64,000 nucleotides of DNA. Source: Algoriphagus sp. (GTDB lineage: Bacteria; Bacteroidota; Bacteroidia; Cytophagales; Cyclobacteriaceae). Positions 1 through 64,000 of the stretch are shown here, piece after piece. A program made the translations under genes and the position numbers. The notes below the pieces were generated by a model. That model did not search any database and was not told where the DNA came from. It saw only the letters and a program-made list of their open reading frames with translations. Location: NCBI GenBank assembly GCA_030729785.1, contig JANQWS010000023.1:62001-126000 (forward strand). The letters are read 5' to 3'. Every line of letters starts with the position of its first letter. Position 1 is the stretch's first letter.

Positions 1-1463
1 GGAACAAGGGTACGCAGGCGCAATTGGCGGATTTTCGTACGCCAGAACTATTAGAAGCCGATTTAACCAGCCTTGTTCTAGACATGCATGTCTGGGGCAA
101 AAAGGATATCCGCAGCATGACCTGGCTCAATCCTCCGCCAGTAAATTCCCTGGTGTCGGCAGAAAAAGTGCTTGAAGCCATTGAGGCCCTCGACCAAGGT
201 CAATTAACTTCACATGGGAAAGAATTGCATCAGGTACCTGCACATCCGAGAATCGCGCATATGCTCGTCTATGCCAAAAAAGCAAACCTCCTGCCACTAG
301 CCACCGATATCGCCGCCATTCTGGAGGAAAAGGATCCGCTTGCTTCCCAAGCTGGTGTGGACCTTAATCTACGAATTGAAGGACTGAGACGCTTCCGAGG
401 TCAGGTAAATGGGGCATTTGCTTACAAAAAGATTGAAAAAGTGGCTGCTCAATACCGCAAATTACTTTCTGTTACTCCTGAAAATAGCCCCGTAGATCCT
501 TGGGCTACAGGATTATTACTTGCCTATGCCTATCCAGAGCGGATTGCGGCTGCAAGACCTGGGAACAATGCTCAGTTTCAACTTGCAAATGGAAAAATAG
601 CCCAAATCGGACATAAAGATGATCTTGCCTATGAATCCTGGTTGGCCGTAGCGCACTTGGATGGGCGCGATGGCATGGGCAAAATTTGGATGGCGGCACC
701 ATTAAATCCCAAGGATTTGGTACCCATGCTCAAAACCAAAGAGGTGCTAGAATGGGATCGAAAGAAAGGTGGACTTCAAGCACATGCTGAAATACGGATT
801 GGAGCAATCGTCCTGGGAAATAGACCGCTACCAAAGGTAAAACCAGAATTAGTTGTTCAACTACTTCTTAAAACCATTCAGGAAGAAGGGGAATTTTTGC
901 TGGACTGGAACGAGTCTGCAAGGGAATTAATAGCACGAGTGCAGTCAGTAGCGATTTGGCATCCGAATCAGGGCTGGCCTACCTGGTCGGAAGAGTCTCT
1001 CTGTGCAAGTGCTGCAGACTGGCTTACACCCTACTTGATGGGCATTACGAAAAATGAGGAATTGAAGAAATTGAATCTTAGTCAATACCTGTTGCATTCC
1101 CTCAAATTTGAGCAGCAGCAGAACTTGGAGAGGATTGCACCTAGGAATTTGAAGGTACCTTCTGGAAGTGAAATCTTGATCCACTACCAAGAAGATGGCA
1201 GTGCTCCTCGCCTCTCGGTTCGATTGCAAGAACTGTTTGGGCTGCTTGAAACCCCGAAAGTAAATGAAGGACGCGTCCCAATTTTGATCGAATTGCTCTC
1301 CCCTGGCTACAAACCAGTACAACTTACTCAAGATTTAAAAAGCTTCTGGAGTTTAGGCTACTTTGAAGTTAAAAAAGAGCTCAAACAGCGGTATCCCAAA
1401 CACTCCTGGCCAGATAATCCGATCCAGGCAACAGCTACAAGAGGAGTCAAAAAAAGAGAATAA
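1..1463 (+). CDS. hrpB: ATP-dependent helicase HrpB, C-terminal part (5' end outside window)
   Basis: This is the C-terminal half of a DEAH/DExH-type helicase. The reading frame is open to the left edge of the window, so the TTG given as start by the ORF track is not the true start. The visible part begins in the segment that follows the helicase C domain (TPELLEADLTSLVL). It continues through the HA2 region (LHQVPAHPRIAHML, about 80 residues in) and ends in the HrpB-specific C-terminal domain, with the family's typical ending RPVQ-like 'KPVQLTQDLKSFWSLGYFEVKK' region and 'RYPKHSWPDNP'. HrpB is an accessory superfamily 2 helicase of poorly defined RNA-related role. Walker motifs are not visible because they lie upstream. 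It converges on the next gene with a 7-base gap. Confidence 0.93.
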   Translation, partial: NKGTQAQLADFRTPELLEADLTSLVLDMHVWGKKDIRSMTWLNPPPVNSLVSAEKVLEAIEALDQGQLTSHGKELHQVPAHPRIAHMLVYAKKANLLPLATDIAAILEEKDPLASQAGVDLNLRIEGLRRFRGQVNGAFAYKKIEKVAAQYRKLLSVTPENSPVDPWATGLLLAYAYPERIAAARPGNNAQFQLANGKIAQIGHKDDLAYESWLAVAHLDGRDGMGKIWMAAPLNPKDLVPMLKTKEVLEWDRKKGGLQAHAEIRIGAIVLGNRPLPKVKPELVVQLLLKTIQEEGEFLLDWNESARELIARVQSVAIWHPNQGWPTWSEESLCASAADWLTPYLMGITKNEELKKLNLSQYLLHSLKFEQQQNLERIAPRNLKVPSGSEILIHYQEDGSAPRLSVRLQELFGLLETPKVNEGRVPILIELLSPGYKPVQLTQDLKSFWSLGYFEVKKELKQRYPKHSWPDNPIQATATRGVKKRE

Positions 1464-1470
1464 AGTTGAA

Positions 1471-1995
1471 TTACTCCTCAAAAAGATCTTTCAACTCTTT
1501 TAACATGGGTTCTACCTCTAGCTTCTTCAATGCTAGACTTTCCTCGTCCTCAGGATTGTGCAGGTAATGATTCCAATGCTTCTCGGCTTTGCGAATAGTT
1601 CTTGGAGTAACATCAAATTCCACACTATCCAAATACCCTTTAGCTAGTGTAGAAGCTTTAAAGTTGCCAAAAAGATACACTCGAAAGACATCCACAAAGC
1701 GTTCCGCTAGGTTAAACTCCTCTAAAATTTGCACGAAAGCCCCTTGTATAGCTCTATTCTTTTTATCTGATATGGCTTCAAATATGGCATCCAAAGATTC
1801 TTCATTCCAGGAAGTTTTGGCTAATGCGCGGCAAGCCAAATAAGCTATTTCCCACTGTTCTCCTTTTACCAAGGTAATCAAGTGGTCTTTGGTCTCTTCA
1901 TCAGCCATGCCTCCTAGTTTTTCTGCAAAGTGATAGGCTTCCTCTTCCTTAGGGTTGCACATCCGATTCAGCACTTTTTGTATGTCTTCCTGCAT
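1471..1995 (-). CDS. HEAT-repeat-like hypothetical protein
   Basis: Predicted soluble, acidic, all-helical protein of about 174 residues. I take the ATG at 1995 (MQEDIQKVLNRM) rather than the ORF-track start, because the longer form would overlap the divergent gene and adds a basic stretch without an obvious role. The body has repeated helix pairs of the HEAT/Armadillo kind (AYLACRALAKTSWNEESLDAIFEAI; AIQGAFVQILEEFNLAERF). These usually act as protein-binding scaffolds. No catalytic motif is seen. It is divergent from the probable release-factor gene at 2044, with only 48 bases between the two starts. A TATCTTTG box lies 20 bases upstream of this start. The function is unknown. Confidence 0.72.
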   Translation of the reverse strand: MQEDIQKVLNRMCNPKEEEAYHFAEKLGGMADEETKDHLITLVKGEQWEIAYLACRALAKTSWNEESLDAIFEAISDKKNRAIQGAFVQILEEFNLAERFVDVFRVYLFGNFKASTLAKGYLDSVEFDVTPRTIRKAEKHWNHYLHNPEDEESLALKKLEVEPMLKELKDLFEE

Positions 1996-2015
1996 AGATT
2001 TTTTCTTTATTTGTA

Positions 2016-2023
2016 CAAAGATA
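2016..2023 (-). promoter_or_regulatory. Probable -7 promoter box of the HEAT-like gene
   Basis: On the minus strand this reads TATCTTTG, an exact match to the Bacteroidota sigma-A -7 consensus TAnnTTTG. It lies 20 bases upstream of the ATG at 1995, so the implied leader is short. I see no clear -33 TTTG at the usual distance. Confidence 0.45.
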
Positions 2024-2043
2024 GCTATGGAACTGGCTTTACG

Positions 2044-2742
2044 ATGAAAATACCACAAACTGAGGTCTTAGGTGATGAAAAGGCTCTTCAAGTATTAAAA
2101 ATAGCCAAATCAAAGGGATGGCAAATCCACTATATACCTGATAAGCATCAGGTACTGATCGAAAATAAAACAAGTTGGCTAGCCAAACTGTATTTACCAT
2201 GGACGAAAGTTTGGCTCCCTGAAGGTGAATTTTGCCTTGGCGACAATGTGCATTACTGTTTGACTTTGGTACGAGCAGGACAAGCTGCGGTGGGGTACTT
2301 CCATCAAGGAATTTTGCTTGACCATAAGGTTTTTCGCGGGTATTTAGTGCGACAGAAGCAAGGAATGTCTCAATTTAAATACTTGAAAACCAAAGGAAAA
2401 TCAAGAGCAGGTTCACGCATTAGATTAGAAGAAACACAGTTGTTTTTCAAAGAGATCAATGAGCGGTTACAAGTTTATGCAAATCAGTACCCGCTCAATT
2501 TTTGGGGCTTAGGATGCGCCAAAACGATGTGGCCCTTGTTATTTGATGCGGAGGTGAAACCACCCTTTTCTTCCAAATCCCATGAATTGATTGAACTCCC
2601 CTATCCATTTGTTAAAGCTTCCTTTGAAGAATTACAGAAGTTAGAACATCGCTTAACCCAATTCCATTTGCTTCTTTCTCCTTTAGGCAAGCCCTTATTT
2701 CAATTACATCACTCCCCAGATCTAGAGGAAGAATCTTGGTAG
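2044..2742 (+). CDS. Probable Vms1-like release factor (bacteroidetes VLRF1 type, peptidyl-tRNA hydrolase)
   Basis: Protein of 232 residues. I use the ATG at 2044 (MKIPQTEVLG); the ORF-track start lies inside the divergent neighbour. Residues about 93-145 read DHKVFRGYLVRQKQGMSQFK...KGKSRAG..IRLEETQLFFKEINERL. This follows the order of the eRF1-like VLRF1 domain of eukaryotic Vms1/ANKZF1: a 'K.F..Y.VR..rG..Q' segment, a Ser/Arg-rich turn, then a long helix. The GMSQ at 107-110 would be the G-x-x-Q loop whose Gln promotes peptidyl-tRNA cleavage. Family knowledge: Vms1/ANKZF1 frees nascent chains from stalled 60S subunits, and bacterial VLRF1 families have been predicted. That this protein acts in ribosome rescue is inference. 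No signal peptide or membrane segment is seen. Confidence 0.62.
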   Translation: MKIPQTEVLGDEKALQVLKIAKSKGWQIHYIPDKHQVLIENKTSWLAKLYLPWTKVWLPEGEFCLGDNVHYCLTLVRAGQAAVGYFHQGILLDHKVFRGYLVRQKQGMSQFKYLKTKGKSRAGSRIRLEETQLFFKEINERLQVYANQYPLNFWGLGCAKTMWPLLFDAEVKPPFSSKSHELIELPYPFVKASFEELQKLEHRLTQFHLLLSPLGKPLFQLHHSPDLEEESW

Positions 2743-2744
2743 AC

Positions 2745-2779
2745 AAAAAAAAACCTTTGGCTTCCAAGGAAACCAAAGG
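2745..2779 (-). terminator. Rho-independent terminator of the DUF2752-TM2 operon
   Basis: Read on the minus strand, a hairpin with arms CCTTTGG and CCAAAGG, extended by TTCC/GGAA, is followed by nine T residues. It sits 24 bases after the stop of the TM2 gene at 2803. The plus strand lacks a T run, so it should serve mainly the leftward operon. Confidence 0.75.
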
Positions 2780-2802
2780 AAAAAAGGAAAGTGGGCGTTG
2801 GT

Positions 2803-3180
2803 TTAGCTTTCTTTGGGTCCTTTTTCTGGAAATGAGAGAGACAACATATTGATAGTCTCATGTGCCATCTTGATGTTGAATTCGTAGGCTAGACTCTTGT
2901 AATTCACTAAATCCACTATCGTACCAATAAAGCATAGACCAACAGTAAGTAAGTATAAGATCCCAAGGCCAATTTGCCCTAGGATAAATCGGTGAAGACC
3001 CGCGAAGCCAAAGAAGCCAAGTAAGGTCAAGATCAAAATCATCTGGGGGTCTTTCCGTCTTGCTCGGTATACTTGAGCAAATAAAGAAGCTTCTTCTTCA
3101 TCCATGCTCTTCATTAAACCTTGGATATAACCCAATTCCATTCCTTCCAATTCAGGAAGATGTCTCAATACATTAGCCAT
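2803..3180 (-). CDS. TM2 domain membrane protein
   Basis: Protein of 125 residues. A hydrophilic N-terminal part (1-42, with an acidic DEEE patch) is followed by the TM2 module. The first membrane segment is at about 47-63, then comes GLHRFILGQ, the typical polar turn, then a second membrane segment at about 73-92 ending in DLVN. TM2 proteins are small bacterial membrane proteins of unknown function; the turn resembles part of G-protein-coupled receptors. The ATG overlaps the 3' end of the upstream DUF2752 gene by 8 bases, so the two are translationally coupled and likely co-transcribed. Confidence 0.85.
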   Translation of the reverse strand: MANVLRHLPELEGMELGYIQGLMKSMDEEEASLFAQVYRARRKDPQMILILTLLGFFGFAGLHRFILGQIGLGILYLLTVGLCFIGTIVDLVNYKSLAYEFNIKMAHETINMLSLSFPEKGPKES

Positions 3181-3475
3181 AGTGTGTGCGATTTTTCAGT
3201 TGTTTGATTAATTTCCAAATACGATGAAAGATGACCCCGTATGCCAAACTTGCCAAAGGATGCATTTCCCAAGATGCTAGAAATTTGCCTCTAGCAAGCA
3301 AATTCATGGCCCTCCCCAGTCCACATCCAGGGCACCAGTGCAAGCCTAAATTATCCAAAAGACAAAGGCTGAAGGAGTCTGAATAGGGATTGATGGTAAA
3401 TATGGCAAGTATACTCACTATCCAGGCAATTAATTCCACTGGGAGGGTTTGTAGTCGATGCCCAAAATCTTTCAT
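3173..3475 (-). CDS. DUF2752 membrane protein
   Basis: Protein of 100 residues with the DUF2752 hallmark CPGCGLGRA at residues 48-56, a membrane segment before it (about 14-29), and a second hydrophobic stretch (about 72-88). The paired cysteines in CPGC may bind metal or form a disulfide; this is not known. In Bacteroidota DUF2752 genes often pair with TM2 genes, as here, where the downstream TM2 start overlaps this gene's end by 8 bases. Confidence 0.85.
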   Translation of the reverse strand: MKDFGHRLQTLPVELIAWIVSILAIFTINPYSDSFSLCLLDNLGLHWCPGCGLGRAMNLLARGKFLASWEMHPLASLAYGVIFHRIWKLIKQLKNRTHYG

Positions 3476-3585
3476 TGTAAGACGAATTACTAAAATGATG
3501 CCAAACCTCCAAAAAATGAATGGAGGAGGTTTTTACGAAATAAGCATGCCCTACCTGTCAGCTAATTGAACAGCTACCTGTCCGT

Positions 3586-4668
3586 TTATGAACGTTTTAG
3601 TTCGGGGATCTTTAATTGAAGTACCTTTCCAAATTGCTGAATCTGTTGACGCTCTAAATTCTTTCTTAGCGATTCATGGTTAGTTACTGCTCCAAAAGTT
3701 TTGAAGCTGGAAAATTTTAAAAATAGTCCCAAAATATCTCCAGGAACCGGAGTTTGACCGGAAATACCCACTGCTTTCGATGCTTCTTTTCCAAGAAAAA
3801 ATGCCAGCATGGACTCGAGTTGTGAGGTCAGCAGTGAATCTTGAATATTTTTCTGATAGAATTCCAAAAGTGCTCTTGTGAGTTTCTTTCCTTCTTCTGA
3901 AGGTTTCATTTGCCTTCGGCGAATCAATCGATCCAATTCAAATGCTTCCTTAGCTGTAGTGGGCCAAAGATTAGTTTCAACCCCCATCAATTCACCAATC
4001 CACTTCCAATACCAAAGGAGGGCCTGGTGTTCTTTTGGCGTAGGTCCAAATCCAATTTTAGTCATCCCACGCAATACAATATGGCTAAAGGCCAGGTTGG
4101 TACCCAAAAGGTCTTCCTGGTTGATGGGTTCTCCGAATGCTGGATTCCAATCCTTGGCGTGCATTTGAATAAAATATCGACTGTAGGCATGAATCAACCG
4201 AACCCGCGCACATGTCAAAAAGGCTTCATCCTGCCTAGAAAAAGCCCCTGGTTTGAAGATATCCAAGACAAATCGGGTGGTCTCCCCTAGCCTTTCGCCA
4301 ATTTGGTTCAGAATCCGCTGAGAACGAACCAATACTTGGGCTCCATCTGCAAAAGCATAGCAATAGGGCAAAGAGTAAAAACCTAGCATGGCAAGGTATA
4401 AACCTCCATTGCGCTCAAAAAAAGCTTGGGCTTCTTCGTGTTTAGAAGCAGAAGATTCAGCTAACTTATTTTTATAAAAATCGAAATATTGTTTTAACTC
4501 CAACGGAAAATCATCTGGGAGAGAATCTGGAATGAATTTCCAGGAATTGATTTCTTTAGCGAAATTAGCATCAGAAACTAAAACCTGAACTGCTCGATCA
4601 GCTAAGGAATCTTTTTTGAATCGTAAACGATCAAAAACTTCATTGTTGTAGTCAGAAAGTAGTTTCAC
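3586..4668 (-). CDS. MpaB-like / latex-clearing-type oxygenase family protein (DUF2236)
   Basis: Protein of 360 residues without signal peptide. It matches the ER-bound oxygenase MpaB / rubber oxygenase (Lcp) family in pattern. There is a helical region with LGETTRFVLD (about 127-136), then CARVRLIHAYSRYF (about 153-166), which carries the conserved Arg/His seen in the b-type-haem oxygenases, then INQEDLLGTNLAFS (about 182-195). Known members are haem-dependent dioxygenases that cleave isoprenoid chains (Lcp, MpaB). Most bacterial DUF2236 proteins have unknown substrates. No partner gene is adjacent: the gene is divergent from the WD40-like gene at 4718, with 49 bases between. I cannot predict its substrate. 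Confidence 0.72.
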   Translation of the reverse strand: MKLLSDYNNEVFDRLRFKKDSLADRAVQVLVSDANFAKEINSWKFIPDSLPDDFPLELKQYFDFYKNKLAESSASKHEEAQAFFERNGGLYLAMLGFYSLPYCYAFADGAQVLVRSQRILNQIGERLGETTRFVLDIFKPGAFSRQDEAFLTCARVRLIHAYSRYFIQMHAKDWNPAFGEPINQEDLLGTNLAFSHIVLRGMTKIGFGPTPKEHQALLWYWKWIGELMGVETNLWPTTAKEAFELDRLIRRRQMKPSEEGKKLTRALLEFYQKNIQDSLLTSQLESMLAFFLGKEASKAVGISGQTPVPGDILGLFLKFSSFKTFGAVTNHESLRKNLERQQIQQFGKVLQLKIPELKRS

Positions 4669-4717
4669 ATCATCTTAACCGAAAATCCGTACTTTAGTTG
4701 GCTCAGAATTCTAATCC

Positions 4718-5632
4718 ATGCGAAAAATACATTTCACCCTGCTTCTGTGCTTAATTTTTCAAAGTTACCCGCTATTTTCACAGGTATCCACCGATTTATG
4801 GGTAGTCGGTACGGAAGGCAGAGGAGCTCAGTTAAAATTAAAAATCAACACGGCCAAGCCGTTGACCAACCGACCGGAATACGACAACCAACCTAGCTTT
4901 ATCAATGATTCGGAATTTATTTTTTCTGCAGCAGATGAAAAAGGCAATCATGACTTGATCCTATATAGTTTCCGAACTGGTAGATTTACCAACCTAACCC
5001 AAACTCCAGATCGTAGTGAGTATTCCCCTAGCCTCACGGAATGTGGATCCTATTTTTCTACTATTGTGGTAGAGCCAGATGGCACCCAACGGTTATGGTT
5101 GTATCCAGTAACCGGAGAGGCCCCCGAATTATTGTATGAAGACATTCTCCCGGTGGGCTATTACGATTGGTACGATGGAAAGGCTGCGCTGTTTGTGCTC
5201 GGCCAGCCCAATTCCTTGATCTATGTCCGAGGAAAAGGAAAGGTAGATTCCTTGGATACGGATATTGGGAGAACGGTCAGAAAACGACCCAACACCGCCG
5301 AAATCACCTATTTGGATCGAAAGAAATTCCTAGAAACGGATCAAGGAAAAGCGCTTGGCATCGCTTCGGTGAATCTAAAAACAGGGGTAAGAAAAGATTA
5401 CGGATTTGCTGTTCCTGACTCCCAGGATTTTATTTGGATCCACAAAAACTACCTCTTAATGGCTAAGGGGAATGAGATTTTCACCAAACATATCCGGGAA
5501 AATAATTGGGAATTCTTGGGAAAAATTGAATCTTCAAGCCATCAAGGAATTACGCGTATGGCGTATAATTCAGAAAGCAACCAACTCATCCTTGTCCTTA
5601 ATAGAATAAAAATTCAAAAAAATGAACGCTAA
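4718..5632 (+). CDS. Secreted TolB-like beta-propeller protein
   Basis: Protein of 304 residues with a Sec signal peptide (MRKIHFTLLLCLIFQ...PLFSQ, cleavage near residue 22). The mature part has repeated blade-like segments of the TolB/PD40 type: QPSFINDSEFIFSAADEKGNHDL, then SEYSPSLTECGSYFSTI, then PDGTQRLWLYPVTG. No catalytic motif is evident. It overlaps the next gene, an SMP-30-like protein, by 11 bases, so the two are probably translated together. This suggests a shared periplasmic or exported role. The function is unknown. Confidence 0.78.
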   Translation: MRKIHFTLLLCLIFQSYPLFSQVSTDLWVVGTEGRGAQLKLKINTAKPLTNRPEYDNQPSFINDSEFIFSAADEKGNHDLILYSFRTGRFTNLTQTPDRSEYSPSLTECGSYFSTIVVEPDGTQRLWLYPVTGEAPELLYEDILPVGYYDWYDGKAALFVLGQPNSLIYVRGKGKVDSLDTDIGRTVRKRPNTAEITYLDRKKFLETDQGKALGIASVNLKTGVRKDYGFAVPDSQDFIWIHKNYLLMAKGNEIFTKHIRENNWEFLGKIESSSHQGITRMAYNSESNQLILVLNRIKIQKNER

Positions 5633-6545
5633 AATCTACCTACTCGGACTTACTTCCGCTCTTTTGCTGGTATCTAAATCACTTTTTGGACAAATTGAAG
5701 ATAAGCGCGGAATTATCGTCAAGGGTGCTCAACTTGAATTGGTGAAGGATGGATTTTCATTTACGGAAGGACCAGCAGTCAATCGATTTGGAGACATCTA
5801 TTTCACGGATCAGCCAAATGATAAAATCTACGTATGGAATGCAAATAGCAACCAAGTAAGCCTAGCCAAAGAAGGCACTGGCCGTTCCAACGGATTGTAC
5901 TTTCAATTGGACGGCAAACTGATTGCAGCAGCAGACTTAAAAAATGAATTGGTAGAGATGGACATACAAACTGGAAAAGAAACAGTGCTGGTGCCTTCAT
6001 TTAAAGGCAAAAAATTAAATGGCCCCAATGATATCTGGATACGACCCAAAGGGGGATTGTATTTTACAGATCCTCTTTATCCTCGCCCTTACTGGGAAGG
6101 GGTACGTGGGAAAGAAATGGAACAAGATGGAAGGCATGTTTATTTTCTTTCTGAAGATCGTACCGAGTTATTTCGCGTAGCTCAGGATTTGAAACAACCC
6201 AATGGCATCATTGGGACCCCAGATGGAAAGTATTTGTATGTAGCAGATATTGGAGCATCTAAAACCTGGAAATATGAAATCCAAGAAGATGGGTACTTGA
6301 CCAATAAAACCCTGTTTTGTGAGATGGGATCTGATGGAATGACTATTGATGACCGAGGCAATGTTTATTTGACTGGAAAAGGAGTCACTGTTTTTGATAG
6401 GAAGGGGGAAAAAATAGCCCATATCCCTGTTCCAGAAGATTGGACCGCCAATGTCACTTTTGGGACGTTAACTCGCAACGTCCTGTTCATTACTGCTATG
6501 GACGCGGTCTACACCCTTAAAATGAAAAGTAGAGGGGTTTGGTAA
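5622..6545 (+). CDS. SMP-30/gluconolactonase-like periplasmic protein
   Basis: Protein of 307 residues with a signal peptide (ALLLVSKSLFGQ, cleavage about residue 24). It is a six-bladed propeller of the SMP-30/gluconolactonase/LRE family: FTEGPAVNRFGDIYFTD near the start supplies the metal-binding Glu, LNGPNDIWIRPKGGLYFTDP carries the conserved Asn-Asp pair, and PNGIIGTPDGKYLYVAD carries another Asn/Asp blade. Family members are calcium-dependent lactonases acting on sugar lactones; the precise substrate is open. The start overlaps the upstream propeller gene by 11 bases. Confidence 0.87.
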   Translation: MNAKIYLLGLTSALLLVSKSLFGQIEDKRGIIVKGAQLELVKDGFSFTEGPAVNRFGDIYFTDQPNDKIYVWNANSNQVSLAKEGTGRSNGLYFQLDGKLIAAADLKNELVEMDIQTGKETVLVPSFKGKKLNGPNDIWIRPKGGLYFTDPLYPRPYWEGVRGKEMEQDGRHVYFLSEDRTELFRVAQDLKQPNGIIGTPDGKYLYVADIGASKTWKYEIQEDGYLTNKTLFCEMGSDGMTIDDRGNVYLTGKGVTVFDRKGEKIAHIPVPEDWTANVTFGTLTRNVLFITAMDAVYTLKMKSRGVW

Positions 6546-6547
6546 TA

Positions 6548-6640
6548 ATGTCGACAGTCAATGGTTGACAGACCAAGGCTAACTTAATTGAATTTCAAAT
6601 TTTATTTGCTTAAGTAACTTGTACTTAACCAAATAATTAT
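6548..6640 (-). repeat. Degenerate copy G of the GATTATCC interspersed repeat
   Basis: It starts 3 bases after the upstream stop codon and reads GTCGACAG...GACAGACC..., then TTCAAATTTTATTTGC...AAGTAAC, and ends ACCAAATAATT. In order, these match the better copies at 51016 and 58017 (CGTCGACAGACC, TTCAAACCTTATTTT, GTTACT, GATAATC). It is strongly decayed and lacks a clean left end. Confidence 0.45.
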
Positions 6641-6647
6641 AAAAGAC

Positions 6648-6680
6648 AAAAAGTCGGAATTTATACCCGTCTTTTTTTTT
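6648..6680 (+). terminator. Probable rho-independent terminator after the SMP-30 gene
   Basis: An AAAAAG-TCGG arm and a CCCG-TCTTTTT arm form an imperfect stem with one internal mismatch, followed by ten T residues. It lies about 100 bases after the stop of the SMP-30 gene, just past the decayed repeat, and before the convergent DsbA gene. Confidence 0.5.
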
Positions 6681-6702
6681 GTGATTAATTCAAAGTCAGC
6701 CC

Positions 6703-7341
6703 TCACTTGACTTCATCCAAGGCCTGCCTGAGTGTTCGGTCAAAGACCTCATCTGGTTGTGCCCCAGATATCCCGAATTTTCGATCAAATACAAAGAAGG
6801 GTACGCCTTGCACCCCTATCAATCGGGATTCATACACATCCTGGTCGATGGCTGCATCAAAATTCCTTAAATCCAGCACCTGCTTTGCTTCATCCCTATC
6901 CAATCCTACAGAATCGGCACAGTGGAGCAAGACCTCCTGTTGATCAATATTTTTGCCTTCTATAAAATAGGCTTGAAACAAGCTTTCCTTCAGGGCGTCT
7001 TGCTTGCCCTTTTCTTTTGCTAAATGAAGCAATCGATGGGCCTTTTTGGTATTCGCTACGACAGTTTGTGTAAAATTAAAATTCAAGCCTTCCTCCCTGC
7101 CCATGGCTGCTACTTGAGCAGTCATCTGAATGGTTTGGGCTTGAGTCCATCCTTTCGTTTGCGATAAATAGTCTAGCGTGTTCTGAGCTTCATTGGTTTC
7201 TAAATCAGGATTCAACTGAAAACTCTTCCATTCGATTTGAATCGAGGAGGATTCCGGTAATTTTTGAATGGCTTTTTCTAGTTTTCGCTTGCCGATGTAG
7301 CAAAATGGACAAGCGATATCCGACCAAATTTCAATATTCAT
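6703..7341 (-). CDS. DsbA family oxidoreductase, FrnE type
   Basis: Protein of 212 residues, thioredoxin fold with a helical insertion. The CPFC motif is at residues 11-14 in SDIACPFCYIGKRKLEKA, the start typical of cytoplasmic FrnE proteins. Further family segments are VANTKKAHRLLHLAKEKG and the late GVQGVPFFVFDRKFGISGAQP, which contains the cis-proline loop. No signal peptide is present, so it acts in the cytoplasm. FrnE proteins are dithiol oxidoreductases linked to oxidative stress in some species. The gene is divergent from a tiny zinc-ribbon gene starting at 7400. Confidence 0.93.
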   Translation of the reverse strand: MNIEIWSDIACPFCYIGKRKLEKAIQKLPESSSIQIEWKSFQLNPDLETNEAQNTLDYLSQTKGWTQAQTIQMTAQVAAMGREEGLNFNFTQTVVANTKKAHRLLHLAKEKGKQDALKESLFQAYFIEGKNIDQQEVLLHCADSVGLDRDEAKQVLDLRNFDAAIDQDVYESRLIGVQGVPFFVFDRKFGISGAQPDEVFDRTLRQALDEVK

Positions 7342-7399
7342 CTGATTTTTTGTTTCTTCATGTGATAAACAGCATACTTCATAAAGAGTTCCCGATATT

Positions 7400-7555
7400 T
7401 TGAAAACTAAAGAATGCCCCTCCTGTGCTATGGAAGTCGAAAATTCCCTTTCTATATGTCCGATTTGTCAATTTGAATTTCCAAAACGTGCACCTTGGAT
7501 TACAGGAATGGCTATTTTTTTACTTGTAGTTTGGTTACTTTCCTACCTCCTTTAA
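7400..7555 (+). CDS. Small zinc-ribbon membrane protein (51 aa, TTG start)
   Basis: This gene is not in the ORF track. Starting from a TTG at 7400 the frame reads MKTKECPSC...SICPICQFEFPK, a double CPxC zinc ribbon (cysteines at 6, 9, 20 and 23). A single membrane segment then runs to the C-terminus (TGMAIFLLVVWLLSYLL). The first in-frame ATG, at 7430, would cut off the first CPSC pair, so the TTG start is favoured. The stop lies 10 bases before the aminotransferase start. Similar short zinc-ribbon/tail-anchor proteins are common as hypothetical genes in Bacteroidota. The function is unknown. Confidence 0.62.
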   Translation: MKTKECPSCAMEVENSLSICPICQFEFPKRAPWITGMAIFLLVVWLLSYLL

Positions 7556-7565
7556 CTCCATCCTC

Positions 7566-8813
7566 ATGAAAAAACGTTCCTTTTTAAAGTATTTTGCAGC
7601 GCTAGGCCTTGGAGGATCCTTGCTTCCCTCTGAATTAAAAGCCTTTGATTTCGATACCTTGGATTGGTCAAGTGAAGATATCTGGGATCAATTACGCGCA
7701 GGCTACCGACTCAAACCAGATTACCTCAACTTTGAGAATGGGTACTATTGCTTTCTTCCTCAAGAGTTACTTGAAAAATACATTTCCCATATCCGTGAGA
7801 TCAATTACCAAGGATCGCATTACATGCGTGGAGTTCAATTTGAAAACAAAGCTAAATCTGCAGCTGCCTTAGCTGGCTTTCTAGATGCCGATCCTGAAGA
7901 AGTTGTTTTAACTCGAAATACTACCGAGTCCTTGGATTTGATTATTTCTGGCTATCCTTGGAAGGCCGGTGATGAGGCGATCTTTGCCAACCAGGACTAT
8001 GGTACTATGCAAACCATGTTTGAACTGGCATCTAGACGCTGGGGAATAAAAACGGTGAAAGTGGATATTCCCATGCATCCCAAATCGGATGAAGAAGTGG
8101 TGGAAATTTATCGAAAGGCAATTACGCCCAAAACCAAGCTGTTGATGGTGCCACATATTGTCAATATCACTGGTCATATCCTTCCTGTCCGGAAAATTGC
8201 GGACATGGCGCATGCCCAAGGAGTAGAAATCATGTTGGACGGCGCTCATGCAGTGGGACATTTTACCTTTAGTATGAAAGATCTGGATTGCGATTATTAC
8301 GGATCCAGCCTACACAAGTGGTTAAGCGTCCCGTTAGGTGCAGGTTTACTTTATGTAAAAAAAGATAAGGTTTCTAAAATCCAACCCCTTCTGGCACCAG
8401 GTAACTTGAATTTGACTAGCATTGCCTACCTCAACCACATTGGTACCCACCCTGCGGCCACGGATTTGACGGTGCTGGATTCCATTGCGTTCCAAGAGAA
8501 AATCGGTTCCAAGAGAAAGGAAGATCGACTTCGGTTTATCCAAAAATACTGGTCTGATCAAGTGCGGAATGTGCCCGGTATCCGTGTAAATACACCTGAA
8601 GATCCAGCTCGATGCTGTGGCATTGGAAACGTGTGGGTAGAAAAACTGTCCCCTTCAGAAATGGGCAAAATACTGATGGATAAATACAAGATTTTTACCG
8701 CGCCTATTGATGGATCGGGAGTTCGGGGGGTTCGTGTGAGCCCAAATATTTATACGAGCACTGCGGATTGTGATGCATTGGTGATAGCACTGAAAGAAAT
8801 GGCAAAATCTTAA
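7566..8813 (+). CDS. Exported class V PLP-dependent aminotransferase-fold protein
   Basis: Protein of 415 residues. The N-terminus MKKRSFLKYFAALGLGGSLLP resembles a short Tat-type or lipoprotein-like leader without a twin Arg, so export is uncertain. The fold is fold-type I PLP enzyme, class V (isopenicillin-N epimerase/cysteine desulfurase-like): TRNTTESL at about 117 (phosphate contact), MLDGAHAVG with PLP-ring Asp at 225, and SSLHKW with Schiff-base Lys at 251. A short C-terminal domain follows. Exported members are found near amino-acid uptake genes in other Bacteroidota; the substrate is unknown. It is immediately downstream of the zinc-ribbon gene and followed by a terminator. Confidence 0.85.
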   Translation: MKKRSFLKYFAALGLGGSLLPSELKAFDFDTLDWSSEDIWDQLRAGYRLKPDYLNFENGYYCFLPQELLEKYISHIREINYQGSHYMRGVQFENKAKSAAALAGFLDADPEEVVLTRNTTESLDLIISGYPWKAGDEAIFANQDYGTMQTMFELASRRWGIKTVKVDIPMHPKSDEEVVEIYRKAITPKTKLLMVPHIVNITGHILPVRKIADMAHAQGVEIMLDGAHAVGHFTFSMKDLDCDYYGSSLHKWLSVPLGAGLLYVKKDKVSKIQPLLAPGNLNLTSIAYLNHIGTHPAATDLTVLDSIAFQEKIGSKRKEDRLRFIQKYWSDQVRNVPGIRVNTPEDPARCCGIGNVWVEKLSPSEMGKILMDKYKIFTAPIDGSGVRGVRVSPNIYTSTADCDALVIALKEMAKS

Positions 8814-8830
8814 CACTATAAGAAAAATTT

Positions 8831-8860
8831 ACTAAAAGGGCTTCTTTAGTCCTTTTTTTT
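8831..8860 (+). terminator. Rho-independent terminator after the class V aminotransferase
   Basis: AAAAGG and CCTTTT arms around an 11-base loop are followed by a run of eight T residues in total. It starts about 20 bases after the stop at 8813. Confidence 0.6.
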
Positions 8861-9172
8861 GTAAACAAAAAAAACCTTTCCACTAAAAATAATGGGGGAA
8901 TTACTTGGAATTCATTGATAGATAGGCAAATTTTGCAGCCTCAAATCATGGAAACCTCTAAAAACATATCATTTAGCTCAAAATCGTCTTTTTTCCAGAC
9001 GACAGATACGTTATTGAAGGTTATTTTTTCAGCATTTTGCTTCAGGCAGACCTTCAGGGTTTAACCCTCTATCGATTTATGTCTCCCTTCGCGGAAGGCA
9101 CCAATAGCACCCTCCTTTTTATACAAGTTTGTAGCCTTGCCCATCAAGTGGCAAAATTATGTTGACTAAACT
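8861..9172 (+). promoter_or_regulatory. Leader/promoter region of the arginine operon
   Basis: The gap between the terminator and the GNAT gene holds no clear conserved gene. Three things can be seen. An ATG at 8948 opens a 38-codon frame that ends ...FCFRQTFRV, with two Arg AGG codons in its last seven codons. A 13-base palindrome AGGGTTTAACCCT at 9056-9068 overlaps that frame's stop. A small CCTTC/GAAGG hairpin lies at 9086-9098. A near-consensus -7 box (CAAGTTTG, one mismatch) lies about 45 bases before the GNAT start. Arginine-responsive control from here is plausible but not shown. Confidence 0.35.
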
Positions 9173-9730
9173 ATGGAAGATTTAGCATTCCACATTGGAG
9201 TTGCGAATAGCACTCATAAACTATATGCCGATCAAATAGCAGCAGAGATGGAAAATTCTGCCAAAGCTCGAGGAACTGGTATAGCCAAACGAAGTCCTGC
9301 TTATTTGGAAGCCAAAATGGAAGAAGGAAAGGCAGTCATTGCTTTAACTAGCGCAGGAAACTGGGTAGGGTTTTGTTACATTGAGGCTTGGGGACATGGG
9401 AAGTTTGTTGCTAATTCTGGGTTAATTGTAGCTCCTGAATACAGACAATATGGGTTGGCTCGAAAAATCAAACAAGAAGTATTTAAATTGAGTCAAGAGA
9501 AATACCCGGAATCAAAGATTTTCGGTTTGACTACCGGAGCAGCAGTCATGAAAATAAATTCAGAACTGGGCTATATTCCCGTTTCTTATTCCGCATTGAC
9601 TGATGACGAAGAATTTTGGAAAGGCTGCCAAAGTTGCGTCAACTTTGAAATCTTAACCGCAAAAAATCGACAAAATTGTCTCTGTACTGCCATGCTTTTT
9701 GATCCAAAATCGAAGAAAAAAGAAAGTTAG
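9173..9730 (+). CDS. GNAT acyltransferase heading the arginine operon; candidate N-acylglutamate synthase
   Basis: Protein of 185 residues with a GNAT core. The acyl-CoA pyrophosphate loop is VAPEYRQYGLARKIK at about 87-100, with the R/Q-x-x-G-x-A pattern. A strand before it is NSGLIV, and the downstream region holds ESKIFGLTTGAAVMKINSELGY. The gene is the first of an eight-gene arginine operon that has no argA or argJ. By position it is the best candidate for the first step, acylation of glutamate by acetyl- or succinyl-CoA. It is not a classical ArgA (no amino-acid-kinase domain). The role is inferred from context; acyl donor preference is unknown. A cysteine-rich patch near the end (KGCQSCVNF, QNCLC) is unusual. 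Confidence 0.68.
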   Translation: MEDLAFHIGVANSTHKLYADQIAAEMENSAKARGTGIAKRSPAYLEAKMEEGKAVIALTSAGNWVGFCYIEAWGHGKFVANSGLIVAPEYRQYGLARKIKQEVFKLSQEKYPESKIFGLTTGAAVMKINSELGYIPVSYSALTDDEEFWKGCQSCVNFEILTAKNRQNCLCTAMLFDPKSKKKES

Positions 9731-9780
9731 TACAATAGAGAAAAAGTAATAATTACTTTAATGCTTTCAAAACCTATCCT

Positions 9781-10974
9781 ATGAAAAAAGTAGTTTTAGC
9801 TTACAGTGGTGGATTAGACACCACCTTTTGTGCTCTTCATCTCTCAAAAGACTTGGGGTACGAAGTTCATGCAGTCCTAGTAAATACGGGTGGATTTGGA
9901 GAGCAAGAACTTTTAGCAATTGAACATCGCGCGCATGCTTTGGGCGTTGCTTCCTTTCGACAATTGGATGTAGTTCAAGAATATTACCAGGAAGTAATTC
10001 GCTTCTTAGTTTACGGAAATGTTCTAAAAAATGACACCTACCCCCTTTCTGTTTCCGCAGAACGAATTCTTCAAGCCAAATCAATCGCAGAATATGCACA
10101 ATCCATAGGGGCCAAAGCAATTGCCCACGGTTCTACAGGAGCAGGAAATGATCAGGTACGATTTGATATGATTTTCCAAATACTAGTTCCAGAAGTGGAA
10201 ATCATTACCCCGATTCGTGACCTAAAACTAAGTAGACAAGAAGAGATAGACTATTTAAAAAAGCATGGTGTATCTATGAATTTTGAAAAGGCGGCTTACT
10301 CAGTCAACAAAGGAATTTGGGGTACTTCTGTGGGAGGAAAAGAAACCTTAACTTCTTTAGGTTTTCTTCCAGAGGAGGCATGGCCTACGCCAGTTACGGA
10401 AAGTAATCCAAAAGAAATCAAATTGACTTTTGTTCAAGGAGAAATAAAAGGCATAGATGGAGTTACTTATGCTAACCCTGTTGATGCCATTCTAAAACTT
10501 CAATCTTTAGCTGCTCCCTACGGAATAGGACGAGATATCCATGTAGGAGACACAATTATAGGAATTAAAGGTCGAGTAGGTTTTGAAGCTGCTGCTCCTT
10601 TAATTCTGATTAAAGCACACCAACTAATCGAAAAGCATACTTTAACCAAGTGGCAACTGTATTGGAAAAAACAGTTGTCCGAGTTCTATGGAAATCACCT
10701 CCATGAAGGTCATTTTTTGGATCCAGTAATGCGCAATTTTGAAACGTTCCTAGAAAGCACGCAAGCCCAAGTGACTGGAGAAGTTGCGGTTTTATTACAA
10801 CCTTATCGATTTACTTTGCTTGGAATTACATCCAATCACGACTTAATGTCCGCCAAATTTGGAACCTATGGCGAAATGAATTCTGGATATACTGGCGAGG
10901 ATGTAAAAGGATTTACACGCATATTGGGAAACCAAACGTCTATTTTCCATAAGGTAAAAAAATCAAATGACTAA
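9781..10974 (+). CDS. argG: Argininosuccinate synthase
   Basis: Protein of 397 residues. It joins citrulline and aspartate with ATP to give argininosuccinate, the seventh step of arginine synthesis, in the cytoplasm. The N-terminal ATP pyrophosphatase P-loop AYSGGLDTT is at 7-15. The substrate region follows with HGSTGAGNDQVRFD (about 119-132), and the nucleotide/citrulline segment YSVNKGIWG is present. The C-terminal domain is complete. The length is typical of the Bacteroidota form. The start is 50 bases after the GNAT gene, and the end overlaps argC by 8 bases. Confidence 0.97.
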   Translation: MKKVVLAYSGGLDTTFCALHLSKDLGYEVHAVLVNTGGFGEQELLAIEHRAHALGVASFRQLDVVQEYYQEVIRFLVYGNVLKNDTYPLSVSAERILQAKSIAEYAQSIGAKAIAHGSTGAGNDQVRFDMIFQILVPEVEIITPIRDLKLSRQEEIDYLKKHGVSMNFEKAAYSVNKGIWGTSVGGKETLTSLGFLPEEAWPTPVTESNPKEIKLTFVQGEIKGIDGVTYANPVDAILKLQSLAAPYGIGRDIHVGDTIIGIKGRVGFEAAAPLILIKAHQLIEKHTLTKWQLYWKKQLSEFYGNHLHEGHFLDPVMRNFETFLESTQAQVTGEVAVLLQPYRFTLLGITSNHDLMSAKFGTYGEMNSGYTGEDVKGFTRILGNQTSIFHKVKKSND

Positions 10975-11935
10975 AATCAAAACAGCAATTATAGGAGCCG
11001 CGGGGTACACTGGGGCTGAGCTTGTTCGGCTTTTGGTGCATCATCCCGCTTGCGAACTAGTATGTCTCTATTCCTCCAGCCAAAAAGGCAAACGTATTGA
11101 TGAATTGCATGGTGATTTAATTGGGGATTGCGACCTTCTATTTACAGATGTAGTTCCACATTCTGGATTAGATGCGGTTTTTTTATGCTTACCACATGGC
11201 GAGGCTACCTCGTTTCTCAAACAACATTCATTTTCAGATACAACTGTCCTTATTGACTTATCCACTGATTTCCGAAATGAATCCGCTGGATTTGTTTATG
11301 GTTTACCAGAAGTGAATGCACATAAAGTAAAAACAGCAAAACGAATTGCTAATCCTGGCTGCTTTGCAACAGCGATTCAATTGGCATTAGCTCCGGCAAT
11401 TCAAAAAAATTGGGTTCAGGGCCCTATTCATGTCACAGGCATTACGGGTAGTACAGGTGCAGGTAAAAGTTTAACCGAAACCTCTCACTTTAGCTATAGA
11501 ACAAACAACCTATCAGTTTATAAACTTTTCAATCATCAGCACCTTCAAGAAATTAAGCAAACCTTTCAACAGCTTAATCCTGAGGCAAAAGAAGAAATTC
11601 TATTTGTTCCCTACCGAGGAAATTTTTCAAGAGGAATTTGGATTACTGCCTATTTCCCTTTTACTGGAACAACGGAAATGGCCATAAATTACTACAAGGA
11701 ATTCTATTCTCAAGCAGTATTTACCCACGTTACAGAAGGTGAACTTGATCTAAAGAAAGTAATAAACACAAATAAGTGCCTCCTTTCCTTACAGGTTCAA
11801 AACGGTCAATTGATTATTTATTCAGCAGTGGATAACCTCTTAAAAGGAGCTTCGGGGCAGGCGGTTCAAAACTTTAACCTTGCTTTTGGATTAGAAGAAA
11901 AAATGGGTTTGAATTTAAAATCTGTTGTTTATTAA
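10967..11935 (+). CDS. argC: N-acyl-gamma-glutamyl-phosphate reductase
   Basis: Protein of 322 residues. It reduces N-acylglutamyl 5-phosphate to the semialdehyde with NADPH. The Rossmann start GAAGYTGAELVRLL is at 10-23. The catalytic Cys132 lies in ANPGCFAT. The LPHGEA loop is at about 75-80. A short-type ArgC with a C-terminal NLLKGASGQAVQN motif near 286. The ATG lies within the 3' end of argG (8-base overlap), so the two are coupled. If the operon uses succinylated intermediates (see the argF' entry), the substrate would be the succinyl form. Confidence 0.96.
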   Translation: MTKIKTAIIGAAGYTGAELVRLLVHHPACELVCLYSSSQKGKRIDELHGDLIGDCDLLFTDVVPHSGLDAVFLCLPHGEATSFLKQHSFSDTTVLIDLSTDFRNESAGFVYGLPEVNAHKVKTAKRIANPGCFATAIQLALAPAIQKNWVQGPIHVTGITGSTGAGKSLTETSHFSYRTNNLSVYKLFNHQHLQEIKQTFQQLNPEAKEEILFVPYRGNFSRGIWITAYFPFTGTTEMAINYYKEFYSQAVFTHVTEGELDLKKVINTNKCLLSLQVQNGQLIIYSAVDNLLKGASGQAVQNFNLAFGLEEKMGLNLKSVVY

Positions 11936-11973
11936 GTTAATATTCTTGCAGTCACTTCACTTGAATAGAAAAA

Positions 11974-13116
11974 ATGAAATTATTCGATGTTTATCCCCTC
12001 ATTCCAGTAAACCTTGTTAAAGCTAAAGGAAGCCGTTTGTGGGATGACCAGGGTCAAGAATATTTGGATTTATATGGAGGACATGCGGTCATCTCTATCG
12101 GACATAGCCATCCGCATTATGTGCAGCGCATCACAGAGCAAGTTGAGCAACTAGGCTTTTATTCCAACTCGATTCAAATCCCTTTACAGCAAGCATTAGC
12201 TACCAAATTGGCTGAATTATCTTGTCTTCACGAATACCAGTTGTTTTTGGTCAATTCAGGTGCAGAGGCAAATGAAAATGCCCTAAAAATGGCTTCATTT
12301 GTTACCAATAAATCTGGTTTTATTGCATTTTCTGGATCCTTCCATGGCCGTACTTCTGCAGCAGTAGCCTTGACAGATAATGCCAAGTTAGTGGCTCCTT
12401 GCAATGAAAGAGATGATTTTTATATTTTGCCTTTAGGTGATTTAGAAGCAGTAGAAAAAATACTGGCTACACAATCCATTGCAGGAATTCTAATTGAAGG
12501 GATTCAAGGAGTAGGTGGTATTCAAGTACCAGAATCCAATTTTCTCCTAGGCCTTCAAAAATTAGCCAAAACCTATGGTGCTAAATTAATCCTTGATGAA
12601 GTACAATCGGGATATGGCCGAACAGGTCGTTTTTTTGCACACCAATGGGTAGATGGCTTGGAACCCGATTTAATTACAATTGCTAAGGGAATGGGGAATG
12701 GATTTCCTATTGGTGGACTATTACTTTCTCCAGATTTTAAGGCAAGCTACGGATTGTTAGGAACTACCTTTGGTGGAAACCATTTAGCTTGTGCAGCAGG
12801 TCTTGCGGTCCTAGAAGTTTTAGAAAAAGAACACTTACAGAAAAAGGCATTGGAATTGGGCACAAAACTCATAGCTGAATTACTTACACTACCGGGAATA
12901 ACTGCTGTACGAGGGAAGGGATTAATGATTGGGTTTGATTTAAACCAAGATGCAGGTCCTATTCGTAGCCTCTTGGTATCAAAATACAAGATTTTCACGG
13001 GTTCTGCTGCAAAGAAAGAAACAATTCGTCTATTGCCTCCTCTGACTATTACTTGGGAGGAGCTCGCTTCATTTGTAAGCGCTTTAAAAGATGCATTAAA
13101 CTCACATTCTCATTAA
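11974..13116 (+). CDS. argD: N-acylornithine aminotransferase
   Basis: Protein of 380 residues, class III PLP aminotransferase converting N-acylglutamate semialdehyde to N-acylornithine. NSGAEANENALK (about 94-105) binds the phosphate. The PLP-ring Asp is 208 in LILDEVQSGYGRTGRF, and the Schiff-base Lys is 238 in TIAKGMGNGFPIGG. A complete C-terminal domain follows. It starts 38 bases after argC and is followed 12 bases later by the transcarbamylase gene. Confidence 0.95.
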   Translation: MKLFDVYPLIPVNLVKAKGSRLWDDQGQEYLDLYGGHAVISIGHSHPHYVQRITEQVEQLGFYSNSIQIPLQQALATKLAELSCLHEYQLFLVNSGAEANENALKMASFVTNKSGFIAFSGSFHGRTSAAVALTDNAKLVAPCNERDDFYILPLGDLEAVEKILATQSIAGILIEGIQGVGGIQVPESNFLLGLQKLAKTYGAKLILDEVQSGYGRTGRFFAHQWVDGLEPDLITIAKGMGNGFPIGGLLLSPDFKASYGLLGTTFGGNHLACAAGLAVLEVLEKEHLQKKALELGTKLIAELLTLPGITAVRGKGLMIGFDLNQDAGPIRSLLVSKYKIFTGSAAKKETIRLLPPLTITWEELASFVSALKDALNSHSH

Positions 13117-13128
13117 ATTCGCTGATCA

Positions 13129-14073
13129 ATGAATCATTTTTATAAGTTTGAATCCAAAGAAATCGGTCAAGAATTACTGGAGTTAGCCACTTTATACAAG
13201 GCAAATCCTACCCTTCATTCAAGCAAAGGCAAAGGAAAGCGAATTGGATGTATTTTTTTAAATCCTTCTCTTAGAACACGTGTATCTACACAAATAGCTG
13301 CCCAGCAACTCGGCATGGAAGCCATCGTATTGAATATGGATAAGGAGGGTTGGGCTCTAGAAATGAAAGATGGAGCACTTATGAATGGGAGCACTGTGGA
13401 GCACATCAAAGATGCTGCAGGAGTTTTGGGTTCTTATTTTGACATTTTAGCACTTCGTGCATTTCCTACTTTAACCCAAAAGGAAGAAGATATTTCCGAT
13501 TTTGTATTCCATCAATTTGTGAACTATTCTCGGATTCCAGTGATTAGTTTAGAATCTGCTATTCGCCATCCATTGCAGAGTTTGGCAGATCAACTGACCA
13601 TTCAAGAATTAACTCAAAAAGAAAAAAAACCAAAAGTAGTACTCACTTGGGGCCCACACATAAAAGCAATTCCGCATGCTGTAGCCAACAGCTTTGCAGA
13701 ATGGACCTTAGGAATGGGACATGATTTGACCATTTGTCATCCTGAAGGATACGAGCTAGACCCTATCTTCACTCATGGCGCATTAATTACCACCAAGCAA
13801 GAAGAGGCGCTAGAGCAAGCAGATTTTGTTTATGTGAAAAATTGGTCTTCTTACAAGGACTATGGGAAGATTTTGACTACGGATCCCTCTTGGATGTTGA
13901 CAGAAGCGCATTTTAAGAATGCTCCTCAAGCCAAAATCATGCATTGTTTGCCTGTCCGGAGAAACGTAGAGCTTTCCGATGAACTTCTAGATGGACCTCG
14001 TTCCTTGGTACAGCAACAAGCCTTCAATAGAATCTATGCCGCACAAGCGGTCCTCAGTAAACTTCTCCCTTAA
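13129..14073 (+). CDS. argF': N-acylornithine carbamoyltransferase, predicted N-succinylornithine type
   Basis: Protein of 314 residues. It carbamoylates an N-acylated ornithine, unlike canonical ArgF. Carbamoyl-phosphate site NPSLRTR at 45-51; HPLQSLAD at about 147-154; HCLPVRRN near 281-288. The sequence resembles the Bacteroides fragilis N-succinylornithine enzyme throughout. The residue that sets acyl specificity (Glu92 in Xanthomonas N-acetylornithine enzyme, Pro90 in the B. fragilis succinyl enzyme) is Val90 here, in NGSTVEHIKDA. Glu-to-Val at this site has been reported to switch the Xanthomonas enzyme to succinylornithine, so succinyl specificity is predicted. Its place between argD and argB fits a pathway where deacylation comes after carbamoylation. 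Confidence 0.93.
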   Translation: MNHFYKFESKEIGQELLELATLYKANPTLHSSKGKGKRIGCIFLNPSLRTRVSTQIAAQQLGMEAIVLNMDKEGWALEMKDGALMNGSTVEHIKDAAGVLGSYFDILALRAFPTLTQKEEDISDFVFHQFVNYSRIPVISLESAIRHPLQSLADQLTIQELTQKEKKPKVVLTWGPHIKAIPHAVANSFAEWTLGMGHDLTICHPEGYELDPIFTHGALITTKQEEALEQADFVYVKNWSSYKDYGKILTTDPSWMLTEAHFKNAPQAKIMHCLPVRRNVELSDELLDGPRSLVQQQAFNRIYAAQAVLSKLLP

Positions 14074-14095
14074 ATTTTCTTAAATTCACCTGTTT

Positions 14096-14896
14096 ATGAA
14101 AATATCTATCATCAAAATCGGAGGAAATGTAATTGACTATCCTGAAAAGCTGGAGGAGTTTTTAAGCATTTTTGCCAAAGTTCCAGGCTTTAAAATCTTG
14201 GTACATGGTGGTGGAGTAATGGCGTCTCGTTTTGGGGAAAGTATGGGGATAATGCCTGAAATGATAGATGGTCGGAGAATCACCGACAAGGACACCTTAG
14301 ATATGGTAACGATGGTCTATGCAGGCTTAATCAGTAAAACTGTAGTGGCTAAACTTCAAGCGCTTAAAGTGAATGCAATTGGACTGACAGGTGCTGATGG
14401 AAACCTAATACGTTCAGTTAAGCGCCCTGTTCGTGGAATAGACTATGGCTTTGTAGGTGATATTCAGGAGGTAAACACGACTTTATTTCAACAATTACTT
14501 CAAATAGGTGTATTGCCTGTTGTGAATGCAATCACACACGACAAAAAAGGGCAGTTATTAAATACCAACGCCGATTCCATAGCGTCCGCCCTTGCTACAA
14601 GTTTGGCTGAAGAGCACCATGTGGATTTGTACTTTTGTTTCAACAAGCAAGGTGTACTTATTGATGAAAATAATGAGCAATCCATCATTCCACTGATTAA
14701 TGAGGACATTTACAGCGAACTACGGAAGGAAAATGTAATTCATTCTGGAATGATTCCTAAGCTTGACAACGCCTTTGAAGCCCTTAAACAAGGCGTTCAA
14801 CGTGTTTGGATTGGGAAAGCAGAAAATTTAATGATGGCTGTAAAAGGAAAGACAGCTGGAACTATCATTGAGCGACAACGTTACGATCTGTACTAA
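14096..14896 (+). CDS. argB: N-acylglutamate kinase
   Basis: Protein of 266 residues, amino-acid kinase family, phosphorylating N-acylglutamate. ATP-site IIKIGGNVID is at 5-14, and the substrate loop is VHGGGVMASRFG at about 37-48. The later segments VNAITHDKKGQLLNTNADSIASALA and VIHSGMIPKLDNA are typical of the kinase C-lobe. It lacks the N-terminal helix of arginine-inhibited kinases, so feedback inhibition by arginine is less likely (inference). The stop overlaps the ATG of the deacylase gene by one base (TAATG), so the two are coupled. Confidence 0.95.
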   Translation: MKISIIKIGGNVIDYPEKLEEFLSIFAKVPGFKILVHGGGVMASRFGESMGIMPEMIDGRRITDKDTLDMVTMVYAGLISKTVVAKLQALKVNAIGLTGADGNLIRSVKRPVRGIDYGFVGDIQEVNTTLFQQLLQIGVLPVVNAITHDKKGQLLNTNADSIASALATSLAEEHHVDLYFCFNKQGVLIDENNEQSIIPLINEDIYSELRKENVIHSGMIPKLDNAFEALKQGVQRVWIGKAENLMMAVKGKTAGTIIERQRYDLY

Positions 14897-15963
14897 TGGA
14901 TAACCTTGGAAAAGAAGCCGTTAGCTTATTAAAAAAATTGATTTCAATTTCTTCCTTTTCGAAATTTGAAGAAAATACTGCTTCAGAAATCAATAAATTT
15001 TTTAAAAAGAAAGGGGTGCAAACCCAAACTTCAGGAAATAATGTTTGGGCCTTTGCCAATCCTTACCAGGAAAAACTACCCACTGTATGGTTAAATTCCC
15101 ACCACGATACAGTAAAACCAGCATTAGGCTATACCAAAGATCCATTCACCCCCATTGAAGTTGATGGAAAATTATACGGTTTGGGTTCAAATGATGCAGG
15201 GGGACCTTTAGTAGCATTAATTGCATCTTTTTGCCATTTTATTGGTAAACCATTGCCTTTTAATTTATTACTTATTGCTTCAGCCGAAGAAGAAATTTCT
15301 GGATCGAATGGCATCAGTAGTCTACTTTCTATCCTCCCTCCTGCCGAATTAGTACTTGTTGGGGAACCTACTCAAATGAAATTAGCTGTAGCAGAAAAAG
15401 GCTTGCTCGTTTTGGAAGGTACTATTAAAGGAAAAGCAGGACATGCTGCACGAGAAGAAGGAGTGAATGCCATCTACCTCGCTTTGAATGATTTGATTAA
15501 AATAAAGGAGTATCAATTCAAGAAGATTTCTCCTTTTTTAGGTCCCTCCAAGCTGTCCTGTACCATTATTCATGCTGGGGAACAGCACAATCGGGTTCCT
15601 GAAATTTGTTCGTATGTTTTGGATATTCGAATGAACGAACTGTACACACATGAGGAAATAATTGACGAGTTAAATAAAGAGTTAACTGCAGAATTGGTAC
15701 CAAGAAGTACGCGGCTTCGTTCTTCATTTCTTCCAGAAAATCATGCACTACAGCAGGTTGCAAAAAAATTAGGATTGGAAATGTTTGGAAGCCCCACCCT
15801 ATCGGATCAAGCGTTAATTCCCTATCCTTCAGCAAAAATTGGACCTGGAGATTCTGCAAGATCCCATACTGCCGATGAGTTTATTTACATTCAAGAATTG
15901 GAAGAAAGTATCCCCCTTTACATATCGATTTTAGAGCAGTATGCTGCTTTACGAGGCCATTAA
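14896..15963 (+). CDS. argE: M20 family metallohydrolase, N-acylcitrulline/acylornithine deacylase
   Basis: Protein of 355 residues, M20 peptidase fold with two zinc sites. HHDTV at 69-73 holds metal His and catalytic Asp, GSNDAGG at 98-104 gives the bridging Asp, SAEEE at 129-133 gives the general base and metal Glu, and VGEPTQ near 154 and the late SHTADEFI carry further ligands. In the operon it should remove the acyl group from the carbamoylated product to give citrulline, because the transcarbamylase acts on acylornithine. It is not a close match to E. coli ArgE, so the symbol reflects role by context. Confidence 0.88.
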   Translation: MDNLGKEAVSLLKKLISISSFSKFEENTASEINKFFKKKGVQTQTSGNNVWAFANPYQEKLPTVWLNSHHDTVKPALGYTKDPFTPIEVDGKLYGLGSNDAGGPLVALIASFCHFIGKPLPFNLLLIASAEEEISGSNGISSLLSILPPAELVLVGEPTQMKLAVAEKGLLVLEGTIKGKAGHAAREEGVNAIYLALNDLIKIKEYQFKKISPFLGPSKLSCTIIHAGEQHNRVPEICSYVLDIRMNELYTHEEIIDELNKELTAELVPRSTRLRSSFLPENHALQQVAKKLGLEMFGSPTLSDQALIPYPSAKIGPGDSARSHTADEFIYIQELEESIPLYISILEQYAALRGH

Positions 15964-15977
15964 AAAAATAAGGTGCA

Positions 15978-17318
15978 ATGAAACTTTGGCAAAAAACAAG
16001 TACTAGCAAACAAGAGGTAGAACAATTTACTGTAGGAAATGATCCACTTTTTGATATTCTTTTGGCTCCCTACGATGTGCTAGGTTCAATGGCCCATGCC
16101 ACCATGCTTTGCAGTATTGGTTTAGTTAGCCAAAAAGAAAATGAATTACTTCAAAAAGGGCTAAAAGAAATTTTTGAAGAAATTAGAGCTGGGAAATTTG
16201 AAATAGAAACAGGAGTTGAGGACGTACATTCCCAGGTTGAAGTATTACTTACACGACGGTATGGAGAAGTTGGAAAAAAACTCCATAGCGGACGAAGTAG
16301 AAACGATCAAGTTCTAGTTGATTTAAAATTATTTTATAGAGAAGAAATTCGAGATATCGTACGAGAAATCCGTGCTTTGGGAGACCGACTATTGGCATTA
16401 GCAGAAGCTCACAAAGGAGATCTAATGCCAGGATACACCCATACTCAATTAGCGATGCCCTCCTCTTTTGGATTGTGGTTTGCCTCCTTTGCAGAAAGCC
16501 TAAGTGAAGACTTAAATTTATTACAAGTTGCCTTTGAATTAAGCAATAAGAACCCGCTAGGATCTGCTGCCGGTTATGGATCTAGCTTTCCATTAAACAG
16601 AACATTAACTACAAAATTGTTAGGTTTTGCAGATTTACATCACAATGTGATCAATGCCCAGAATGCTAGAGGGAAAACCGAGCGAACCCTAGGATTTGCG
16701 GTTGCGGGATTAGCGGGAACGCTCAACAAATTGGCAGCTGATGTTTGTTTGTTTTGCAACCAACATTTTGCGTTTATTTCTTTTCCAGATGAGTTGACCA
16801 CTGGATCAAGCATCATGCCCCACAAAAAAAATCCTGATGTTTTCGAATTAATCCGCGCAAAAACTAATCAATTGCAAGGATTGCCCAATTCGATTAACTT
16901 GATGTTAACTAACTTGACTACTGGATATCATCGTGATTTACAGCTTTTGAAAGAAGCTGTTTTTCCTGCCCTAACTACACTCAAGTCCTGTTTAGAAATG
17001 AGCACATTCATGCTTGAGTCGATTGAAATTCGAAAGAATATTCTCAATGATTCTTTTTACCAACACCTTTTTTCAGTGGAATCTGTAAATGAATTGGTAT
17101 TAAAAGGAGTTCCCTTTCGAGATGCTTACAAACAAATAGGTGCAAAGATTGAATCCAATGATTTTTCTCCAAACCAAGAAAAAGTCGAGCATACCCATGA
17201 AGGCAGCATAGGAAATCTTTGTTTGGAAGAAATTCAATTTAAATTGACTCAAGCAGAAGCAGATTTTGATTTTTCGAAGATGGATCAAGCATTTGAAAAT
17301 CTTTTGAAAATCAACTAA
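15978..17318 (+). CDS. argH: Argininosuccinate lyase
   Basis: Protein of 446 residues, fumarase/aspartase superfamily. It splits argininosuccinate into arginine and fumarate. HSGRSRNDQVLVDL (about 92-105) binds substrate, PGYTHTQLAMPSSFG (about 153-167) holds the catalytic-base His, and GSSIMPHKKNPD (about 277-288) is the mobile signature loop with its catalytic Ser. It starts 14 bases after the deacylase and is the last gene of the operon. Copy A of the interspersed repeat begins 3 bases after its stop. Confidence 0.97.
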   Translation: MKLWQKTSTSKQEVEQFTVGNDPLFDILLAPYDVLGSMAHATMLCSIGLVSQKENELLQKGLKEIFEEIRAGKFEIETGVEDVHSQVEVLLTRRYGEVGKKLHSGRSRNDQVLVDLKLFYREEIRDIVREIRALGDRLLALAEAHKGDLMPGYTHTQLAMPSSFGLWFASFAESLSEDLNLLQVAFELSNKNPLGSAAGYGSSFPLNRTLTTKLLGFADLHHNVINAQNARGKTERTLGFAVAGLAGTLNKLAADVCLFCNQHFAFISFPDELTTGSSIMPHKKNPDVFELIRAKTNQLQGLPNSINLMLTNLTTGYHRDLQLLKEAVFPALTTLKSCLEMSTFMLESIEIRKNILNDSFYQHLFSVESVNELVLKGVPFRDAYKQIGAKIESNDFSPNQEKVEHTHEGSIGNLCLEEIQFKLTQAEADFDFSKMDQAFENLLKIN

Positions 17319-17321
17319 TCT

Positions 17322-17478
17322 GTTGATCCGCTTTGCCACTAGTAACCAAAGAAAAGTAATGTTTGAAATTCATTTAGGTGAGTTGTGGTCTGTGAACTGC
17401 CTGTAGACTGCGGTCTGTCGACGATTATCCGCAGTACTTCAACTAGACTTCAAGCTTTTGGTGTGATTGCGGATAATC
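17322..17478 (+). repeat. Interspersed MITE-like repeat, copy A
   Basis: 157 bp. The left end GTTGATCCGC is an 8/10 match to GATTATCCGC, and the right end is exactly GCGGATAATC. Inside are AGTAACCAAAGAAAA, GTTTGAAATTCATTTA, the word region GTGGTCTGTG...CTGCGGTCTGTCGAC, and an internal perfect GATTATCCGC at 17423, then AGTACTTCAA. The same order occurs in the copies at 20984, 51016, 57735 and 58017. It contains no ORF. Confidence 0.8.
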
Positions 17479-17647
17479 ATATCATCTAACTATAGCTTGC
17501 CCCCCTACTCAACAGCCCCCTTTCTTTTAAAAAAATTGCGACGATTTAAAATTTAGGTAGGGGATTCGAAACATGCAACTATTAATTTAGTTTACAGGTT
17601 GTAGAAGATTATCTTATAACAAAGCTTTCTTTTCTGTAAACTTGCAT
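17479..17647 (+). promoter_or_regulatory. Promoter-side region of the SulP-carbonic anhydrase pair
   Basis: After repeat copy A this AT-rich stretch holds a 7-base inverted repeat (CCCCTAC at 17502, GTAGGGG at 17557). It also holds a perfect 9-base inverted repeat, AGTTTACAG at 17589-17597 and CTGTAAACT at 17634-17642, that ends 5 bases before the sulP ATG. No clear TAnnTTTG box is visible. Together with copy A it fills the 329-base gap after argH. Confidence 0.35.
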
Positions 17648-19189
17648 ATGGATACTCGGTTTCGTTCTACCTTCCCTAGCGACCTCAAGTCAAGTTTAGT
17701 AGTTTTTTTAGTTGCCCTACCTCTTTGTTTAGGCATAGCAGTAGCAAGTGGCGCACCTCCTATGTCTGGTCTATTAGCAGGGATAGTTGGAGGTATTGTC
17801 GTAGGTGCATTTTCTAAGTCGTCTGTTGCAGTAAGTGGACCAGCAGCAGGTCTTACAGTTATCGTTTTGGACTCCATCACCAGCTTAGGTTCTTTCCCAT
17901 TATTTTTGGGAGCGCTAGTGGTAGCAGGGATCCTTCAATTCATTTTTGGAGTCGCAAAAGCGGGTGTATTGGGCTACTATTTTCCGAATGCAGTGATTAA
18001 AGGAATGCTCACCGCTATTGGATTAATTTTAATATTAAAACAAATCCCACATGCCTTGGGGTATGACAAAGACTTCTTAGGAGATTTTGCCTTTCAACAA
18101 GCTGATCAGCACAACACTTTTTCAGAGATTTACTATGCTTTCATCTATTTTAGCCCAGGGGCAATTCCAATTGTCCTGCTTGCATTGGGATTAATTTTAT
18201 TTTTTGAAAAACCTTCGATCAAGAAACATCGCGTCCTCGGAGTGGTACCCGGTGCATTATGGGCTGTGCTTTCAAGTATTGGACTTAATGCTTTCTACAA
18301 AAAATATAAACCTGAGTGGGTATTGGACAACGAGCACTTAGTCACAATTCCATCCTTATCGAGTTGGCAAGAACTTCCAACTTTACTTACTTTTCCTAAT
18401 TTTGATTTACTTTTTGAAAGTAGTTTCTGGCTAATCGCATTCACACTTGCCTTAATTGGAAGCATCGAAACCTTATTATCTATTGAAGCCGGAGACAAAA
18501 TGGATCCTTACAAACGGACCACTCCCGCAAGCAGAGAACTAATGGCTCAAGGAATTGGGAACACCGTCTCTGGTTTTATTGGAGGATTACCGATAACGGC
18601 AGTTATTGTCCGGACCTCCGCCAATATTGAATCAGGAGCACGAAGCAAATGGTCTACAATTTTTCACGGTTTTTTATTACTGGCCCTCGTGCTAAGCATT
18701 CCGGGACTGCTAAATCAAATTCCTTTAAGCGGGCTAGCCGCTGTTCTCCTAGTGGTGGGCTACAAACTAGCAAAGCCTAGTTTATTTTTAAAAGAGTATC
18801 ATAAAGGCTGGAATCAATTTTTGCCTTTTTTGGTGACCATTACTGCAATTTTACTTACTGATTTATTACTAGGCATTGGAATTGGATTGGTCGTGGGATT
18901 ATTTTTTGTCATCAAAACTAATTTTCATCGTGCCATTCAGGTTACAGAGCGAAAAGGGAATTACTTAGTCAAACTTCAAAAGGACGTTTCGTTCTTGAAC
19001 AAAGGCCCGTTGATGAAAGAATTAAGCCAAATTCCAGATGGCAGTAAGGTTGTTTTAAATGCCACTATGGCGAGGTTTATAGATCATGATATCCAAGAGG
19101 TTTTGAATGATTTCATTGCCTCTACAGCCACTAAAGACATTACCTTATTGATTGAAGGCTATACTTACCACGAAATAGAAAAAAAATGA
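17648..19189 (+). CDS. SulP family inorganic anion (probable bicarbonate) transporter
   Basis: Protein of 513 residues from the ATG at 17648 (the ORF track starts two codons earlier at a TTG). SulP/SLC26 fold: about 12-14 membrane segments with the family motif SGPAAGLTVIV after the third, GSIETLLSIEAGDKMDP with the second family motif in the middle, and PITAVIVRTSANIESGARSK. A short C-terminal STAS domain follows (KLQKDVSFLNKGPLMKELSQIP). The downstream gene is a beta-carbonic anhydrase that overlaps by 4 bases. Such SulP-anhydrase pairs usually move bicarbonate, so sulfate is less likely. Confidence 0.9.
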   Translation: MDTRFRSTFPSDLKSSLVVFLVALPLCLGIAVASGAPPMSGLLAGIVGGIVVGAFSKSSVAVSGPAAGLTVIVLDSITSLGSFPLFLGALVVAGILQFIFGVAKAGVLGYYFPNAVIKGMLTAIGLILILKQIPHALGYDKDFLGDFAFQQADQHNTFSEIYYAFIYFSPGAIPIVLLALGLILFFEKPSIKKHRVLGVVPGALWAVLSSIGLNAFYKKYKPEWVLDNEHLVTIPSLSSWQELPTLLTFPNFDLLFESSFWLIAFTLALIGSIETLLSIEAGDKMDPYKRTTPASRELMAQGIGNTVSGFIGGLPITAVIVRTSANIESGARSKWSTIFHGFLLLALVLSIPGLLNQIPLSGLAAVLLVVGYKLAKPSLFLKEYHKGWNQFLPFLVTITAILLTDLLLGIGIGLVVGLFFVIKTNFHRAIQVTERKGNYLVKLQKDVSFLNKGPLMKELSQIPDGSKVVLNATMARFIDHDIQEVLNDFIASTATKDITLLIEGYTYHEIEKK

Positions 19190-19827
19190 ATCCATACGAA
19201 AAATTATTGCTCCAAAACAAAGCTTGGTCTGAAGAGAAGCTTCACGTTGACAAAGACTTTTTTAATCGGCTTTCTCATCAACAAAAGCCAAAATTCTTAT
19301 GGATAGGATGTTCGGACAGCCGTGTACCTGCCAATGAAATTACAGGCACTGACCCTGGGGAAGTGTTTGTACACCGAAATATTGCGAACATGGTGGTGCA
19401 CACCGATTTAAATTTATTGGCAGTGTTGCAATATGCAGTGGAAGTTTTAGAGGTTGACCACATTATAGTTTGTGGTCACTATGGATGCGGGGGAATTGAA
19501 GCCGCCTTGGGAAATAAAAGTTTTGGACTGATCAATAAGTGGTTACGAAATATTAAGGAAGTCTATAAAATCTACCAAGCTGAAATAGACGCCTTAACCG
19601 ACCATATGGATCGGGTAAATCGGCTAGTTGAGTTAAATGTATTGGAACAGTGCCAAGATCTCATCAAAACGTCAATCATTCAAAAATCTTGGCAAAACAG
19701 AAAATCTCCTGAAATACATGGGTGGGTTTATGGACTCAATAATGGCTTGGTGAATGAATTGACCACTATAAAGCCAAATATTGACGCGATACACCCTATT
19801 TTTAGATATACCGAAGGTAATTTATAG
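19186..19827 (+). CDS. can: Beta-class carbonic anhydrase
   Basis: Protein of 213 residues, cytoplasmic zinc enzyme interconverting CO2 and bicarbonate. Zinc ligands are Cys42 with Asp44-Arg46 (GCSDSR), His98 and Cys101 (CGHYGCGG); the dyad Asp44/Arg46 is intact. The length and the late segment HGWVYGLNNGLV match the E. coli Can class. The ATG overlaps the SulP stop by 4 bases (ATGA), so expression is coupled to the transporter. Confidence 0.96.
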   Translation: MNPYEKLLLQNKAWSEEKLHVDKDFFNRLSHQQKPKFLWIGCSDSRVPANEITGTDPGEVFVHRNIANMVVHTDLNLLAVLQYAVEVLEVDHIIVCGHYGCGGIEAALGNKSFGLINKWLRNIKEVYKIYQAEIDALTDHMDRVNRLVELNVLEQCQDLIKTSIIQKSWQNRKSPEIHGWVYGLNNGLVNELTTIKPNIDAIHPIFRYTEGNL

Positions 19828-19913
19828 TCTTGAGGCCCGAAAAAATTGATTGATTTAGGTTTCGAGCTGAAAGGTTCAATTGGATTTCTTAATTTTCCGA
19901 CGATTATTTATCC

Positions 19914-20936
19914 ATGCCTTTTATGAACTTGGAGTATTTTAAGTCTTCGGAGCCCTTATTACTAGAATCGGGGGCTGTATTAACTGATTTTTCAATTGCA
20001 TACAGTACCTATGGTCAACTAAACGCCGAACGATCCAATGTTATTTGGGTTGTACATGCCTTAACAGGAGATAGTCAAGTGGCAACCTGGTGGAATGGAA
20101 TTGTTGGAGAGAATGGATTATTTAATTTTTCCAATCACTTTATTATTTGTGCAAACTTGATCGGAAGTAGTTATGGTTCCACAAATCCCTTGAGTACAAA
20201 TCCAAACACAGGCACTTCCTATTTCTACGATTTCCCGAGTTTAACTACTCGTGACTTGGCACACAGTTTAGAATTACTTCGAAAGCACCTGAAGCTAGAG
20301 CAAATTCATACGTTGATCGGGGGGTCTTTAGGAGGTCAAGTCGCACTTGAATGGGCTTTTTTGTTGGGTTCCAAGCTAGCTAATGCCATTGTAATTGCAG
20401 CAACGGCAAAAACATCCCCTTGGGTGATTGGTTTTAATGAAGCTCAACGTATGGCCATATCAGCAGATACTAGCTGGGGACAAGGCCATCCAGATGCTGG
20501 AAAAAAGGGATTGGAAGCCGCAAGAGCAATTGCCATGTTGAGTTATAGAAACCCACTTGACTTGAATGCGAAGCAGCAAGAATCAACAGAAAAATTAGAT
20601 GGTTTTTTAGCCTCTTCGTACTTAAACTACCAAGGCGCAAAATTAGCCAAGCGATTCCAAGCTTTTTCCTATTGGACCCTAACCAAATCTATGGATAGTC
20701 ACGACATGGGTCGAAGTCGAGGAGGTTTAGAAAGCGCTTTGAATGGGATTTATGCACGAGTTTTTGCAATTGGGGTCAATTCTGATTTACTTTTCCTCAC
20801 TGAAGAATCTAAATTTATTAGTAAAATGGTACCCTCAGGACAGTATGGTGAAATTATCTCCACCACAGGCCATGATGCATTTTTAATCGAATTTCAACAA
20901 CTTTCAAGGCTTATTCAAAAGTTCTATAAAAGTTGA
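19914..20936 (+). CDS. metX: Homoserine O-acetyltransferase
   Basis: Protein of 340 residues, alpha/beta-hydrolase fold. It acetylates homoserine in methionine synthesis. The nucleophile is Ser138 in GGSLGG. The catalytic Asp lies in VNSDLLF (about 284) and the His in TTGHDAFLIE (about 314). The NLIGSSYGSTNPLSTNP segment is the family's substrate loop. The start ATG at 19914 is kept; a second ATG three codons later is possible. I looked for a SAM riboswitch in the 86-base leader and saw none. Repeat copy B lies about 47 bases after the stop. Confidence 0.95.
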   Translation: MPFMNLEYFKSSEPLLLESGAVLTDFSIAYSTYGQLNAERSNVIWVVHALTGDSQVATWWNGIVGENGLFNFSNHFIICANLIGSSYGSTNPLSTNPNTGTSYFYDFPSLTTRDLAHSLELLRKHLKLEQIHTLIGGSLGGQVALEWAFLLGSKLANAIVIAATAKTSPWVIGFNEAQRMAISADTSWGQGHPDAGKKGLEAARAIAMLSYRNPLDLNAKQQESTEKLDGFLASSYLNYQGAKLAKRFQAFSYWTLTKSMDSHDMGRSRGGLESALNGIYARVFAIGVNSDLLFLTEESKFISKMVPSGQYGEIISTTGHDAFLIEFQQLSRLIQKFYKS

Positions 20937-20983
20937 CCTCTTCCCATAATCAATCCTTTTAGTCTTACTTAATTTCCTTCTCT

Positions 20984-21114
20984 AATTATCTTCTTGGTCC
21001 CCTATAACCAAAAAAAATACGATTTGAAGTTCGGTTTAATCAGCTGTGGTCTGTAGCCGATTATCAGCAGTAACTCAAACAAATTGGTAGCTCCTATTCA
21101 GATCGCTGATATTC
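20984..21114 (+). repeat. Interspersed MITE-like repeat, copy B
   Basis: 131 bp. The left end AATTATCTTC and the following ...GGTCCCCTATAACCAAAAAAAATA align base by base with the left part of copy C. GATTTGAAGTTC, CAGCTGTGGTCTGTAG and CGATTATCAGCAGTAACTCAAACAA follow in the family order, and the right end is GCTGATATTC. The word region is shortened. It lies between metX and pdeM, and the ORF-track extension of pdeM runs into it. Confidence 0.7.
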
Positions 21115-21194
21115 AAAATTTGTATTTACCCCACCCCCTTCCTTGCAAAAAACTTTTTCGTCCTATTTTTATGTTTTCTAGGAAATCAACACCG

Positions 21195-21860
21195 ATGATC
21201 TCTGCAACAATTACCCATTCCAACTTAAACTTAGATCTTCTTTTTGAAAAGGGAGTATGGATTAAAGAATTAAAAGTTCTTTTGATTGCTGACCTTCATT
21301 TGGGGAAAGCCACCCATTACAGGAAGGCTGGAATCCCAATTCCAGAAACCATACATCAACTTGATTTCTTAATTTTAGAAAAACTAGTGCATCGTTTTCA
21401 ACCGTTACATCTCTACTTTTTAGGAGATTTATTTCACAGCCATTGGAATGAACAATGGGACTATTTTTTAGAATTTTTAAAGCAATTCCCACAAACAAAC
21501 TTTCACCTAATCAAAGGAAATCACGATATCTTGCCAGAGCAAAACTACCGGACCACCTTTCTTAAAATTCATTCAAGCCCTGTCACTTTAGGAAATCTGT
21601 ATTTATCCCATGAACCGGTAGCAGTGCCTGAAAAACAGCTCAATATCTGTGGGCATATTCATCCTGGAATCTATTTAAAAGGGCGTGGAAAGCTTTCGTT
21701 ACGACTACCATGTTATTATTGGAGTAATAACACCTTGGTACTACCCAGTTTTGGGAATTTTACAGGACTTCAGTTGGTGGAAAAGAAAGCTTCCGATCGT
21801 ATTTGGGTAATTGGTGAGGATCGTGTCTTTCCCCTCCTTTCTACAGGAAGGATTGGGTAA
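21195..21860 (+). CDS. pdeM: Ligase-associated DNA damage response endonuclease PdeM
   Basis: Metallophosphoesterase of 221 residues with the ATG at 21195 (MISATITHSN). The longer ORF-track form starts inside repeat copy B and is rejected. Metal motifs: ADLHLGKATHYR near 30, GDLFHS near 80, GNHD near 108, and CGHIHPG near 153. The 'LHLGKATHYRKAGIPIPE' pattern is specific for the ligase-associated PdeM family. Its partner ligase-associated helicase and exonuclease genes are not in this window. Confidence 0.88.
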   Translation: MISATITHSNLNLDLLFEKGVWIKELKVLLIADLHLGKATHYRKAGIPIPETIHQLDFLILEKLVHRFQPLHLYFLGDLFHSHWNEQWDYFLEFLKQFPQTNFHLIKGNHDILPEQNYRTTFLKIHSSPVTLGNLYLSHEPVAVPEKQLNICGHIHPGIYLKGRGKLSLRLPCYYWSNNTLVLPSFGNFTGLQLVEKKASDRIWVIGEDRVFPLLSTGRIG

Positions 21861-21902
21861 ATCGGCCAAGCTTTTCTATTTTTGAGCAGAATTCTTTTCT
21901 CC

Positions 21903-22793
21903 ATGGCCTATCCAGCAAGAACAAAAAAAAAACTCGGACATTTTAAATTTGGAAGTGTACTGTTTAGTACCACTCTTTCCCTATTTATTGTTGGACTATT
22001 TGGGATGCTACTAATTCAGGCAAGCTCCTTAACGAAAATGATTCGAGAGAACATTGAAATTCAGGTCTTTTTGGATAAAAATTTACCTGAAAAACAATTG
22101 GGGGATTTAAAAAGAAATTTGGCAAAGAGACCCTTTATTTTAAGCAATCGGGATAGCCTACACTTAAAATTCGTCTCCGAAAAAGAAGCAGCAGAAACTT
22201 TTATCAGCAGTACCGGTGAGGATTTTACAAAATTTTTAGAGGATAATCCTTTACGCGATAGTTTCGTTTTTGGGGTAGCTGAAGAGTTTCAAAGTTCGGA
22301 ACAGCTAGCCACTATCTCCAAAGAGTTGGAAGCCATGCCTGGGATATTTGAGGTTTCTTACATGACAGATTTGGTCGATTCGATCAACAATAATTTGTTC
22401 AAGGTAGGAATCATTATGGGTGCGTTTATTTTGATTTTGATTATTACAGTCATTATGTTGATCAACAACACCATTCGATTAGCCCTTTTTTCTCAACGTT
22501 TTTTAATCAGATCCATGCAATTGGTCGGCGCAACACGGGGTTTTATCCGTAAACCGTTTTTAGTTCGTGCATTCTTTTTCGGACTTCTTGCTGGAATTAT
22601 TGCTTCAGCAATTCTTTTTGGACTTTTTGAATATACCAAGGATACAATCGAAGGATTTGCTGCGCTTCAAAATACGAAGCAAATGGGTCTTTTGTTTTTA
22701 AGCCTATCAATTATGGGAGGCGCTTTGTCCGTATTTAGTACCTTGCGCTCGGTAAATAAATACTTAACTATGTCATTGGACGAACTGTATTAA
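21903..22793 (+). CDS. ftsX: Cell division protein FtsX (permease)
   Basis: Protein of 296 residues from the ATG at 21903 (MAYPARTKKKLG). The ORF-track start is a TTG seven codons earlier. One membrane segment is at about 19-43, then an extracytoplasmic domain (IEIQVFLDKNLPEKQL), then three C-terminal membrane segments with the permease loop SQRFLIRSMQLVGATRGFIRKPFLVRA. FtsX works with FtsE to activate peptidoglycan hydrolases at division. ftsE is not adjacent, which is usual in Bacteroidota. It is followed 3 bases later by DUF3098. Confidence 0.92.
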   Translation: MAYPARTKKKLGHFKFGSVLFSTTLSLFIVGLFGMLLIQASSLTKMIRENIEIQVFLDKNLPEKQLGDLKRNLAKRPFILSNRDSLHLKFVSEKEAAETFISSTGEDFTKFLEDNPLRDSFVFGVAEEFQSSEQLATISKELEAMPGIFEVSYMTDLVDSINNNLFKVGIIMGAFILILIITVIMLINNTIRLALFSQRFLIRSMQLVGATRGFIRKPFLVRAFFFGLLAGIIASAILFGLFEYTKDTIEGFAALQNTKQMGLLFLSLSIMGGALSVFSTLRSVNKYLTMSLDELY

Positions 22794-22795
22794 TT

Positions 22796-23005
22796 ATGAG
22801 CAAATCTGCTTTTCCTTTTTCCAGAAAAAATTACCTACTCCTCTTTTTGGGTTTGGCACTAATTTGCTTGGGCTTTATTGTAATGGGCATGGATGGTGAG
22901 CCACATGGAAATGGATTCCTGGGTCTTACTCTGGGTCCTATTCTTACCCTCTCTGGTTTCATTCTTGAATTTTTTGCGATTTTTGTAAAGCCATCAAAAC
23001 CCTAA
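22796..23005 (+). CDS. DUF3098 small membrane protein
   Basis: Protein of 69 residues with two membrane segments (about 14-31 and 43-63) separated by GMDGEPHGNG. This is the DUF3098 pattern, a small Bacteroidota protein regularly placed directly after ftsX. The start is 3 bases after the ftsX stop. The function is unknown; a role with FtsX or in the envelope is inferred from location only. Confidence 0.85.
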   Translation: MSKSAFPFSRKNYLLLFLGLALICLGFIVMGMDGEPHGNGFLGLTLGPILTLSGFILEFFAIFVKPSKP

Positions 23006-23030
23006 TTAGTAAGCCAAGGGCAACCAATCT

Positions 23031-23726
23031 ATGCAGCAAGAAGCTTACGGAGAAGTATTTTTAATCAATAAACCATTGCAATGGACTTCCTTTGATGTGG
23101 TTAAGAAAGTTAGGAATGCCTTACGCATTAAAAAAGTAGGACACGCGGGAACACTTGACCCATTGGCCACAGGACTTTTAATCGTTTGTTCAGGTAAAAT
23201 GACCAAGCAAATTGAAGGCTATATGGGGCAGGAAAAAGAATACACCGGAACTTTTGTACTCGGTAGCACTACCGAATCTTTTGATTTAGAGAAACCAATT
23301 ATTCCAGTTGGAGATCCGAGTGCTATCACTTTCAATGAAGTCGAAAAGGCCGTTCACCAGTTAACAGGAAACATACTTCAGATTCCTCCAATGCATTCTG
23401 CTATCAAAGTTGATGGGAAGCGGGTCTATGCGTCGGCACGCTTGGGCCTAGAGGTAAAAATGAATCCTAGACAAGTGGAGGTTCGGGAATTTGAGATTAC
23501 CCGATTTGAAAATGGAGAATTAGATTTTCGAATTAGCTGTTCAAAAGGCACATATATTAGAAGCTTGGCTAGAGATTTAGGTGAGTTGTTGGGAGTTGGA
23601 GCATACCTAAAAACGCTTTGCAGAACAAGGATAGGAACCTATTCCTTAAATGATGCGTTTGAGATCTCCGATTTGGTTAGTTTAATTCAATCAAGAACCA
23701 ATGAAAATCTACCAGCAGCTAACTGA
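23031..23726 (+). CDS. truB: tRNA pseudouridine(55) synthase TruB
   Basis: Protein of 231 residues. It makes pseudouridine 55 in the T loop of tRNAs. GHAGTLDPLATGLL carries the catalytic Asp43. KEYTGTFVLGSTTESFDLE, PPMHSAIKVDGKRVYASAR and CSKGTYIRSLARDLGE are standard TruB motifs. It overlaps ribF by 26 bases. In many Bacteroidota uppP lies between DUF3098 and truB; here that gene is absent. Confidence 0.97.
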   Translation: MQQEAYGEVFLINKPLQWTSFDVVKKVRNALRIKKVGHAGTLDPLATGLLIVCSGKMTKQIEGYMGQEKEYTGTFVLGSTTESFDLEKPIIPVGDPSAITFNEVEKAVHQLTGNILQIPPMHSAIKVDGKRVYASARLGLEVKMNPRQVEVREFEITRFENGELDFRISCSKGTYIRSLARDLGELLGVGAYLKTLCRTRIGTYSLNDAFEISDLVSLIQSRTNENLPAAN

Positions 23727-24624
23727 TTTTCAGCCTCCTACTTACTCGGTAGTTACTTCAGGAACTTTTGATGGGGTTCACCTTGGGCACCAAAAGATTC
23801 TGAAACGGCTAAAAGAAATTGCTCAAAAAAACCAAGGAGAAACGGTTCTTCTCACCTATTGGCCACATCCTCGGTTGGTACTTCGACCTGAAGAAAAATC
23901 CCTTCAACTTTTGTCAGCCTTTGAAGAAAAAGTAGAATTATTAGAAAGATTGGGAGTGGATCACTTAATTATCCTGCCTTTTACCAAAGAGTTATCCCAA
24001 ATGAGTTCCGAGGAGTTTATTCGAGAAATCTTGGTCAATAGAATTAATACAAAATCCTTGATCATCGGCTATGATCATAAATTTGGTAAAAATAGAGAAG
24101 GGAGTTTCGAGTACCTCCAAAGCCATAGTCACCTTTTTGGTTTTGAAATTGAAGAGATTTCAAGACAAGATGTGGATGATTTAGGCGTCTCAAGTACCAA
24201 AATCAGAAGTGCCCTTGCGCTAGGGGCTATTTCGACCGCAAACAAATACTTAGGTAGGCCTTATTTCCTCCGAGGAAAAGTTGTTAAGGGCCATCAAATC
24301 GGCCGTTCTATTGGATTCCCTACTGCAAATATTCAAGTCAAAGAAGATTACAAGTTGCTTCCACGCGATGGTGCTTACGCAGTAGTTACGGAAGTGGATT
24401 CCATTCGATACAAAACTATCTTAAACATTGGTGATCGGCCTACCGTATCCGGGAAAGAGAAGACTATTGAAGCACACCTAATTGATTTTGAAGGGGATCT
24501 ATATGATCAAAACCTTCAAATTTATTTTCATGAATTTTTACGAGAAGAGCATAGATTTGAAAGTTTGGATGCACTCAAAAATCAATTATTAGTGGATCGT
24601 GAACGAGCTATATTGCTTCTTTAA
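23701..24624 (+). CDS. ribF: Bifunctional riboflavin kinase/FAD synthetase
   Basis: Protein of 307 residues making FMN and FAD. The N-terminal nucleotidyltransferase domain has SGTFDGVHLGHQKIL (about 20-34) and the SSTKIR switch (about 163). The C-terminal flavokinase domain has VVKGHQIGRSIGFPTANIQ and IEAHLIDFEGDLYDQ. The start lies 26 bases inside truB. Nothing unusual is seen in the sequence. Confidence 0.97.
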   Translation: MKIYQQLTDFQPPTYSVVTSGTFDGVHLGHQKILKRLKEIAQKNQGETVLLTYWPHPRLVLRPEEKSLQLLSAFEEKVELLERLGVDHLIILPFTKELSQMSSEEFIREILVNRINTKSLIIGYDHKFGKNREGSFEYLQSHSHLFGFEIEEISRQDVDDLGVSSTKIRSALALGAISTANKYLGRPYFLRGKVVKGHQIGRSIGFPTANIQVKEDYKLLPRDGAYAVVTEVDSIRYKTILNIGDRPTVSGKEKTIEAHLIDFEGDLYDQNLQIYFHEFLREEHRFESLDALKNQLLVDRERAILLL

Positions 24625-24717
24625 CGAAAAAAATGATTCAAAAAAAGTGGATTAACTAGGTAGCCGCCTAATTTGGGATGGATGCGCTAAGAAAATGAGT
24701 CGGTAAATAAAAAACGT

Positions 24718-25059
24718 ATGAAAAAATCAGGAATCAACTTTCAAATTGAATTGGATGATGCTAACCTTCCTAAGGCGATTCATTGGGACGCATCTGATAA
24801 GGAAGGAGAAGAATTAGAAGCCACAAAGAGCATTAGTTTGAATGTTTGGGACAATTTAAATCATTCAACGCTACGAATTGACCTTTGGACAGAGGACATG
24901 TCTGTTGTAGAAATGAAACGATTTTACATCGATATTTTGGGAGGAATGGCACAAACCATTCTAAATAGCACTGGGGATGAATACATGTCGGAAGAAATAA
25001 AGGACTTGTGCGACCGTTTGGTCAAGCATGTCAATGAAGAAAATAAAAAAGGACTTTGA
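24718..25059 (+). CDS. gldC: Gliding motility protein GldC
   Basis: Protein of 113 residues, soluble and acidic. It matches GldC in the pattern FQIELDDANLPKAIHWDASD at the start, then WDNLNHSTLRIDLWTEDMSV and a helical tail ending DEYMSEEIKDLCDRLV. GldC is a Bacteroidota-specific accessory of the gliding/type 9 secretion machinery; its fold resembles SecB-like chaperones in some reports, which I cannot verify here. The gene stands alone after ribF with a 93-base gap. Confidence 0.9.
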   Translation: MKKSGINFQIELDDANLPKAIHWDASDKEGEELEATKSISLNVWDNLNHSTLRIDLWTEDMSVVEMKRFYIDILGGMAQTILNSTGDEYMSEEIKDLCDRLVKHVNEENKKGL

Positions 25060-25365
25060 TCAAATGCATGACCACAATCAACTTGTGTTAGATGATTTTT
25101 CAATGATTTTGCTTTAACTACTAATTATTGTTTTGACAATCCAAATGTCAAAACTCAAACAATAATTCATTAATGTTTTCATTTTATTAAAAATTATAAA
25201 TAAAAACTCCCTTTTTTAACAAATAGAGAAAAAAATAGAAATGGGATCAATTATTTTTTTTATCAGAAAACGATAGAAAATTACCTTTTTAACATAAATT
25301 TCGAATAATTGAACTGGGTAATACCAAATTCAACAACCATCTTAACTATTTTACAAAATTAGCCT
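25060..25365 (+). promoter_or_regulatory. Upstream region of the TonB receptor with a long inverted repeat
   Basis: AT-rich 306-base gap without a credible gene. An inverted repeat spans 25123-25167. Inner perfect 9-base arms GTTTTGACA (25130) and TGTCAAAAC (25146) enclose a 7-base loop, and outer arms AATTATTG and CAATAATT extend it across a small bulge. No T run follows, so it is more likely an operator or RNA structure than a terminator. A weak TACCTTTT box lies near 25282. Confidence 0.4.
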
Positions 25366-28300
25366 ATGAAAAATTTTACCAGAAAAATCTGGGGCTCCGT
25401 ACTTTCTTTAGTGGTTTTCCTTTCTTTGGGTACCTCTATTGCACTAGCCCAGACTACCATCTCCGGTACAGTCACGGATGCGGATACTAAAGAAACATTG
25501 GTAGGGGTAAACATCCTCGTAAAAGGAAAAGTAATTGGAACGATTACTGACTTGTCGGGTAAATTTACTCTAAACGTAAATCAGGAGCCTCCATTCACCT
25601 TGGTTTTCTCCATGGTGGGTTTCGGTTCTAAGGAAGTTGAAATCACGGGAGGAATCTCCAACCTATCAGTAGAACTAGGTGAATCAACAATTCTAGGACA
25701 AGAAGTCGTTATCTCCGCTTCGAGAGTAGAAGAAAGCATCCTCAAATCTCCTGTTTCTGTTGAAAAAATGGATATCATCGCTATCAGAGATGTTCCACAA
25801 GCGAGTTTCTACGATGCCCTTAACAACATGAAGGGGGTAGAAATGAGTACGCAATCCTTGACATTTAAATCATTTAACACGAGAGGCTTCAATGCGAACG
25901 GTAACGTAAGAACGGTACAAATGATCGATGGAATGGACAACCAAGCTCCTGGTCTTAATTTCTCTGTAGGTAATATAGTAGGTATCTCAGAATTGGATTT
26001 GGAAAGCGTTGAATTACTTCCAGGTGCTTCTTCAGCACTCTATGGGCCAAATGCGATTAACGGTATACTTTTGATGAACTCCAAAAATCCTTTCCAATAC
26101 CAGGGATTGTCTATGAATGTTCGAACTGGGTTGATGGACCAAGAAAACAGAACTACTGCAGCAACTGGATTTTATGATTTCAGTGCGCGCTATGCCAAGG
26201 CTATCAGTGATAAGGTTGCTTTTAAAGTAAATGTATCCTATTTGAAGGCAGATGACTGGCAAGCAAATGATTTCAGAGATCAATCACTATTGAATTCCTC
26301 AACGATTGAGACCGGTAATCGAATCTCCAACCCAGGTTACAATGGTGTAAACGTCTACGGTGATGAGACCAACGTTAACATGAACTCCATTGCGCAAGGA
26401 ATGGTTACTGCTGGTGTACTACCTGCCGCTCTCCTACCCTTGATTCCTCAAACTTTTGTATCTAGAACAGGATATAGAGAATCTGATTTAGCAGATTATG
26501 GGACTAAATCATTAAAGCTAAACGCTGCCTTGCATTACAGAATCAATGACCGTGTAGAAGCAATTATTCAAGGTAATTATGGTTTTGGTACTACAGTTTA
26601 CACGGGTGCAGATCGTTACTCCATTGCTAATTTCAAATTGGGTCAATACAAAGCAGAATTGAAGGGCGCAAACTGGTTCTTGAGAGGATATACTACGCAA
26701 GAACGTTCTGGTGATGCCTTTGCTGTAGGTATTGCTGCTTCAGGTGTCAACGAAGCATGGAAACCTAGTAGCCTTTGGTTCCCTCAATATGTAGGTGCTT
26801 TTGCTCAGGCAAGAGCTGGAGGAATGGACAATGCGATGGCGCATGATGCTGCTAGAGCATTCGCAGATCAAGGAAGATTGGTACCCGGTACTGCAGCATT
26901 TGATGCTGCAAAAAATACGGTGGTCAATAAACCTATTCCAGGCGATGCAACAGGCGTAGGAGCAAAATTTGTTGACAAAACAAACCTATACCACGTGGAA
27001 GGATCTTACCAGTTTACGGAAGTTAAGTGGGCTGATTTTGTAATTGGTGCAAACTTCAGAACCTATGAATTGAATTCTGAAAAAACACTGTTTGCAACTG
27101 ATGAAAATGGAGATGAATTCTCTATCAATGAATTTGGTGGGTATATTCAAGGAGCAAAATCCTTATTTAATGATAAATTTAGATTAACCGCTTCTGCTCG
27201 ATACGATAAGAATGAAAACTTTGAAGGCCAAGTTTCACCTCGTATTTCGGGAGTCTATTCAGCAGGTAATCACAATTTCCGTGCTTCTTACCAGACTGGC
27301 TTTAGAATGCCAACTACTCAAGATCAATACATTGACTTGGTAACCCCTCAAGCACGTTTGATTGGCGGTCTTCCTTTGTTTAGAGATCGTTACAATTTCT
27401 CTGGTAACCCTGTGTATTCGCTTGCTACGGTCACTAGCTTTGGTGGCGCTGTTTTGGCAGGTACACAACCTTCTTCTCCAGTGTATCAAGCATCTATTGC
27501 ACAAGCTACACAATTAGCGATTACTCAGGCTACGTCTATCGTTACTCAACAAGTACTAGCAGGATTAATTCCAGCTGCTCAGGCACCTGCAGCTATAGCA
27601 GCCTTGGTGCCTAGCATCGTTCCTGTGATTGCTGCACAATTGGTGCCAGCAAATGCGGCAGCAGCAGCAAAAGATAAGCTTGTTGCTTACGAACCAACCA
27701 CCTTCCAGCCTGAGATTGTTAAGTCTTATGAGATTGGCTATAAGGGATTGTTTTCAAATAAACTATTGATTGATGCGTATGCCTATTTCAATAGCTTTGA
27801 GAATTTCATTGGAGGTCAGGTTTTGGTACAGGACAAAAACTTCAATCCAGCAAATCCTGCTTCGGCACTTGGACTCAATTTGTTAAGCTCTAGTTCAAGA
27901 AATATTTTCTCTATGCCAGTCAATAGAACAGAGATTATCAAGTCTTGGGGATGGGCTTTAGGTGCAGATTATCGCTTACCTAAAAACTATACACTTGGTG
28001 GTAATGTGTCTTACAACACCCTTCAAAATTTGGATGAGTTAGTAGTTACTGGTTTCCAGCCTTCTTTCAATACTCCTGAATACCGCTATGTAGTAAACTT
28101 TGCCAACCGTGAAGTTGTCAAGAATTTAGGTTTTGCGCTTTCTTACAGATGGCAGGGTGAATTTGCTTGGCAGTCATCTTTCGTAGCTCCTGAAGTTTCA
28201 TCACAGCAACTTTCTGTAATGCCTGCATTCGGAACGTTTGATGCGCAAATGAGTGTAAAAATGAAGGCATTGAAGTCTATCTTGAAAATTGGTGGGTCAA

Positions 28301-28398
28301 ACCTATTCAACAGCACCGGATACAGACAAGCATGGGGTAACCCAACTGTCGGTTCCATGTACTATGTGAGCTTGACGTTTGATGAGTTCTTGAACTAA
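25366..28398 (+). CDS. TonB-dependent outer-membrane receptor
   Basis: Protein of 1010 residues. Signal peptide to about residue 29 (...TSIALAQ), then a carboxypeptidase-regulatory-like beta-sandwich at about 32-112 (TISGTVTDADTKETLVGVNI), then the plug (about 115-240, with LLPGASSALYGPNAINGIL) and a 22-strand barrel ending in a terminal aromatic strand (YYVSLTFDEFLN). No SusD-like gene follows, so it is not a classical polysaccharide pair. Two loops are rich in Ala, Pro and Gln (residues about 360-380 and 705-775). The substrate is unknown. A strong terminator follows the stop. Confidence 0.93.
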   Translation: MKNFTRKIWGSVLSLVVFLSLGTSIALAQTTISGTVTDADTKETLVGVNILVKGKVIGTITDLSGKFTLNVNQEPPFTLVFSMVGFGSKEVEITGGISNLSVELGESTILGQEVVISASRVEESILKSPVSVEKMDIIAIRDVPQASFYDALNNMKGVEMSTQSLTFKSFNTRGFNANGNVRTVQMIDGMDNQAPGLNFSVGNIVGISELDLESVELLPGASSALYGPNAINGILLMNSKNPFQYQGLSMNVRTGLMDQENRTTAATGFYDFSARYAKAISDKVAFKVNVSYLKADDWQANDFRDQSLLNSSTIETGNRISNPGYNGVNVYGDETNVNMNSIAQGMVTAGVLPAALLPLIPQTFVSRTGYRESDLADYGTKSLKLNAALHYRINDRVEAIIQGNYGFGTTVYTGADRYSIANFKLGQYKAELKGANWFLRGYTTQERSGDAFAVGIAASGVNEAWKPSSLWFPQYVGAFAQARAGGMDNAMAHDAARAFADQGRLVPGTAAFDAAKNTVVNKPIPGDATGVGAKFVDKTNLYHVEGSYQFTEVKWADFVIGANFRTYELNSEKTLFATDENGDEFSINEFGGYIQGAKSLFNDKFRLTASARYDKNENFEGQVSPRISGVYSAGNHNFRASYQTGFRMPTTQDQYIDLVTPQARLIGGLPLFRDRYNFSGNPVYSLATVTSFGGAVLAGTQPSSPVYQASIAQATQLAITQATSIVTQQVLAGLIPAAQAPAAIAALVPSIVPVIAAQLVPANAAAAAKDKLVAYEPTTFQPEIVKSYEIGYKGLFSNKLLIDAYAYFNSFENFIGGQVLVQDKNFNPANPASALGLNLLSSSSRNIFSMPVNRTEIIKSWGWALGADYRLPKNYTLGGNVSYNTLQNLDELVVTGFQPSFNTPEYRYVVNFANREVVKNLGFALSYRWQGEFAWQSSFVAPEVSSQQLSVMPAFGTFDAQMSVKMKALKSILKIGGSNLFNSTGYRQAWGNPTVGSMYYVSLTFDEFLN

Positions 28399-28414
28399 TC
28401 AAATTCGCTTTCTT

Positions 28415-28450
28415 AAAAAAAGGGCTGCTCTTACGAGCGGCCCTTTTTTT
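28415..28450 (+). terminator. Rho-independent terminator of the TonB receptor gene
   Basis: GGGC-T-GCTC and GAGC-G-GCCC arms around a TTAC loop, flanked by seven A residues and seven T residues. It starts 16 bases after the stop. The flanking A and T runs mean it could also act leftward. Confidence 0.85.
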
Positions 28451-28930
28451 GTACCAAGTACCATGTAGACTCATTGGGTCGAGACACGAGATTCGTATGG
28501 CTTACGAACTTTCAGTTCTTATGTCAATATTCGGCGTTGGGCGTTCGACATTGAAAAAGTATCTAGTCGTTAGATGAATTAGCAAGATGAGGAAAGAATT
28601 CTAGTCCATACTTTGTACTTCGTCTTCGTATTACTTACTAGTATCTAGACACGAGATTCAAACTTCTGAGTTCGACGTCCGGCGTTCAGCGTTAGTTATT
28701 TAATGCTTTGCCAGCCTACCGCCTGTATATCGTAGCTCAAACTTGATTTCCTAACTCTTACTTAACACAATACCGTAGCTCGTATCTCGTACTTCCTTTT
28801 TTGTACGAAGTACATTGTACTTATTCCTGTAGACATTCTTCGATCGGCTTTCGGTGTTCAAAATTAATTTAGATACCGTATTTCGCCTGCCTGGAAGGCA
28901 GGTATCTCGTATTTCTACCTAATCCTTTTT
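28451..28930. repeat. Word-like repeat tract (CGTA/CGTT/TACTTCG family) between convergent genes
   Basis: No gene is credible here. The tract is built from recurring related words: GACACGAGATTC at two sites (28476 and 28652 area), CGGCGTTGGGCGTTCGACATTG, GTTCGACGTCCGGCGTTCAGCGTT, CGTAGCTCGTATCTCGTAC, TACGAAGTACATTGTACTT and CGGCTTTCGGTGTTC. A 7-base hairpin CCTGCCT/AGGCAGG at 28886-28902 is nested in AGATAC/GTATCT. The phrases differ from the GATTATCC repeat family. The role is unknown. Confidence 0.6.
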
Positions 28931-28947
28931 CCACGAAGAAATTCTGA

Positions 28948-30510
28948 TTAATGTACTTCGCCCATCATTTTCTTCAATACAGGCTTTAGAAGAAGCAATA
29001 CAAAGGCAGAACCCATTACCGTATACACAATCATCATAAATTGATCTGGCATGGCAGCAAGCCCCTCTTCTGAGCCCCCACTCGCTTCCCCTGCAATCAA
29101 TCCTGCAAATAAGTTGCCCAAAGCCACCGAGAGGAACCAAATTCCCATCATTTGACCACCATATCCTTTAGGAGCCAATTTGGTCACCAATGATAGTCCA
29201 ACAGGGGACAAACTCAATTCACCAAAAGTGTGTAATAAGAAAGTAATGATTAACCAACTAGGAGCTGCCAATTCTCCTGAAGCTGCGATTTTGGTTGCAA
29301 AATACATTACAAAAAAGCCAACACCCAGCATCGCAAGTCCAAAAATGAATTTTAAGGGAGAACTAGGTTCCAAATTCTTACGCCCCAACCAAACCCAAAG
29401 CGCGGCAAAGAATGGTGCGAAAATGATAATGAATAAGGAATTGATAGATTGAAAATAGCCTGTAGGTATTTCCCAACCTAAAACCTGCCGATTTGTAAAA
29501 CGCTCCGCGAATAAATTCAGCGTTGATCCTGCTTGTTCAAACCCAGACCAGAACATGGCTGAAAAAAAGAAAAGAATCGCAATCACGCCTACTTTATTCT
29601 TGTCCGATGTATTCAGTCCCCCAAAAGCAATCACGTAACCCAAATATCCTACGGCTACAAGCGCAATTACTAGCCCTGATGATTTGGCAATTGCCGCTGC
29701 ATCGATGGAAACAATACCAGAAAATAAAATGCCAATCACAACCAAACCAACCAAACCAATTAGTGAGGTGATGCTTTTCAATTTTTTTTGCGCAAGCTGT
29801 TCTTCTGTAGATTGAATCAAAGGAACCTCTCCAAATCCATCAAGCGATTTTCCAGTGAGTTTGTATTGAATCAATCCAAAAATCATTCCTAATCCTGCCA
29901 ACCCAAATCCCAAATGCATGTCGTATTCCGCTACTGTCGCACAAGCTAATGGTGCGATAAAACCGCCAATATTGATACCCATATAAAAAATGGAAAAGCC
30001 TGCATCTCTTTTGGAACTTCCAGCAGGGTAAAGTTGCCCCACAATTGAACTAATATTAGGCTTTAACAATCCAGTGCCCAAAACAATCAAAAGCAATCCC
30101 AGAAAGAAGGAAGTGGTATCCAAGGTGCTCAAGGTAGTTCTTTCCGTTACACTACCTCCTATCCAGCCCTCGATTCCTGGTACTGCCATCATAAAATGGC
30201 CTAAAGCAATGATAATCCCCCCATACCAAACAGACTTCTTCAAGCCAAATAAACGATCAGCAAGCCATCCACCAGGTAAAGCCAAGAGGTATACTCCCAT
30301 CGTATATAGTCCATAAACTGCTCCCGCTGTAGGATCATCAAACCCAAGACCACCTTCGGTAATGGCTTTGGTCATAAATAAAATCAATAAGGCACGCATG
30401 CCGTAGTAACTGAAACGCTCCCACATTTCGGTAAAGAATAACGTCATCAGTCCCTTTGGATGACCAAAAGCAGTAGGACCTGCAAATTCAGAATTAAGTG
30501 CTTTTTCCAA
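28948..30510 (-). CDS. POT family proton-dependent oligopeptide transporter
   Basis: Protein of 520 residues with about 14 membrane segments. The N-terminal EMWERFSYYGMRALL holds the ExxERFxYY proton/peptide motif of the POT/PTR family. The next family signature is GGWLADRLFGLKKSV, followed by FSIFYMGINIGGFIAPL. It imports di- and tripeptides across the inner membrane (family knowledge). It fits the peptidase and glutathione-degradation genes elsewhere in the window, though these are not linked. It is transcribed convergently to the TonB receptor. Its promoter region carries a perfect inverted repeat (see entry). Confidence 0.93.
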   Translation of the reverse strand: MEKALNSEFAGPTAFGHPKGLMTLFFTEMWERFSYYGMRALLILFMTKAITEGGLGFDDPTAGAVYGLYTMGVYLLALPGGWLADRLFGLKKSVWYGGIIIALGHFMMAVPGIEGWIGGSVTERTTLSTLDTTSFFLGLLLIVLGTGLLKPNISSIVGQLYPAGSSKRDAGFSIFYMGINIGGFIAPLACATVAEYDMHLGFGLAGLGMIFGLIQYKLTGKSLDGFGEVPLIQSTEEQLAQKKLKSITSLIGLVGLVVIGILFSGIVSIDAAAIAKSSGLVIALVAVGYLGYVIAFGGLNTSDKNKVGVIAILFFFSAMFWSGFEQAGSTLNLFAERFTNRQVLGWEIPTGYFQSINSLFIIIFAPFFAALWVWLGRKNLEPSSPLKFIFGLAMLGVGFFVMYFATKIAASGELAAPSWLIITFLLHTFGELSLSPVGLSLVTKLAPKGYGGQMMGIWFLSVALGNLFAGLIAGEASGGSEEGLAAMPDQFMMIVYTVMGSAFVLLLLKPVLKKMMGEVH

Positions 30511-30535
30511 GGTTGTTTCGGGTTGAATGAATTAA

Positions 30536-30582
30536 ATTTCTTTGCAATGATAAACTTTTTTGGCAGTTGATTGCAAAGAAAT
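30536..30582 (-). promoter_or_regulatory. Promoter of the POT transporter with a perfect 13-bp inverted repeat
   Basis: ATTTCTTTGCAAT (30536-30548) and ATTGCAAAGAAAT (30570-30582) are perfect inverted copies 21 bases apart. On the minus strand a TTTG (-33 box) lies in one arm and TATCATTG, one mismatch from TAnnTTTG, touches the other, with a 21-base spacer. The implied leader is about 28 bases. A repressor binding both arms could block this promoter. Confidence 0.5.
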
Positions 30583-30669
30583 CCAAGGAACTGTTTCTGA
30601 AAAACAAAATGACTCTCATTCAGGTGCAGACTTTTTAGTGCTTCATACCTAAAAAGCAAAATCAACCCC

Positions 30670-30677
30670 TATTTTTG
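30670..30677 (+). promoter_or_regulatory. Probable -7 promoter box of the cyclophilin gene
   Basis: TATTTTTG, an exact TAnnTTTG match, lies 40 bases before the ATG at 30717. A clear TTTG at -33 is not seen. Confidence 0.42.
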
Positions 30678-30716
30678 CAAGACAAACAGGAAAAACTATA
30701 CTAATCCTATACAAGC

Positions 30717-31154
30717 ATGAAAACAGCTGAAATAATTACTGAAAAAGGAACAATGCGGGTAGAATTCTATGAGAAGGATGCGCCAATTACTGTACAAAAT
30801 TTCGTAGATCTCTCCAACAAAGGCTTTTACGATGGACTCACTTTCCACCGTGTTATCCCAAATTTTGTCATCCAAGGAGGCTGTCCAACAGGAACAGGTA
30901 CTGGCGGCCCAGGTTACAAAATCCAATGTGAATTAGAGGGTGAAAATCAATACCACGATCGAGGAGTCCTTTCTATGGCTCATGCTGGTAGAAATACTGG
31001 AGGATCTCAGTTTTTTATCTGCCACAGCCGTACCAATACCGCACACTTAGATCGAAACCATACCTGCTTTGGCAAAGTCGTAGAAGGTCTAGAAGTAATA
31101 GATACGATCCGTGCTGGAGACAAAATTGAAAAAATTGTAATCCACGAATCCTAA
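30717..31154 (+). CDS. Cyclophilin-type peptidylprolyl isomerase
   Basis: Protein of 145 residues without signal peptide, so cytoplasmic. The cyclophilin core: [22 protein letters not shown] (about 42-63) holds catalytic Arg and Phe, and the [18 protein letters not shown] segment (about 87-104) holds the Phe-Phe pair of the substrate pocket. The first Trp of eukaryotic cyclophilins is replaced, as in bacterial small forms ([12 protein letters not shown]). It isomerises prolyl peptide bonds during folding. A terminator follows. Confidence 0.96.
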
Positions 31155-31164
31155 GCTCATCTCA

Positions 31165-31212
31165 AATCCGGTGCCTCCTTGTTCTCAAGTAATGGGGTGC
31201 CGGATTATTATT
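31165..31212 (+). terminator. Terminator after the cyclophilin gene
   Basis: AATCCGG and CCGGATT arms, extended by wobble and GCC pairs, are followed by ATTATTTTTT. It begins 11 bases after the stop and its tail overlaps the last codons of the convergent ceramidase-like gene. Confidence 0.65.
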
Positions 31213-32776
31213 TTTTCAACAATTGTAGGTCCTTCAAAATGCTAAGAACCTCTCCATGGATTTTTGGAGCAGTTTCTGGGCCTAAAGAATTGATTTCACC
31301 ATAAGGACGGTCTTGGTAATCGTAGCTGAATGGAGGGTTTACATCCCACTGACTTTTGGGGACAATGTAGCCAATCATGTCGTTTGACATTCCTGAGAAA
31401 AAAATATACTGTCCTGGAATTTTTTCTTTCAGAGCAGGTACTTCTACTGGATCAATTTTGAAATCAGCCCCATTTGGCGATTCAATCCCTCCATGAAGAA
31501 TTTCTGGATATAGTTCTCCAGGCACATGAACAAAGGTGGCTGGACCTAACTTCCAAGCCGAAATCTCCGATCGAATTTTTTTCCAACCCACAAATCCTCG
31601 ATCAAAAATTCCAACAAAAGCTGCCAATTGAAAAAGTGAATTGTCCATGGCTAAGGAAATAGACCTAGCTCTAATACCCAAATCAAGGCTGGAATAAACT
31701 TTCAAGCTAGAGTCATTTAAAGTTTCTAAGGTCACTTTAGCAAGTGCTTTTCCTTGAGCAAGAAGCTTTTCAGGAGTCTGCTCTTGATAAATAATTCCCG
31801 TATACGGATCCTTAATCACTTGGTCTGGGTGTGTAGTCATCAATCCTCCTACTGCTCCATTCAAAAAAATCGCTACACCGCCTACCCCTGGTTCGGTCAA
31901 GTTATCTGATACTGGAATTCCATCTTCGACAAAATTTCGCCAAGGATCCGCAAAATCAGAACTAATTTGAATATTTTCCAACCAAAGGGTCTCAGGATGA
32001 TTGCCCCAATTCATAAGGGTACCTAGTGTGGATCCCGTTTGTGCATCAAGAACCTGCATCAATTGCAATCCAGCATCAAGAACAAAAGGGGGACGCGTAT
32101 CCCCTACCAAATCCTTTAGCCTCTCTGGCTCCTGCGCAAATTTAAAGTGTGCAGGCCTTCTAGTAGAATACGCCTCTCCTATCGCCTTCGAAATTCCTTC
32201 TTGAACATACTTCATGTAGTCTGGATTGACTCCTCTCACGTACTCTGAAGGGCCCCACATGCCCATTAAATCAGGGGCTGAATGTACGTGAGTACTCGAA
32301 ATGACCACATAATCTAATCCAGGATACTTTTCTTGAATTAATTTTCGGGTGGCAATCACCTCATCATTTCCAAATCCAATCATGTCAATGACACAAAGAG
32401 CAAGCGAAACATCTCCAGACTCAAGCACCATGGCCCTTGCCCAAAGTTTATCAAGAACCCCTTGCGCTGGTCTTGAATTATGAAACCCAGCTAACCAAAT
32501 CGCATCAAACTCACCATTTCCATTGGCATCTACAAAACGATCCCCTTTTTCTGGAACATACTTCGAATCCCGATCCACATCCTCCCAAGTTTCAAAATCG
32601 ATAGGTGTGAGATCAACTTTAGAAAATCCCGCTTGGATGATGTCCGCCGATCTATACAAAGAAACGTCAGTTTGATAGCCTGAATGCCGATCTCGGAATT
32701 GATATCCTGCATAAGCTAGGATTGAAACAAAAACTACAAGAACAATTCTCAAGAAAATTAGCAGTCCTTTTCGCAT
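31208..32776 (-). CDS. Neutral/alkaline ceramidase N-terminal-domain-like exported hydrolase
   Basis: Protein of 522 residues with one N-terminal membrane anchor or uncleaved signal (about 6-25). The rest resembles the catalytic N-terminal domain of neutral/alkaline non-lysosomal ceramidases. AGFSKVDLTPID is the start of the domain. ISSTHVHSAPDLMG (about 157-170) holds paired zinc His residues. NWGNHPETLW holds another His. It is shorter than true ceramidases and lacks their C-terminal immunoglobulin-like domain. The insertion DVDRDSKYVPEKGDRFVDANGNGEFD is EF-hand-like (DANGNGEFD) and may bind calcium. The substrate is unknown. Confidence 0.8.
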   Translation of the reverse strand: MRKGLLIFLRIVLVVFVSILAYAGYQFRDRHSGYQTDVSLYRSADIIQAGFSKVDLTPIDFETWEDVDRDSKYVPEKGDRFVDANGNGEFDAIWLAGFHNSRPAQGVLDKLWARAMVLESGDVSLALCVIDMIGFGNDEVIATRKLIQEKYPGLDYVVISSTHVHSAPDLMGMWGPSEYVRGVNPDYMKYVQEGISKAIGEAYSTRRPAHFKFAQEPERLKDLVGDTRPPFVLDAGLQLMQVLDAQTGSTLGTLMNWGNHPETLWLENIQISSDFADPWRNFVEDGIPVSDNLTEPGVGGVAIFLNGAVGGLMTTHPDQVIKDPYTGIIYQEQTPEKLLAQGKALAKVTLETLNDSSLKVYSSLDLGIRARSISLAMDNSLFQLAAFVGIFDRGFVGWKKIRSEISAWKLGPATFVHVPGELYPEILHGGIESPNGADFKIDPVEVPALKEKIPGQYIFFSGMSNDMIGYIVPKSQWDVNPPFSYDYQDRPYGEINSLGPETAPKIHGEVLSILKDLQLLKK

Positions 32777-32861
32777 AGATTATTTTAGAAAAATGTATAA
32801 CTAAAGTATCTATTTTTCTTGGAGAAGGAAAGTTAACCCACTGAATTTAAGGGGATCAACT

Positions 32862-33578
32862 TTACAAATTTTGAATTTGCTGACGAAAATATCGCTCGTG
32901 AATATCGGCGTGGGGGACAATTAACTTATACCACCTCAAGCGAAGCGCAGCTTGTTCTTTTTCTGTAAGATTGAAATTCGGGATTTTCATATCATTGACC
33001 CGCTTTATCAATTCATAAAGAAAAATAGATGCGGAAACTGAAATATTGAAACTCTCGGTGAATCCTCGCATCGGGATATGCACGAGCCCGTCTACTTTGG
33101 ATTTCACTTCTTCACTAATTCCTTCGTGCTCGTTACCAAAAACAAGGGCTACTTTTTGATTGGGCAGGATAGGGAAGTCATGAATAGACAAGGAATTTGA
33201 TGCGGGGCTTGTACCATAGATTGTATAGCCTTCCGACCGCAATCTTCCAAAGCAGTCATCCACAGCTGATCCATCTGTTTTAAAATATTTATGTAAATCC
33301 ACCCATTGAGCCGCTCCACGGGTCACAAAGGGATTGATTTTATAGGTGTCTGTCTTTTCAATTAAATGGATATCCTGAATACCAAAGCAGTCACAGGTCC
33401 GAAGGACCGCACTGGCGTTGTGTGGTTTGAAAATATCTTCAAGAACAATGGTAAAAAATCGGGTTCGTTTTGCTAGTACATTATCTATAGCAGACTTTTT
33501 ATGAGCAGTAATGTATTTCCCTAGGTAGTTGATTAATTCCTCTTCCCCATACCCTTGTTTGAATTCCTCCTGACCCAT
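32862..33578 (-). CDS. trmH: tRNA/rRNA 2'-O-ribose methyltransferase, TrmH family
   Basis: SPOUT-fold enzyme of 238 residues from the ATG at 33578. The ORF track starts five codons earlier at a TTG that directly abuts the parC stop; either is possible. KPHNASAVLRTCDCFG (about 52-67), LVFGNEHEGIS and IPMRGFTESFNISVSASI form the knotted SAM-binding site. The pattern with PHNASAVLRTCD and the C-terminal tail RWYKLIVPHADIHERYF matches TrmH, which makes Gm18 in tRNA. It lies at the 3' end of the parE-parC transcription unit. Confidence 0.88.
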   Translation of the reverse strand: MGQEEFKQGYGEEELINYLGKYITAHKKSAIDNVLAKRTRFFTIVLEDIFKPHNASAVLRTCDCFGIQDIHLIEKTDTYKINPFVTRGAAQWVDLHKYFKTDGSAVDDCFGRLRSEGYTIYGTSPASNSLSIHDFPILPNQKVALVFGNEHEGISEEVKSKVDGLVHIPMRGFTESFNISVSASIFLYELIKRVNDMKIPNFNLTEKEQAALRLRWYKLIVPHADIHERYFRQQIQNL

Positions 33579-33593
33579 ACCGTACTTATTCAA

Positions 33594-36233
33594 TTAAAAA
33601 AGCCCTAATTGCTCATCCTCCCCTTTCTTTGGAGTTAGGGTTAGGGTACTTCCTATCTCCAAATCCTCTGAGGATTCTTCCTGAAGCTCCTCCTTGGAAG
33701 CATCTACTTCTACTTCCTCTGCAGCTATGGGTTCGGCAGCTTGTTCGGACTCAATCAATTGCAATTCCTTTACCTCGTTTGTGCTCAATTTATTGCCAAT
33801 AGCCTTCCACCCTTTCACATCAATCAGCATTTCAAGATCGTAATCCATTTGTTCCTCGCTCTTGCCTTTGATCAGGGTCACAGAAACCTGCGCTTGGGAA
33901 TCGGTAGTAACCAATTTGAGGTAAGATTGCTTGTGTTCAGTAATAAAGTTAAACCGCTTATTAAGTGTGGTGGTCTCAATCAAAAACCGTTTCACAAAAA
34001 ATCCTTTGCTAGCCCCATCGAAGTAGACGGCACCAATTATTTTTTGCGAATCAAATTTTTGAATCAAAAGTACATCTAAAGGCTCATAGCGATTGGTCAG
34101 CTCAAAACTGGTTAACTCGTAATCCCCATTTTTGTAGCAAACTAAAATTTTATCATCACCTAGGAAATTACCAATTAGCTTGCCCCTTGAATCCGTATTT
34201 ATTCTACCTACCGAGGCATCGTAGAAGATATTGATACCCCCTAAGGTTGATTTGCCCTCCATCTTAAATTGAACCTTACGAACAGGGTACCTCGTCATTA
34301 TATTTCCTCCAGCAGCTCGTCCTTTGATTTCAAGGTCTGCAAAGTCAAAATCAAAAACTTTGACTCTTGCCTTAGCTCCTTGCGTCAAATAAACAGTCAC
34401 TACTTCTGCTTCTCCATTGGGATTGGCCGTGAGGTACACTAACTTAGATCCTTTGGTCCCTTTGGTAAGGTCATATTCCTTATCGCGTGTCACCCCACCC
34501 ACTTGGAAACGCTTGACCATAGCCCTACCTGATACTCCATCCAAATAAATGAAGTTATAAGTCATACGCTCGTCATTCTTCCGAAATACACCTACATAGG
34601 CGATATCCTTGCCCATGAATAACTTTTCTTGAATTTTGGAGACCATCAATTTTCCGTCTCGGCGAATGGCTATAATATCATCCAAATCCGAGCATTCACA
34701 GACATATTCGTCCTTTTTGAGGCCATAGCCCACAAAACCATCTACGCGATTAACATACAATTTGGCATTATTTGCCGCTACAACAGCAGCTTGAATGGTA
34801 TCAAATGCCCTTATCTCAGTCTTTCGCTCCCTACCCTTCCCATACTTATCTAGCAAATTTTGGTAATAGGCAATGGCAAAATCGGTCAAGTGCTTCAGGT
34901 TGTAATTCACTTCCTTCAATTCATCCTGAAGCCTCTTCATCAACTCATCCGCCTTAAAGGCATCAAACTTTGATATTCGCTTGATTTTAATCTCTGTCAA
35001 TCGAACCAAATCTTCTTGGACAATAGTCCGGTAGAAATCAGGCTTGTAGGGATCCAATCCCTTATCGATTGCTTCTAATACGGCGTCCCAGGTAGTACAC
35101 TCTTCAATGTCTCGGTAAATCCGATTTTCAATAAATATCTTTTCGAGTGATGAGAACAAGAGTTTCTCCAACAACTCCCCCTTTCGAATTTCCAGTTCCT
35201 TACGGAGCAATTCCTTTGTTTGAGTGGTATTGTACTTTAAAATTCGATTGACAGTTAAGAAAACAGGTTTCTCATCAATAATGACGCAAGCATTCGGAGA
35301 GATGGATACTTCACAATCTGTAAATGCATACAAAGCATCGATGGTCACATCTGGAGAAACCCCTGGAGCTAATTGAATCTGTATCTCTACATCCTTGGCC
35401 GTATTGTCTACCACCTTTTTTATTTTGATCTTCCCTTTATCGTTGGCTTTCAGGATAGAATCAATTAAGGAATCAGTGGTTGTCCCAAAAGGTATTTCCT
35501 TGATTAATAATGTTTTATTAGCATCCTCTTCTATTCTAGCTCTAACTTTAATCTTCCCACCTCGTAAGCCTTCCTGATAATCCGAAAAGTCTGCCAAACC
35601 ACCCGTAAGAAAATCGGGAAGAACCTGTGGAGAATTGCCACGGAGGATTTCAATGGAAGCTTCGATCAACTCTCTAAAATTGTGAGGCAAAATTTTGGTA
35701 GACAATCCAACTGCTATGCCTTCCACCCCTTGAGCCAAAAGCAAGGGAAACTTTACAGGTAGGGTTACGGGCTCACGTTTTCGTCCATCGTACGAAAGCT
35801 GCCAGTCTGTGGTTTGTGGATTAAATACCACATCCAAAGCAAACTTGGATAGCCGAGCTTCAATGTATCGTGCCGCAGCAGCCCCATCCCCAGTGCGCAC
35901 ATCCCCCCAGTTGCCTTGAGTCTCGATCAATAGGTCTTTTTGCCCCATGTTGACTATAGCATCCCCAATGGATGCATCCCCATGAGGATGGTATTGCATG
36001 GATTGACCAATGATGTTGGCGACCTTATTGAATCGACCATCGTCCATTTCCTTCATGGCGTGAAGGATTCGCCGTTGGACTGGCTTCAACCCATCTTCAA
36101 TGGCAGGTACGGCCCGCTCAAGAATTACGTAGGATGCATAGTCAAGGAACCAGTCCTTGTACATGCCAGTTACGGGTACTGAACCGTGCAAACTGCTATC
36201 AGGACTTACAGATAATGGGGTATCGTCACTCAT
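33594..36233 (-). CDS. parC: DNA topoisomerase IV subunit A
   Basis: Protein of 879 residues, the DNA-breaking subunit that with ParE decatenates chromosomes. Catalytic Tyr123 lies in AAARYIEARLSK. The start is family-typical: GLKPVQRRILHAM (49-60). The coiled tower and gate follow, then a C-terminal beta-pinwheel (from about 510), then an acidic tail rich in Glu (EEVEVDASKEELQEESSEDLE) ending in GLF. In the quinolone region the motif is YHPHGDASIGDA, so Ala stands where E. coli ParC has Ser80. parE lies 50 bases upstream. Confidence 0.95.
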   Translation of the reverse strand: MSDDTPLSVSPDSSLHGSVPVTGMYKDWFLDYASYVILERAVPAIEDGLKPVQRRILHAMKEMDDGRFNKVANIIGQSMQYHPHGDASIGDAIVNMGQKDLLIETQGNWGDVRTGDGAAAARYIEARLSKFALDVVFNPQTTDWQLSYDGRKREPVTLPVKFPLLLAQGVEGIAVGLSTKILPHNFRELIEASIEILRGNSPQVLPDFLTGGLADFSDYQEGLRGGKIKVRARIEEDANKTLLIKEIPFGTTTDSLIDSILKANDKGKIKIKKVVDNTAKDVEIQIQLAPGVSPDVTIDALYAFTDCEVSISPNACVIIDEKPVFLTVNRILKYNTTQTKELLRKELEIRKGELLEKLLFSSLEKIFIENRIYRDIEECTTWDAVLEAIDKGLDPYKPDFYRTIVQEDLVRLTEIKIKRISKFDAFKADELMKRLQDELKEVNYNLKHLTDFAIAYYQNLLDKYGKGRERKTEIRAFDTIQAAVVAANNAKLYVNRVDGFVGYGLKKDEYVCECSDLDDIIAIRRDGKLMVSKIQEKLFMGKDIAYVGVFRKNDERMTYNFIYLDGVSGRAMVKRFQVGGVTRDKEYDLTKGTKGSKLVYLTANPNGEAEVVTVYLTQGAKARVKVFDFDFADLEIKGRAAGGNIMTRYPVRKVQFKMEGKSTLGGINIFYDASVGRINTDSRGKLIGNFLGDDKILVCYKNGDYELTSFELTNRYEPLDVLLIQKFDSQKIIGAVYFDGASKGFFVKRFLIETTTLNKRFNFITEHKQSYLKLVTTDSQAQVSVTLIKGKSEEQMDYDLEMLIDVKGWKAIGNKLSTNEVKELQLIESEQAAEPIAAEEVEVDASKEELQEESSEDLEIGSTLTLTPKKGEDEQLGLF

Positions 36234-36283
36234 GTTGGGAATCCAAAGGTTTAGGAAAATGGATTGGGAAAATTCTAGAAAAC

Positions 36284-38185
36284 TTAGGTATCTACCTCAG
36301 CATTTACTTCTTCGAGTTCAAGTTGAGGGTCATCTAGGGCCAAATCCTTCTCTACACGCAAATTATCAATAATAAAAACTTGACGATCTGGGGTGTTTTT
36401 ACCCATATAGAAGGTAAGTAGGTCAACAATTTTGGTGTCTTTATTAAGTAGAATGGGATCCAATCGGATATCCTCACCGATAAAAGTCCCAAACTCCTCT
36501 GGGGATATTTCACCCAAACCCTTGAATCGCGTAATTTCAGGTTTACTTCCCAACTTGTGTATGGCACGTTGCCGCTCCTCATCGGAATAGCAATAAATCG
36601 TTTCCTTCTTGTTTCTTACCCGAAACAACGGCGTATCCAAAATAAACAAATGTCCGTTTTTCACAAGATCTGGAAAAAACTGAAGAAAATAGGTCATGAT
36701 CAATAAGCGAATATGCATCCCATCAACATCCGCATCGGTAGCAATCACAATCTTGCGATAACGGAGATTTTCGATCCCGTCCTCGATGTTAAGCGCGTGT
36801 TGAAGTAAGTTAAACTCTTCATTTTCATAAACCACTTTCTTGGTCATTCCAAAGCAATTGAGTGGTTTACCACGAAGTGAAAAAACAGCCTGAGATTGAA
36901 CATCTCTACTTTTTGTAATCGAACCCGAAGCCGAATCGCCTTCAGTGATAAAAAGCATCGTCTTATTTTTCATCTCCTCATCTGCTTTCGGGTCGTCGTA
37001 ATGCACGCGACAGTCACGAAGTTTTTTATTATGGAGATTTGCCTTTTTTGCACGCTCATTTGCCAACTTCTTGATGCCCGAAATTTCCTTGCGCTCCCGC
37101 TCAGACTGCAAAATTCTCTTCAACAATGCATCGGCTGCTCCTGGATTTTTGTGCAAATAATTGTCCAGTTCAGTCTTGATAAAGTCATTGACAAAGGTTC
37201 GAAGCGTAGGTCCATCCGGACCAATGCTCTGGGAACCCAACTTAGTCTTAGTTTGGGATTCAAACACAGGTTCTTGTACCCGGACGGCAATAGCAGCAAC
37301 GACCGACTGACGAATGTCAGAGGCATCGAAATCTTTTTTATAAAACTCCCGAATTGTCTTTACAATTGCTTCCCGGAATGCAGCCAAGTGCGTACCTCCT
37401 TGGGTAGTATACTGCCCATTTACAAAGGAATAGTATTCTTCCCCATAACTTCCAGAGTGCGTAATCGCTACCTCAATGTCATTTCCTTTTAGGTGAATGA
37501 TGGGGTAACGAATACTTTCCTCATCCACCTTATTGGATAAAAGATCAAATAATCCCCGATCTGAGAAGTACTTCTTCCCATTGAATTGGATACTCAGGCC
37601 TGCATTCAAGTAGGCATAGTTCCACATCTGATTCTCTAGATATTCTGGAATAAAGTGGTAATTCTTGAAGATGGAGGCATCTGGAGAGAACACGATCTTG
37701 GTACCATTCCGATCTGATGACTTTCCTAGTGGAGCATCATTGACCAAAATTCCTTTCTCAAATTCTGCCACTTTGGTATCTCCTTCACGGAAAGATTGCA
37801 CCCTGAAAAAATCTGAAAGTGCGTTTACCGCTTTGGTACCGACTCCATTCAAGCCTACAGACTTTTGAAAGGCTCCTGAATCGTATTTTCCTCCAGTATT
37901 GATTTTAGAAACGCAATCAATTACTTTTCCAAGAGGTATCCCTCTCCCATAATCCCGCACTTCCACTTTATGCTCTGTGATTTTAACTTCAATAACTCGA
38001 CCATGACCCATCATGTGTTCGTCTATGGAGTTATCTAAAATTTCCTTCACTAGCACATAAATTCCATCATCAGGAGCACTTCCATCTCCTAATTTACCGA
38101 TGTACATTCCAGGTCTCAAACGGATATGCTCTCTCCAATCCAACGAGCGGATGCTATCTTCGGTATAGTTTACTTGTTCTGCCAT
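36284..38185 (-). CDS. parE: DNA topoisomerase IV subunit B
   Basis: Protein of 633 residues, GHKL ATPase subunit. [15 protein letters not shown] (about 47-61) holds the Mg-binding Asn motif, [10 protein letters not shown] the Bergerat G-loop, and [13 protein letters not shown] the ATP lid. TOPRIM residues are in [12 protein letters not shown] (about 413-424) and [11 protein letters not shown]. The short length, without the extra C-terminal insertion of GyrB, and the pairing with parC support ParE over GyrB. It follows a small membrane protein by 8 bases and probably shares its transcript. Confidence 0.95.
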
Positions 38186-38193
38186 GGACTAGT

Positions 38194-38685
38194 TCACCCC
38201 ACTTGGGTGGCTTTAAATTTTTTGAAAAGCAATACAAACAAACCGCCCACCCATACAAAAAGTACAATTGGCATTAGCAAAAACCATAGATTGTAGGAAG
38301 CGGCACTCAATTCTTCTTGATTGTTGATGGCATGGATATATAAAGCTGAAAGCGCCAGGCTAAAATTGACCCAGCCCCCAAAAGAATAAAACCAAGCCAA
38401 TAGGTAATCGCGGAACGGATCACCCACTGGAAATAGGCGATGCAATTTTTGGTTGGTTTTAGTTTCTAGGGTTTTTGGAGTATATAGAGTCACTAGATTC
38501 AGCAGTAAGAAACCAAAAGCCAATCCATAAAAGAAACTATTTTTTTCAAAATCACGAAGAATACCTCCTTGATTATCCAAGCGAAATCCTATCTGCTCGG
38601 GAAGTGCCGCATAGATATACAAGAGCGCCAAGAGAAAAACTAAGACACTAAAGAAATAAAAAACTTTTCCGAATCTTGAATACAT
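38194..38685 (-). CDS. Membrane protein of unknown function upstream of parE
   Basis: Protein of 163 residues with four membrane segments (about 9-29, 49-68, 92-116 and 132-152). A soluble loop after the second holds LETKTNQKLHRLFPVGDPFRDYLLAWFYSFGG. I do not recognise a named family. Spacing of 8 bases to parE suggests co-transcription, with this gene first. The NQGGILRDFEKNS segment between the first two helices looks extracytoplasmic. Any link to chromosome segregation is guesswork. Confidence 0.7.
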   Translation of the reverse strand: MYSRFGKVFYFFSVLVFLLALLYIYAALPEQIGFRLDNQGGILRDFEKNSFFYGLAFGFLLLNLVTLYTPKTLETKTNQKLHRLFPVGDPFRDYLLAWFYSFGGWVNFSLALSALYIHAINNQEELSAASYNLWFLLMPIVLFVWVGGLFVLLFKKFKATQVG

Positions 38686-38844
38686 GAAATTTGGGATTAT
38701 GCTGCAATATAAGCGATTTGACTAAACCTTCTGCTTTCAATTGGTGTACAAAATTGACAATTTAAGTCGAAACTTAATTTTTGAAGCGATTCGTACGGAC
38801 ACTAGCATTTTTCCAACGATCTTTAGACTTTTAAAATTCATCCC

Positions 38845-39231
38845 ATGAAAAATTCAATTTTCGTTTTCGCCCTTTTCCTTCTCACTTGGCTCAGCTCTTG
38901 CAGTTCTGCAGTAGAAGCTGGAAAAATAAATTTAGAAAACTGGAAATCAGATCGCTATGGATGCAAAGGCTTACGCTTGCAGGATTTGGAAGAATTCCGC
39001 AAAATCAAAAACCAATTTTTAGGAATTGACAACCAAGCCATGATTAAAACATTTGGTCGACCAGACCGCGTGGAATTGGTCGATAAAAGCCAAAGTTTTT
39101 TCTTTTACTTCTTAGAGCCTAGTACCGATTGCGTGGGTATTAAACAAGAAAAAGAACCCTTACGAGTTCTTTTCCGAATGAATGCATTGAGTAAAGTTTC
39201 TGAGGTTACAGTTACAGACCTGAATCCATAA
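38845..39231 (+). CDS. Small lipoprotein, possibly BamE/SmpA-like
   Basis: Protein of 128 residues with a lipoprotein signal: a hydrophobic stretch, then LSSC at residues 16-19. The mature part has LRLQDLEEFRKIKNQFLGIDNQAMIKTFGRPDRVE, resembling the short helix-turn and 'G.P' strand start of SmpA/OmlA-type domains, then an SFFFYFLEP strand. Cysteines at about 37 and 97 may form a disulfide. The function is unknown. Its 3' end overlaps the convergent ROK gene by 20 bases. Confidence 0.68.
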   Translation: MKNSIFVFALFLLTWLSSCSSAVEAGKINLENWKSDRYGCKGLRLQDLEEFRKIKNQFLGIDNQAMIKTFGRPDRVELVDKSQSFFFYFLEPSTDCVGIKQEKEPLRVLFRMNALSKVSEVTVTDLNP

Positions 39232-40144
39232 AGCACAAGGCTGCAGCTCCAAGGGTTCCGGCATTATTTTCTAGCGTTGCCTTTTTCAACTTCAAGTCCT
39301 TCACGTAATACGGGGTAAGGTACTTTCTGGTATTGTATTCGATAGTCGGCATCATAAACTCCAATCCGGCAGCAATCCCTCCTCCAAAATAAACGTCTGT
39401 TACATCCAAAACTCGAATTGCAGATACAATGGATTCGCTGATGATTTCGGCTACTTCCTTAAATACCATTAGGGATACCTCGTTGCCCATACGAGCAGTA
39501 TCTACTAATAAATGAGTTCCCAACTCCTTGCCCACCAACTCCCCTGCTTTTTCCGGATAGGCAGAGATCAGGTTATCCATGATTTTTAAAATTCCCTGTC
39601 TTCCAACCAAGGTTTCAAGTCCAGTATTGCCTCGAGAAAGCATGTGTCCCATTTCCAACGCATTGCCTCTTGAACCTTTGAAAACCTCTCCATCCAACAC
39701 CAGAGCACTACCTATTCCTGTACCCATGGTGATAAATAAGAAATTAGAAGATACTTCTCCCTTTCCAAATTGAAATTCTCCAATTGCTGCCGCTGCGGCA
39801 TCATTTTCCAAGTAAAAATCGTGATTGGGGTATTTTGCTTTTAACGTAGCCTTCAAGGGATAATTATTCAAAGCAGGAATCGCTGGAATCTCCAAGGGAG
39901 TCATTCGATCCTTACTAATCATGCCAGGTAGGCCAATCCCTATCTTTTTTACCTGAGGATATTTTTCTAGGTAGGTTCCAATCACCTGAATAAAATTGGG
40001 GCCAAAACCGTCGGTATGTTCGCGGTAGGACGTGGTATCTTCTTTATAAAACTCACAAATTTTACCTGACTTATCTACTAATCCAATCTTAAGGTGCGTA
40101 CCTCCAACATCTATTCCCAAAAACTGAGTATCCGAAATATTCAT
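39212..40144 (-). CDS. ROK family sugar kinase, glucokinase-like
   Basis: Protein of 310 residues, ASKHA fold. FLGIDVGGTHLKIGL (about 8-22) is the phosphate-1 loop, ENDAAAAAIGE the sugar-contacting Asn-Asp pair, and ITMGTGIGSALVLDG the phosphate-2 loop. The ROK zinc motif (CxCGxxGCxE) is absent: the segment reads GHMLSRGNTGLETLVG, keeping the Glu but none of the cysteines. This is seen in polyphosphate-glucokinase-like members too. It likely phosphorylates glucose or a related sugar; the phosphate donor is not predictable from sequence. Confidence 0.85.
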   Translation of the reverse strand: MNISDTQFLGIDVGGTHLKIGLVDKSGKICEFYKEDTTSYREHTDGFGPNFIQVIGTYLEKYPQVKKIGIGLPGMISKDRMTPLEIPAIPALNNYPLKATLKAKYPNHDFYLENDAAAAAIGEFQFGKGEVSSNFLFITMGTGIGSALVLDGEVFKGSRGNALEMGHMLSRGNTGLETLVGRQGILKIMDNLISAYPEKAGELVGKELGTHLLVDTARMGNEVSLMVFKEVAEIISESIVSAIRVLDVTDVYFGGGIAAGLEFMMPTIEYNTRKYLTPYYVKDLKLKKATLENNAGTLGAAALCFMDSGL

Positions 40145-40191
40145 AATTTACTTGATCCTTTTTCGTTTGCTAAAAAAGCAAAACTATTCCT

Positions 40192-40686
40192 TTACTTCTT
40201 ATATTCTTTGCCGACCTCAGAAAATATTTTTAGTACTGCAGGACATACCAAGGTGTTCTTTAGCGTTAAATCTAAAATTCCAAGCATGTTTTTTCGATCC
40301 GTATGCGGGTATTCTCTACAAGCTTTTGGGCGATTTTCGTAGACCAAACACCCATTATCCTCCCCTAAAAATGGGCAAGGTGCCCCATTAAAGACGTAAT
40401 CCCCCTCCTCATCTCTAAAAAGATAGGTTTCAATAAATTCACTAGAACGCATCCTGAATACCTTGGAAAGTCGATCTATATCCGTTTGAATTAGAATAGG
40501 ACTTGTGGTTTTGCAACAATTAGCACAATCCAAACAATCCATTTTTGCAAAAACTTCAGAATGAGCTTGATGAAATTTGGCATCGAGATTCTTGGGACGA
40601 GTAGCTTTTAGCTTTTCTTTTAATTTTTTGTTTGTCGGAAATTCTGACCTACACTCCTTTGAAAACTTGTTAAGATCTAAAGACAT
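40192..40686 (-). CDS. YkgJ family cysteine cluster protein
   Basis: Protein of 164 residues. The cysteine pattern is CLDCANCC (about 54-61), then PCPFLGEDNGCLVYENRPKACREYP (about 101-125). This matches the YkgJ/zinc- or iron-chelating family, CxxC..CC...C...C...C. These cluster residues probably bind Fe-S or zinc. The family function is unknown. It lies 47 bases upstream of the ROK gene on the same strand, and 45 bases downstream of the CvfB-like gene. Confidence 0.87.
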   Translation of the reverse strand: MSLDLNKFSKECRSEFPTNKKLKEKLKATRPKNLDAKFHQAHSEVFAKMDCLDCANCCKTTSPILIQTDIDRLSKVFRMRSSEFIETYLFRDEEGDYVFNGAPCPFLGEDNGCLVYENRPKACREYPHTDRKNMLGILDLTLKNTLVCPAVLKIFSEVGKEYKK

Positions 40687-40731
40687 TGTGAATTAGGCTA
40701 CTAAATTACCGATAGAAAAAATACCAAAAGC

Positions 40732-41565
40732 TTAATCTCGATTAATGGAAATACCATCTGGATAAATGGAAATTTCTTGCGCCTTATACAATTGCCCTAT
40801 ACACTGCTTAAACTGCTTTTTACTCATCCCCAAGGCCTTTTTAATTGCCTCTGGATCGGATTTATCGTGCAAGGGTAAAAATCCTTTTTCTTGCACTAAC
40901 TTAAGAATCTTCTCTGCTCCTTCTTCGTACTTCACCCGGCCGAATGGAAGTAATTGAAGATCTAGTTTTCCATCATCACGGCGTTTTTTTACCCACAGTT
41001 TACGAATTTCTCCTAAAGTCAACTCTTGAAAAACTTCGTTGGCATAAAGCAACCCTTCGTAACGATCTTCCAATAATACCTTGTAACCCAAATCGGTTTT
41101 TTCAAATACCATTCCTTGACATTCGTTACCTGGCTGGTAATCCTTTGGAGCTGGATACATAAATTCTCGATACTTACTCACTCCAATCAATCGATTGGAA
41201 CGGTAATCCGCACATAGTCGAACCAAGTATTTTTGACCGATAGTCATTGGCTTCGCCATTTCAGCATTGGGCACAAAAAGATCTTTCAACAAACCCCAGT
41301 CCATAAATGCTCCAAAGGAAGTTACTTCCTTGCAAGTCAATACCGCAAATTGATCCAAAACCAATGCAGGGGTATCAGTAACCGCCACAGGTCTATCCTC
41401 GCTATCGGTATATACAAATACAATCACCTCATCACCTGCTATCTCCTCCCCAGTCAAGTAGCCTTTAGGAAGTAATACTTCTTCCCCATCACTCAGCGCT
41501 AGGTACGCACCAAAATCTGTAAATCGGTTAATTTGTAGGCGGCTGACCAGTCCAAGTTCTTTCAT
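40732..41565 (-). CDS. cvfB: S1-domain RNA-binding protein CvfB-like
   Basis: Protein of 277 residues from the ATG at 41565 (MKELGLVSRLQINRFTDFG). The ORF-track start adds 19 residues that lie in the promoter region and break family alignment. It has three OB/S1-type folds: LQINRFTDFGAYLAL, then CKEVTSFGAFMDWGLLKDLFVP, then GNECQGMVFEKTDLGYKVLLE. A C-terminal winged helix follows (KKALGMSKKQFKQCIGQLYKAQEISI). Family knowledge: Staphylococcus CvfB is an RNA-binding regulator of virulence. A TACCTTTG box on this strand lies only 5 bases before the ATG, hinting at a leaderless transcript. Confidence 0.88.
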   Translation of the reverse strand: MKELGLVSRLQINRFTDFGAYLALSDGEEVLLPKGYLTGEEIAGDEVIVFVYTDSEDRPVAVTDTPALVLDQFAVLTCKEVTSFGAFMDWGLLKDLFVPNAEMAKPMTIGQKYLVRLCADYRSNRLIGVSKYREFMYPAPKDYQPGNECQGMVFEKTDLGYKVLLEDRYEGLLYANEVFQELTLGEIRKLWVKKRRDDGKLDLQLLPFGRVKYEEGAEKILKLVQEKGFLPLHDKSDPEAIKKALGMSKKQFKQCIGQLYKAQEISIYPDGISINRD

Positions 41566-41644
41566 AGGGCAAAGGTAAAGATTAATCCTGTTTACAGAAC
41601 GATAAAAATTGCCGACTCTCACAACAGGAAAGCAGGTCGTTGAG

Positions 41645-41675
41645 TTGGAATTCGCAGACCTTACCCGTAGTTTTG
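41645..41675 (+). promoter_or_regulatory. Probable promoter of the 3-hydroxyacyl-CoA dehydrogenase gene
   Basis: TTG at 41645-41647, a 20-base spacer, and TAGTTTTG (41668-41675), an exact TAnnTTTG -7 box. The ATG at 41727 is about 50 bases downstream. Confidence 0.5.
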
Positions 41676-41726
41676 GAAGCTACATCACAGCGCATATCCA
41701 TTCTAATTTCTCAAGATTTTAACTCC

Positions 41727-42617
41727 ATGAAAAACATTACCGTCATAGGTTCGGGTACCATGGGCAATGGCATTGCTCACCTATTTGCCCAGCAAGGGTT
41801 TTCTGTTGTTTTGGTAGATTTGTCTGCAGAGCAACTGACTAAAGCAGTGGCGACCATTTCCAAAAACATGGACCGTCAAGTCAATAAGGGGATCTTGAGC
41901 GAAAGCGATAAAATGGCTGCTTTGCAGCGCATCCAAACGCATACGGACCTCGCAATTGGCGTAAAACATGCTGATCTAGTCGTGGAAGCAGCGACTGAAA
42001 ATTTAGAAATCAAATTAGAACTATTCCGCCAATTGGACCAGTTGGCGCCAACTACAGCTATTTTGGCTTCCAATACCTCTTCCATTTCGATTACTCAAAT
42101 TGCTGCGGTAACCCAACGTCCTACACAAGTCATCGGAATGCATTTTATGAATCCAGTTCCGGTCATGAAACTGGTCGAGGTGATTCGAGGCTATGCTACA
42201 TCAGAGGAAATTACAGCCCAGATCATGCAACTATCCCTTCAATTGGATAAAGTGCCAGTGGAAGTTCAGGACTACCCAGGATTTGTTGCCAACCGAATTT
42301 TGATGCCCATGATCAACGAGGCCATCTACACTTTATACGAAGGAGTGGCAGGGGTTTCGGAGATTGATACGGTGATGAAATTGGGTATGTCACATCCCAT
42401 GGGACCACTTCAACTTGCAGATTTCATCGGTTTGGATGTGTGCCTTTCCATTTTACGCGTACTTTATGAGGGCTTTGGAAATCCAAAGTATGCTCCATGC
42501 CCCCTATTGATTACTATGGTCACAGCTGGATACAAGGGTGTAAAATCAGGGGAAGGATTTTATTGTTACCCTGCTGGCACCAAAGATTTTCCAGTTTCTT
42601 CTAGATTTTCAAAGTAA
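41727..42617 (+). CDS. 3-hydroxybutyryl-CoA / 3-hydroxyacyl-CoA dehydrogenase
   Basis: Protein of 296 residues from the ATG at 41727 (MKNITVIGSG). The ORF-track start precedes the promoter box. NAD-binding GSGTMGNGIAHLFAQQG (8-24), the SNTSSISITQIA Ser region and GMHFMNPVPVMKLVEVI with its catalytic His are complete. A C-terminal helical domain follows (GMSHPMGPLQLADFIGLDV). It oxidises 3-hydroxyacyl-CoA, probably in short-chain fatty acid or butanoyl-CoA metabolism. A deoxynucleoside kinase gene follows after 11 bases. Confidence 0.93.
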   Translation: MKNITVIGSGTMGNGIAHLFAQQGFSVVLVDLSAEQLTKAVATISKNMDRQVNKGILSESDKMAALQRIQTHTDLAIGVKHADLVVEAATENLEIKLELFRQLDQLAPTTAILASNTSSISITQIAAVTQRPTQVIGMHFMNPVPVMKLVEVIRGYATSEEITAQIMQLSLQLDKVPVEVQDYPGFVANRILMPMINEAIYTLYEGVAGVSEIDTVMKLGMSHPMGPLQLADFIGLDVCLSILRVLYEGFGNPKYAPCPLLITMVTAGYKGVKSGEGFYCYPAGTKDFPVSSRFSK

Positions 42618-42628
42618 TACACAATCAC

Positions 42629-43246
42629 ATGCATTTAGCAGTAGCTGGAAATATTGGAAGCGGCAAAACCACGCTTACCGAAAAATTAGCCAAACATTAC
42701 GGCTGGAAAGCTGAATTTGAGGCTGTGGATGATAATCCCTACCTCGCAGATTTTTACGAAGACATGAAGCGCTGGGCTTTTCACTTACAGGTATACTTTT
42801 TGAATTCGCGTTTCAACCAACTGAAAACCATCCAAGCAAGTAGTGAATCGACTATCCAAGACCGGACAATCTATGAGGATGCATATATTTTTGCAGCCAA
42901 CCTCTACAAGAGTAACCTCTTGACCGAACGAGATTATGCCAATTACAAGAGTTTATTTGATTCCATGATCTCCCATGTAAAAGCTCCAGACCTCTTGATT
43001 TATTTGAAGGCAGACATCCCGAAACTTGTAGGTCAAATCGAAAAACGAGGTAGAAGTTACGAGACAGCCATGCGAATCGATTACCTAAAAAATCTAAACT
43101 CCCATTACGAAGACTGGATTGCTGAATACAAGGAGGGCAAACTACTGATCATTGATGTCAATAATTTGGATTTCGTGGAGCGGTCAGGTGATTTCTCCTT
43201 TATTGTTGAAAAAATAGAGCGGGAAATGTTTGGACTTTTTGCCTAA
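42629..43246 (+). CDS. Deoxynucleoside kinase
   Basis: Protein of 205 residues of the deoxyguanosine/deoxyadenosine kinase family. P-loop GNIGSGKTTL at 7-16. DRTIYEDAYIF (about 78-88) holds the substrate-binding DR-motif. The LID motif is EKRGRSYETAMRIDYLKNLN (about 146-165). It phosphorylates deoxynucleosides for salvage. The start is 11 bases after the dehydrogenase gene, suggesting one transcript without an obvious metabolic link. It converges on a leftward operon after 27 bases. Confidence 0.94.
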   Translation: MHLAVAGNIGSGKTTLTEKLAKHYGWKAEFEAVDDNPYLADFYEDMKRWAFHLQVYFLNSRFNQLKTIQASSESTIQDRTIYEDAYIFAANLYKSNLLTERDYANYKSLFDSMISHVKAPDLLIYLKADIPKLVGQIEKRGRSYETAMRIDYLKNLNSHYEDWIAEYKEGKLLIIDVNNLDFVERSGDFSFIVEKIEREMFGLFA

Positions 43247-43273
43247 ATTCTCTTTTTCCCATGTAGGGGGTAT

Positions 43274-43918
43274 TTAGGCCAATTTCCGCATCAGCCAACC
43301 ATACAACATGCTACGATGCTCTTCCTTTGGGTTGATTAAAAGTTGATCCAAACGCTTCAAAGAGCCTCCAGTCATGATGGTTTCGTAAGGGCTGAGGCGA
43401 ATCAATTTGTACCCATGAATACGAGTCAGTAAATCCACTTGCATCTGATTGTATGCGCCTAACTTCCATCCACTAGCGCCCACCCCATGGAAATCTCCAG
43501 GATCTGAAGAACTGCCAAAAATCCGTGTTGCCAACGGGGGGCCATCCCAGATCCGCTTGGGCATACCCGCCTTCAATGCTTCCTTTTCAAAAGTGCGACA
43601 AAGCCGCTTGTGGCCTTCAAAAAAAGTGTATTGAAATTCTTCATACATCGGGGATCGCAAACTGATTCCACGATACCGATTAAAGTTCACTTCATCGTCC
43701 CAAAGGATAAGGGTTCTACCTAGCTTAAAATCAACGGGAACTTTTTCAAAAAGCGGAAACGAACCAGTTCCTCCTAAATCTTCCAAAACAGAATTCAACC
43801 AGGATTTACTGCGGGAATCCAAATAGCGGGGTTGAACTTCAAAATCTACTTGCCAGTCGTAGGTGGCCCCACCTTCCTTTAAAATGAGATCTAGTTGCCT
43901 GGTCATCAGGTGCTCCAT
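43274..43918 (-). CDS. Hypothetical protein, possible nuclease-like fold (DUF7255-like)
   Basis: Protein of 214 residues, soluble. It holds the segments DFKLGRTLILWDDEVNFNRYRG (about 63-84) and KRLCRTFEKEALKAG (about 102-116). The first resembles the Glu/Asp core strand of PD-(D/E)xK or Vsr-like nucleases (hydrophobic strand followed by D-D-E-V-x-F-x-R-Y), but I cannot align it confidently. Later SSDPGDFHGVGASGWKLGAYNQ is conserved-looking. It is the third gene of a leftward operon, 4 bases after DUF2452. The function is not known. Confidence 0.6.
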   Translation of the reverse strand: MEHLMTRQLDLILKEGGATYDWQVDFEVQPRYLDSRSKSWLNSVLEDLGGTGSFPLFEKVPVDFKLGRTLILWDDEVNFNRYRGISLRSPMYEEFQYTFFEGHKRLCRTFEKEALKAGMPKRIWDGPPLATRIFGSSSDPGDFHGVGASGWKLGAYNQMQVDLLTRIHGYKLIRLSPYETIMTGGSLKRLDQLLINPKEEHRSMLYGWLMRKLA

Positions 43919-43922
43919 ATCC

Positions 43923-44381
43923 TTAACTTACGTCTCGAAGGATCTCCCAGGTATGGTCAGCCAATAACTTAATCTCAGCCACAAAATTTGCCCAGTTCTT
44001 TTTTCTTCCCCACTCCTCGGGAGCGATCATGCTCAAAAAATCTGTGCCATCTTCTTTTTGATACAAAAAATAGCGGTGATTGATCAATGGCTCAAAGGAA
44101 ATGGAAGCCTGGTAAATCCGCTCTGAAACTTCAATACGAGACTGGATTTTCTTTGCTTGATCTGCCAAGAGTTTCATTTGATCGTATATCTGGGACATTT
44201 GCATGTCAGTCTGACTGTGCATAGCTGCCACAGCCCTACCGGTAATCTTTCCTTTATCTTCTGGCTTGATGATCGCACTACCAGCATGATGCGCATACGG
44301 TAAGATGCCTGGATTCTCCGTGGTCTTCTCCTTCATCAAATCCAGATCTAAACGATCTACATCAATCTTTTTTCCTATCAT
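43923..44381 (-). CDS. DUF2452 protein
   Basis: Protein of 152 residues, soluble. Hallmarks of DUF2452: an N-terminal NPGILPYAHHAGSAIIKPEDKGKITGRAV segment (about 23-51), then a helical middle and INHRYFLYQKEDGTDFLSMIAPEEWG (about 100-125). DUF2452 is found in several Bacteroidota and Gammaproteobacteria and has no known role. It sits between the 49-residue membrane protein (5-base gap) and the 214-residue hypothetical protein (4-base gap), implying one operon. Confidence 0.85.
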   Translation of the reverse strand: MIGKKIDVDRLDLDLMKEKTTENPGILPYAHHAGSAIIKPEDKGKITGRAVAAMHSQTDMQMSQIYDQMKLLADQAKKIQSRIEVSERIYQASISFEPLINHRYFLYQKEDGTDFLSMIAPEEWGRKKNWANFVAEIKLLADHTWEILRDVS

Positions 44382-44386
44382 GCCTA

Positions 44387-44536
44387 TTATTTTTCAACTT
44401 CCGTAGAAATACGTTCTTTCAAATTACCTTTTGATCCTGGAAAAGTAGTTTTTCTTGATATATCATAGCTCACATAGAGAATGATCAGCATGAAGACCAC
44501 GAAAATGAACAAGAAGATTTTTTTATTTTTCTGCAT
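44387..44536 (-). CDS. Small single-pass membrane protein (49 aa)
   Basis: This gene is too short for the ORF track. The frame reads MQKNKKIFLFIFVVFMLII... then ...SYDISRKTTFPGSKGNL and ends in an acidic tail ERISTEVEK, with a TAA stop at 44387-44389. It has one membrane segment (about 7-24) and a soluble C-terminal tail. The DUF2452 ATG follows 5 bases downstream, which supports co-transcription. The ending and length look like many small envelope proteins of the phylum; no function can be assigned. Confidence 0.55.
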   Translation of the reverse strand: MQKNKKIFLFIFVVFMLIILYVSYDISRKTTFPGSKGNLKERISTEVEK

Positions 44537-44855
44537 TAGTAAAAGATTCAACGCACAAAATTAATGACAATTCCTTTTTTTGTTTCTTAATCGAGAAGTC
44601 ATTTTCACTTCAATTATCCACATCTTGTGGCTTAAAAATACTATTCAAGAACAATTTCAAGGTTTAAACTCATTCGTTACCTATTTGTTAAAAAACTGTA
44701 CGTTTAAATTTACTGATAGAATTTCCACCAAAGGAAGGCCTTAGCTCAGGGAGAATGATAAATTGCAGTACTTTGCGCTTTATTGGGTAGCGTCTAGATT
44801 TAAGCTTTACTTCATTTCCCTCTCTTTTCAACCAAATTTTACTTTAACTAGTTGT
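44537..44855. other. Intergenic region upstream of the S9 peptidase gene
   Basis: This 319-base AT-rich gap between divergent genes holds a small CCACA/TGTGG hairpin at 44618-44630 and several near-promoter words but no clean TAnnTTTG box with a -33 partner. The ORF-track extension of the S9 gene into this region is not credible, because the signal peptide begins at 44856. Confidence 0.4.
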
Positions 44856-47216
44856 ATGCAACGGAAAATCTTTCTTCTACTGTCCCTACTTTGGGTATAT
44901 TCCCACTCTTCGGCTCAATCCCAATTGTCCGTGGAATCCATCATGCGTCACCCAAATTGGATGGGGACATTTCCTTCTAGACATTATTGGAGTGCTAACA
45001 GCCAGCAGATTTATTTCAATTACAACCCTGAAAAAAACCAAGCCGACTCGCTGTACAAAATTGATGCTGTAGCTGGAGCCGAAGCCATTCGAGTACCTTG
45101 GTCGGAGGAAAAAATATTACAAAAAGAGGCTATTTTATCCGCCGATGAAAATTTAAAACTATACAAAAAAGGCAATCAGGTAGTATTGGAGGATTTAAAA
45201 AAAGGAAAAACAAGCACCTTATTTGATTGGTATGGACCTTTGGATAAGCTCAAATTTCTCACCAATGAAAATTACATCGCCTTTAGTTCGGAACTGAATT
45301 TTTACCGTTTTGATCGGAAAACCAATCGCCTTGAAAAACTAACATCCATCGTCAAAGGTGCAAAGCCTGCAAAGCCAAAATCTACGGAATTGGCAAAAAT
45401 TAATTTTCTAGAGCAGGAAAACCTAGCCTTGCTGGAGGAAGTTCGATTGCGAAAAGAAGCCCAGAAAGCATCCCAAGCCTACCGAGCCAGCATCCGGGAA
45501 GCTATCACTGAAGAGTTTGTGTTTTATACCGAAGGTAAAAATTTAACTAACCTCCAACTTTCACCAGATGCACGCTATGTCACCTTTTCTGTGTTTACAC
45601 CCCCAGCAGGCAACAAAAACACCAAGGTGCCAAATTATACCGCTGCTTCTGGCTACACAGAAGATTTGAATAGTAGACCAAAAGTGGGTACACAAGCAGG
45701 TAAGACGGAAATGGGAATTTATGACCTGAATCGCGATACCGTCTACTATGTAACTACCGCCAGCCTCCCTGGAATTCAAGATGCTCCAGATTACCGGGCA
45801 GATTATCCTGAAAAAACATGGGAGAAAAAGAATCGGGAATTATCCCTTACAGGACCGTATTTCTCCCCAGATGGAACAAAAGCCATCCTTCAAGCGAGAG
45901 CTATCGACAACAAAGATCGCTGGATAGCTTCCATTGATTTGACTACAGGGGCCTTAACTACGCTAGATCGACAGCGCGATGAAGCTTGGATTGGGGGACC
46001 AGGAATAGGTTGGGGCGGAACCCTCGACTGGCTTCCCGACTCCAAGCATATTTACTTCCAATCCGAAGAAAGCGGCTATTCCCATCTGTATTTGGTTCAT
46101 GTGGATACCAAAGAGAAAAAAGCGTTGACTACAGGGAAATTTGAAGTATTTGATCCCTTCTTGTCCAAAGACAAAAAGTCTTGGTACTTGACCACTTCGG
46201 AAGTACACCCGGGTGAACGTCATTTTTATCGGATGCCTTTGTGGGGTGGAAAAATGGAGAAGTTGACCTCCATGGAGGGTGAAAATCAGGTGGTCCTGTC
46301 TCCTGATGAACAACAACTTGCCATCCTACATAGCTACTCTAATGTACCTCCTGAATTGTATGTACAAGACAATAAAGTTGGTGCTAAACCCATACAACTT
46401 ACTTCTGGTCAATCAGAGGAATTCAAAAACTATGCCTGGCGCGACCCAGAACTGGTTCTATTTACTGCTCAGGATGGTGCTCAAGTACCCGCACGTCTTT
46501 ATCTACCAGAAGCTTCAAAAAAGAATGGAGCAGCAGTGATCTTCGTACACGGTGCAGGCTACTTACAAAACGTACACAAGTGGTGGAGCAGTTATTTTAG
46601 AGAGTATTTTTTCCATAATCTCCTCACTGACCTAGGCTATACCGTCCTAGATATTGATTACCGAGGATCCGCGGGCTATGGCCGGGATTGGCGAACAGGG
46701 ATCTACCGTCACATGGGAGGTAAAGACCTTTCTGATCAAGTGGATGGAGCAAACTACCTGGTGAAGCAGCACGGCGTTGAAGCGGAAAGAATTGGGATTT
46801 ATGGAGGAAGTTATGGTGGATTTATCACCCTGATGGCTCTATTTAATCATGGAGATGTATTCGCCTCAGGGGCAGCCTTACGCTCAGTGACTGATTGGGC
46901 ACATTACAACCATGGCTACACAGCAAATATTTTGAATACTCCTGAAGAAGATCCCATTGCCTTTCGCCGCTCCTCTCCCATTTATTTTGCTGAAGGCTTA
47001 AAGGGAAACCTATTGATCGCGCACGGGATGTTGGATGTAAATGTGCACTTCCAAGACGTAGTACGCCTATCGCAGCGATTGATTGAGTTGAAGAAAGATA
47101 ATTGGGAGATGGCCGTTTATCCCATAGAAGATCATGGATTTGTGACCCCAAGTTCTTGGACTGACGAGTACAAACGAATTTTGAAATTATTCAACACCAC
47201 ACTCCCTAGAAAATGA
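44856..47216 (+). CDS. Exported S9 family prolyl oligopeptidase-type peptidase
   Basis: Protein of 786 residues from the ATG at 44856, which begins a Sec signal peptide (MQRKIFLLLSLLWVYS...AQ). A beta-propeller follows (DPP-IV-like, to about 545), then an alpha/beta-hydrolase domain. Catalytic Ser is in IGIYGGSYGGFI (about 650), Asp in GMLDVNVHFQD, and His in EDHGFV, all intact. The VDIDYRGSAGYGRDW loop is typical of S9. It should cleave peptides after Pro or Ala in the periplasm. It overlaps ggt by 4 bases, hinting at joint action on peptides and glutathione. Confidence 0.93.
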   Translation: MQRKIFLLLSLLWVYSHSSAQSQLSVESIMRHPNWMGTFPSRHYWSANSQQIYFNYNPEKNQADSLYKIDAVAGAEAIRVPWSEEKILQKEAILSADENLKLYKKGNQVVLEDLKKGKTSTLFDWYGPLDKLKFLTNENYIAFSSELNFYRFDRKTNRLEKLTSIVKGAKPAKPKSTELAKINFLEQENLALLEEVRLRKEAQKASQAYRASIREAITEEFVFYTEGKNLTNLQLSPDARYVTFSVFTPPAGNKNTKVPNYTAASGYTEDLNSRPKVGTQAGKTEMGIYDLNRDTVYYVTTASLPGIQDAPDYRADYPEKTWEKKNRELSLTGPYFSPDGTKAILQARAIDNKDRWIASIDLTTGALTTLDRQRDEAWIGGPGIGWGGTLDWLPDSKHIYFQSEESGYSHLYLVHVDTKEKKALTTGKFEVFDPFLSKDKKSWYLTTSEVHPGERHFYRMPLWGGKMEKLTSMEGENQVVLSPDEQQLAILHSYSNVPPELYVQDNKVGAKPIQLTSGQSEEFKNYAWRDPELVLFTAQDGAQVPARLYLPEASKKNGAAVIFVHGAGYLQNVHKWWSSYFREYFFHNLLTDLGYTVLDIDYRGSAGYGRDWRTGIYRHMGGKDLSDQVDGANYLVKQHGVEAERIGIYGGSYGGFITLMALFNHGDVFASGAALRSVTDWAHYNHGYTANILNTPEEDPIAFRRSSPIYFAEGLKGNLLIAHGMLDVNVHFQDVVRLSQRLIELKKDNWEMAVYPIEDHGFVTPSSWTDEYKRILKLFNTTLPRK

Positions 47217-48922
47217 ACCCTTTATTTCGAACCGGAATTTCCCTTGCACTTACCTTAGGTATTGTAGGAGGTTTTATTGCCCAAACTGTGGCGCAGAGCA
47301 ACAAAATTCAGGGACTTGTATCTGACAAAGCCATGGTGGTCTCTGCTCGAGAGGAAGCCTCACAAATAGGAATCGAGATCATCCGACAAGGAGGCAATGC
47401 CTTTGATGCCATGATGGCTACCGAAATGGCCTTAGCAGTGAGTTTTCCCTTTGCAGGTAACCTTGGTGGTGGTGGTTTTATGGTCTACCGCATGGCTGAT
47501 GGACGGATAGGGAGTTTGGACTACCGTGAAAAAGCCCCTTTGGCAGCTTCCAAAGACATGTACTTGGATGAAGAAGGTAATGTCATCCCCAGATTAAGTA
47601 CACAAGGCGCCCTAGCCTCCGGGGTTCCTGGAACTCTTGCGGGAATTTTTGAAGCACAGGCCAAGTTTGGTAAACTGAAACCCAAACAAGTACTACAACC
47701 CGTAATTGATTTAGCAAGAAATGGCTTTGTAGTTACCAAAAATCAAGCGGAACGTCTTCGCATAAATCGGCAATTATTCGTCCAGGTAAATGGTCCAAAT
47801 ACCTTTTTTGGAAAAGAAATAAAAGCCGGAGAATTAATTCAAAATCCTGCTCTTGCCAATACCTTAGAGCGAATTGCGAAAAAAGGAAGAAACGAATTTT
47901 ACAAAGGGGAAACTGCAAAAGTGATGGTCAACCACCTACAAAAAATAGGAGGAATCATCACCATGGCTGATTTAGCCCAATACAAAGCCGTTTGGAGAGA
48001 TCCCATTGTATTTCCCTACCGAAACTTGAAAATCATTTCTATGGCGCCTCCAAGTTCTGGAGGAGTCACATTAGGTCAAATCCTCAAAATGCTCGAACCT
48101 TATCCCCTACGCCAACTGGGGCATCATTCTCCTGAATACATCCAAGTACTTGTGGAAGCGGAACGACGTGCCTATGCCGATCGAAATTACTATTTGGGGG
48201 ATCCTGACTTTGTACAAATTCCTGTCAACCAATTGCTTGATTCTGCCTACCTAAAATCTAGAATGAGTGATTTTTCCTTTGAAAAAGCAAGTAAGTCGGC
48301 AGACATTGGTAAAGGAGATATCCAATTTTCAGAGAGCATGGAAACTACTCATTACTCCATTGTCGATGCGGAAGGAAATGCCGTATCCGTGACCACTACC
48401 CTCAACGGGGGGTATGGATCTAAGGTGTTTGTGGAGGAACTAGGATTCTTTATGAACAATGAAATGGATGATTTCAGTGCCAAGCCAGGCATCCCAAACA
48501 TGTTTGGCCTAATCGGTGCCGAAGCAAATAGCATTGCACCAGGCAAGCGCATGCTCAGCTCCATGACCCCCACCATTGTGGAAAAAGAGGGAAAGTTAGC
48601 TATGGTTGTGGGTACTCCTGGCGGTTCCACTATCATCACCGCAGTATTGCAGACGATTTTGAACGTTACCGAATTTGACATGGGGATGCAGGAAGCAGTC
48701 AATGCCCCTCGATTTCATCACCAATGGTTGCCTGACCTGGTCAACTTTGAACCCAAAGCCTTTGGAGCGGATTTGGTCGCTCAACTAAAATCCAAAGGAT
48801 ACTTAATCAACGAAGGAAATAGCCCCATCATTGGAAAAGTAGATGCCATTCGCGTTTTACCCAACGGCAAACTCGAAGGAGGCGCTGATCCAAGAGGAGA
48901 CGACAAAGCGATAGGTTTTTAA
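47213..48922 (+). CDS. ggt: Gamma-glutamyltransferase
   Basis: Protein of 569 residues with a signal peptide (to about residue 28). It is an Ntn-hydrolase made as a proenzyme that self-cleaves before Thr378 in ETTHYSIVD. GGGGFMVYR (85-93) and GNLGGGGF, PPSSGGVTLGQ, and NGGYGSKVFVEELGFFMNNEMDDF (about 398) are family segments. It hydrolyses or transfers gamma-glutamyl groups of glutathione in the periplasm. The start overlaps the S9 gene stop by 4 bases (ATGA). Its product glutamate/5-oxoproline would feed the pxpABC genes about 4 kb away. Confidence 0.96.
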   Translation: MNPLFRTGISLALTLGIVGGFIAQTVAQSNKIQGLVSDKAMVVSAREEASQIGIEIIRQGGNAFDAMMATEMALAVSFPFAGNLGGGGFMVYRMADGRIGSLDYREKAPLAASKDMYLDEEGNVIPRLSTQGALASGVPGTLAGIFEAQAKFGKLKPKQVLQPVIDLARNGFVVTKNQAERLRINRQLFVQVNGPNTFFGKEIKAGELIQNPALANTLERIAKKGRNEFYKGETAKVMVNHLQKIGGIITMADLAQYKAVWRDPIVFPYRNLKIISMAPPSSGGVTLGQILKMLEPYPLRQLGHHSPEYIQVLVEAERRAYADRNYYLGDPDFVQIPVNQLLDSAYLKSRMSDFSFEKASKSADIGKGDIQFSESMETTHYSIVDAEGNAVSVTTTLNGGYGSKVFVEELGFFMNNEMDDFSAKPGIPNMFGLIGAEANSIAPGKRMLSSMTPTIVEKEGKLAMVVGTPGGSTIITAVLQTILNVTEFDMGMQEAVNAPRFHHQWLPDLVNFEPKAFGADLVAQLKSKGYLINEGNSPIIGKVDAIRVLPNGKLEGGADPRGDDKAIGF

Positions 48923-49046
48923 ATGGATGGATTTATTTCCAAGGTACTCTTGGCCTTGCTCTTTGATTCTCCACCGCTAATCAAATAATTGATTTACATG
49001 CTAACTTAGTTCTTAACTTTTGCAGAGATAAACCTAATTTATACCT

Positions 49047-50075
49047 ATGAAAAATCGTCGCGAGTTTCTTCAAAAATCAGTACTTGGAATTGCAGGCGTC
49101 CTAACAGCGCCCACTTGGCTACAAGGAGCACCCGCCTTGATTAAATCGCTTGGCAGACCAAACTCCCTGATCAATGGAGTTCAGATCGGTTGCATCACCT
49201 ACTCTTTCCGCTCCCTAGCCGACCAAAGCGCGGAGGCTACGCTTCAATACGTACTTGATTCTGGTATTTCATCCATTGAATTGATGGGAGATCCAGCAGA
49301 GAGCTTTGCAGGGATGCCTAAACCTACTTTCAATCGCTCACGGATTTTTCAATTGGGTGGGAAGCAGCGACGTGGAGAGTCACTCAATGAGGACGAAAAA
49401 AAGGAACTAGCCGATCTTCAGGCACAAACAGCTGCTTACAGCCAAACTGTTGCTGAATGGCGTGCAAACGCGGACATGAGGAAGTTTGAACAGGTGGGCA
49501 AAATGTACAAAGATGCGGGAGTATCGATCTATGCCTTCAAACCAAATGCATTTGGAACCACGAACTCGGATTTAGAAGTCGTTTACGGCATGCGAGCGGC
49601 CAAAGCCCTAGGAGCTAGCCATGTGACCCTTGAGCATCCTTCCAACGATGAGCAGACGATGCGATTAGGTAAGTTGGGAGAAAAAGAGCAAATGGCCGTA
49701 GGCTACCATGGACATGAACAGGAAACCTTTACTTTTTGGGATACTGCACTAGCGCAAAGTACTGCAAATGGATTAAATCTAGATGCTGGGCACTACATTG
49801 CTGCCGGACACACGGATTTGATTCCTTTAATCGAAAAGCAGCACTCCAGAATCTTGAGCATGCACACCAAGGATCGTAAAACTCCTGCCAACGGAAAAGG
49901 AAACGTGGCTTGGGGTACAGGCGACACCCCTATCGTTGACATGTTGCAATTGATGAAGAAAAAGAAGTATGCCTTCCCAGCCACGATCGAACTCGAATAC
50001 CAAATACCTAGTGGTTCGAATGCAGTCGCTGAGGTTCAGCGTTGCGTGGAGTTCTGCAGAGAAGCATTGAAATAA
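49047..50075 (+). CDS. Exported sugar phosphate isomerase/epimerase-like TIM barrel protein
   Basis: Protein of 342 residues with a Tat-type leader (MKNRREFLQKSVLGIAGVLTAP; 'RREFL' is the twin-Arg motif) and AP-family AP-endonuclease-2 type TIM barrel. ISSIELMGDPAESF supplies an early metal Glu, VTLEHPSND another, GYHGHEQETF metal His residues, LDAGHYIAAG and LSMHTKDRKT later ones. It belongs to xylose-isomerase-like TIM barrels common in Bacteroidota. The substrate is unknown. A terminator follows immediately. Confidence 0.87.
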   Translation: MKNRREFLQKSVLGIAGVLTAPTWLQGAPALIKSLGRPNSLINGVQIGCITYSFRSLADQSAEATLQYVLDSGISSIELMGDPAESFAGMPKPTFNRSRIFQLGGKQRRGESLNEDEKKELADLQAQTAAYSQTVAEWRANADMRKFEQVGKMYKDAGVSIYAFKPNAFGTTNSDLEVVYGMRAAKALGASHVTLEHPSNDEQTMRLGKLGEKEQMAVGYHGHEQETFTFWDTALAQSTANGLNLDAGHYIAAGHTDLIPLIEKQHSRILSMHTKDRKTPANGKGNVAWGTGDTPIVDMLQLMKKKKYAFPATIELEYQIPSGSNAVAEVQRCVEFCREALK

Positions 50076-50076
50076 G

Positions 50077-50099
50077 AAAGGGGTTTATCCCCTTTTTTT
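50077..50099 (+). terminator. Rho-independent terminator between convergent genes
   Basis: AAAGGGG and CCCCTTTTTTT arms around a TTTAT loop, starting 2 bases after the stop. It may also act for the opposing DUF1684 gene. Confidence 0.75.
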
Positions 50100-50110
50100 A
50101 TGGATAAACC

Positions 50111-50983
50111 CTATTCATGCCCTTCTGGCATTTTTTCTCCTGCAGGAACTGCGAAAGGGAGCCGATTGGATTTAGGAGGTATTGGACAGGTAGCAAACTC
50201 CGTATAAGCACAAGGAGGATTGTAGGCAAAATTAAAATCAAGAGTTGTCATTCCCTGTCCGTCAGGGGAATCGACATAGAGGTAACGACCTGTAGGATAG
50301 GTTTCCATGGCAGAAGTCTCATCCGAGAATAGCACAAAAAGTTTACCCAATTCATCCAAAACCAGAAGCTCAAATTGTTGTCCTTCTCGCTCAAACTCGA
50401 GAACACCAATTACCTTCCAGGTAATGAGTTGACCCAAGACATTGGGGATTTCAAGGGTTTGGTTGAATCTAGGTACCAACTTTGCAGTAAACCGGAAGTC
50501 TGGATTGTAATCAAAAGTAGACGTAGGAGTGAAATTTTGAAGATTGGGATGATTAAGATCACGCAATCGGAGTGCATAATTCCCGCCTCGCTGAATAATA
50601 GTCCATTTCCAATTCTTGTAGTAAACCCCTCCTCCAGTGCCATAGGCAATGGGGTAAACCAGTATCCTATTGGATGTTGACGTGTTAGTTTCCTTTTGAA
50701 TCGCCAATTCCGTAGGTTCAAACCAAACCGAATCTTGTACAAATTCAAACTTACCTAGGGTGGCAGCTCCGGAAATTTTGCCAAAGCCCAGGGTATTTGC
50801 ATTCACTTCTTCCAAATAGGGCGAATCTCTTTCCATCCAAATCAACCCAACTAAATTTAGCCATCCATCTTCTCCAGTCAATTCCAACTGTCTTTTGATT
50901 TTCCATTGAGCAAACTCCAATTCTTGAGCAACCGAAATAGTCACAAATGAAAGCCAGATCAGGAAAAGAAGGGAATACTTCAT
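50111..50983 (-). CDS. DUF1684 exported protein
   Basis: Protein of 290 residues with signal peptide (to about residue 20, ...ISVAQ). The C-terminal half has the DUF1684 hallmarks: YPTGRYLYVDSPD, then DFNFAYNPPCAYTEFATCPIPPKSNRLPFAVPAGEK (about 248-283). DUF1684 proteins are usual in Bacteroidota and Actinobacteria; no activity is established. Repeat copy C lies just upstream of the start. Confidence 0.88.
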   Translation of the reverse strand: MKYSLLFLIWLSFVTISVAQELEFAQWKIKRQLELTGEDGWLNLVGLIWMERDSPYLEEVNANTLGFGKISGAATLGKFEFVQDSVWFEPTELAIQKETNTSTSNRILVYPIAYGTGGGVYYKNWKWTIIQRGGNYALRLRDLNHPNLQNFTPTSTFDYNPDFRFTAKLVPRFNQTLEIPNVLGQLITWKVIGVLEFEREGQQFELLVLDELGKLFVLFSDETSAMETYPTGRYLYVDSPDGQGMTTLDFNFAYNPPCAYTEFATCPIPPKSNRLPFAVPAGEKMPEGHE

Positions 50984-51015
50984 GGAGTGGTTTATTTTTA
51001 AGTACTACTTAATCT

Positions 51016-51197
51016 GACTATCCGAAAACTTACCAGTAGCTTATAAATTGTTTGAAGTACTGCGGATAATCGCCGACAGACCGCAGTCTGCAGGCAGACG
51101 ATAGGCCACGGCCTACAGGCAGTCCACGGACCACGGCTTATTAAAATGAACTTCAAACCTTATTTTTCTTTGGTTACTATTGACAAAGCAGATAATC
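51016..51197 (-). repeat. Interspersed MITE-like repeat, copy C (longest)
   Basis: 182 bp. The left end on the plus strand is GACTATCCGA, the right end GCAGATAATC. Within lie TTTGAAGTACTGCGGATAATCG (internal site), CCGACAGACCGCAGTCTGC, the nested GGCAGACGATAGGCCACGGCC, CAGTCCACGGACCACGG, then ATGAACTTCAAACCTTATTTT and TTTGGTTACTATTGACAAAG. It fills most of the gap between the DUF1684 start and the end of the aminotransferase gene. Confidence 0.82.
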
Positions 51198-51249
51198 AAA
51201 TACTTAATTTAATAATATACAATTAATTAATATTCAATAGTTTAATTAG

Positions 51250-52404
51250 TTAAAAAATAGTGGCTATTTTTTGTATTCGACGCAAGGCTTCCTCCAGCTC
51301 TTCTTCTTTTTTGGCAAAGCAAAAGCGAAGCACTTGATGGTCCTGCTTAGTTGAATAAAATACGGAGACAGGAATACAAGCCACCTTGAGTTTGCGAGTC
51401 ATCTGCTCCGCAACATATACATCGGATTTTTTACTTAGATGGGCATAAGATACCAGCTGGAAAAAACTTCCCTGGCTGGCTTGAAAATTAAATGGGGTGG
51501 ATTTCAAGCCTTCTACAAATAAATCACGCTTTTTTTGGTAGAAGGAAGGCAAATTCAAGTAATGTTTTGGATCATCCAAGTATTCGGCTAATGCAAATTG
51601 AATTGGGGTGACGGTACTAAAGGTTACGTATTGATGAATCTTTCGAAATTCTTGACTTAATGGGACTGGCGCAATACAATAGCCTATTTTCCAACCCGTT
51701 ACATGAAAAGTTTTTCCAAAAGAACCACAAACAAAGGTTCGTTCTCTCAATTCAGGATGCGAACCCAAGGAATGGTGGACTTTTCCATCAAATAAGATGT
51801 GTTCGTATACTTCATCGCTAATCACAAAAATACCGCTCTTTGAAACGAGAGAAGCTAATTGCGCCACATCCTCCTTACTCCAAACCTGGCCACTTGGATT
51901 GTGTGGACTGTTGACCACGATGGCTCGGGTTTTATCAGTGATTTTGGAGGCTACCAACTCCCAATCCACTGAAAAATCAGTTGGGTTTAAAGCTACAAAA
52001 ACAGGAATCCCCCCATTTAACAAGATTCCAGGTACATAACTATCGTAGGATGGTTCCAAAACTAGCACTTCATCTCCAGGCCGAACTACAGCAGAAAGTG
52101 CTGAAAAAAGTGCTTCTGTGGCTCCTGATACAATCGTTACTTCTGATTCTGGATCAGGAAAATAGCCTTGGGTACGCTGAGTTTTGGTAGCTAGTGCTAA
52201 TTTCAACTCGGATACACCCGACATTGGAGCATACTGATTATTTCCATCTCGAGTAAATTTGGCCACCAATTCCAATAGGATTGGATCCGAGCCAAAGCCT
52301 GGAAAACCTTGAGCTAAGTTAATCGCATTTTCTTCCTGCGCCATCCTAGACATGATCGTAAAGATGGTTGTTCCTACCTGAGGTAATTTTGAAATCAAAG
52401 ACAT
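51250..52404 (-). CDS. Methionine aminotransferase (class I/II PLP)
   Basis: Protein of 384 residues, fold-type I. INLAQGFPGFGSDP is the family start of the YbdL/methionine aminotransferase group. VNSPHNPSGQVW (PLP-contact Asn), ISDEVYEHILFD with PLP-ring Asp, and CGSFGKTFHVTGWKIGY with Schiff-base Lys near 241 are intact. YbdL-type enzymes use methionine and aromatic amino acids with keto acids in salvage. It faces the small lipoprotein gene divergently. Confidence 0.9.
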   Translation of the reverse strand: MSLISKLPQVGTTIFTIMSRMAQEENAINLAQGFPGFGSDPILLELVAKFTRDGNNQYAPMSGVSELKLALATKTQRTQGYFPDPESEVTIVSGATEALFSALSAVVRPGDEVLVLEPSYDSYVPGILLNGGIPVFVALNPTDFSVDWELVASKITDKTRAIVVNSPHNPSGQVWSKEDVAQLASLVSKSGIFVISDEVYEHILFDGKVHHSLGSHPELRERTFVCGSFGKTFHVTGWKIGYCIAPVPLSQEFRKIHQYVTFSTVTPIQFALAEYLDDPKHYLNLPSFYQKKRDLFVEGLKSTPFNFQASQGSFFQLVSYAHLSKKSDVYVAEQMTRKLKVACIPVSVFYSTKQDHQVLRFCFAKKEEELEEALRRIQKIATIF

Positions 52405-52477
52405 TTGACTCTAAATTGAGTTTATACTTGCCAAGAAAGGAATTTTTTTCAAATTTGAGAAGTAAAGCCTTATACTC

Positions 52478-52756
52478 ATGAAAATCCAAATTCTACTTTT
52501 TACGTTCCTCGGATTGCTACTATTTGCCTGTACGGAAGAATCCCCAGAAGATCCATTGGATGTGTACCGCGAAATTGCCTATAGCGCGTTAAGTAGTTCA
52601 CAAAAAGAATCAATATTAGGCGATTGGAAGCAAGCAGAAGTAGCCGCTTGGACAGATGGAAATTACCTAGTAGTCTTTTTAACAAAGGACGGCATGCCGC
52701 CAATTCGAGTAGTAGTCAATCCCGAGACTGGACGAGTGGTAGAAATCTTAACCTAG
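52478..52756 (+). CDS. Small lipoprotein preceding the pxp genes
   Basis: Protein of 92 residues with a lipoprotein signal: LLFAC puts the lipid-modified Cys at 18. The mature part (CTEESPEDPLDVYREIAYSAL) ends with a strand-rich VVFLTKDGMPPIRVVVNPETGRVVEIL that resembles a PepSY-like or beta-hairpin ending. It lies 20 bases upstream of pxpA on the same strand, so it may be co-transcribed. The function is unknown. Confidence 0.68.
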   Translation: MKIQILLFTFLGLLLFACTEESPEDPLDVYREIAYSALSSSQKESILGDWKQAEVAAWTDGNYLVVFLTKDGMPPIRVVVNPETGRVVEILT

Positions 52757-52776
52757 TACTTCAAGAAGGCCATTCC

Positions 52777-53520
52777 ATGGATTATGCTCATTCCTACCTA
52801 AGTACCTCCTCACTTCAAATCAACTGTGATCTTGGAGAAGGAATCCCCTGGGAAAAGCAACTATTCCCGCTAATTGATGTAGCTAGTTTGGCTTGTGGAG
52901 GACATTTTGGAACACGAGCCAGTTTGGATGCTTCCTTGGCCTTAGCCACTAAATACGGCAAAAAAGTAGGCGCCCACCCCTCCTATCCAGATCAAGAAAA
53001 CTTTGGAAGGATTTCGCTTATTATTCCCATAGAAACACTGATTGAAGCGATTGGGCAACAAATTGAAAGGTTTAAACAGAGGGCTCAAGCCCATAATTTA
53101 GCCATGGATCATATCAAATTTCATGGAGCCTTGTACAACGATGCAGCAAAAGATTCGAGTTTAGCCAATTCGTTGACTGATTTTTTAATTGAAAATTACC
53201 CGCAAACCCCCTTGCTAGTTCCCCCACATTCTGAATTGGAGAAAAAAGCACAGGAAAAAGGACTTACAATTCGCCTTGAAGTATTTGCGGATAGAGCCTA
53301 TACATCAGACTACTTGCTCAGTCCAAGAACTCTAGAAGGGTCCTTACTTCAAGATATTACTTCTGTAGAACCCCAAGTCAAGCGCTTGCTTTTTGAAGGG
53401 CAGCTACTGAGTATGGAAGGTGTTCAATTGCCAATTCAAGCAGATACGCTTTGCTTTCATGGAGATAATCCAGGTATCCTTGACTTTTTACCCATCCTTA
53501 GAAAGCGGTATTGGACATGA
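52777..53520 (+). CDS. pxpA: 5-oxoprolinase subunit PxpA (LamB/YcsF family)
   Basis: Protein of 247 residues from the ATG at 52777; the ORF-track start lies in the lipoprotein gene. The start LQINCDLGEGIPWEKQLFPLIDVASLACGGHFG is diagnostic of the LamB/YcsF fold. The next conserved parts are VGAHPSYPDQENFGR, DHIKFHGALYND and FADRAYTSDYLL. With PxpB and PxpC it makes the ATP-dependent 5-oxoprolinase that opens 5-oxoproline to glutamate. It overlaps pxpB by 4 bases. Confidence 0.93.
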   Translation: MDYAHSYLSTSSLQINCDLGEGIPWEKQLFPLIDVASLACGGHFGTRASLDASLALATKYGKKVGAHPSYPDQENFGRISLIIPIETLIEAIGQQIERFKQRAQAHNLAMDHIKFHGALYNDAAKDSSLANSLTDFLIENYPQTPLLVPPHSELEKKAQEKGLTIRLEVFADRAYTSDYLLSPRTLEGSLLQDITSVEPQVKRLLFEGQLLSMEGVQLPIQADTLCFHGDNPGILDFLPILRKRYWT

Positions 53521-54206
53521 TTCCTCACTATCAACTCCTCAGCCCAACTTTTGGGGAATTGGTATGGGATCAGCACCCAACCGATGAATTGCTTGGATTC
53601 CAATTGGCCTATTTGACTTACATTCAATCTAACTTCTCGGATACCCTAGCGGAAGCCCGACAGGGTTTTACACGGATCAGTTTGGTTTGGAAAAATCCCA
53701 AAACCCAACTTGATTTTTTAGCCCAGTTAAAAAATATCAAACTCCCACCAATGGAGTTATCTACTACCATTTGGCAGGTTCCGGTGTGCTATGACCCAGA
53801 ATATGGACAAGACCTAAACGTCTTAGCAGAATCCAAAAATCTAAGCTCAAGTGAACTTATCCAAATCCATTTAGAACCTATATACCGAATCCATTTCTTT
53901 GGATTTTTACCAGGTTTCTTTTATCTAAACGGCCTTTCCCCATTGCTCCATACTCCGCGAAAAAGCGTTCCAATGATCGCGGTTCCTCCTGGGTCTGTAG
54001 CAATAGGTGGCAACCAAACAGGAATTTATCCCATGCAAAGCCCTGGTGGATGGCATATCATCGGCAGAAGTCCGCTAGCATTTTTTGATTCTAAACAGCC
54101 TATCCCTGTTTGGGCCAAGGCAGGGGAACGCGTACAATTTGTTCCTATCAATGCTACCCAATTTCGAAACTGGAAGGATACCTCCCCTAAATCTACTTCT
54201 CAATGA
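53517..54206 (+). CDS. pxpB: 5-oxoprolinase subunit PxpB (KipI family)
   Basis: Protein of 229 residues from the ATG at 53517, which overlaps pxpA by 4 bases (ATGA). It matches the KipI/allophanate hydrolase subunit 1 fold. Conserved ending: HFFGFLPGFFYLNGLSPLLHTPRKSVPMI, then PGSVAIGGNQTGIYPMQSPGGWHIIGRSPL. It supplies half of the cyclophilin-like substrate-binding unit with PxpC. It overlaps pxpC by 4 bases. Confidence 0.93.
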   Translation: MIPHYQLLSPTFGELVWDQHPTDELLGFQLAYLTYIQSNFSDTLAEARQGFTRISLVWKNPKTQLDFLAQLKNIKLPPMELSTTIWQVPVCYDPEYGQDLNVLAESKNLSSSELIQIHLEPIYRIHFFGFLPGFFYLNGLSPLLHTPRKSVPMIAVPPGSVAIGGNQTGIYPMQSPGGWHIIGRSPLAFFDSKQPIPVWAKAGERVQFVPINATQFRNWKDTSPKSTSQ

Positions 54207-55066
54207 TAGAAGTTCTTGGAAAAGCAAAACTACTACGCTGCCCTCCAGGCACATCCTTGCAGGATGAGGGTCGTCTCTCGGGTGCACAATATGGCATTCC
54301 CTCCTCAGGGGCAATGGATCAAAAGAGTTTCCGATGGGCAAATCACCTCCTGAAAAATAAAAGTAATGCTGTAGCCTTGGAATTGTCGCAACCTGGTTTA
54401 CAAATTCAATTTACCCAAGCCTGCCTGATTGCATTGATAGGAGCAAATGCTCTGGTAAACCTTAACCAAAATAAAGTATCCAATTCATCATTGATTTCAA
54501 TCACGGCAGGAGACATCCTTGAAATTGGTGCATTTCTGTCCGGTAGCCGTTTGTATCTATGCATTCAAGGTGGATTTCAAGTGGAGCGCTATCTAGAATC
54601 CGGAAGTGATTTTGAATCCATTACCTTCCCCTCTAAACGAAGTACTCACGATCTCTTAACCTATTTTCCCTATCCTCAAGCGCAAAATCTTGGCGCCAAA
54701 CCGAAGTGGGTAACTTCCTGGTTTGAATCTCCAAAAATCGAAACCTATCGAGGAGCAGATTGGGAACTTTTGTCTTTGGCGCAACAAGAATTAATTTGCT
54801 CTACCACTTTCCATCTCTCCAAATTCAGCAATCGCATGGGAATTCAGTTGGAAGAACTCGTTTCCAACCAACTAGAAGAACTCCCCACCAATCCTGTTTT
54901 TCCAGGAACTGTACAATTGACTCCAGGAGGAAAAATCATTGTATTGATGCGAGATGCAGGGGTAACGGGTGGATATCCTCGTATTCTACAACTCACCGAA
55001 GAAGGACAATCCATTCTTGCTCAAAAGAAGCTGGGTGAGTCGATTCGATTTCAACTCCTCGAATGA
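54203..55066 (+). CDS. pxpC: 5-oxoprolinase subunit PxpC (KipA family)
   Basis: Protein of 287 residues. KipA/allophanate hydrolase subunit 2 fold. It has GTSLQDEGRLSGAQYGIPSSGAMDQKSFRWANHLL at the start and the late MRDAGVTGGYPRILQLT, both typical. The ATG overlaps pxpB by 4 bases. A biotin-dependent carboxylase partner as in urea amidolyase is not encoded nearby, which favours the oxoprolinase role. It likely acts with GGT products. Confidence 0.92.
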   Translation: MIEVLGKAKLLRCPPGTSLQDEGRLSGAQYGIPSSGAMDQKSFRWANHLLKNKSNAVALELSQPGLQIQFTQACLIALIGANALVNLNQNKVSNSSLISITAGDILEIGAFLSGSRLYLCIQGGFQVERYLESGSDFESITFPSKRSTHDLLTYFPYPQAQNLGAKPKWVTSWFESPKIETYRGADWELLSLAQQELICSTTFHLSKFSNRMGIQLEELVSNQLEELPTNPVFPGTVQLTPGGKIIVLMRDAGVTGGYPRILQLTEEGQSILAQKKLGESIRFQLLE

Positions 55067-55166
55067 ATTATGGGCTAATTCAACCAAATAAAAGCCAAGA
55101 AAGTGTTGAGGTTTAACAGAAAGTAAATTACCTTAATGAATTAAGTTAATCCTAAAATATCCAGTC

Positions 55167-56678
55167 ATGGACGCTATCCTTACTCAAAAGATAACTGCAC
55201 AAGGCAAGCAGGTTGATGCAATTCAACAACAGCTGGAAAGTTTTAAGCAAGGTTTTCCTTTTTTGCGTTTAGTTGGTCCAGCCACTCCTGGGCGAGGAAT
55301 ACAGGTTTGGGAGGAAAAGCAAGTACAGCATTACCAAAGGTTCTTCGAACGTAAAGCCATTGAATTGGATATAGTCAAATTTGTTCCAGCTTCTGGTGCT
55401 GCCAGCCGCATGTTCAAGGATTTATTTTCCTTTTTAGAATCGGATGGTGATTTGGCACAAAGTGCCTTTACCCAGAAATTTATTGATAAAATCCAACATT
55501 TCGCCTTTTACCAAGACTTAGATGCGTTGCTACACCAAGGAGGTGAATCCATTGACAGTGTATTGGAAAAAAAAGAATACAAAAAATTAGTAGCAGCCTT
55601 ACTTACAGAAACAGGCTTAAACTACGGCAATCTCCCCAAAGGATTATTAAAATTTCATGCCTATACCGATGCAAATCGCTGCCCAGCCGAGGAGCATTTA
55701 GTGGAAGGAATTCAATACGGCAAAGGAAAAAATCAGCAGGTACACATTCATTTCACTGTATCGCCAGAACACGAAGAGGGCTTTGTCAAGGAAATAAATC
55801 AGCACCTTCCGCGACTTCAGAAATCAACTGGATTAGTATTCCGGGTGAGTTATTCCCATCAAAAAAAGTCTACCGATACCATCGCTGTCGATGAAGCAAA
55901 CGAACCCTTCCTAGAAGACGATGGTAGCCTTTTGTTTAGACCAGCAGGTCATGGCGCCTTACTCGAAAATCTAAATGAGGTAAATGGAGATCTAATTTTC
56001 ATCAAGAACATTGATAATGTCGTTCCTGATCGGCTTAAGCCACTGACAAAGTCCTACAAAATGGCGCTTGGAGGGCTGCTACTAGAGGTTCAAGCTCGTG
56101 TATTTGAAGCTCTAAAGGCACTGCAAGAAGTATCCTCTCAATCGGTAAGAAAAGCGCAAGAAGTCTATGTTTCCGATTTTGGGGGGATTCTTCCTGATCA
56201 CTTCCAAAATGCAAATTTGACCGAAAAAGCGACCTTTTTTCAAGCTAAACTGAATCGCCCAATTCGAGTGTGTGGTATGGTGAAAAACACTGGTGAACCT
56301 GGAGGAGGGCCGTTTTGGATCCAGGAAAAAGATGGTGCCCAATCCCTTCAAATACTGGAAACTGCCCAAATTGATTTGAATGACCCCATATCCAAGCAGC
56401 ATTTTCAAGCATCCACCCATTTCAATCCTGTGGATTTAGTTTGTGGAACACGAGACTTTCAAGGCAAATCATTTGATTTGCTTCACTATCGAGACATGAA
56501 TACGGGTTTTATTACGGAAAAATCAAAAAATGGAAAGCTATTGAAAGCATTGGAACTTCCTGGTTTGTGGAATGGGGCTATGGCAAATTGGAACACCCTT
56601 TTCGTGGAAGTTCCACTGGTGACCTTTAATCCTGTAAAAACCATCAACGACCTACTCCGAGAAGAACACCAAGCCTAA
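55167..56678 (+). CDS. DUF4301 protein, nucleotidyltransferase-like
   Basis: Protein of 503 residues, soluble. FVPASGAASRMFKDLFSFL (about 72-90) resembles the glycine-rich Ser/Arg loop of nucleoside-diphosphate-sugar transferases, and GDLIFIKNIDNVVPD (about 275-289) looks like their Asp-containing metal strand. The whole matches the Bacteroidota-specific DUF4301 family in order. The C-terminal half holds RVCGMVKNTGEPGGGPFW and DLVCGTRDFQGKSFDL. Its enzymatic activity is unknown. It stands alone after pxpC with a 100-base gap and converges on the WYL regulator gene. Confidence 0.82.
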   Translation: MDAILTQKITAQGKQVDAIQQQLESFKQGFPFLRLVGPATPGRGIQVWEEKQVQHYQRFFERKAIELDIVKFVPASGAASRMFKDLFSFLESDGDLAQSAFTQKFIDKIQHFAFYQDLDALLHQGGESIDSVLEKKEYKKLVAALLTETGLNYGNLPKGLLKFHAYTDANRCPAEEHLVEGIQYGKGKNQQVHIHFTVSPEHEEGFVKEINQHLPRLQKSTGLVFRVSYSHQKKSTDTIAVDEANEPFLEDDGSLLFRPAGHGALLENLNEVNGDLIFIKNIDNVVPDRLKPLTKSYKMALGGLLLEVQARVFEALKALQEVSSQSVRKAQEVYVSDFGGILPDHFQNANLTEKATFFQAKLNRPIRVCGMVKNTGEPGGGPFWIQEKDGAQSLQILETAQIDLNDPISKQHFQASTHFNPVDLVCGTRDFQGKSFDLLHYRDMNTGFITEKSKNGKLLKALELPGLWNGAMANWNTLFVEVPLVTFNPVKTINDLLREEHQA

Positions 56679-56697
56679 TTGAACTTTTGCAAAAAAG

Positions 56698-57612
56698 TTA
56701 ATAAAACCCTTTTTGGATTTGCTCTGCTAAGTAGGCTTTTAGCTCATTGCCTTCTTCTACCTTGACTTCTCCTGGAAGGCTAAGAATAAATCGCGCTAAA
56801 CCTGGTAAATGTGGAATTTCCCCTTCAAAATAAAAGTGATTTCGATTCTTAATTTGAATGAAAGGACGAGCTGTTGGGTACTCTTCTACCATCAACTGAT
56901 AGGCTTTTTTGCTTAGCTTGAGTTTGATAGGAAATTTTCCTTTCCCTGTAAATCCAAAAAGGGCCTGCTCTGGTAGTTCGTGTGCGGTTTCAAACTTCCA
57001 ATTTTCGGTAGCGATGACTACCTCTCCCATTCGCTCTAGCTTAAACATCTTCATGGTCTGACTTTCCAGTTCAAATGCATGAATATGTTCGTAGTCTGAA
57101 GTAAACCCAACCGGCTCAACCAAGCGATCAGATACCGTATCACTTCGCAATGAATAATATTCTTTGATCCAAACTTGCTTCTTTTTTGTGATTCCTTGCG
57201 CAATTAAGTCTACCAAGCGACCTAGATTAGCTTTAAAAAGGACTTCGGTACTTAGTGGTACTTCGGAATTGAGGTTGAGTTTTTGAACTACCGCATCTTT
57301 TAGTGCATTTCCTTTCCCCTGGCTTTCCAATACCGTACTTAGCCATTGATTTTCCTCCGCCGAAAAAGTAGCACTGGAACTAGGATTAGGAAGGTATTCC
57401 GGCCGTTCTTGAATTTTGTATTTACTAAACTCCTTGACAACAACAAATCCAAGCGCTTCCAAAAGCTTAAAATACCTGTAAATAGTACGTTCGTCTGTTT
57501 GTAATAATTCAGCAAGGCGATGCACCGGCTTACCAATTGTGCTTTGCAACAAGTTTATTAATTTAAATATCCGTAAAATTTTTTGCTGTTCGATAGGGCT
57601 TGATTTGGCCAT
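56698..57612 (-). CDS. WYL-domain transcriptional regulator (HTH + WYL)
   Basis: Protein of 304 residues. N-terminal winged helix about 14-78 (LINLLQSTIGKPVHRLAELLQTDERTIYRYFKLLEAL), then a WYL domain at about 143-215 (WIKEYYSLRSDTVSDRLVEPVGFTSDYEHIHAFELESQTMKMFKLERMGEV). A ligand-sensing C-terminal region follows. WYL proteins bind nucleic acid or nucleotide ligands and often repress neighbouring genes. Upstream lie two dyads, GACgATTAGTGTC and GACACTAATTGTC, that may be its own operators. No obvious target enzyme gene is adjacent. Confidence 0.88.
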   Translation of the reverse strand: MAKSSPIEQQKILRIFKLINLLQSTIGKPVHRLAELLQTDERTIYRYFKLLEALGFVVVKEFSKYKIQERPEYLPNPSSSATFSAEENQWLSTVLESQGKGNALKDAVVQKLNLNSEVPLSTEVLFKANLGRLVDLIAQGITKKKQVWIKEYYSLRSDTVSDRLVEPVGFTSDYEHIHAFELESQTMKMFKLERMGEVVIATENWKFETAHELPEQALFGFTGKGKFPIKLKLSKKAYQLMVEEYPTARPFIQIKNRNHFYFEGEIPHLPGLARFILSLPGEVKVEEGNELKAYLAEQIQKGFY

Positions 57613-57621
57613 GGAATTTTT

Positions 57622-57684
57622 GACGATTAGTGTCTAAAAATACCATTATTATAATTTCAAAACTAATATTTGACACTAATTGTC
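57622..57684 (-). promoter_or_regulatory. Paired operator-like dyads upstream of the WYL regulator
   Basis: GACGATTAGTGTC (57622-57634) and GACACTAATTGTC (57672-57684) are inverted copies (12 of 13 bases). Each is itself a dyad of GACA-N5-TGTC type. Centres are 50 bases apart. They flank the likely promoter of the WYL gene: a TATTTTTA word on the minus strand sits between them. Arrangement fits autoregulation by looping or dimer pairs. Confidence 0.55.
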
Positions 57685-57734
57685 GTTTTTACAGGAAAAA
57701 ATATCGTCCAAAAAAAGTAAGTATTTAAAAAGGT

Positions 57735-57876
57735 GATTATCCGTAATTATGCCAGTGGCTTCAGATTTGTTTGACTTACTGCGGATGGTCGACAGACGAC
57801 TGCCCACAGTCCACAGCTACCCTAAATGAACTTCCATCCTAATGTTCTTTAATTACAAGTAACTGAGCGGATAATC
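57735..57876 (-). repeat. Interspersed MITE-like repeat, copy D
   Basis: 142 bp. Left end GATTATCCGT, right end GCGGATAATC (exact). Inside, in family order on the plus strand: TTTGTTTGACTTACTGCGGATGGTCGAC, AGACGACTGCCCACAGTCCACAGCTAC, ATGAACTTCCATCCTAATGTT and AAGTAACTGA. The central words are shorter than in copy C. Confidence 0.8.
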
Positions 57877-58016
57877 AGAAAAGGAATAAATGGCGTTAAG
57901 ACGTGAACTTCTTAGTTTACGCTGATTCAGGAGAAAAGGTCTCCTGATTTTTTGTTTCTCCGAGGGTTTATCAGCGTTATTTTTCCCTTTTGATCCGCGT
58001 GAAAAAAAGAAATTCG
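57877..58016 (+). other. Structured intergenic stretch between two repeat copies
   Basis: It carries a perfect hairpin-terminator (separate entry) inside a longer dyad, ACGCTGAT at 57919 and ATCAGCGT at 57970, and the words CAGCGTTATTTTTCCC and ATCCGCGTGAAAAAAAG. No gene on the plus strand leads into it. With copies D and E and the operator-like dyads it fills the 604-base gap between the WYL and Rieske genes. The short ORF-track ORFs here have no recognisable protein features. Confidence 0.45.
57927..57953 (+). terminator. Orphan rho-independent terminator (plus strand)
   Basis: Perfect arms TCAGGAG and CTCCTGA around a 7-base loop, followed by six T residues. No plus-strand gene precedes it; both flanking genes run leftward. 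It could end a small RNA starting near 57690, or belong to a repeat structure. Confidence 0.55.
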
Positions 58017-58171
58017 GATTATCCGTTATCTTAACAGTAGCTAAAAATTGTATGAAATACTGTGGGTAATCGTCGACAGACCGCGGTTTGCAGACAGACC
58101 ACAAACCACAGCTCATTAAAATATCTTTCAAACCTTATTTTCGTTGGTTCCTGTTGACAATGCGGAGAATC
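58017..58171 (-). repeat. Interspersed MITE-like repeat, copy E
   Basis: 155 bp. Left end GATTATCCGT, right end GCGGAGAATC. The plus-strand order is AACAGTAGCTAAAAATTGTATGAAATACTG, GTAATCGTCGACAGACCGCGG, CAGACAGACCACAAACCACAG, CTTTCAAACCTTATTTTCGTTGG, TTGACAATGCGG. It ends 45 bases before the stop of the Rieske gene. Confidence 0.8.
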
Positions 58172-58216
58172 AAATAAAAAAAGGAGGATTCGAAAGAAAG
58201 TCCCAAAGCATATTTG

Positions 58217-58711
58217 TTATTTGTTGATCGTAAGGGTAGTACCAGAAACAGAGGTATTATACACTTGCAAAGGTTGGGTAGCAGGGCCTTGAAGAACTTG
58301 CCCAGCTGTATTAAAAATAGAATTGTGACAGGTACAGGTAAATCGATTATTGGTGAATGACCAACTATCAAAACAGCCAGAGTGCGTACATACCGAGGTC
58401 ATCGCCACAAAAGCACCATCTAAGTTAGCGATCAAAGTTTTAGCCGAAACCACCAACAACCAGCCACCAGAAGCTGCTAGTTTAGTTTGAACGGATAAAT
58501 TGATTTGAACCGTACTTCCAGAAATAGTAATGCCATCATTGCTGCTTGCATTTGCTGGTGGAGTCACATCTCCTGGTTCTTCAGTACTGACACAAGAAGT
58601 AAAAAAAGAAATTCCAAAAGTGCTCATAACTGCTGCAAAGCCAGCTTTCTCTAAAAATTGTCTCCTAGATTCCGAAAGACTTCCTGACTGTAAAAGTGAT
58701 TGATTTTTCAT
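58217..58711 (-). CDS. Rieske [2Fe-2S] lipoprotein
   Basis: Protein of 164 residues from the ATG at 58711 (MKNQSLLQSG). The ORF-track start adds 11 residues. It has an SRRQFL twin-Arg-like export motif and a lipobox with Cys40 (FFTSC). A Rieske domain follows: box I CTHSGC (Cys108, His110) and box II CTCHNS (Cys126, His129), so all four cluster ligands are present. The linker after Cys40 is rich in Pro and Ser. Such proteins carry electrons in the periplasm; the partner is unknown because no oxidase gene is adjacent. Confidence 0.88.
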   Translation of the reverse strand: MKNQSLLQSGSLSESRRQFLEKAGFAAVMSTFGISFFTSCVSTEEPGDVTPPANASSNDGITISGSTVQINLSVQTKLAASGGWLLVVSAKTLIANLDGAFVAMTSVCTHSGCFDSWSFTNNRFTCTCHNSIFNTAGQVLQGPATQPLQVYNTSVSGTTLTINK

Positions 58712-58782
58712 AACGAGCAAGTTGAGAAACTTTGTAAATATCAAGTAATCAACTAATTCGATTTGAAAAAGTTTGTTGTTAG

Positions 58783-59286
58783 TTAAAAATGTTTTGTTTG
58801 TAAAATTTCGCTTACAATTACTGCATCTCTGAAGGACTTTCTATTTTTCAATAAAGAAGCATACGGGTTAATTCTTTTTTCATTGGTTTCAAAAAGTATT
58901 TGTTTGGGAGCATTTGAAGGAAGACCTTCCAAACTAGTGCGATCCAATTTCTCGCGGTAAGATCGCCCTACTTCTTCGTAATCTTGCCCTTCTGCCATCA
59001 CTTCTTCAACAATTGGAGGGATTTTTTCTTTTGCCTTGAAAGACTGTTTAGGAAGTGTACGTTGATCTACTGCAGGTTCAGTTTTTTGTGAGGGTACTTT
59101 CTCTGCCTTTGGTACTTGACTTTCACGAATCTCTCGTAGTAAGTCTTCAAAGGTTAGCCCCTTTTGAGGGGATTCAGGTGCCAGATCTCCATCTTCAGGT
59201 AGTGTTGTTCCTTTCTTTTTGGCCGTAGCCTTGTAGATAAAATAAGCCACTATGGCCACAGCATACAGAATCTGTCCTAACTCCAT
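58783..59286 (-). CDS. Hypothetical single-pass membrane protein
   Basis: Protein of 167 residues from the ATG at 59286 (MELGQILYAVAIVAYFIY). One N-terminal membrane segment (about 5-20) is followed by a charged, low-complexity tail rich in Lys, Glu and Pro. Recurrent short motifs are LTFEDLLREIRESQ and NPYASLLKNRKSFRDAVIVSEIL, the latter conserved-looking at the C-terminus. It resembles unnamed Bacteroidota proteins; the function is unknown. Divergent from smc, with repeat copy F between. Confidence 0.6.
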   Translation of the reverse strand: MELGQILYAVAIVAYFIYKATAKKKGTTLPEDGDLAPESPQKGLTFEDLLREIRESQVPKAEKVPSQKTEPAVDQRTLPKQSFKAKEKIPPIVEEVMAEGQDYEEVGRSYREKLDRTSLEGLPSNAPKQILFETNEKRINPYASLLKNRKSFRDAVIVSEILQTKHF

Positions 59287-59349
59287 GTGGTCAAGATAAT
59301 CCAAAAACTTTTAAAAAAGAAGTTCCACCATTGAATCAAAAAAATTGAA

Positions 59350-59441
59350 ATCGTTCCTAGACGACGGCCCATAGACCACAGCGCTACTGATTGAACTACA
59401 AACCTTATTTTATTCCGTTACTGGTGAACAAGCGGATAATT
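59350..59441 (-). repeat. Interspersed MITE-like repeat, copy F (partial)
   Basis: About 92 bp. The right end is GCGGATAATT and the internal part runs CTAGACGACGGCCCATAGACCACAG, TTGAACTACAAACCTTATTTTATTCCG, TTACTGGTGAACAAG. The left end is missing or decayed. It lies in the space between the divergent starts of the hypothetical membrane protein and smc. Confidence 0.65.
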
Positions 59442-59551
59442 ATTAATTGAAAAATACTAGCTCTAAACTTACAAAGGTTATTCCCCTTGATTTATTGCCA
59501 AATTCTAAGATTAAAGCTATTTTAACCTTTTATTTTCACCAAAAAACACTG

Positions 59552-62500
59552 ATGCTACTTAGTAAGCTGGAAATCAAAGGATTCAAAAGTTTTGGAGACA
59601 AAATGGTCATCCACTTTGATAAGGGTATTACAGGTGTTGTCGGTCCAAATGGATGTGGCAAGTCCAATGTGGTGGATGCTATCCGTTGGGTATTAGGGGA
59701 ACAAAAATCACGAATGCTCCGCTCTGACAAGATGGAGAACGTAATTTTTAATGGTACAAAAAACAGGAAGCCAACTAATTTGGCAGAGGTGTCCCTCACT
59801 TTTGAAAACACCAAGAATCTCCTCCCCACCGAATATACGCATGTAACCATCACACGTAGGTATTACCGAAGTGGTGATAGTGAGTATCAAATCAATGGAG
59901 TCACCTGCCGATTAAAGGACATCACCAACCTCTTCTTGGATACTGGAATCAATTCAAATTCTTATGCGATTATTGAACTAAAAATGATCGATGAGCTATT
60001 GAATGATAAAAATAATTCTCGTCGTGAGCTTTTTGAAGAAGCTGCTGGAATCTCAAAATTCAAAACAAGAAAGCGGGAAACCTTACGAAAATTAGAAGAT
60101 ACCGATGCAGATTTATCACGCGTAGAGGACTTACTTTTTGAAATTGATAAAAACCTCAAGTCACTAGAAAAACAAGCTAAACAAGCCGCCAAATATTTTG
60201 AAATTAAGGCAGATTATCGAGTAGCAAGTATCAATTTGGCCAAAAAGTCCTTGGAACAGTTGCAACTTGCACTGGCAGAAGCACATAAAAAAATACAACA
60301 GGAATCTGATCAAAAACTTAGTATTCAAGCTCAAATCGCCTCTTTGGAAGCACAATTGAGTTCCTGCAAATCTGACTTGATTGGAAAAGAAAAATTGTTG
60401 GCTGCCCGACAAAAAACTCTAAATGAACAAGTCAACAAAATCCGAACTTTTGAATCGGATAAAAAAATTAAAAATGAACGACTTCGGTTTTTAGAAGACC
60501 GTTCCCAAATCCTTCGTGAACAAATCGAGCAAGATCGTAAATCTAACGAAAGAGCCGCATTTGCGATCCGATCACTGGAACAAGAAAAGGAATCTGCAGA
60601 AAAAATTTTATTGGAAAAAGAAGCTTGGGTTGCTCAGCTAAGGGAAGCCTATGACCTTCAAAAAACAGTCGCTACCACCAAGCAAGAGCAGCATAAAAAA
60701 TTAGGGCTACGCGTTGAAAGAGTAAAGGAACATGTATATCAGGTAGGTAAAGAAGTTGAAATTAAACAAATTCAGCTTACTACACTGAAACAAGAGTTGG
60801 AAAGAACATCCACAGATGACAGTTCACAGGAAGCAAATTTATTTTCCTTTGAACAAAAGCTTGACTTGGTAAAAGACCAATTGAATGAAGCACAAAATGA
60901 ATTTGATATTCTAAAAAGTAAACAGGAAGATCAAAATCTAAAAATCGAGGAGACCGCCCGGGTTGTTGAGTTGATCCGAGAAGAGCTTACACAAGTCTCT
61001 CGAAAACTGGATTCAAAAACGAATGAATTCAACTTAACCAAATCCTTGGTCGAAAACTTGGAAGGATTTCCCGAAGCGATTAAGTTTCTTAAAAAAAATC
61101 CAAGTTGGGGAAAGGATTTCCCGCTCTTGTCCGACCTGCTCACTACCGATGAAAAATACCGGGTTACTATTGAGAATTACCTAGAAAATTACTTAAACTA
61201 TTATGTTGTAGATACGGAAGCTGAGGCACTTTCAGCCATCCAACTCTTAAGTGATTCATCCAAAGGAAAAGCAAATTTTTTCATTTTAGATCATTTTGAA
61301 CATTTTTCCCCTAGCCAAACACAGCTCTTTCCAAATGCTCGGGCAGCTACTGAAATTATTGAATTTGATCTGAAATACAGTAGGCTTATTAACTTTATTT
61401 TGGATAATGTCTACTTGGTTCAAGGTGAATTCCAGGATTTTCCAAGCCAAAAGGAAGGCGTATTTCTTTCTGAATCAGGTAAATACATCAAAAAGAAATT
61501 TTCGCTGTCAGGTGGATCTGTGGGCTTATTTGAAGGAAAACGAATAGGTAGAGCCAAGAACCTTGAAAAATTAGAGAAAGAAATAAAAGACTTACAAAAA
61601 AAGGCAAGCAGTTCTCGTGCAAACTTGGATCAAAAGTTGAGCGATTTAACTAAAATGAAGGAATTTACCTTCAAAAAAGAACTTGAAGAAAGTCAAAAAA
61701 GGTTGCAGGCACTAACTTCTGAATTCGTTTCCATACGCACAAAAAAAGAGCAACTTTCTGAATTACTTTCCTCCAATGCAAACAAACGAGAGGACATTAC
61801 TGCAAGAATTGTATCGATTGAAGAGAGTTTAAGCAATATTGAGCCTAAACTAATTGCAGAAAGACAATCCTTTGATGAATTAAATGAACAATTAGAACAT
61901 CTTTCATTGGAATTGGAAGATGCATCCAAGATCCTTTCTGAGAAATCTCAGCTTTTCAATCAAGAAAATATTACTTACATCCAGCAACTAAACCGTGTGA
62001 GTAGTGCTGAACAAGAAATTGAATTCAAGCAGGCAGCTTTTGAGAGTTCAAAGGAAAGAATAGAAAAGTCACAACAGGAGCTCCAGCAGCTAGATTTAGA
62101 GATTAAATCCTTACTAGATACGAATGAAGTAAAGGATGAAGAATTATTGGATCTATATGCAGAAAAGGAAGGAATAGAACTTGGAGTCCTAGAAGCTGAA
62201 AAATCATATTACGATGGAAGAGGATCGATTGACACCTATGATTCTCAAATCCGAAGTTTACAAAAAACCAAAGAAGGGTACGATGAATTAATTTTGGCAC
62301 TACAGTCCCAAGTCAGTGAATTGCGCCTAAAGATGGCAGGAATGAAGGAAAGGTTGAATGTCGAATTTGATTTGGATTTAGAAACCTTGATCGAAGAAAA
62401 TCCTAGCCTAGACGAAGAGTTTTTGGAATTTACAGAGGAAGACTTAAAAGAACTTGTTAAAAAACAAAAAGAACGATTAGATAAAATTGGACCTATCAAT

Positions 62501-63091
62501 CCCATGGCCATGGAAGCTTACGATGAAATCAAGATTCGTTATGACTTCATTTCCTCTCAAAAAGAAGACTTAATCAAAGCCAAGGAATCCCTCTTATCTA
62601 CCATATCTGAGATTGACCTAGTTGCAAGGGAGACGTTCTTGGATGCATTTGGGAAGATAAAAGAAAACTTTATCCGCGTGTTCAGATCCTTGTTCACAGA
62701 ACAAGACGATTGTGATTTGACCTTGGTTGACCCTGATAATCCATTAGAGTCTGCCATCGAGATTATGGCCAAACCAAAGGGAAAGCGTCCATTGACTATC
62801 AATCAGTTAAGTGGTGGTGAAAAGACATTGACTGCCACTTCCCTATTATTTTCAATTTACCTCCTGAAGCCTGCTCCATTTTGTATTTTTGATGAAGTAG
62901 ATGCCCCATTGGACGATGCCAATATTGATAAATTCAATCAGATCATCCAAAAATTCAGCTCAGAAAGCCAGTTTATTATTGTTACGCACAATAAACGAAC
63001 CATGGCAAGTACAGATATTATCTACGGAATTACCATGATTGAAGCAGGTGTTTCTCGCGTGGTTCCTGTAGACTTGCGAGAGCTAGATTAA
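59552..63091 (+). CDS. smc: Chromosome segregation protein SMC
   Basis: Protein of 1179 residues from the ATG at 59552 (MLLSKLEIKGFKSFGDKMVI). The ORF-track start adds 35 residues not seen in the family. Walker A GPNGCGKS at 31-38; long coiled coils about 165-500 and 670-1010 flank a hinge (about 515-640, YLENYLNYYVVDTEAEALSAI). The ABC signature is NQLSGGEKTLTATSLLF and Walker B is PFCIFDEVDAPLDD near 1115. It folds and segregates chromosomal DNA with ScpA/ScpB, which are not in this window. Confidence 0.96.
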   Translation: MLLSKLEIKGFKSFGDKMVIHFDKGITGVVGPNGCGKSNVVDAIRWVLGEQKSRMLRSDKMENVIFNGTKNRKPTNLAEVSLTFENTKNLLPTEYTHVTITRRYYRSGDSEYQINGVTCRLKDITNLFLDTGINSNSYAIIELKMIDELLNDKNNSRRELFEEAAGISKFKTRKRETLRKLEDTDADLSRVEDLLFEIDKNLKSLEKQAKQAAKYFEIKADYRVASINLAKKSLEQLQLALAEAHKKIQQESDQKLSIQAQIASLEAQLSSCKSDLIGKEKLLAARQKTLNEQVNKIRTFESDKKIKNERLRFLEDRSQILREQIEQDRKSNERAAFAIRSLEQEKESAEKILLEKEAWVAQLREAYDLQKTVATTKQEQHKKLGLRVERVKEHVYQVGKEVEIKQIQLTTLKQELERTSTDDSSQEANLFSFEQKLDLVKDQLNEAQNEFDILKSKQEDQNLKIEETARVVELIREELTQVSRKLDSKTNEFNLTKSLVENLEGFPEAIKFLKKNPSWGKDFPLLSDLLTTDEKYRVTIENYLENYLNYYVVDTEAEALSAIQLLSDSSKGKANFFILDHFEHFSPSQTQLFPNARAATEIIEFDLKYSRLINFILDNVYLVQGEFQDFPSQKEGVFLSESGKYIKKKFSLSGGSVGLFEGKRIGRAKNLEKLEKEIKDLQKKASSSRANLDQKLSDLTKMKEFTFKKELEESQKRLQALTSEFVSIRTKKEQLSELLSSNANKREDITARIVSIEESLSNIEPKLIAERQSFDELNEQLEHLSLELEDASKILSEKSQLFNQENITYIQQLNRVSSAEQEIEFKQAAFESSKERIEKSQQELQQLDLEIKSLLDTNEVKDEELLDLYAEKEGIELGVLEAEKSYYDGRGSIDTYDSQIRSLQKTKEGYDELILALQSQVSELRLKMAGMKERLNVEFDLDLETLIEENPSLDEEFLEFTEEDLKELVKKQKERLDKIGPINPMAMEAYDEIKIRYDFISSQKEDLIKAKESLLSTISEIDLVARETFLDAFGKIKENFIRVFRSLFTEQDDCDLTLVDPDNPLESAIEIMAKPKGKRPLTINQLSGGEKTLTATSLLFSIYLLKPAPFCIFDEVDAPLDDANIDKFNQIIQKFSSESQFIIVTHNKRTMASTDIIYGITMIEAGVSRVVPVDLRELD

Positions 63092-63192
63092 ATGAAGTCT
63101 TTTTTGAAGATTCAAATCTGAGCCTCAAAACCTTAATAATACCCTAACCTCTACTTAAAGTTAAGTATCACCTAGGATCTTAATTTTAGTGA

Positions 63193-63855
63193 GTGAAAAT
63201 AAAAACAAATAGGTACTCAGTTTTAGGAAATTACTTCTTAAGCCTAGTTATTATAGGGCTGGTTTTTATTCCTTTTTATTCAAAAGGAGAACTAGAATTA
63301 ACTATAAATCAATTTCACCATCCATTTTTCGATAGTTTCTTTTCCTTGGTGACTCACTTAGGGGATGGGGTTATTTTAGTTATCCCTTTGGTAGTTTTTA
63401 TATTTCACAAATCCTGTCACCTCGTATTACTTACCCTTGCTTCTGCTTTCCATCTCGGATTGGTTCATGTAGGGAAAAAATGGCTTTTTCAAGGAATGCC
63501 AAGACCAGCAGAATTTTTTAAAGACATTCCGTTTCATGAAGTTCCAGGCGTCACACTTCACCATTGGGGTAGCTTTCCGTCCGGCCATACAGCAACTGCA
63601 TTTATGCTTGCCTCATTATTCTATTTGGTTTTGCCCAAAAAACACAAACTACATTATCTAGTGATGGGAATTGCCTTTATTGTCGGGTTGAGCAGAGTGT
63701 ATTTAATGCAACATTTCCTGATGGATATCTGGGCTGGAGCATTGCTAGGAATTTTCTCTAGTTTGGTAAGCTACATTCTTGTTTTAAAGTTTTTCTCAAA
63801 AAAAACGTACCAAAAAAGTATTATTGAGAACCTCAAACTTAAACCTTCCTTTTGA
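63193..63855 (+). CDS. PAP2 family membrane phosphatase
   Basis: Protein of 220 residues with a GTG start at 63193 and about six membrane segments. All three acid phosphatase motifs are present: KKWLFQGMPRP (KxxxxxxRP, about 96-106), SFPSGHTAT (PSGH, about 127-135), and SRVYLMQHFLMD (SRxxxxxHxxxD). It dephosphorylates lipid phosphates such as undecaprenyl or phosphatidylglycerol phosphate. It could stand in for the uppP gene missing from the ftsX-truB cluster (inference). Confidence 0.9.
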   Translation: MKIKTNRYSVLGNYFLSLVIIGLVFIPFYSKGELELTINQFHHPFFDSFFSLVTHLGDGVILVIPLVVFIFHKSCHLVLLTLASAFHLGLVHVGKKWLFQGMPRPAEFFKDIPFHEVPGVTLHHWGSFPSGHTATAFMLASLFYLVLPKKHKLHYLVMGIAFIVGLSRVYLMQHFLMDIWAGALLGIFSSLVSYILVLKFFSKKTYQKSIIENLKLKPSF

Positions 63856-63915
63856 AATCAAGTCAAAAGAAGAGTAAAAAATTGAATTATTTCGATTTCC
63901 CTCAAGTTCAACCCT

Positions 63916-64000
63916 ATGAAAAATACTAGTTCATCCTGCACCCTCGCAGTCTTCTTTTTTATTTTCCTTTTCTCCAATTCTTTAAAAGCTCAAGCACCAA
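63916..64000 (+). CDS. N-terminus of an exported protein (3' end outside window)
   Basis: An ATG at 63916 opens a frame to the window edge: MKNTSSSCTLAVFFFIFLF then SNSLKAQAP. It is a clear Sec signal peptide with cleavage expected after KAQA or KA. Nothing of the mature protein is visible, so no function can be assigned. Confidence 0.6.
   Translation, partial: MKNTSSSCTLAVFFFIFLFSNSLKAQAP

Follow-up and report, generated by a model that had tools for sequence, protein, structure and literature searches.

Eukaryotic Vms1/ANKZF1, known from yeast and human, releases unfinished proteins from stuck ribosomes. It acts inside the Rqc2 (RqcH-type) pathway, at the step after Rqc2 tailing. Whether some bacteria carry a counterpart of this factor, and in which rescue route it would work, is the question raised by an open reading frame in the window, a 64,000-nucleotide stretch of a contig from an Algoriphagus sp. 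genome. A 2024 paper on bacterial RQC still states that bacteria have no known dedicated termination factor (PMC11317155). The bVLRF1 family was published in 2019 on computational grounds as a predicted release factor, occurring mainly in Bacteroidetes, with a G-x-tiny-Q loop and kinship to eukaryotic Vms1 (PMC6514570). We found no experimental work on bVLRF1 (activity, ribosome binding) in the literature searched, outside which most subscription journals lie, and PMC6514570 is the sole, computational paper that we found on the family, which the initial annotation of this locus had fairly called little-studied. The gene in the window is a further member of this already known family, and our analysis adds to PMC6514570 that RqcH accompanies bVLRF1 in most carriers and has probably been lost by some species of one genus.

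A bVLRF1-family protein in a Cyclobacteriaceae genome

The open reading frame at 2044..2742 (+) starts with ATG and encodes a protein of 232 residues. The protein matches the Pfam family PF18826 (bVLRF1, "Bacteroidetes VLRF1 release factor") over residues 72-209 with an E-value of 2.2e-24 and a score of 86.5 bits, about three times the curated cut-off of 27 bits, and the match extends across the domain (profile positions 2-142 of 145). The acVLRF1 profile (PF18859), which belongs to the same VLRF-1 clade, yields a weak and partial match over 44 residues (E 0.083, 13.5 bits against a cut-off of 27.1). Pfam returned no domain besides bVLRF1 above cut-off for the 232-residue protein, and an NCBIfam search gave no match. 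Judged by its sequence, the product is a bVLRF1-family protein of a Cyclobacteriaceae (Algoriphagus-like) bacterium. It shares with the published family (bVLRF-1 in PMC6514570) the full-domain match, the GxuQ loop, the Bacteroidota host and the single-domain size; its loop reads GMSQ whereas GKSQ is the commonest form, and there is otherwise no difference that matters.

The catalytic domain (residues 72-209; 2257..2670, +) is predicted from the Pfam, PDB-profile and Foldseek comparisons to adopt an eRF1 middle-domain/RNase H-type fold. It is preceded by a poorly conserved N-terminal region (residues 1-71; 2044..2256, +), predicted to form a small alpha/beta segment (pLDDT about 80-90 for residues 10-60). 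Candidate CKS and LNS2 domains at residues 2-31 and 12-70 scored under their respective cut-offs and were rejected.

Homology to Vms1 and predicted fold

Searching the PDB with the single sequence ranked yeast Vms1 first, at an E-value of only 0.07. A profile of 50 relatives matched three distinct PDB sequences, all of them yeast Vms1, with E-values of 6e-11 to 7e-11 over about 130 residues. The profile alignment pairs H94, Y100, R103, G107, S109 and Q110 of the window protein with H279, Y285, R288, G292, S294 and Q295 of Vms1, respectively (Vms1 numbering per PMC5989216). Among these positions, the R288A and G292A/G293A substitutions abolish peptidyl-tRNA release by Vms1 and Q295L strongly impairs it (PMC5989216). 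The window protein thus has in common with eukaryotic Vms1/ANKZF1 (eVLRF-1) the catalytic domain and the residues aligned with Y285, R288, G292 and Q295, whereas at about 230 residues it is devoid of the zinc finger, ankyrin repeats, coiled coil and VIM (Cdc48-binding) of the eukaryotic proteins.

The AlphaFold2 model is mediocre (pLDDT 62, pTM 0.57, with values below 50 in the loop) because only ten sequences entered the input alignment, that of the window protein and those of nine close relatives. Foldseek comparison of this model (pLDDT 62) placed Vms1 entries at ranks 1-4. Balon and Pelota came next, aRF1 and the eRF1 middle domain ranked lower, the best E-value was 3.4e-3 and none fell below 0.001. 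This ranking agrees with an eRF1-like fold, short of proof; the sequence profile carries more weight.

Conservation of the catalytic loop

The segment H94-L128 (2323..2427, +) stands out by its invariance in 87 distinct relatives and by a strict signature recovered in 106 distinct members, and is predicted to comprise beta-strand 3, the catalytic loop G107-M-S-Q110 and then GKS-x2-GSR-x-RL. The motifs follow one another in the protein as H94...Y100LVR103QKQG107MSQ110...L114KTKG118KSRAGS124R125IRL128EE...FF.EINERL. The 87 relatives, gathered by class- and order-wide genome searches, have a median identity to the window protein of about 34%, and all of them keep Y100, R103, G107, Q110, L114, G118, K119, S120, S124, R125, R127 and L128. 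This set includes the arginines after the catalytic loop that are a feature of bVLRF1 (R125 and R127, 87 of 87). One relative (L011) has GKSRAASRIRL in place of the signature, and its reading frame is broken close to the N-terminus.

G107-M-S-Q110 has the fixed Gly, the tiny residue before the Gln and the fixed Gln by which GxuQ is defined. Across the 106 strict-signature members the loop is GKSQ in 76, GKAQ in 13 and GMSQ in 5, which makes M108 of the window protein a minority form. Where yeast GGSQ has its second Gly, the window protein has Met and the relatives usually have Lys, so that only the G and the Q of the loop are fixed. Compared with near relatives, dN/dS amounts to 0.07-0.19 over residues 1-220 and to 0.02-0.13 over residues 94-142, both for the pairs with estimable dS; in the most distant pairs dS is saturated. 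The gene is under purifying selection.

These data bear on most of what the initial annotation had claimed from the letters of the locus. Its assignment to the VLRF1 family (Vms1/ANKZF1-like) is borne out by PF18826 (2.2e-24) and the Vms1 profile match (6e-11), and the Pfam comparison that it called for separates bVLRF1 (86.5 bits, cut-off 27) from acVLRF1 (13.5 bits, under its cut-off of 27.1). The order of residues that it described is present in the open reading frame and lies far beyond chance (Pfam E 2.2e-24). GMSQ does occupy positions 107-110, and the catalytic Gln was correctly placed and numbered: Q110 (codon 2371..2373, +) aligns with Vms1 Q295, and this residue, whose loss among relatives had been named beforehand as the finding that would count against the assignment, is kept in 87 of the 87. 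The structure prediction that it proposed, subject to the mediocre quality of the model, gave no contrary fold, the top Foldseek matches being Vms1 and then other aeRF1-superfamily proteins.

Predicted reaction and substrate

The open reading frame, the Pfam assignment, the conservation, the profile match to the PDB and the Foldseek ranking together point to a Vms1-like release factor, and we consider it probable that bVLRF1 acts as a peptidyl-tRNA hydrolase on large subunits. This role, which the initial annotation had also predicted, is supported as a prediction by the homology to Vms1 and by the aligned catalytic residues. In a large subunit still carrying peptidyl-tRNA, bVLRF1 would reach the peptidyl-transferase centre, where Q110, within the flexible G107-M-S-Q110 loop, would position a water molecule for hydrolysis of the ester that links the nascent chain to the tRNA, while the invariant K119, R125 and R127 that follow the loop would hold 23S rRNA. 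It would do so without mRNA, probably after subunit splitting; the protein has no stop-codon-reading domain, which suggests mRNA-free action and a split 50S substrate. We infer from Vms1 which reaction takes place, that its substrate is the 50S subunit and in what order the steps follow, and the simplest placement of bVLRF1 would be the position of Vms1 itself, freeing chains from split 50S subunits.

Two other activities have to be weighed against hydrolysis of the peptidyl ester. Vms1/ANKZF1 is said to cleave the CCA end of the tRNA (PMC11317155), and the invariant basic residues near the loop of bVLRF1 could bind tRNA, as would befit an endonuclease cutting at the CCA end rather than at the ester. 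We regard such an activity as unlikely, given that the G-x-tiny-Q loop and R103 match the Vms1 residues needed for peptidyl-tRNA release in vitro (PMC5989216) and that the RNase reading was argued against in PMC6514570. The presence of Balon and Pelota among the Foldseek matches, after Vms1, could on the other hand suggest a non-catalytic A-site binder similar to Dom34 or to the hibernation factor Balon. Such a function appears very improbable: every one of the 87 relatives has Q110 and G107, whereas the Gln is usually missing from non-catalytic members (PMC6514570), and the flanking domains present in Balon and Pelota are absent from bVLRF1. The baeRF-1 proteins and Balon share the aeRF1-superfamily catalytic-domain fold with the window protein, but they usually have no catalytic Gln and often possess flanking domains.

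Rescue factors of the host and association with RqcH

The initial annotation also placed the hydrolase outside the ArfA, tmRNA and RqcH routes. Checked family by family, the host genome (84% complete) contains tmRNA, SmpB, RF1, RF2, ArfB (with SGGAGGQ and a basic tail), Pth and an NFACT/RqcH-type protein, so a placement outside those routes is not shown by the genome and this part of the annotation is unsupported. The RqcH-type protein has about 530 residues (L119:280-1863, contig C37). Its NFACT_N match begins only at residue 195 (profile 235-437); like its counterparts in most of the order's genomes, the protein has a divergent N-terminal part.

Genome searches recovered bVLRF1 in all 21 genomes of the genus. 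At family level 51 of 64 genomes carry it, at order level 103 of 322, and a class-wide search found it in 12 of 296 genomes; the window protein thereby shares the Bacteroidota distribution that is a trait of the family. NFACT_N (RqcH) is present in 97 of the 103 bVLRF1 genomes of the order, the within-order association being weak (p 0.038, with kinship ignored). At the class level, NFACT-R is found in 10 of 12 genomes with bVLRF1 versus 48 of 284 without it (Fisher 2e-6, inflated by shared descent), an association confounded by descent because bVLRF1 and RqcH are frequent in the same families. Within the family, RqcH is absent from 5 of 51 bVLRF1 carriers and from 0 of 13 non-carriers, and the f4 family has it in 9 of 10 genomes, too small a sample to bear on linkage. 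These counts neither prove nor exclude a link between bVLRF1 and RqcH.

Five genomes of one sister genus, all 99% complete (G283, G436, G504, G510 and G555), have no detectable NFACT_N or NFACT-R. The same five genomes keep bVLRF1 with an intact catalytic loop, and two further genomes of this genus have both NFACT domains. RqcH has therefore probably been lost in some species of the genus, apparently recently, and bVLRF1 cannot depend on RqcH everywhere. The sixth bVLRF1 carrier of the order without NFACT (G408) is too fragmented to weigh.

These five genomes, together with the patchy distribution of bVLRF1, are what would be expected of a stand-alone, RqcH-independent hydrolase rescuing stalled 70S or 50S particles under special conditions, as proposed by Burroughs and Aravind in 2019 and by the initial annotation; their paper (PMC6514570) regards the prokaryotic VLRF1 forms as stand-alone and RQC-independent. 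We see this as a possibility rather than the probable state of affairs, with RqcH present in 97 of 103 carriers of the order, non-stop rescue in the host already covered by tmRNA, SmpB and ArfB, and bVLRF1 having no stop-codon or decoding domain for entry into the 70S ribosome. More likely, in our view and with some confidence, bVLRF1 works on split 50S subunits and usually together with RqcH, though RqcH is not strictly needed.

As Vms1 works within the Rqc2 pathway, bVLRF1 may be the missing terminator of the RqcH route in these bacteria. Tentatively, we extend this to a scheme in which bVLRF1 could be the factor dedicated to chain termination in the RQC of some Bacteroidota, and the present-day equivalent of the donor from which eukaryotes received Vms1; RqcH and VLRF1 would form a pair like Rqc2 and Vms1, and in one genus bVLRF1 would have outlived RqcH and would act on untailed chains. 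Speaking against a release role of bVLRF1, RQC release in B. subtilis is carried out by Pth (Svetlov et al., as cited in PMC11317155), which this host also has. Pth is predicted to cleave the same bond but belongs to an unrelated family and is encoded by a separate pth gene in the host genome. bVLRF1 is an obvious candidate for a bacterial RQC termination factor in Cyclobacteriaceae, a role that, if true, would bear on the origin of eukaryotic Vms1, and related genomes that carry both genes, bVLRF1 alone or RqcH alone provide natural comparison sets.

Genomic neighbourhood

The closest named relatives of the window protein come from Algoriphagus/Cyclobacteriaceae MAGs, one of them at 94% identity. 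The gene is flanked by hrpB and a HEAT-repeat-like gene upstream and by a gene for a TM2 protein downstream, an arrangement held in the genus, partly in the family and not beyond. We considered a conserved operon partner and rejected it, as none recurs across families and the synteny with hrpB and the HEAT-like gene exists at the genus and family level only; the neighbourhood thus points to no functional partner.

The HEAT-repeat-like gene (1474..1995, -) is divergent from the bVLRF1 gene, with about 50 bp between them, and its product scores 27.1 bits, just under the cut-off of 27.7; it is kept in the genus and in much of the family and has no known link to rescue. A TAnnTTTG box lies upstream of it at 2016-2023 (-), and no such Bacteroidota -7 box was found upstream of the bVLRF1 gene on its own strand. 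Positions 24-1463 (+) encode the C-terminal part of the ATP-dependent helicase HrpB, a genus-conserved neighbour whose gene starts upstream of the window. Downstream, the genus-conserved segment at 2803-3475 (-) encodes, in tandem, a TM2-domain protein and a DUF2752-like protein, and 3586-4668 (-) encodes a protein with an MPAB/Lcp (rubber-oxygenase-type) catalytic domain (58 bits, cut-off 23).
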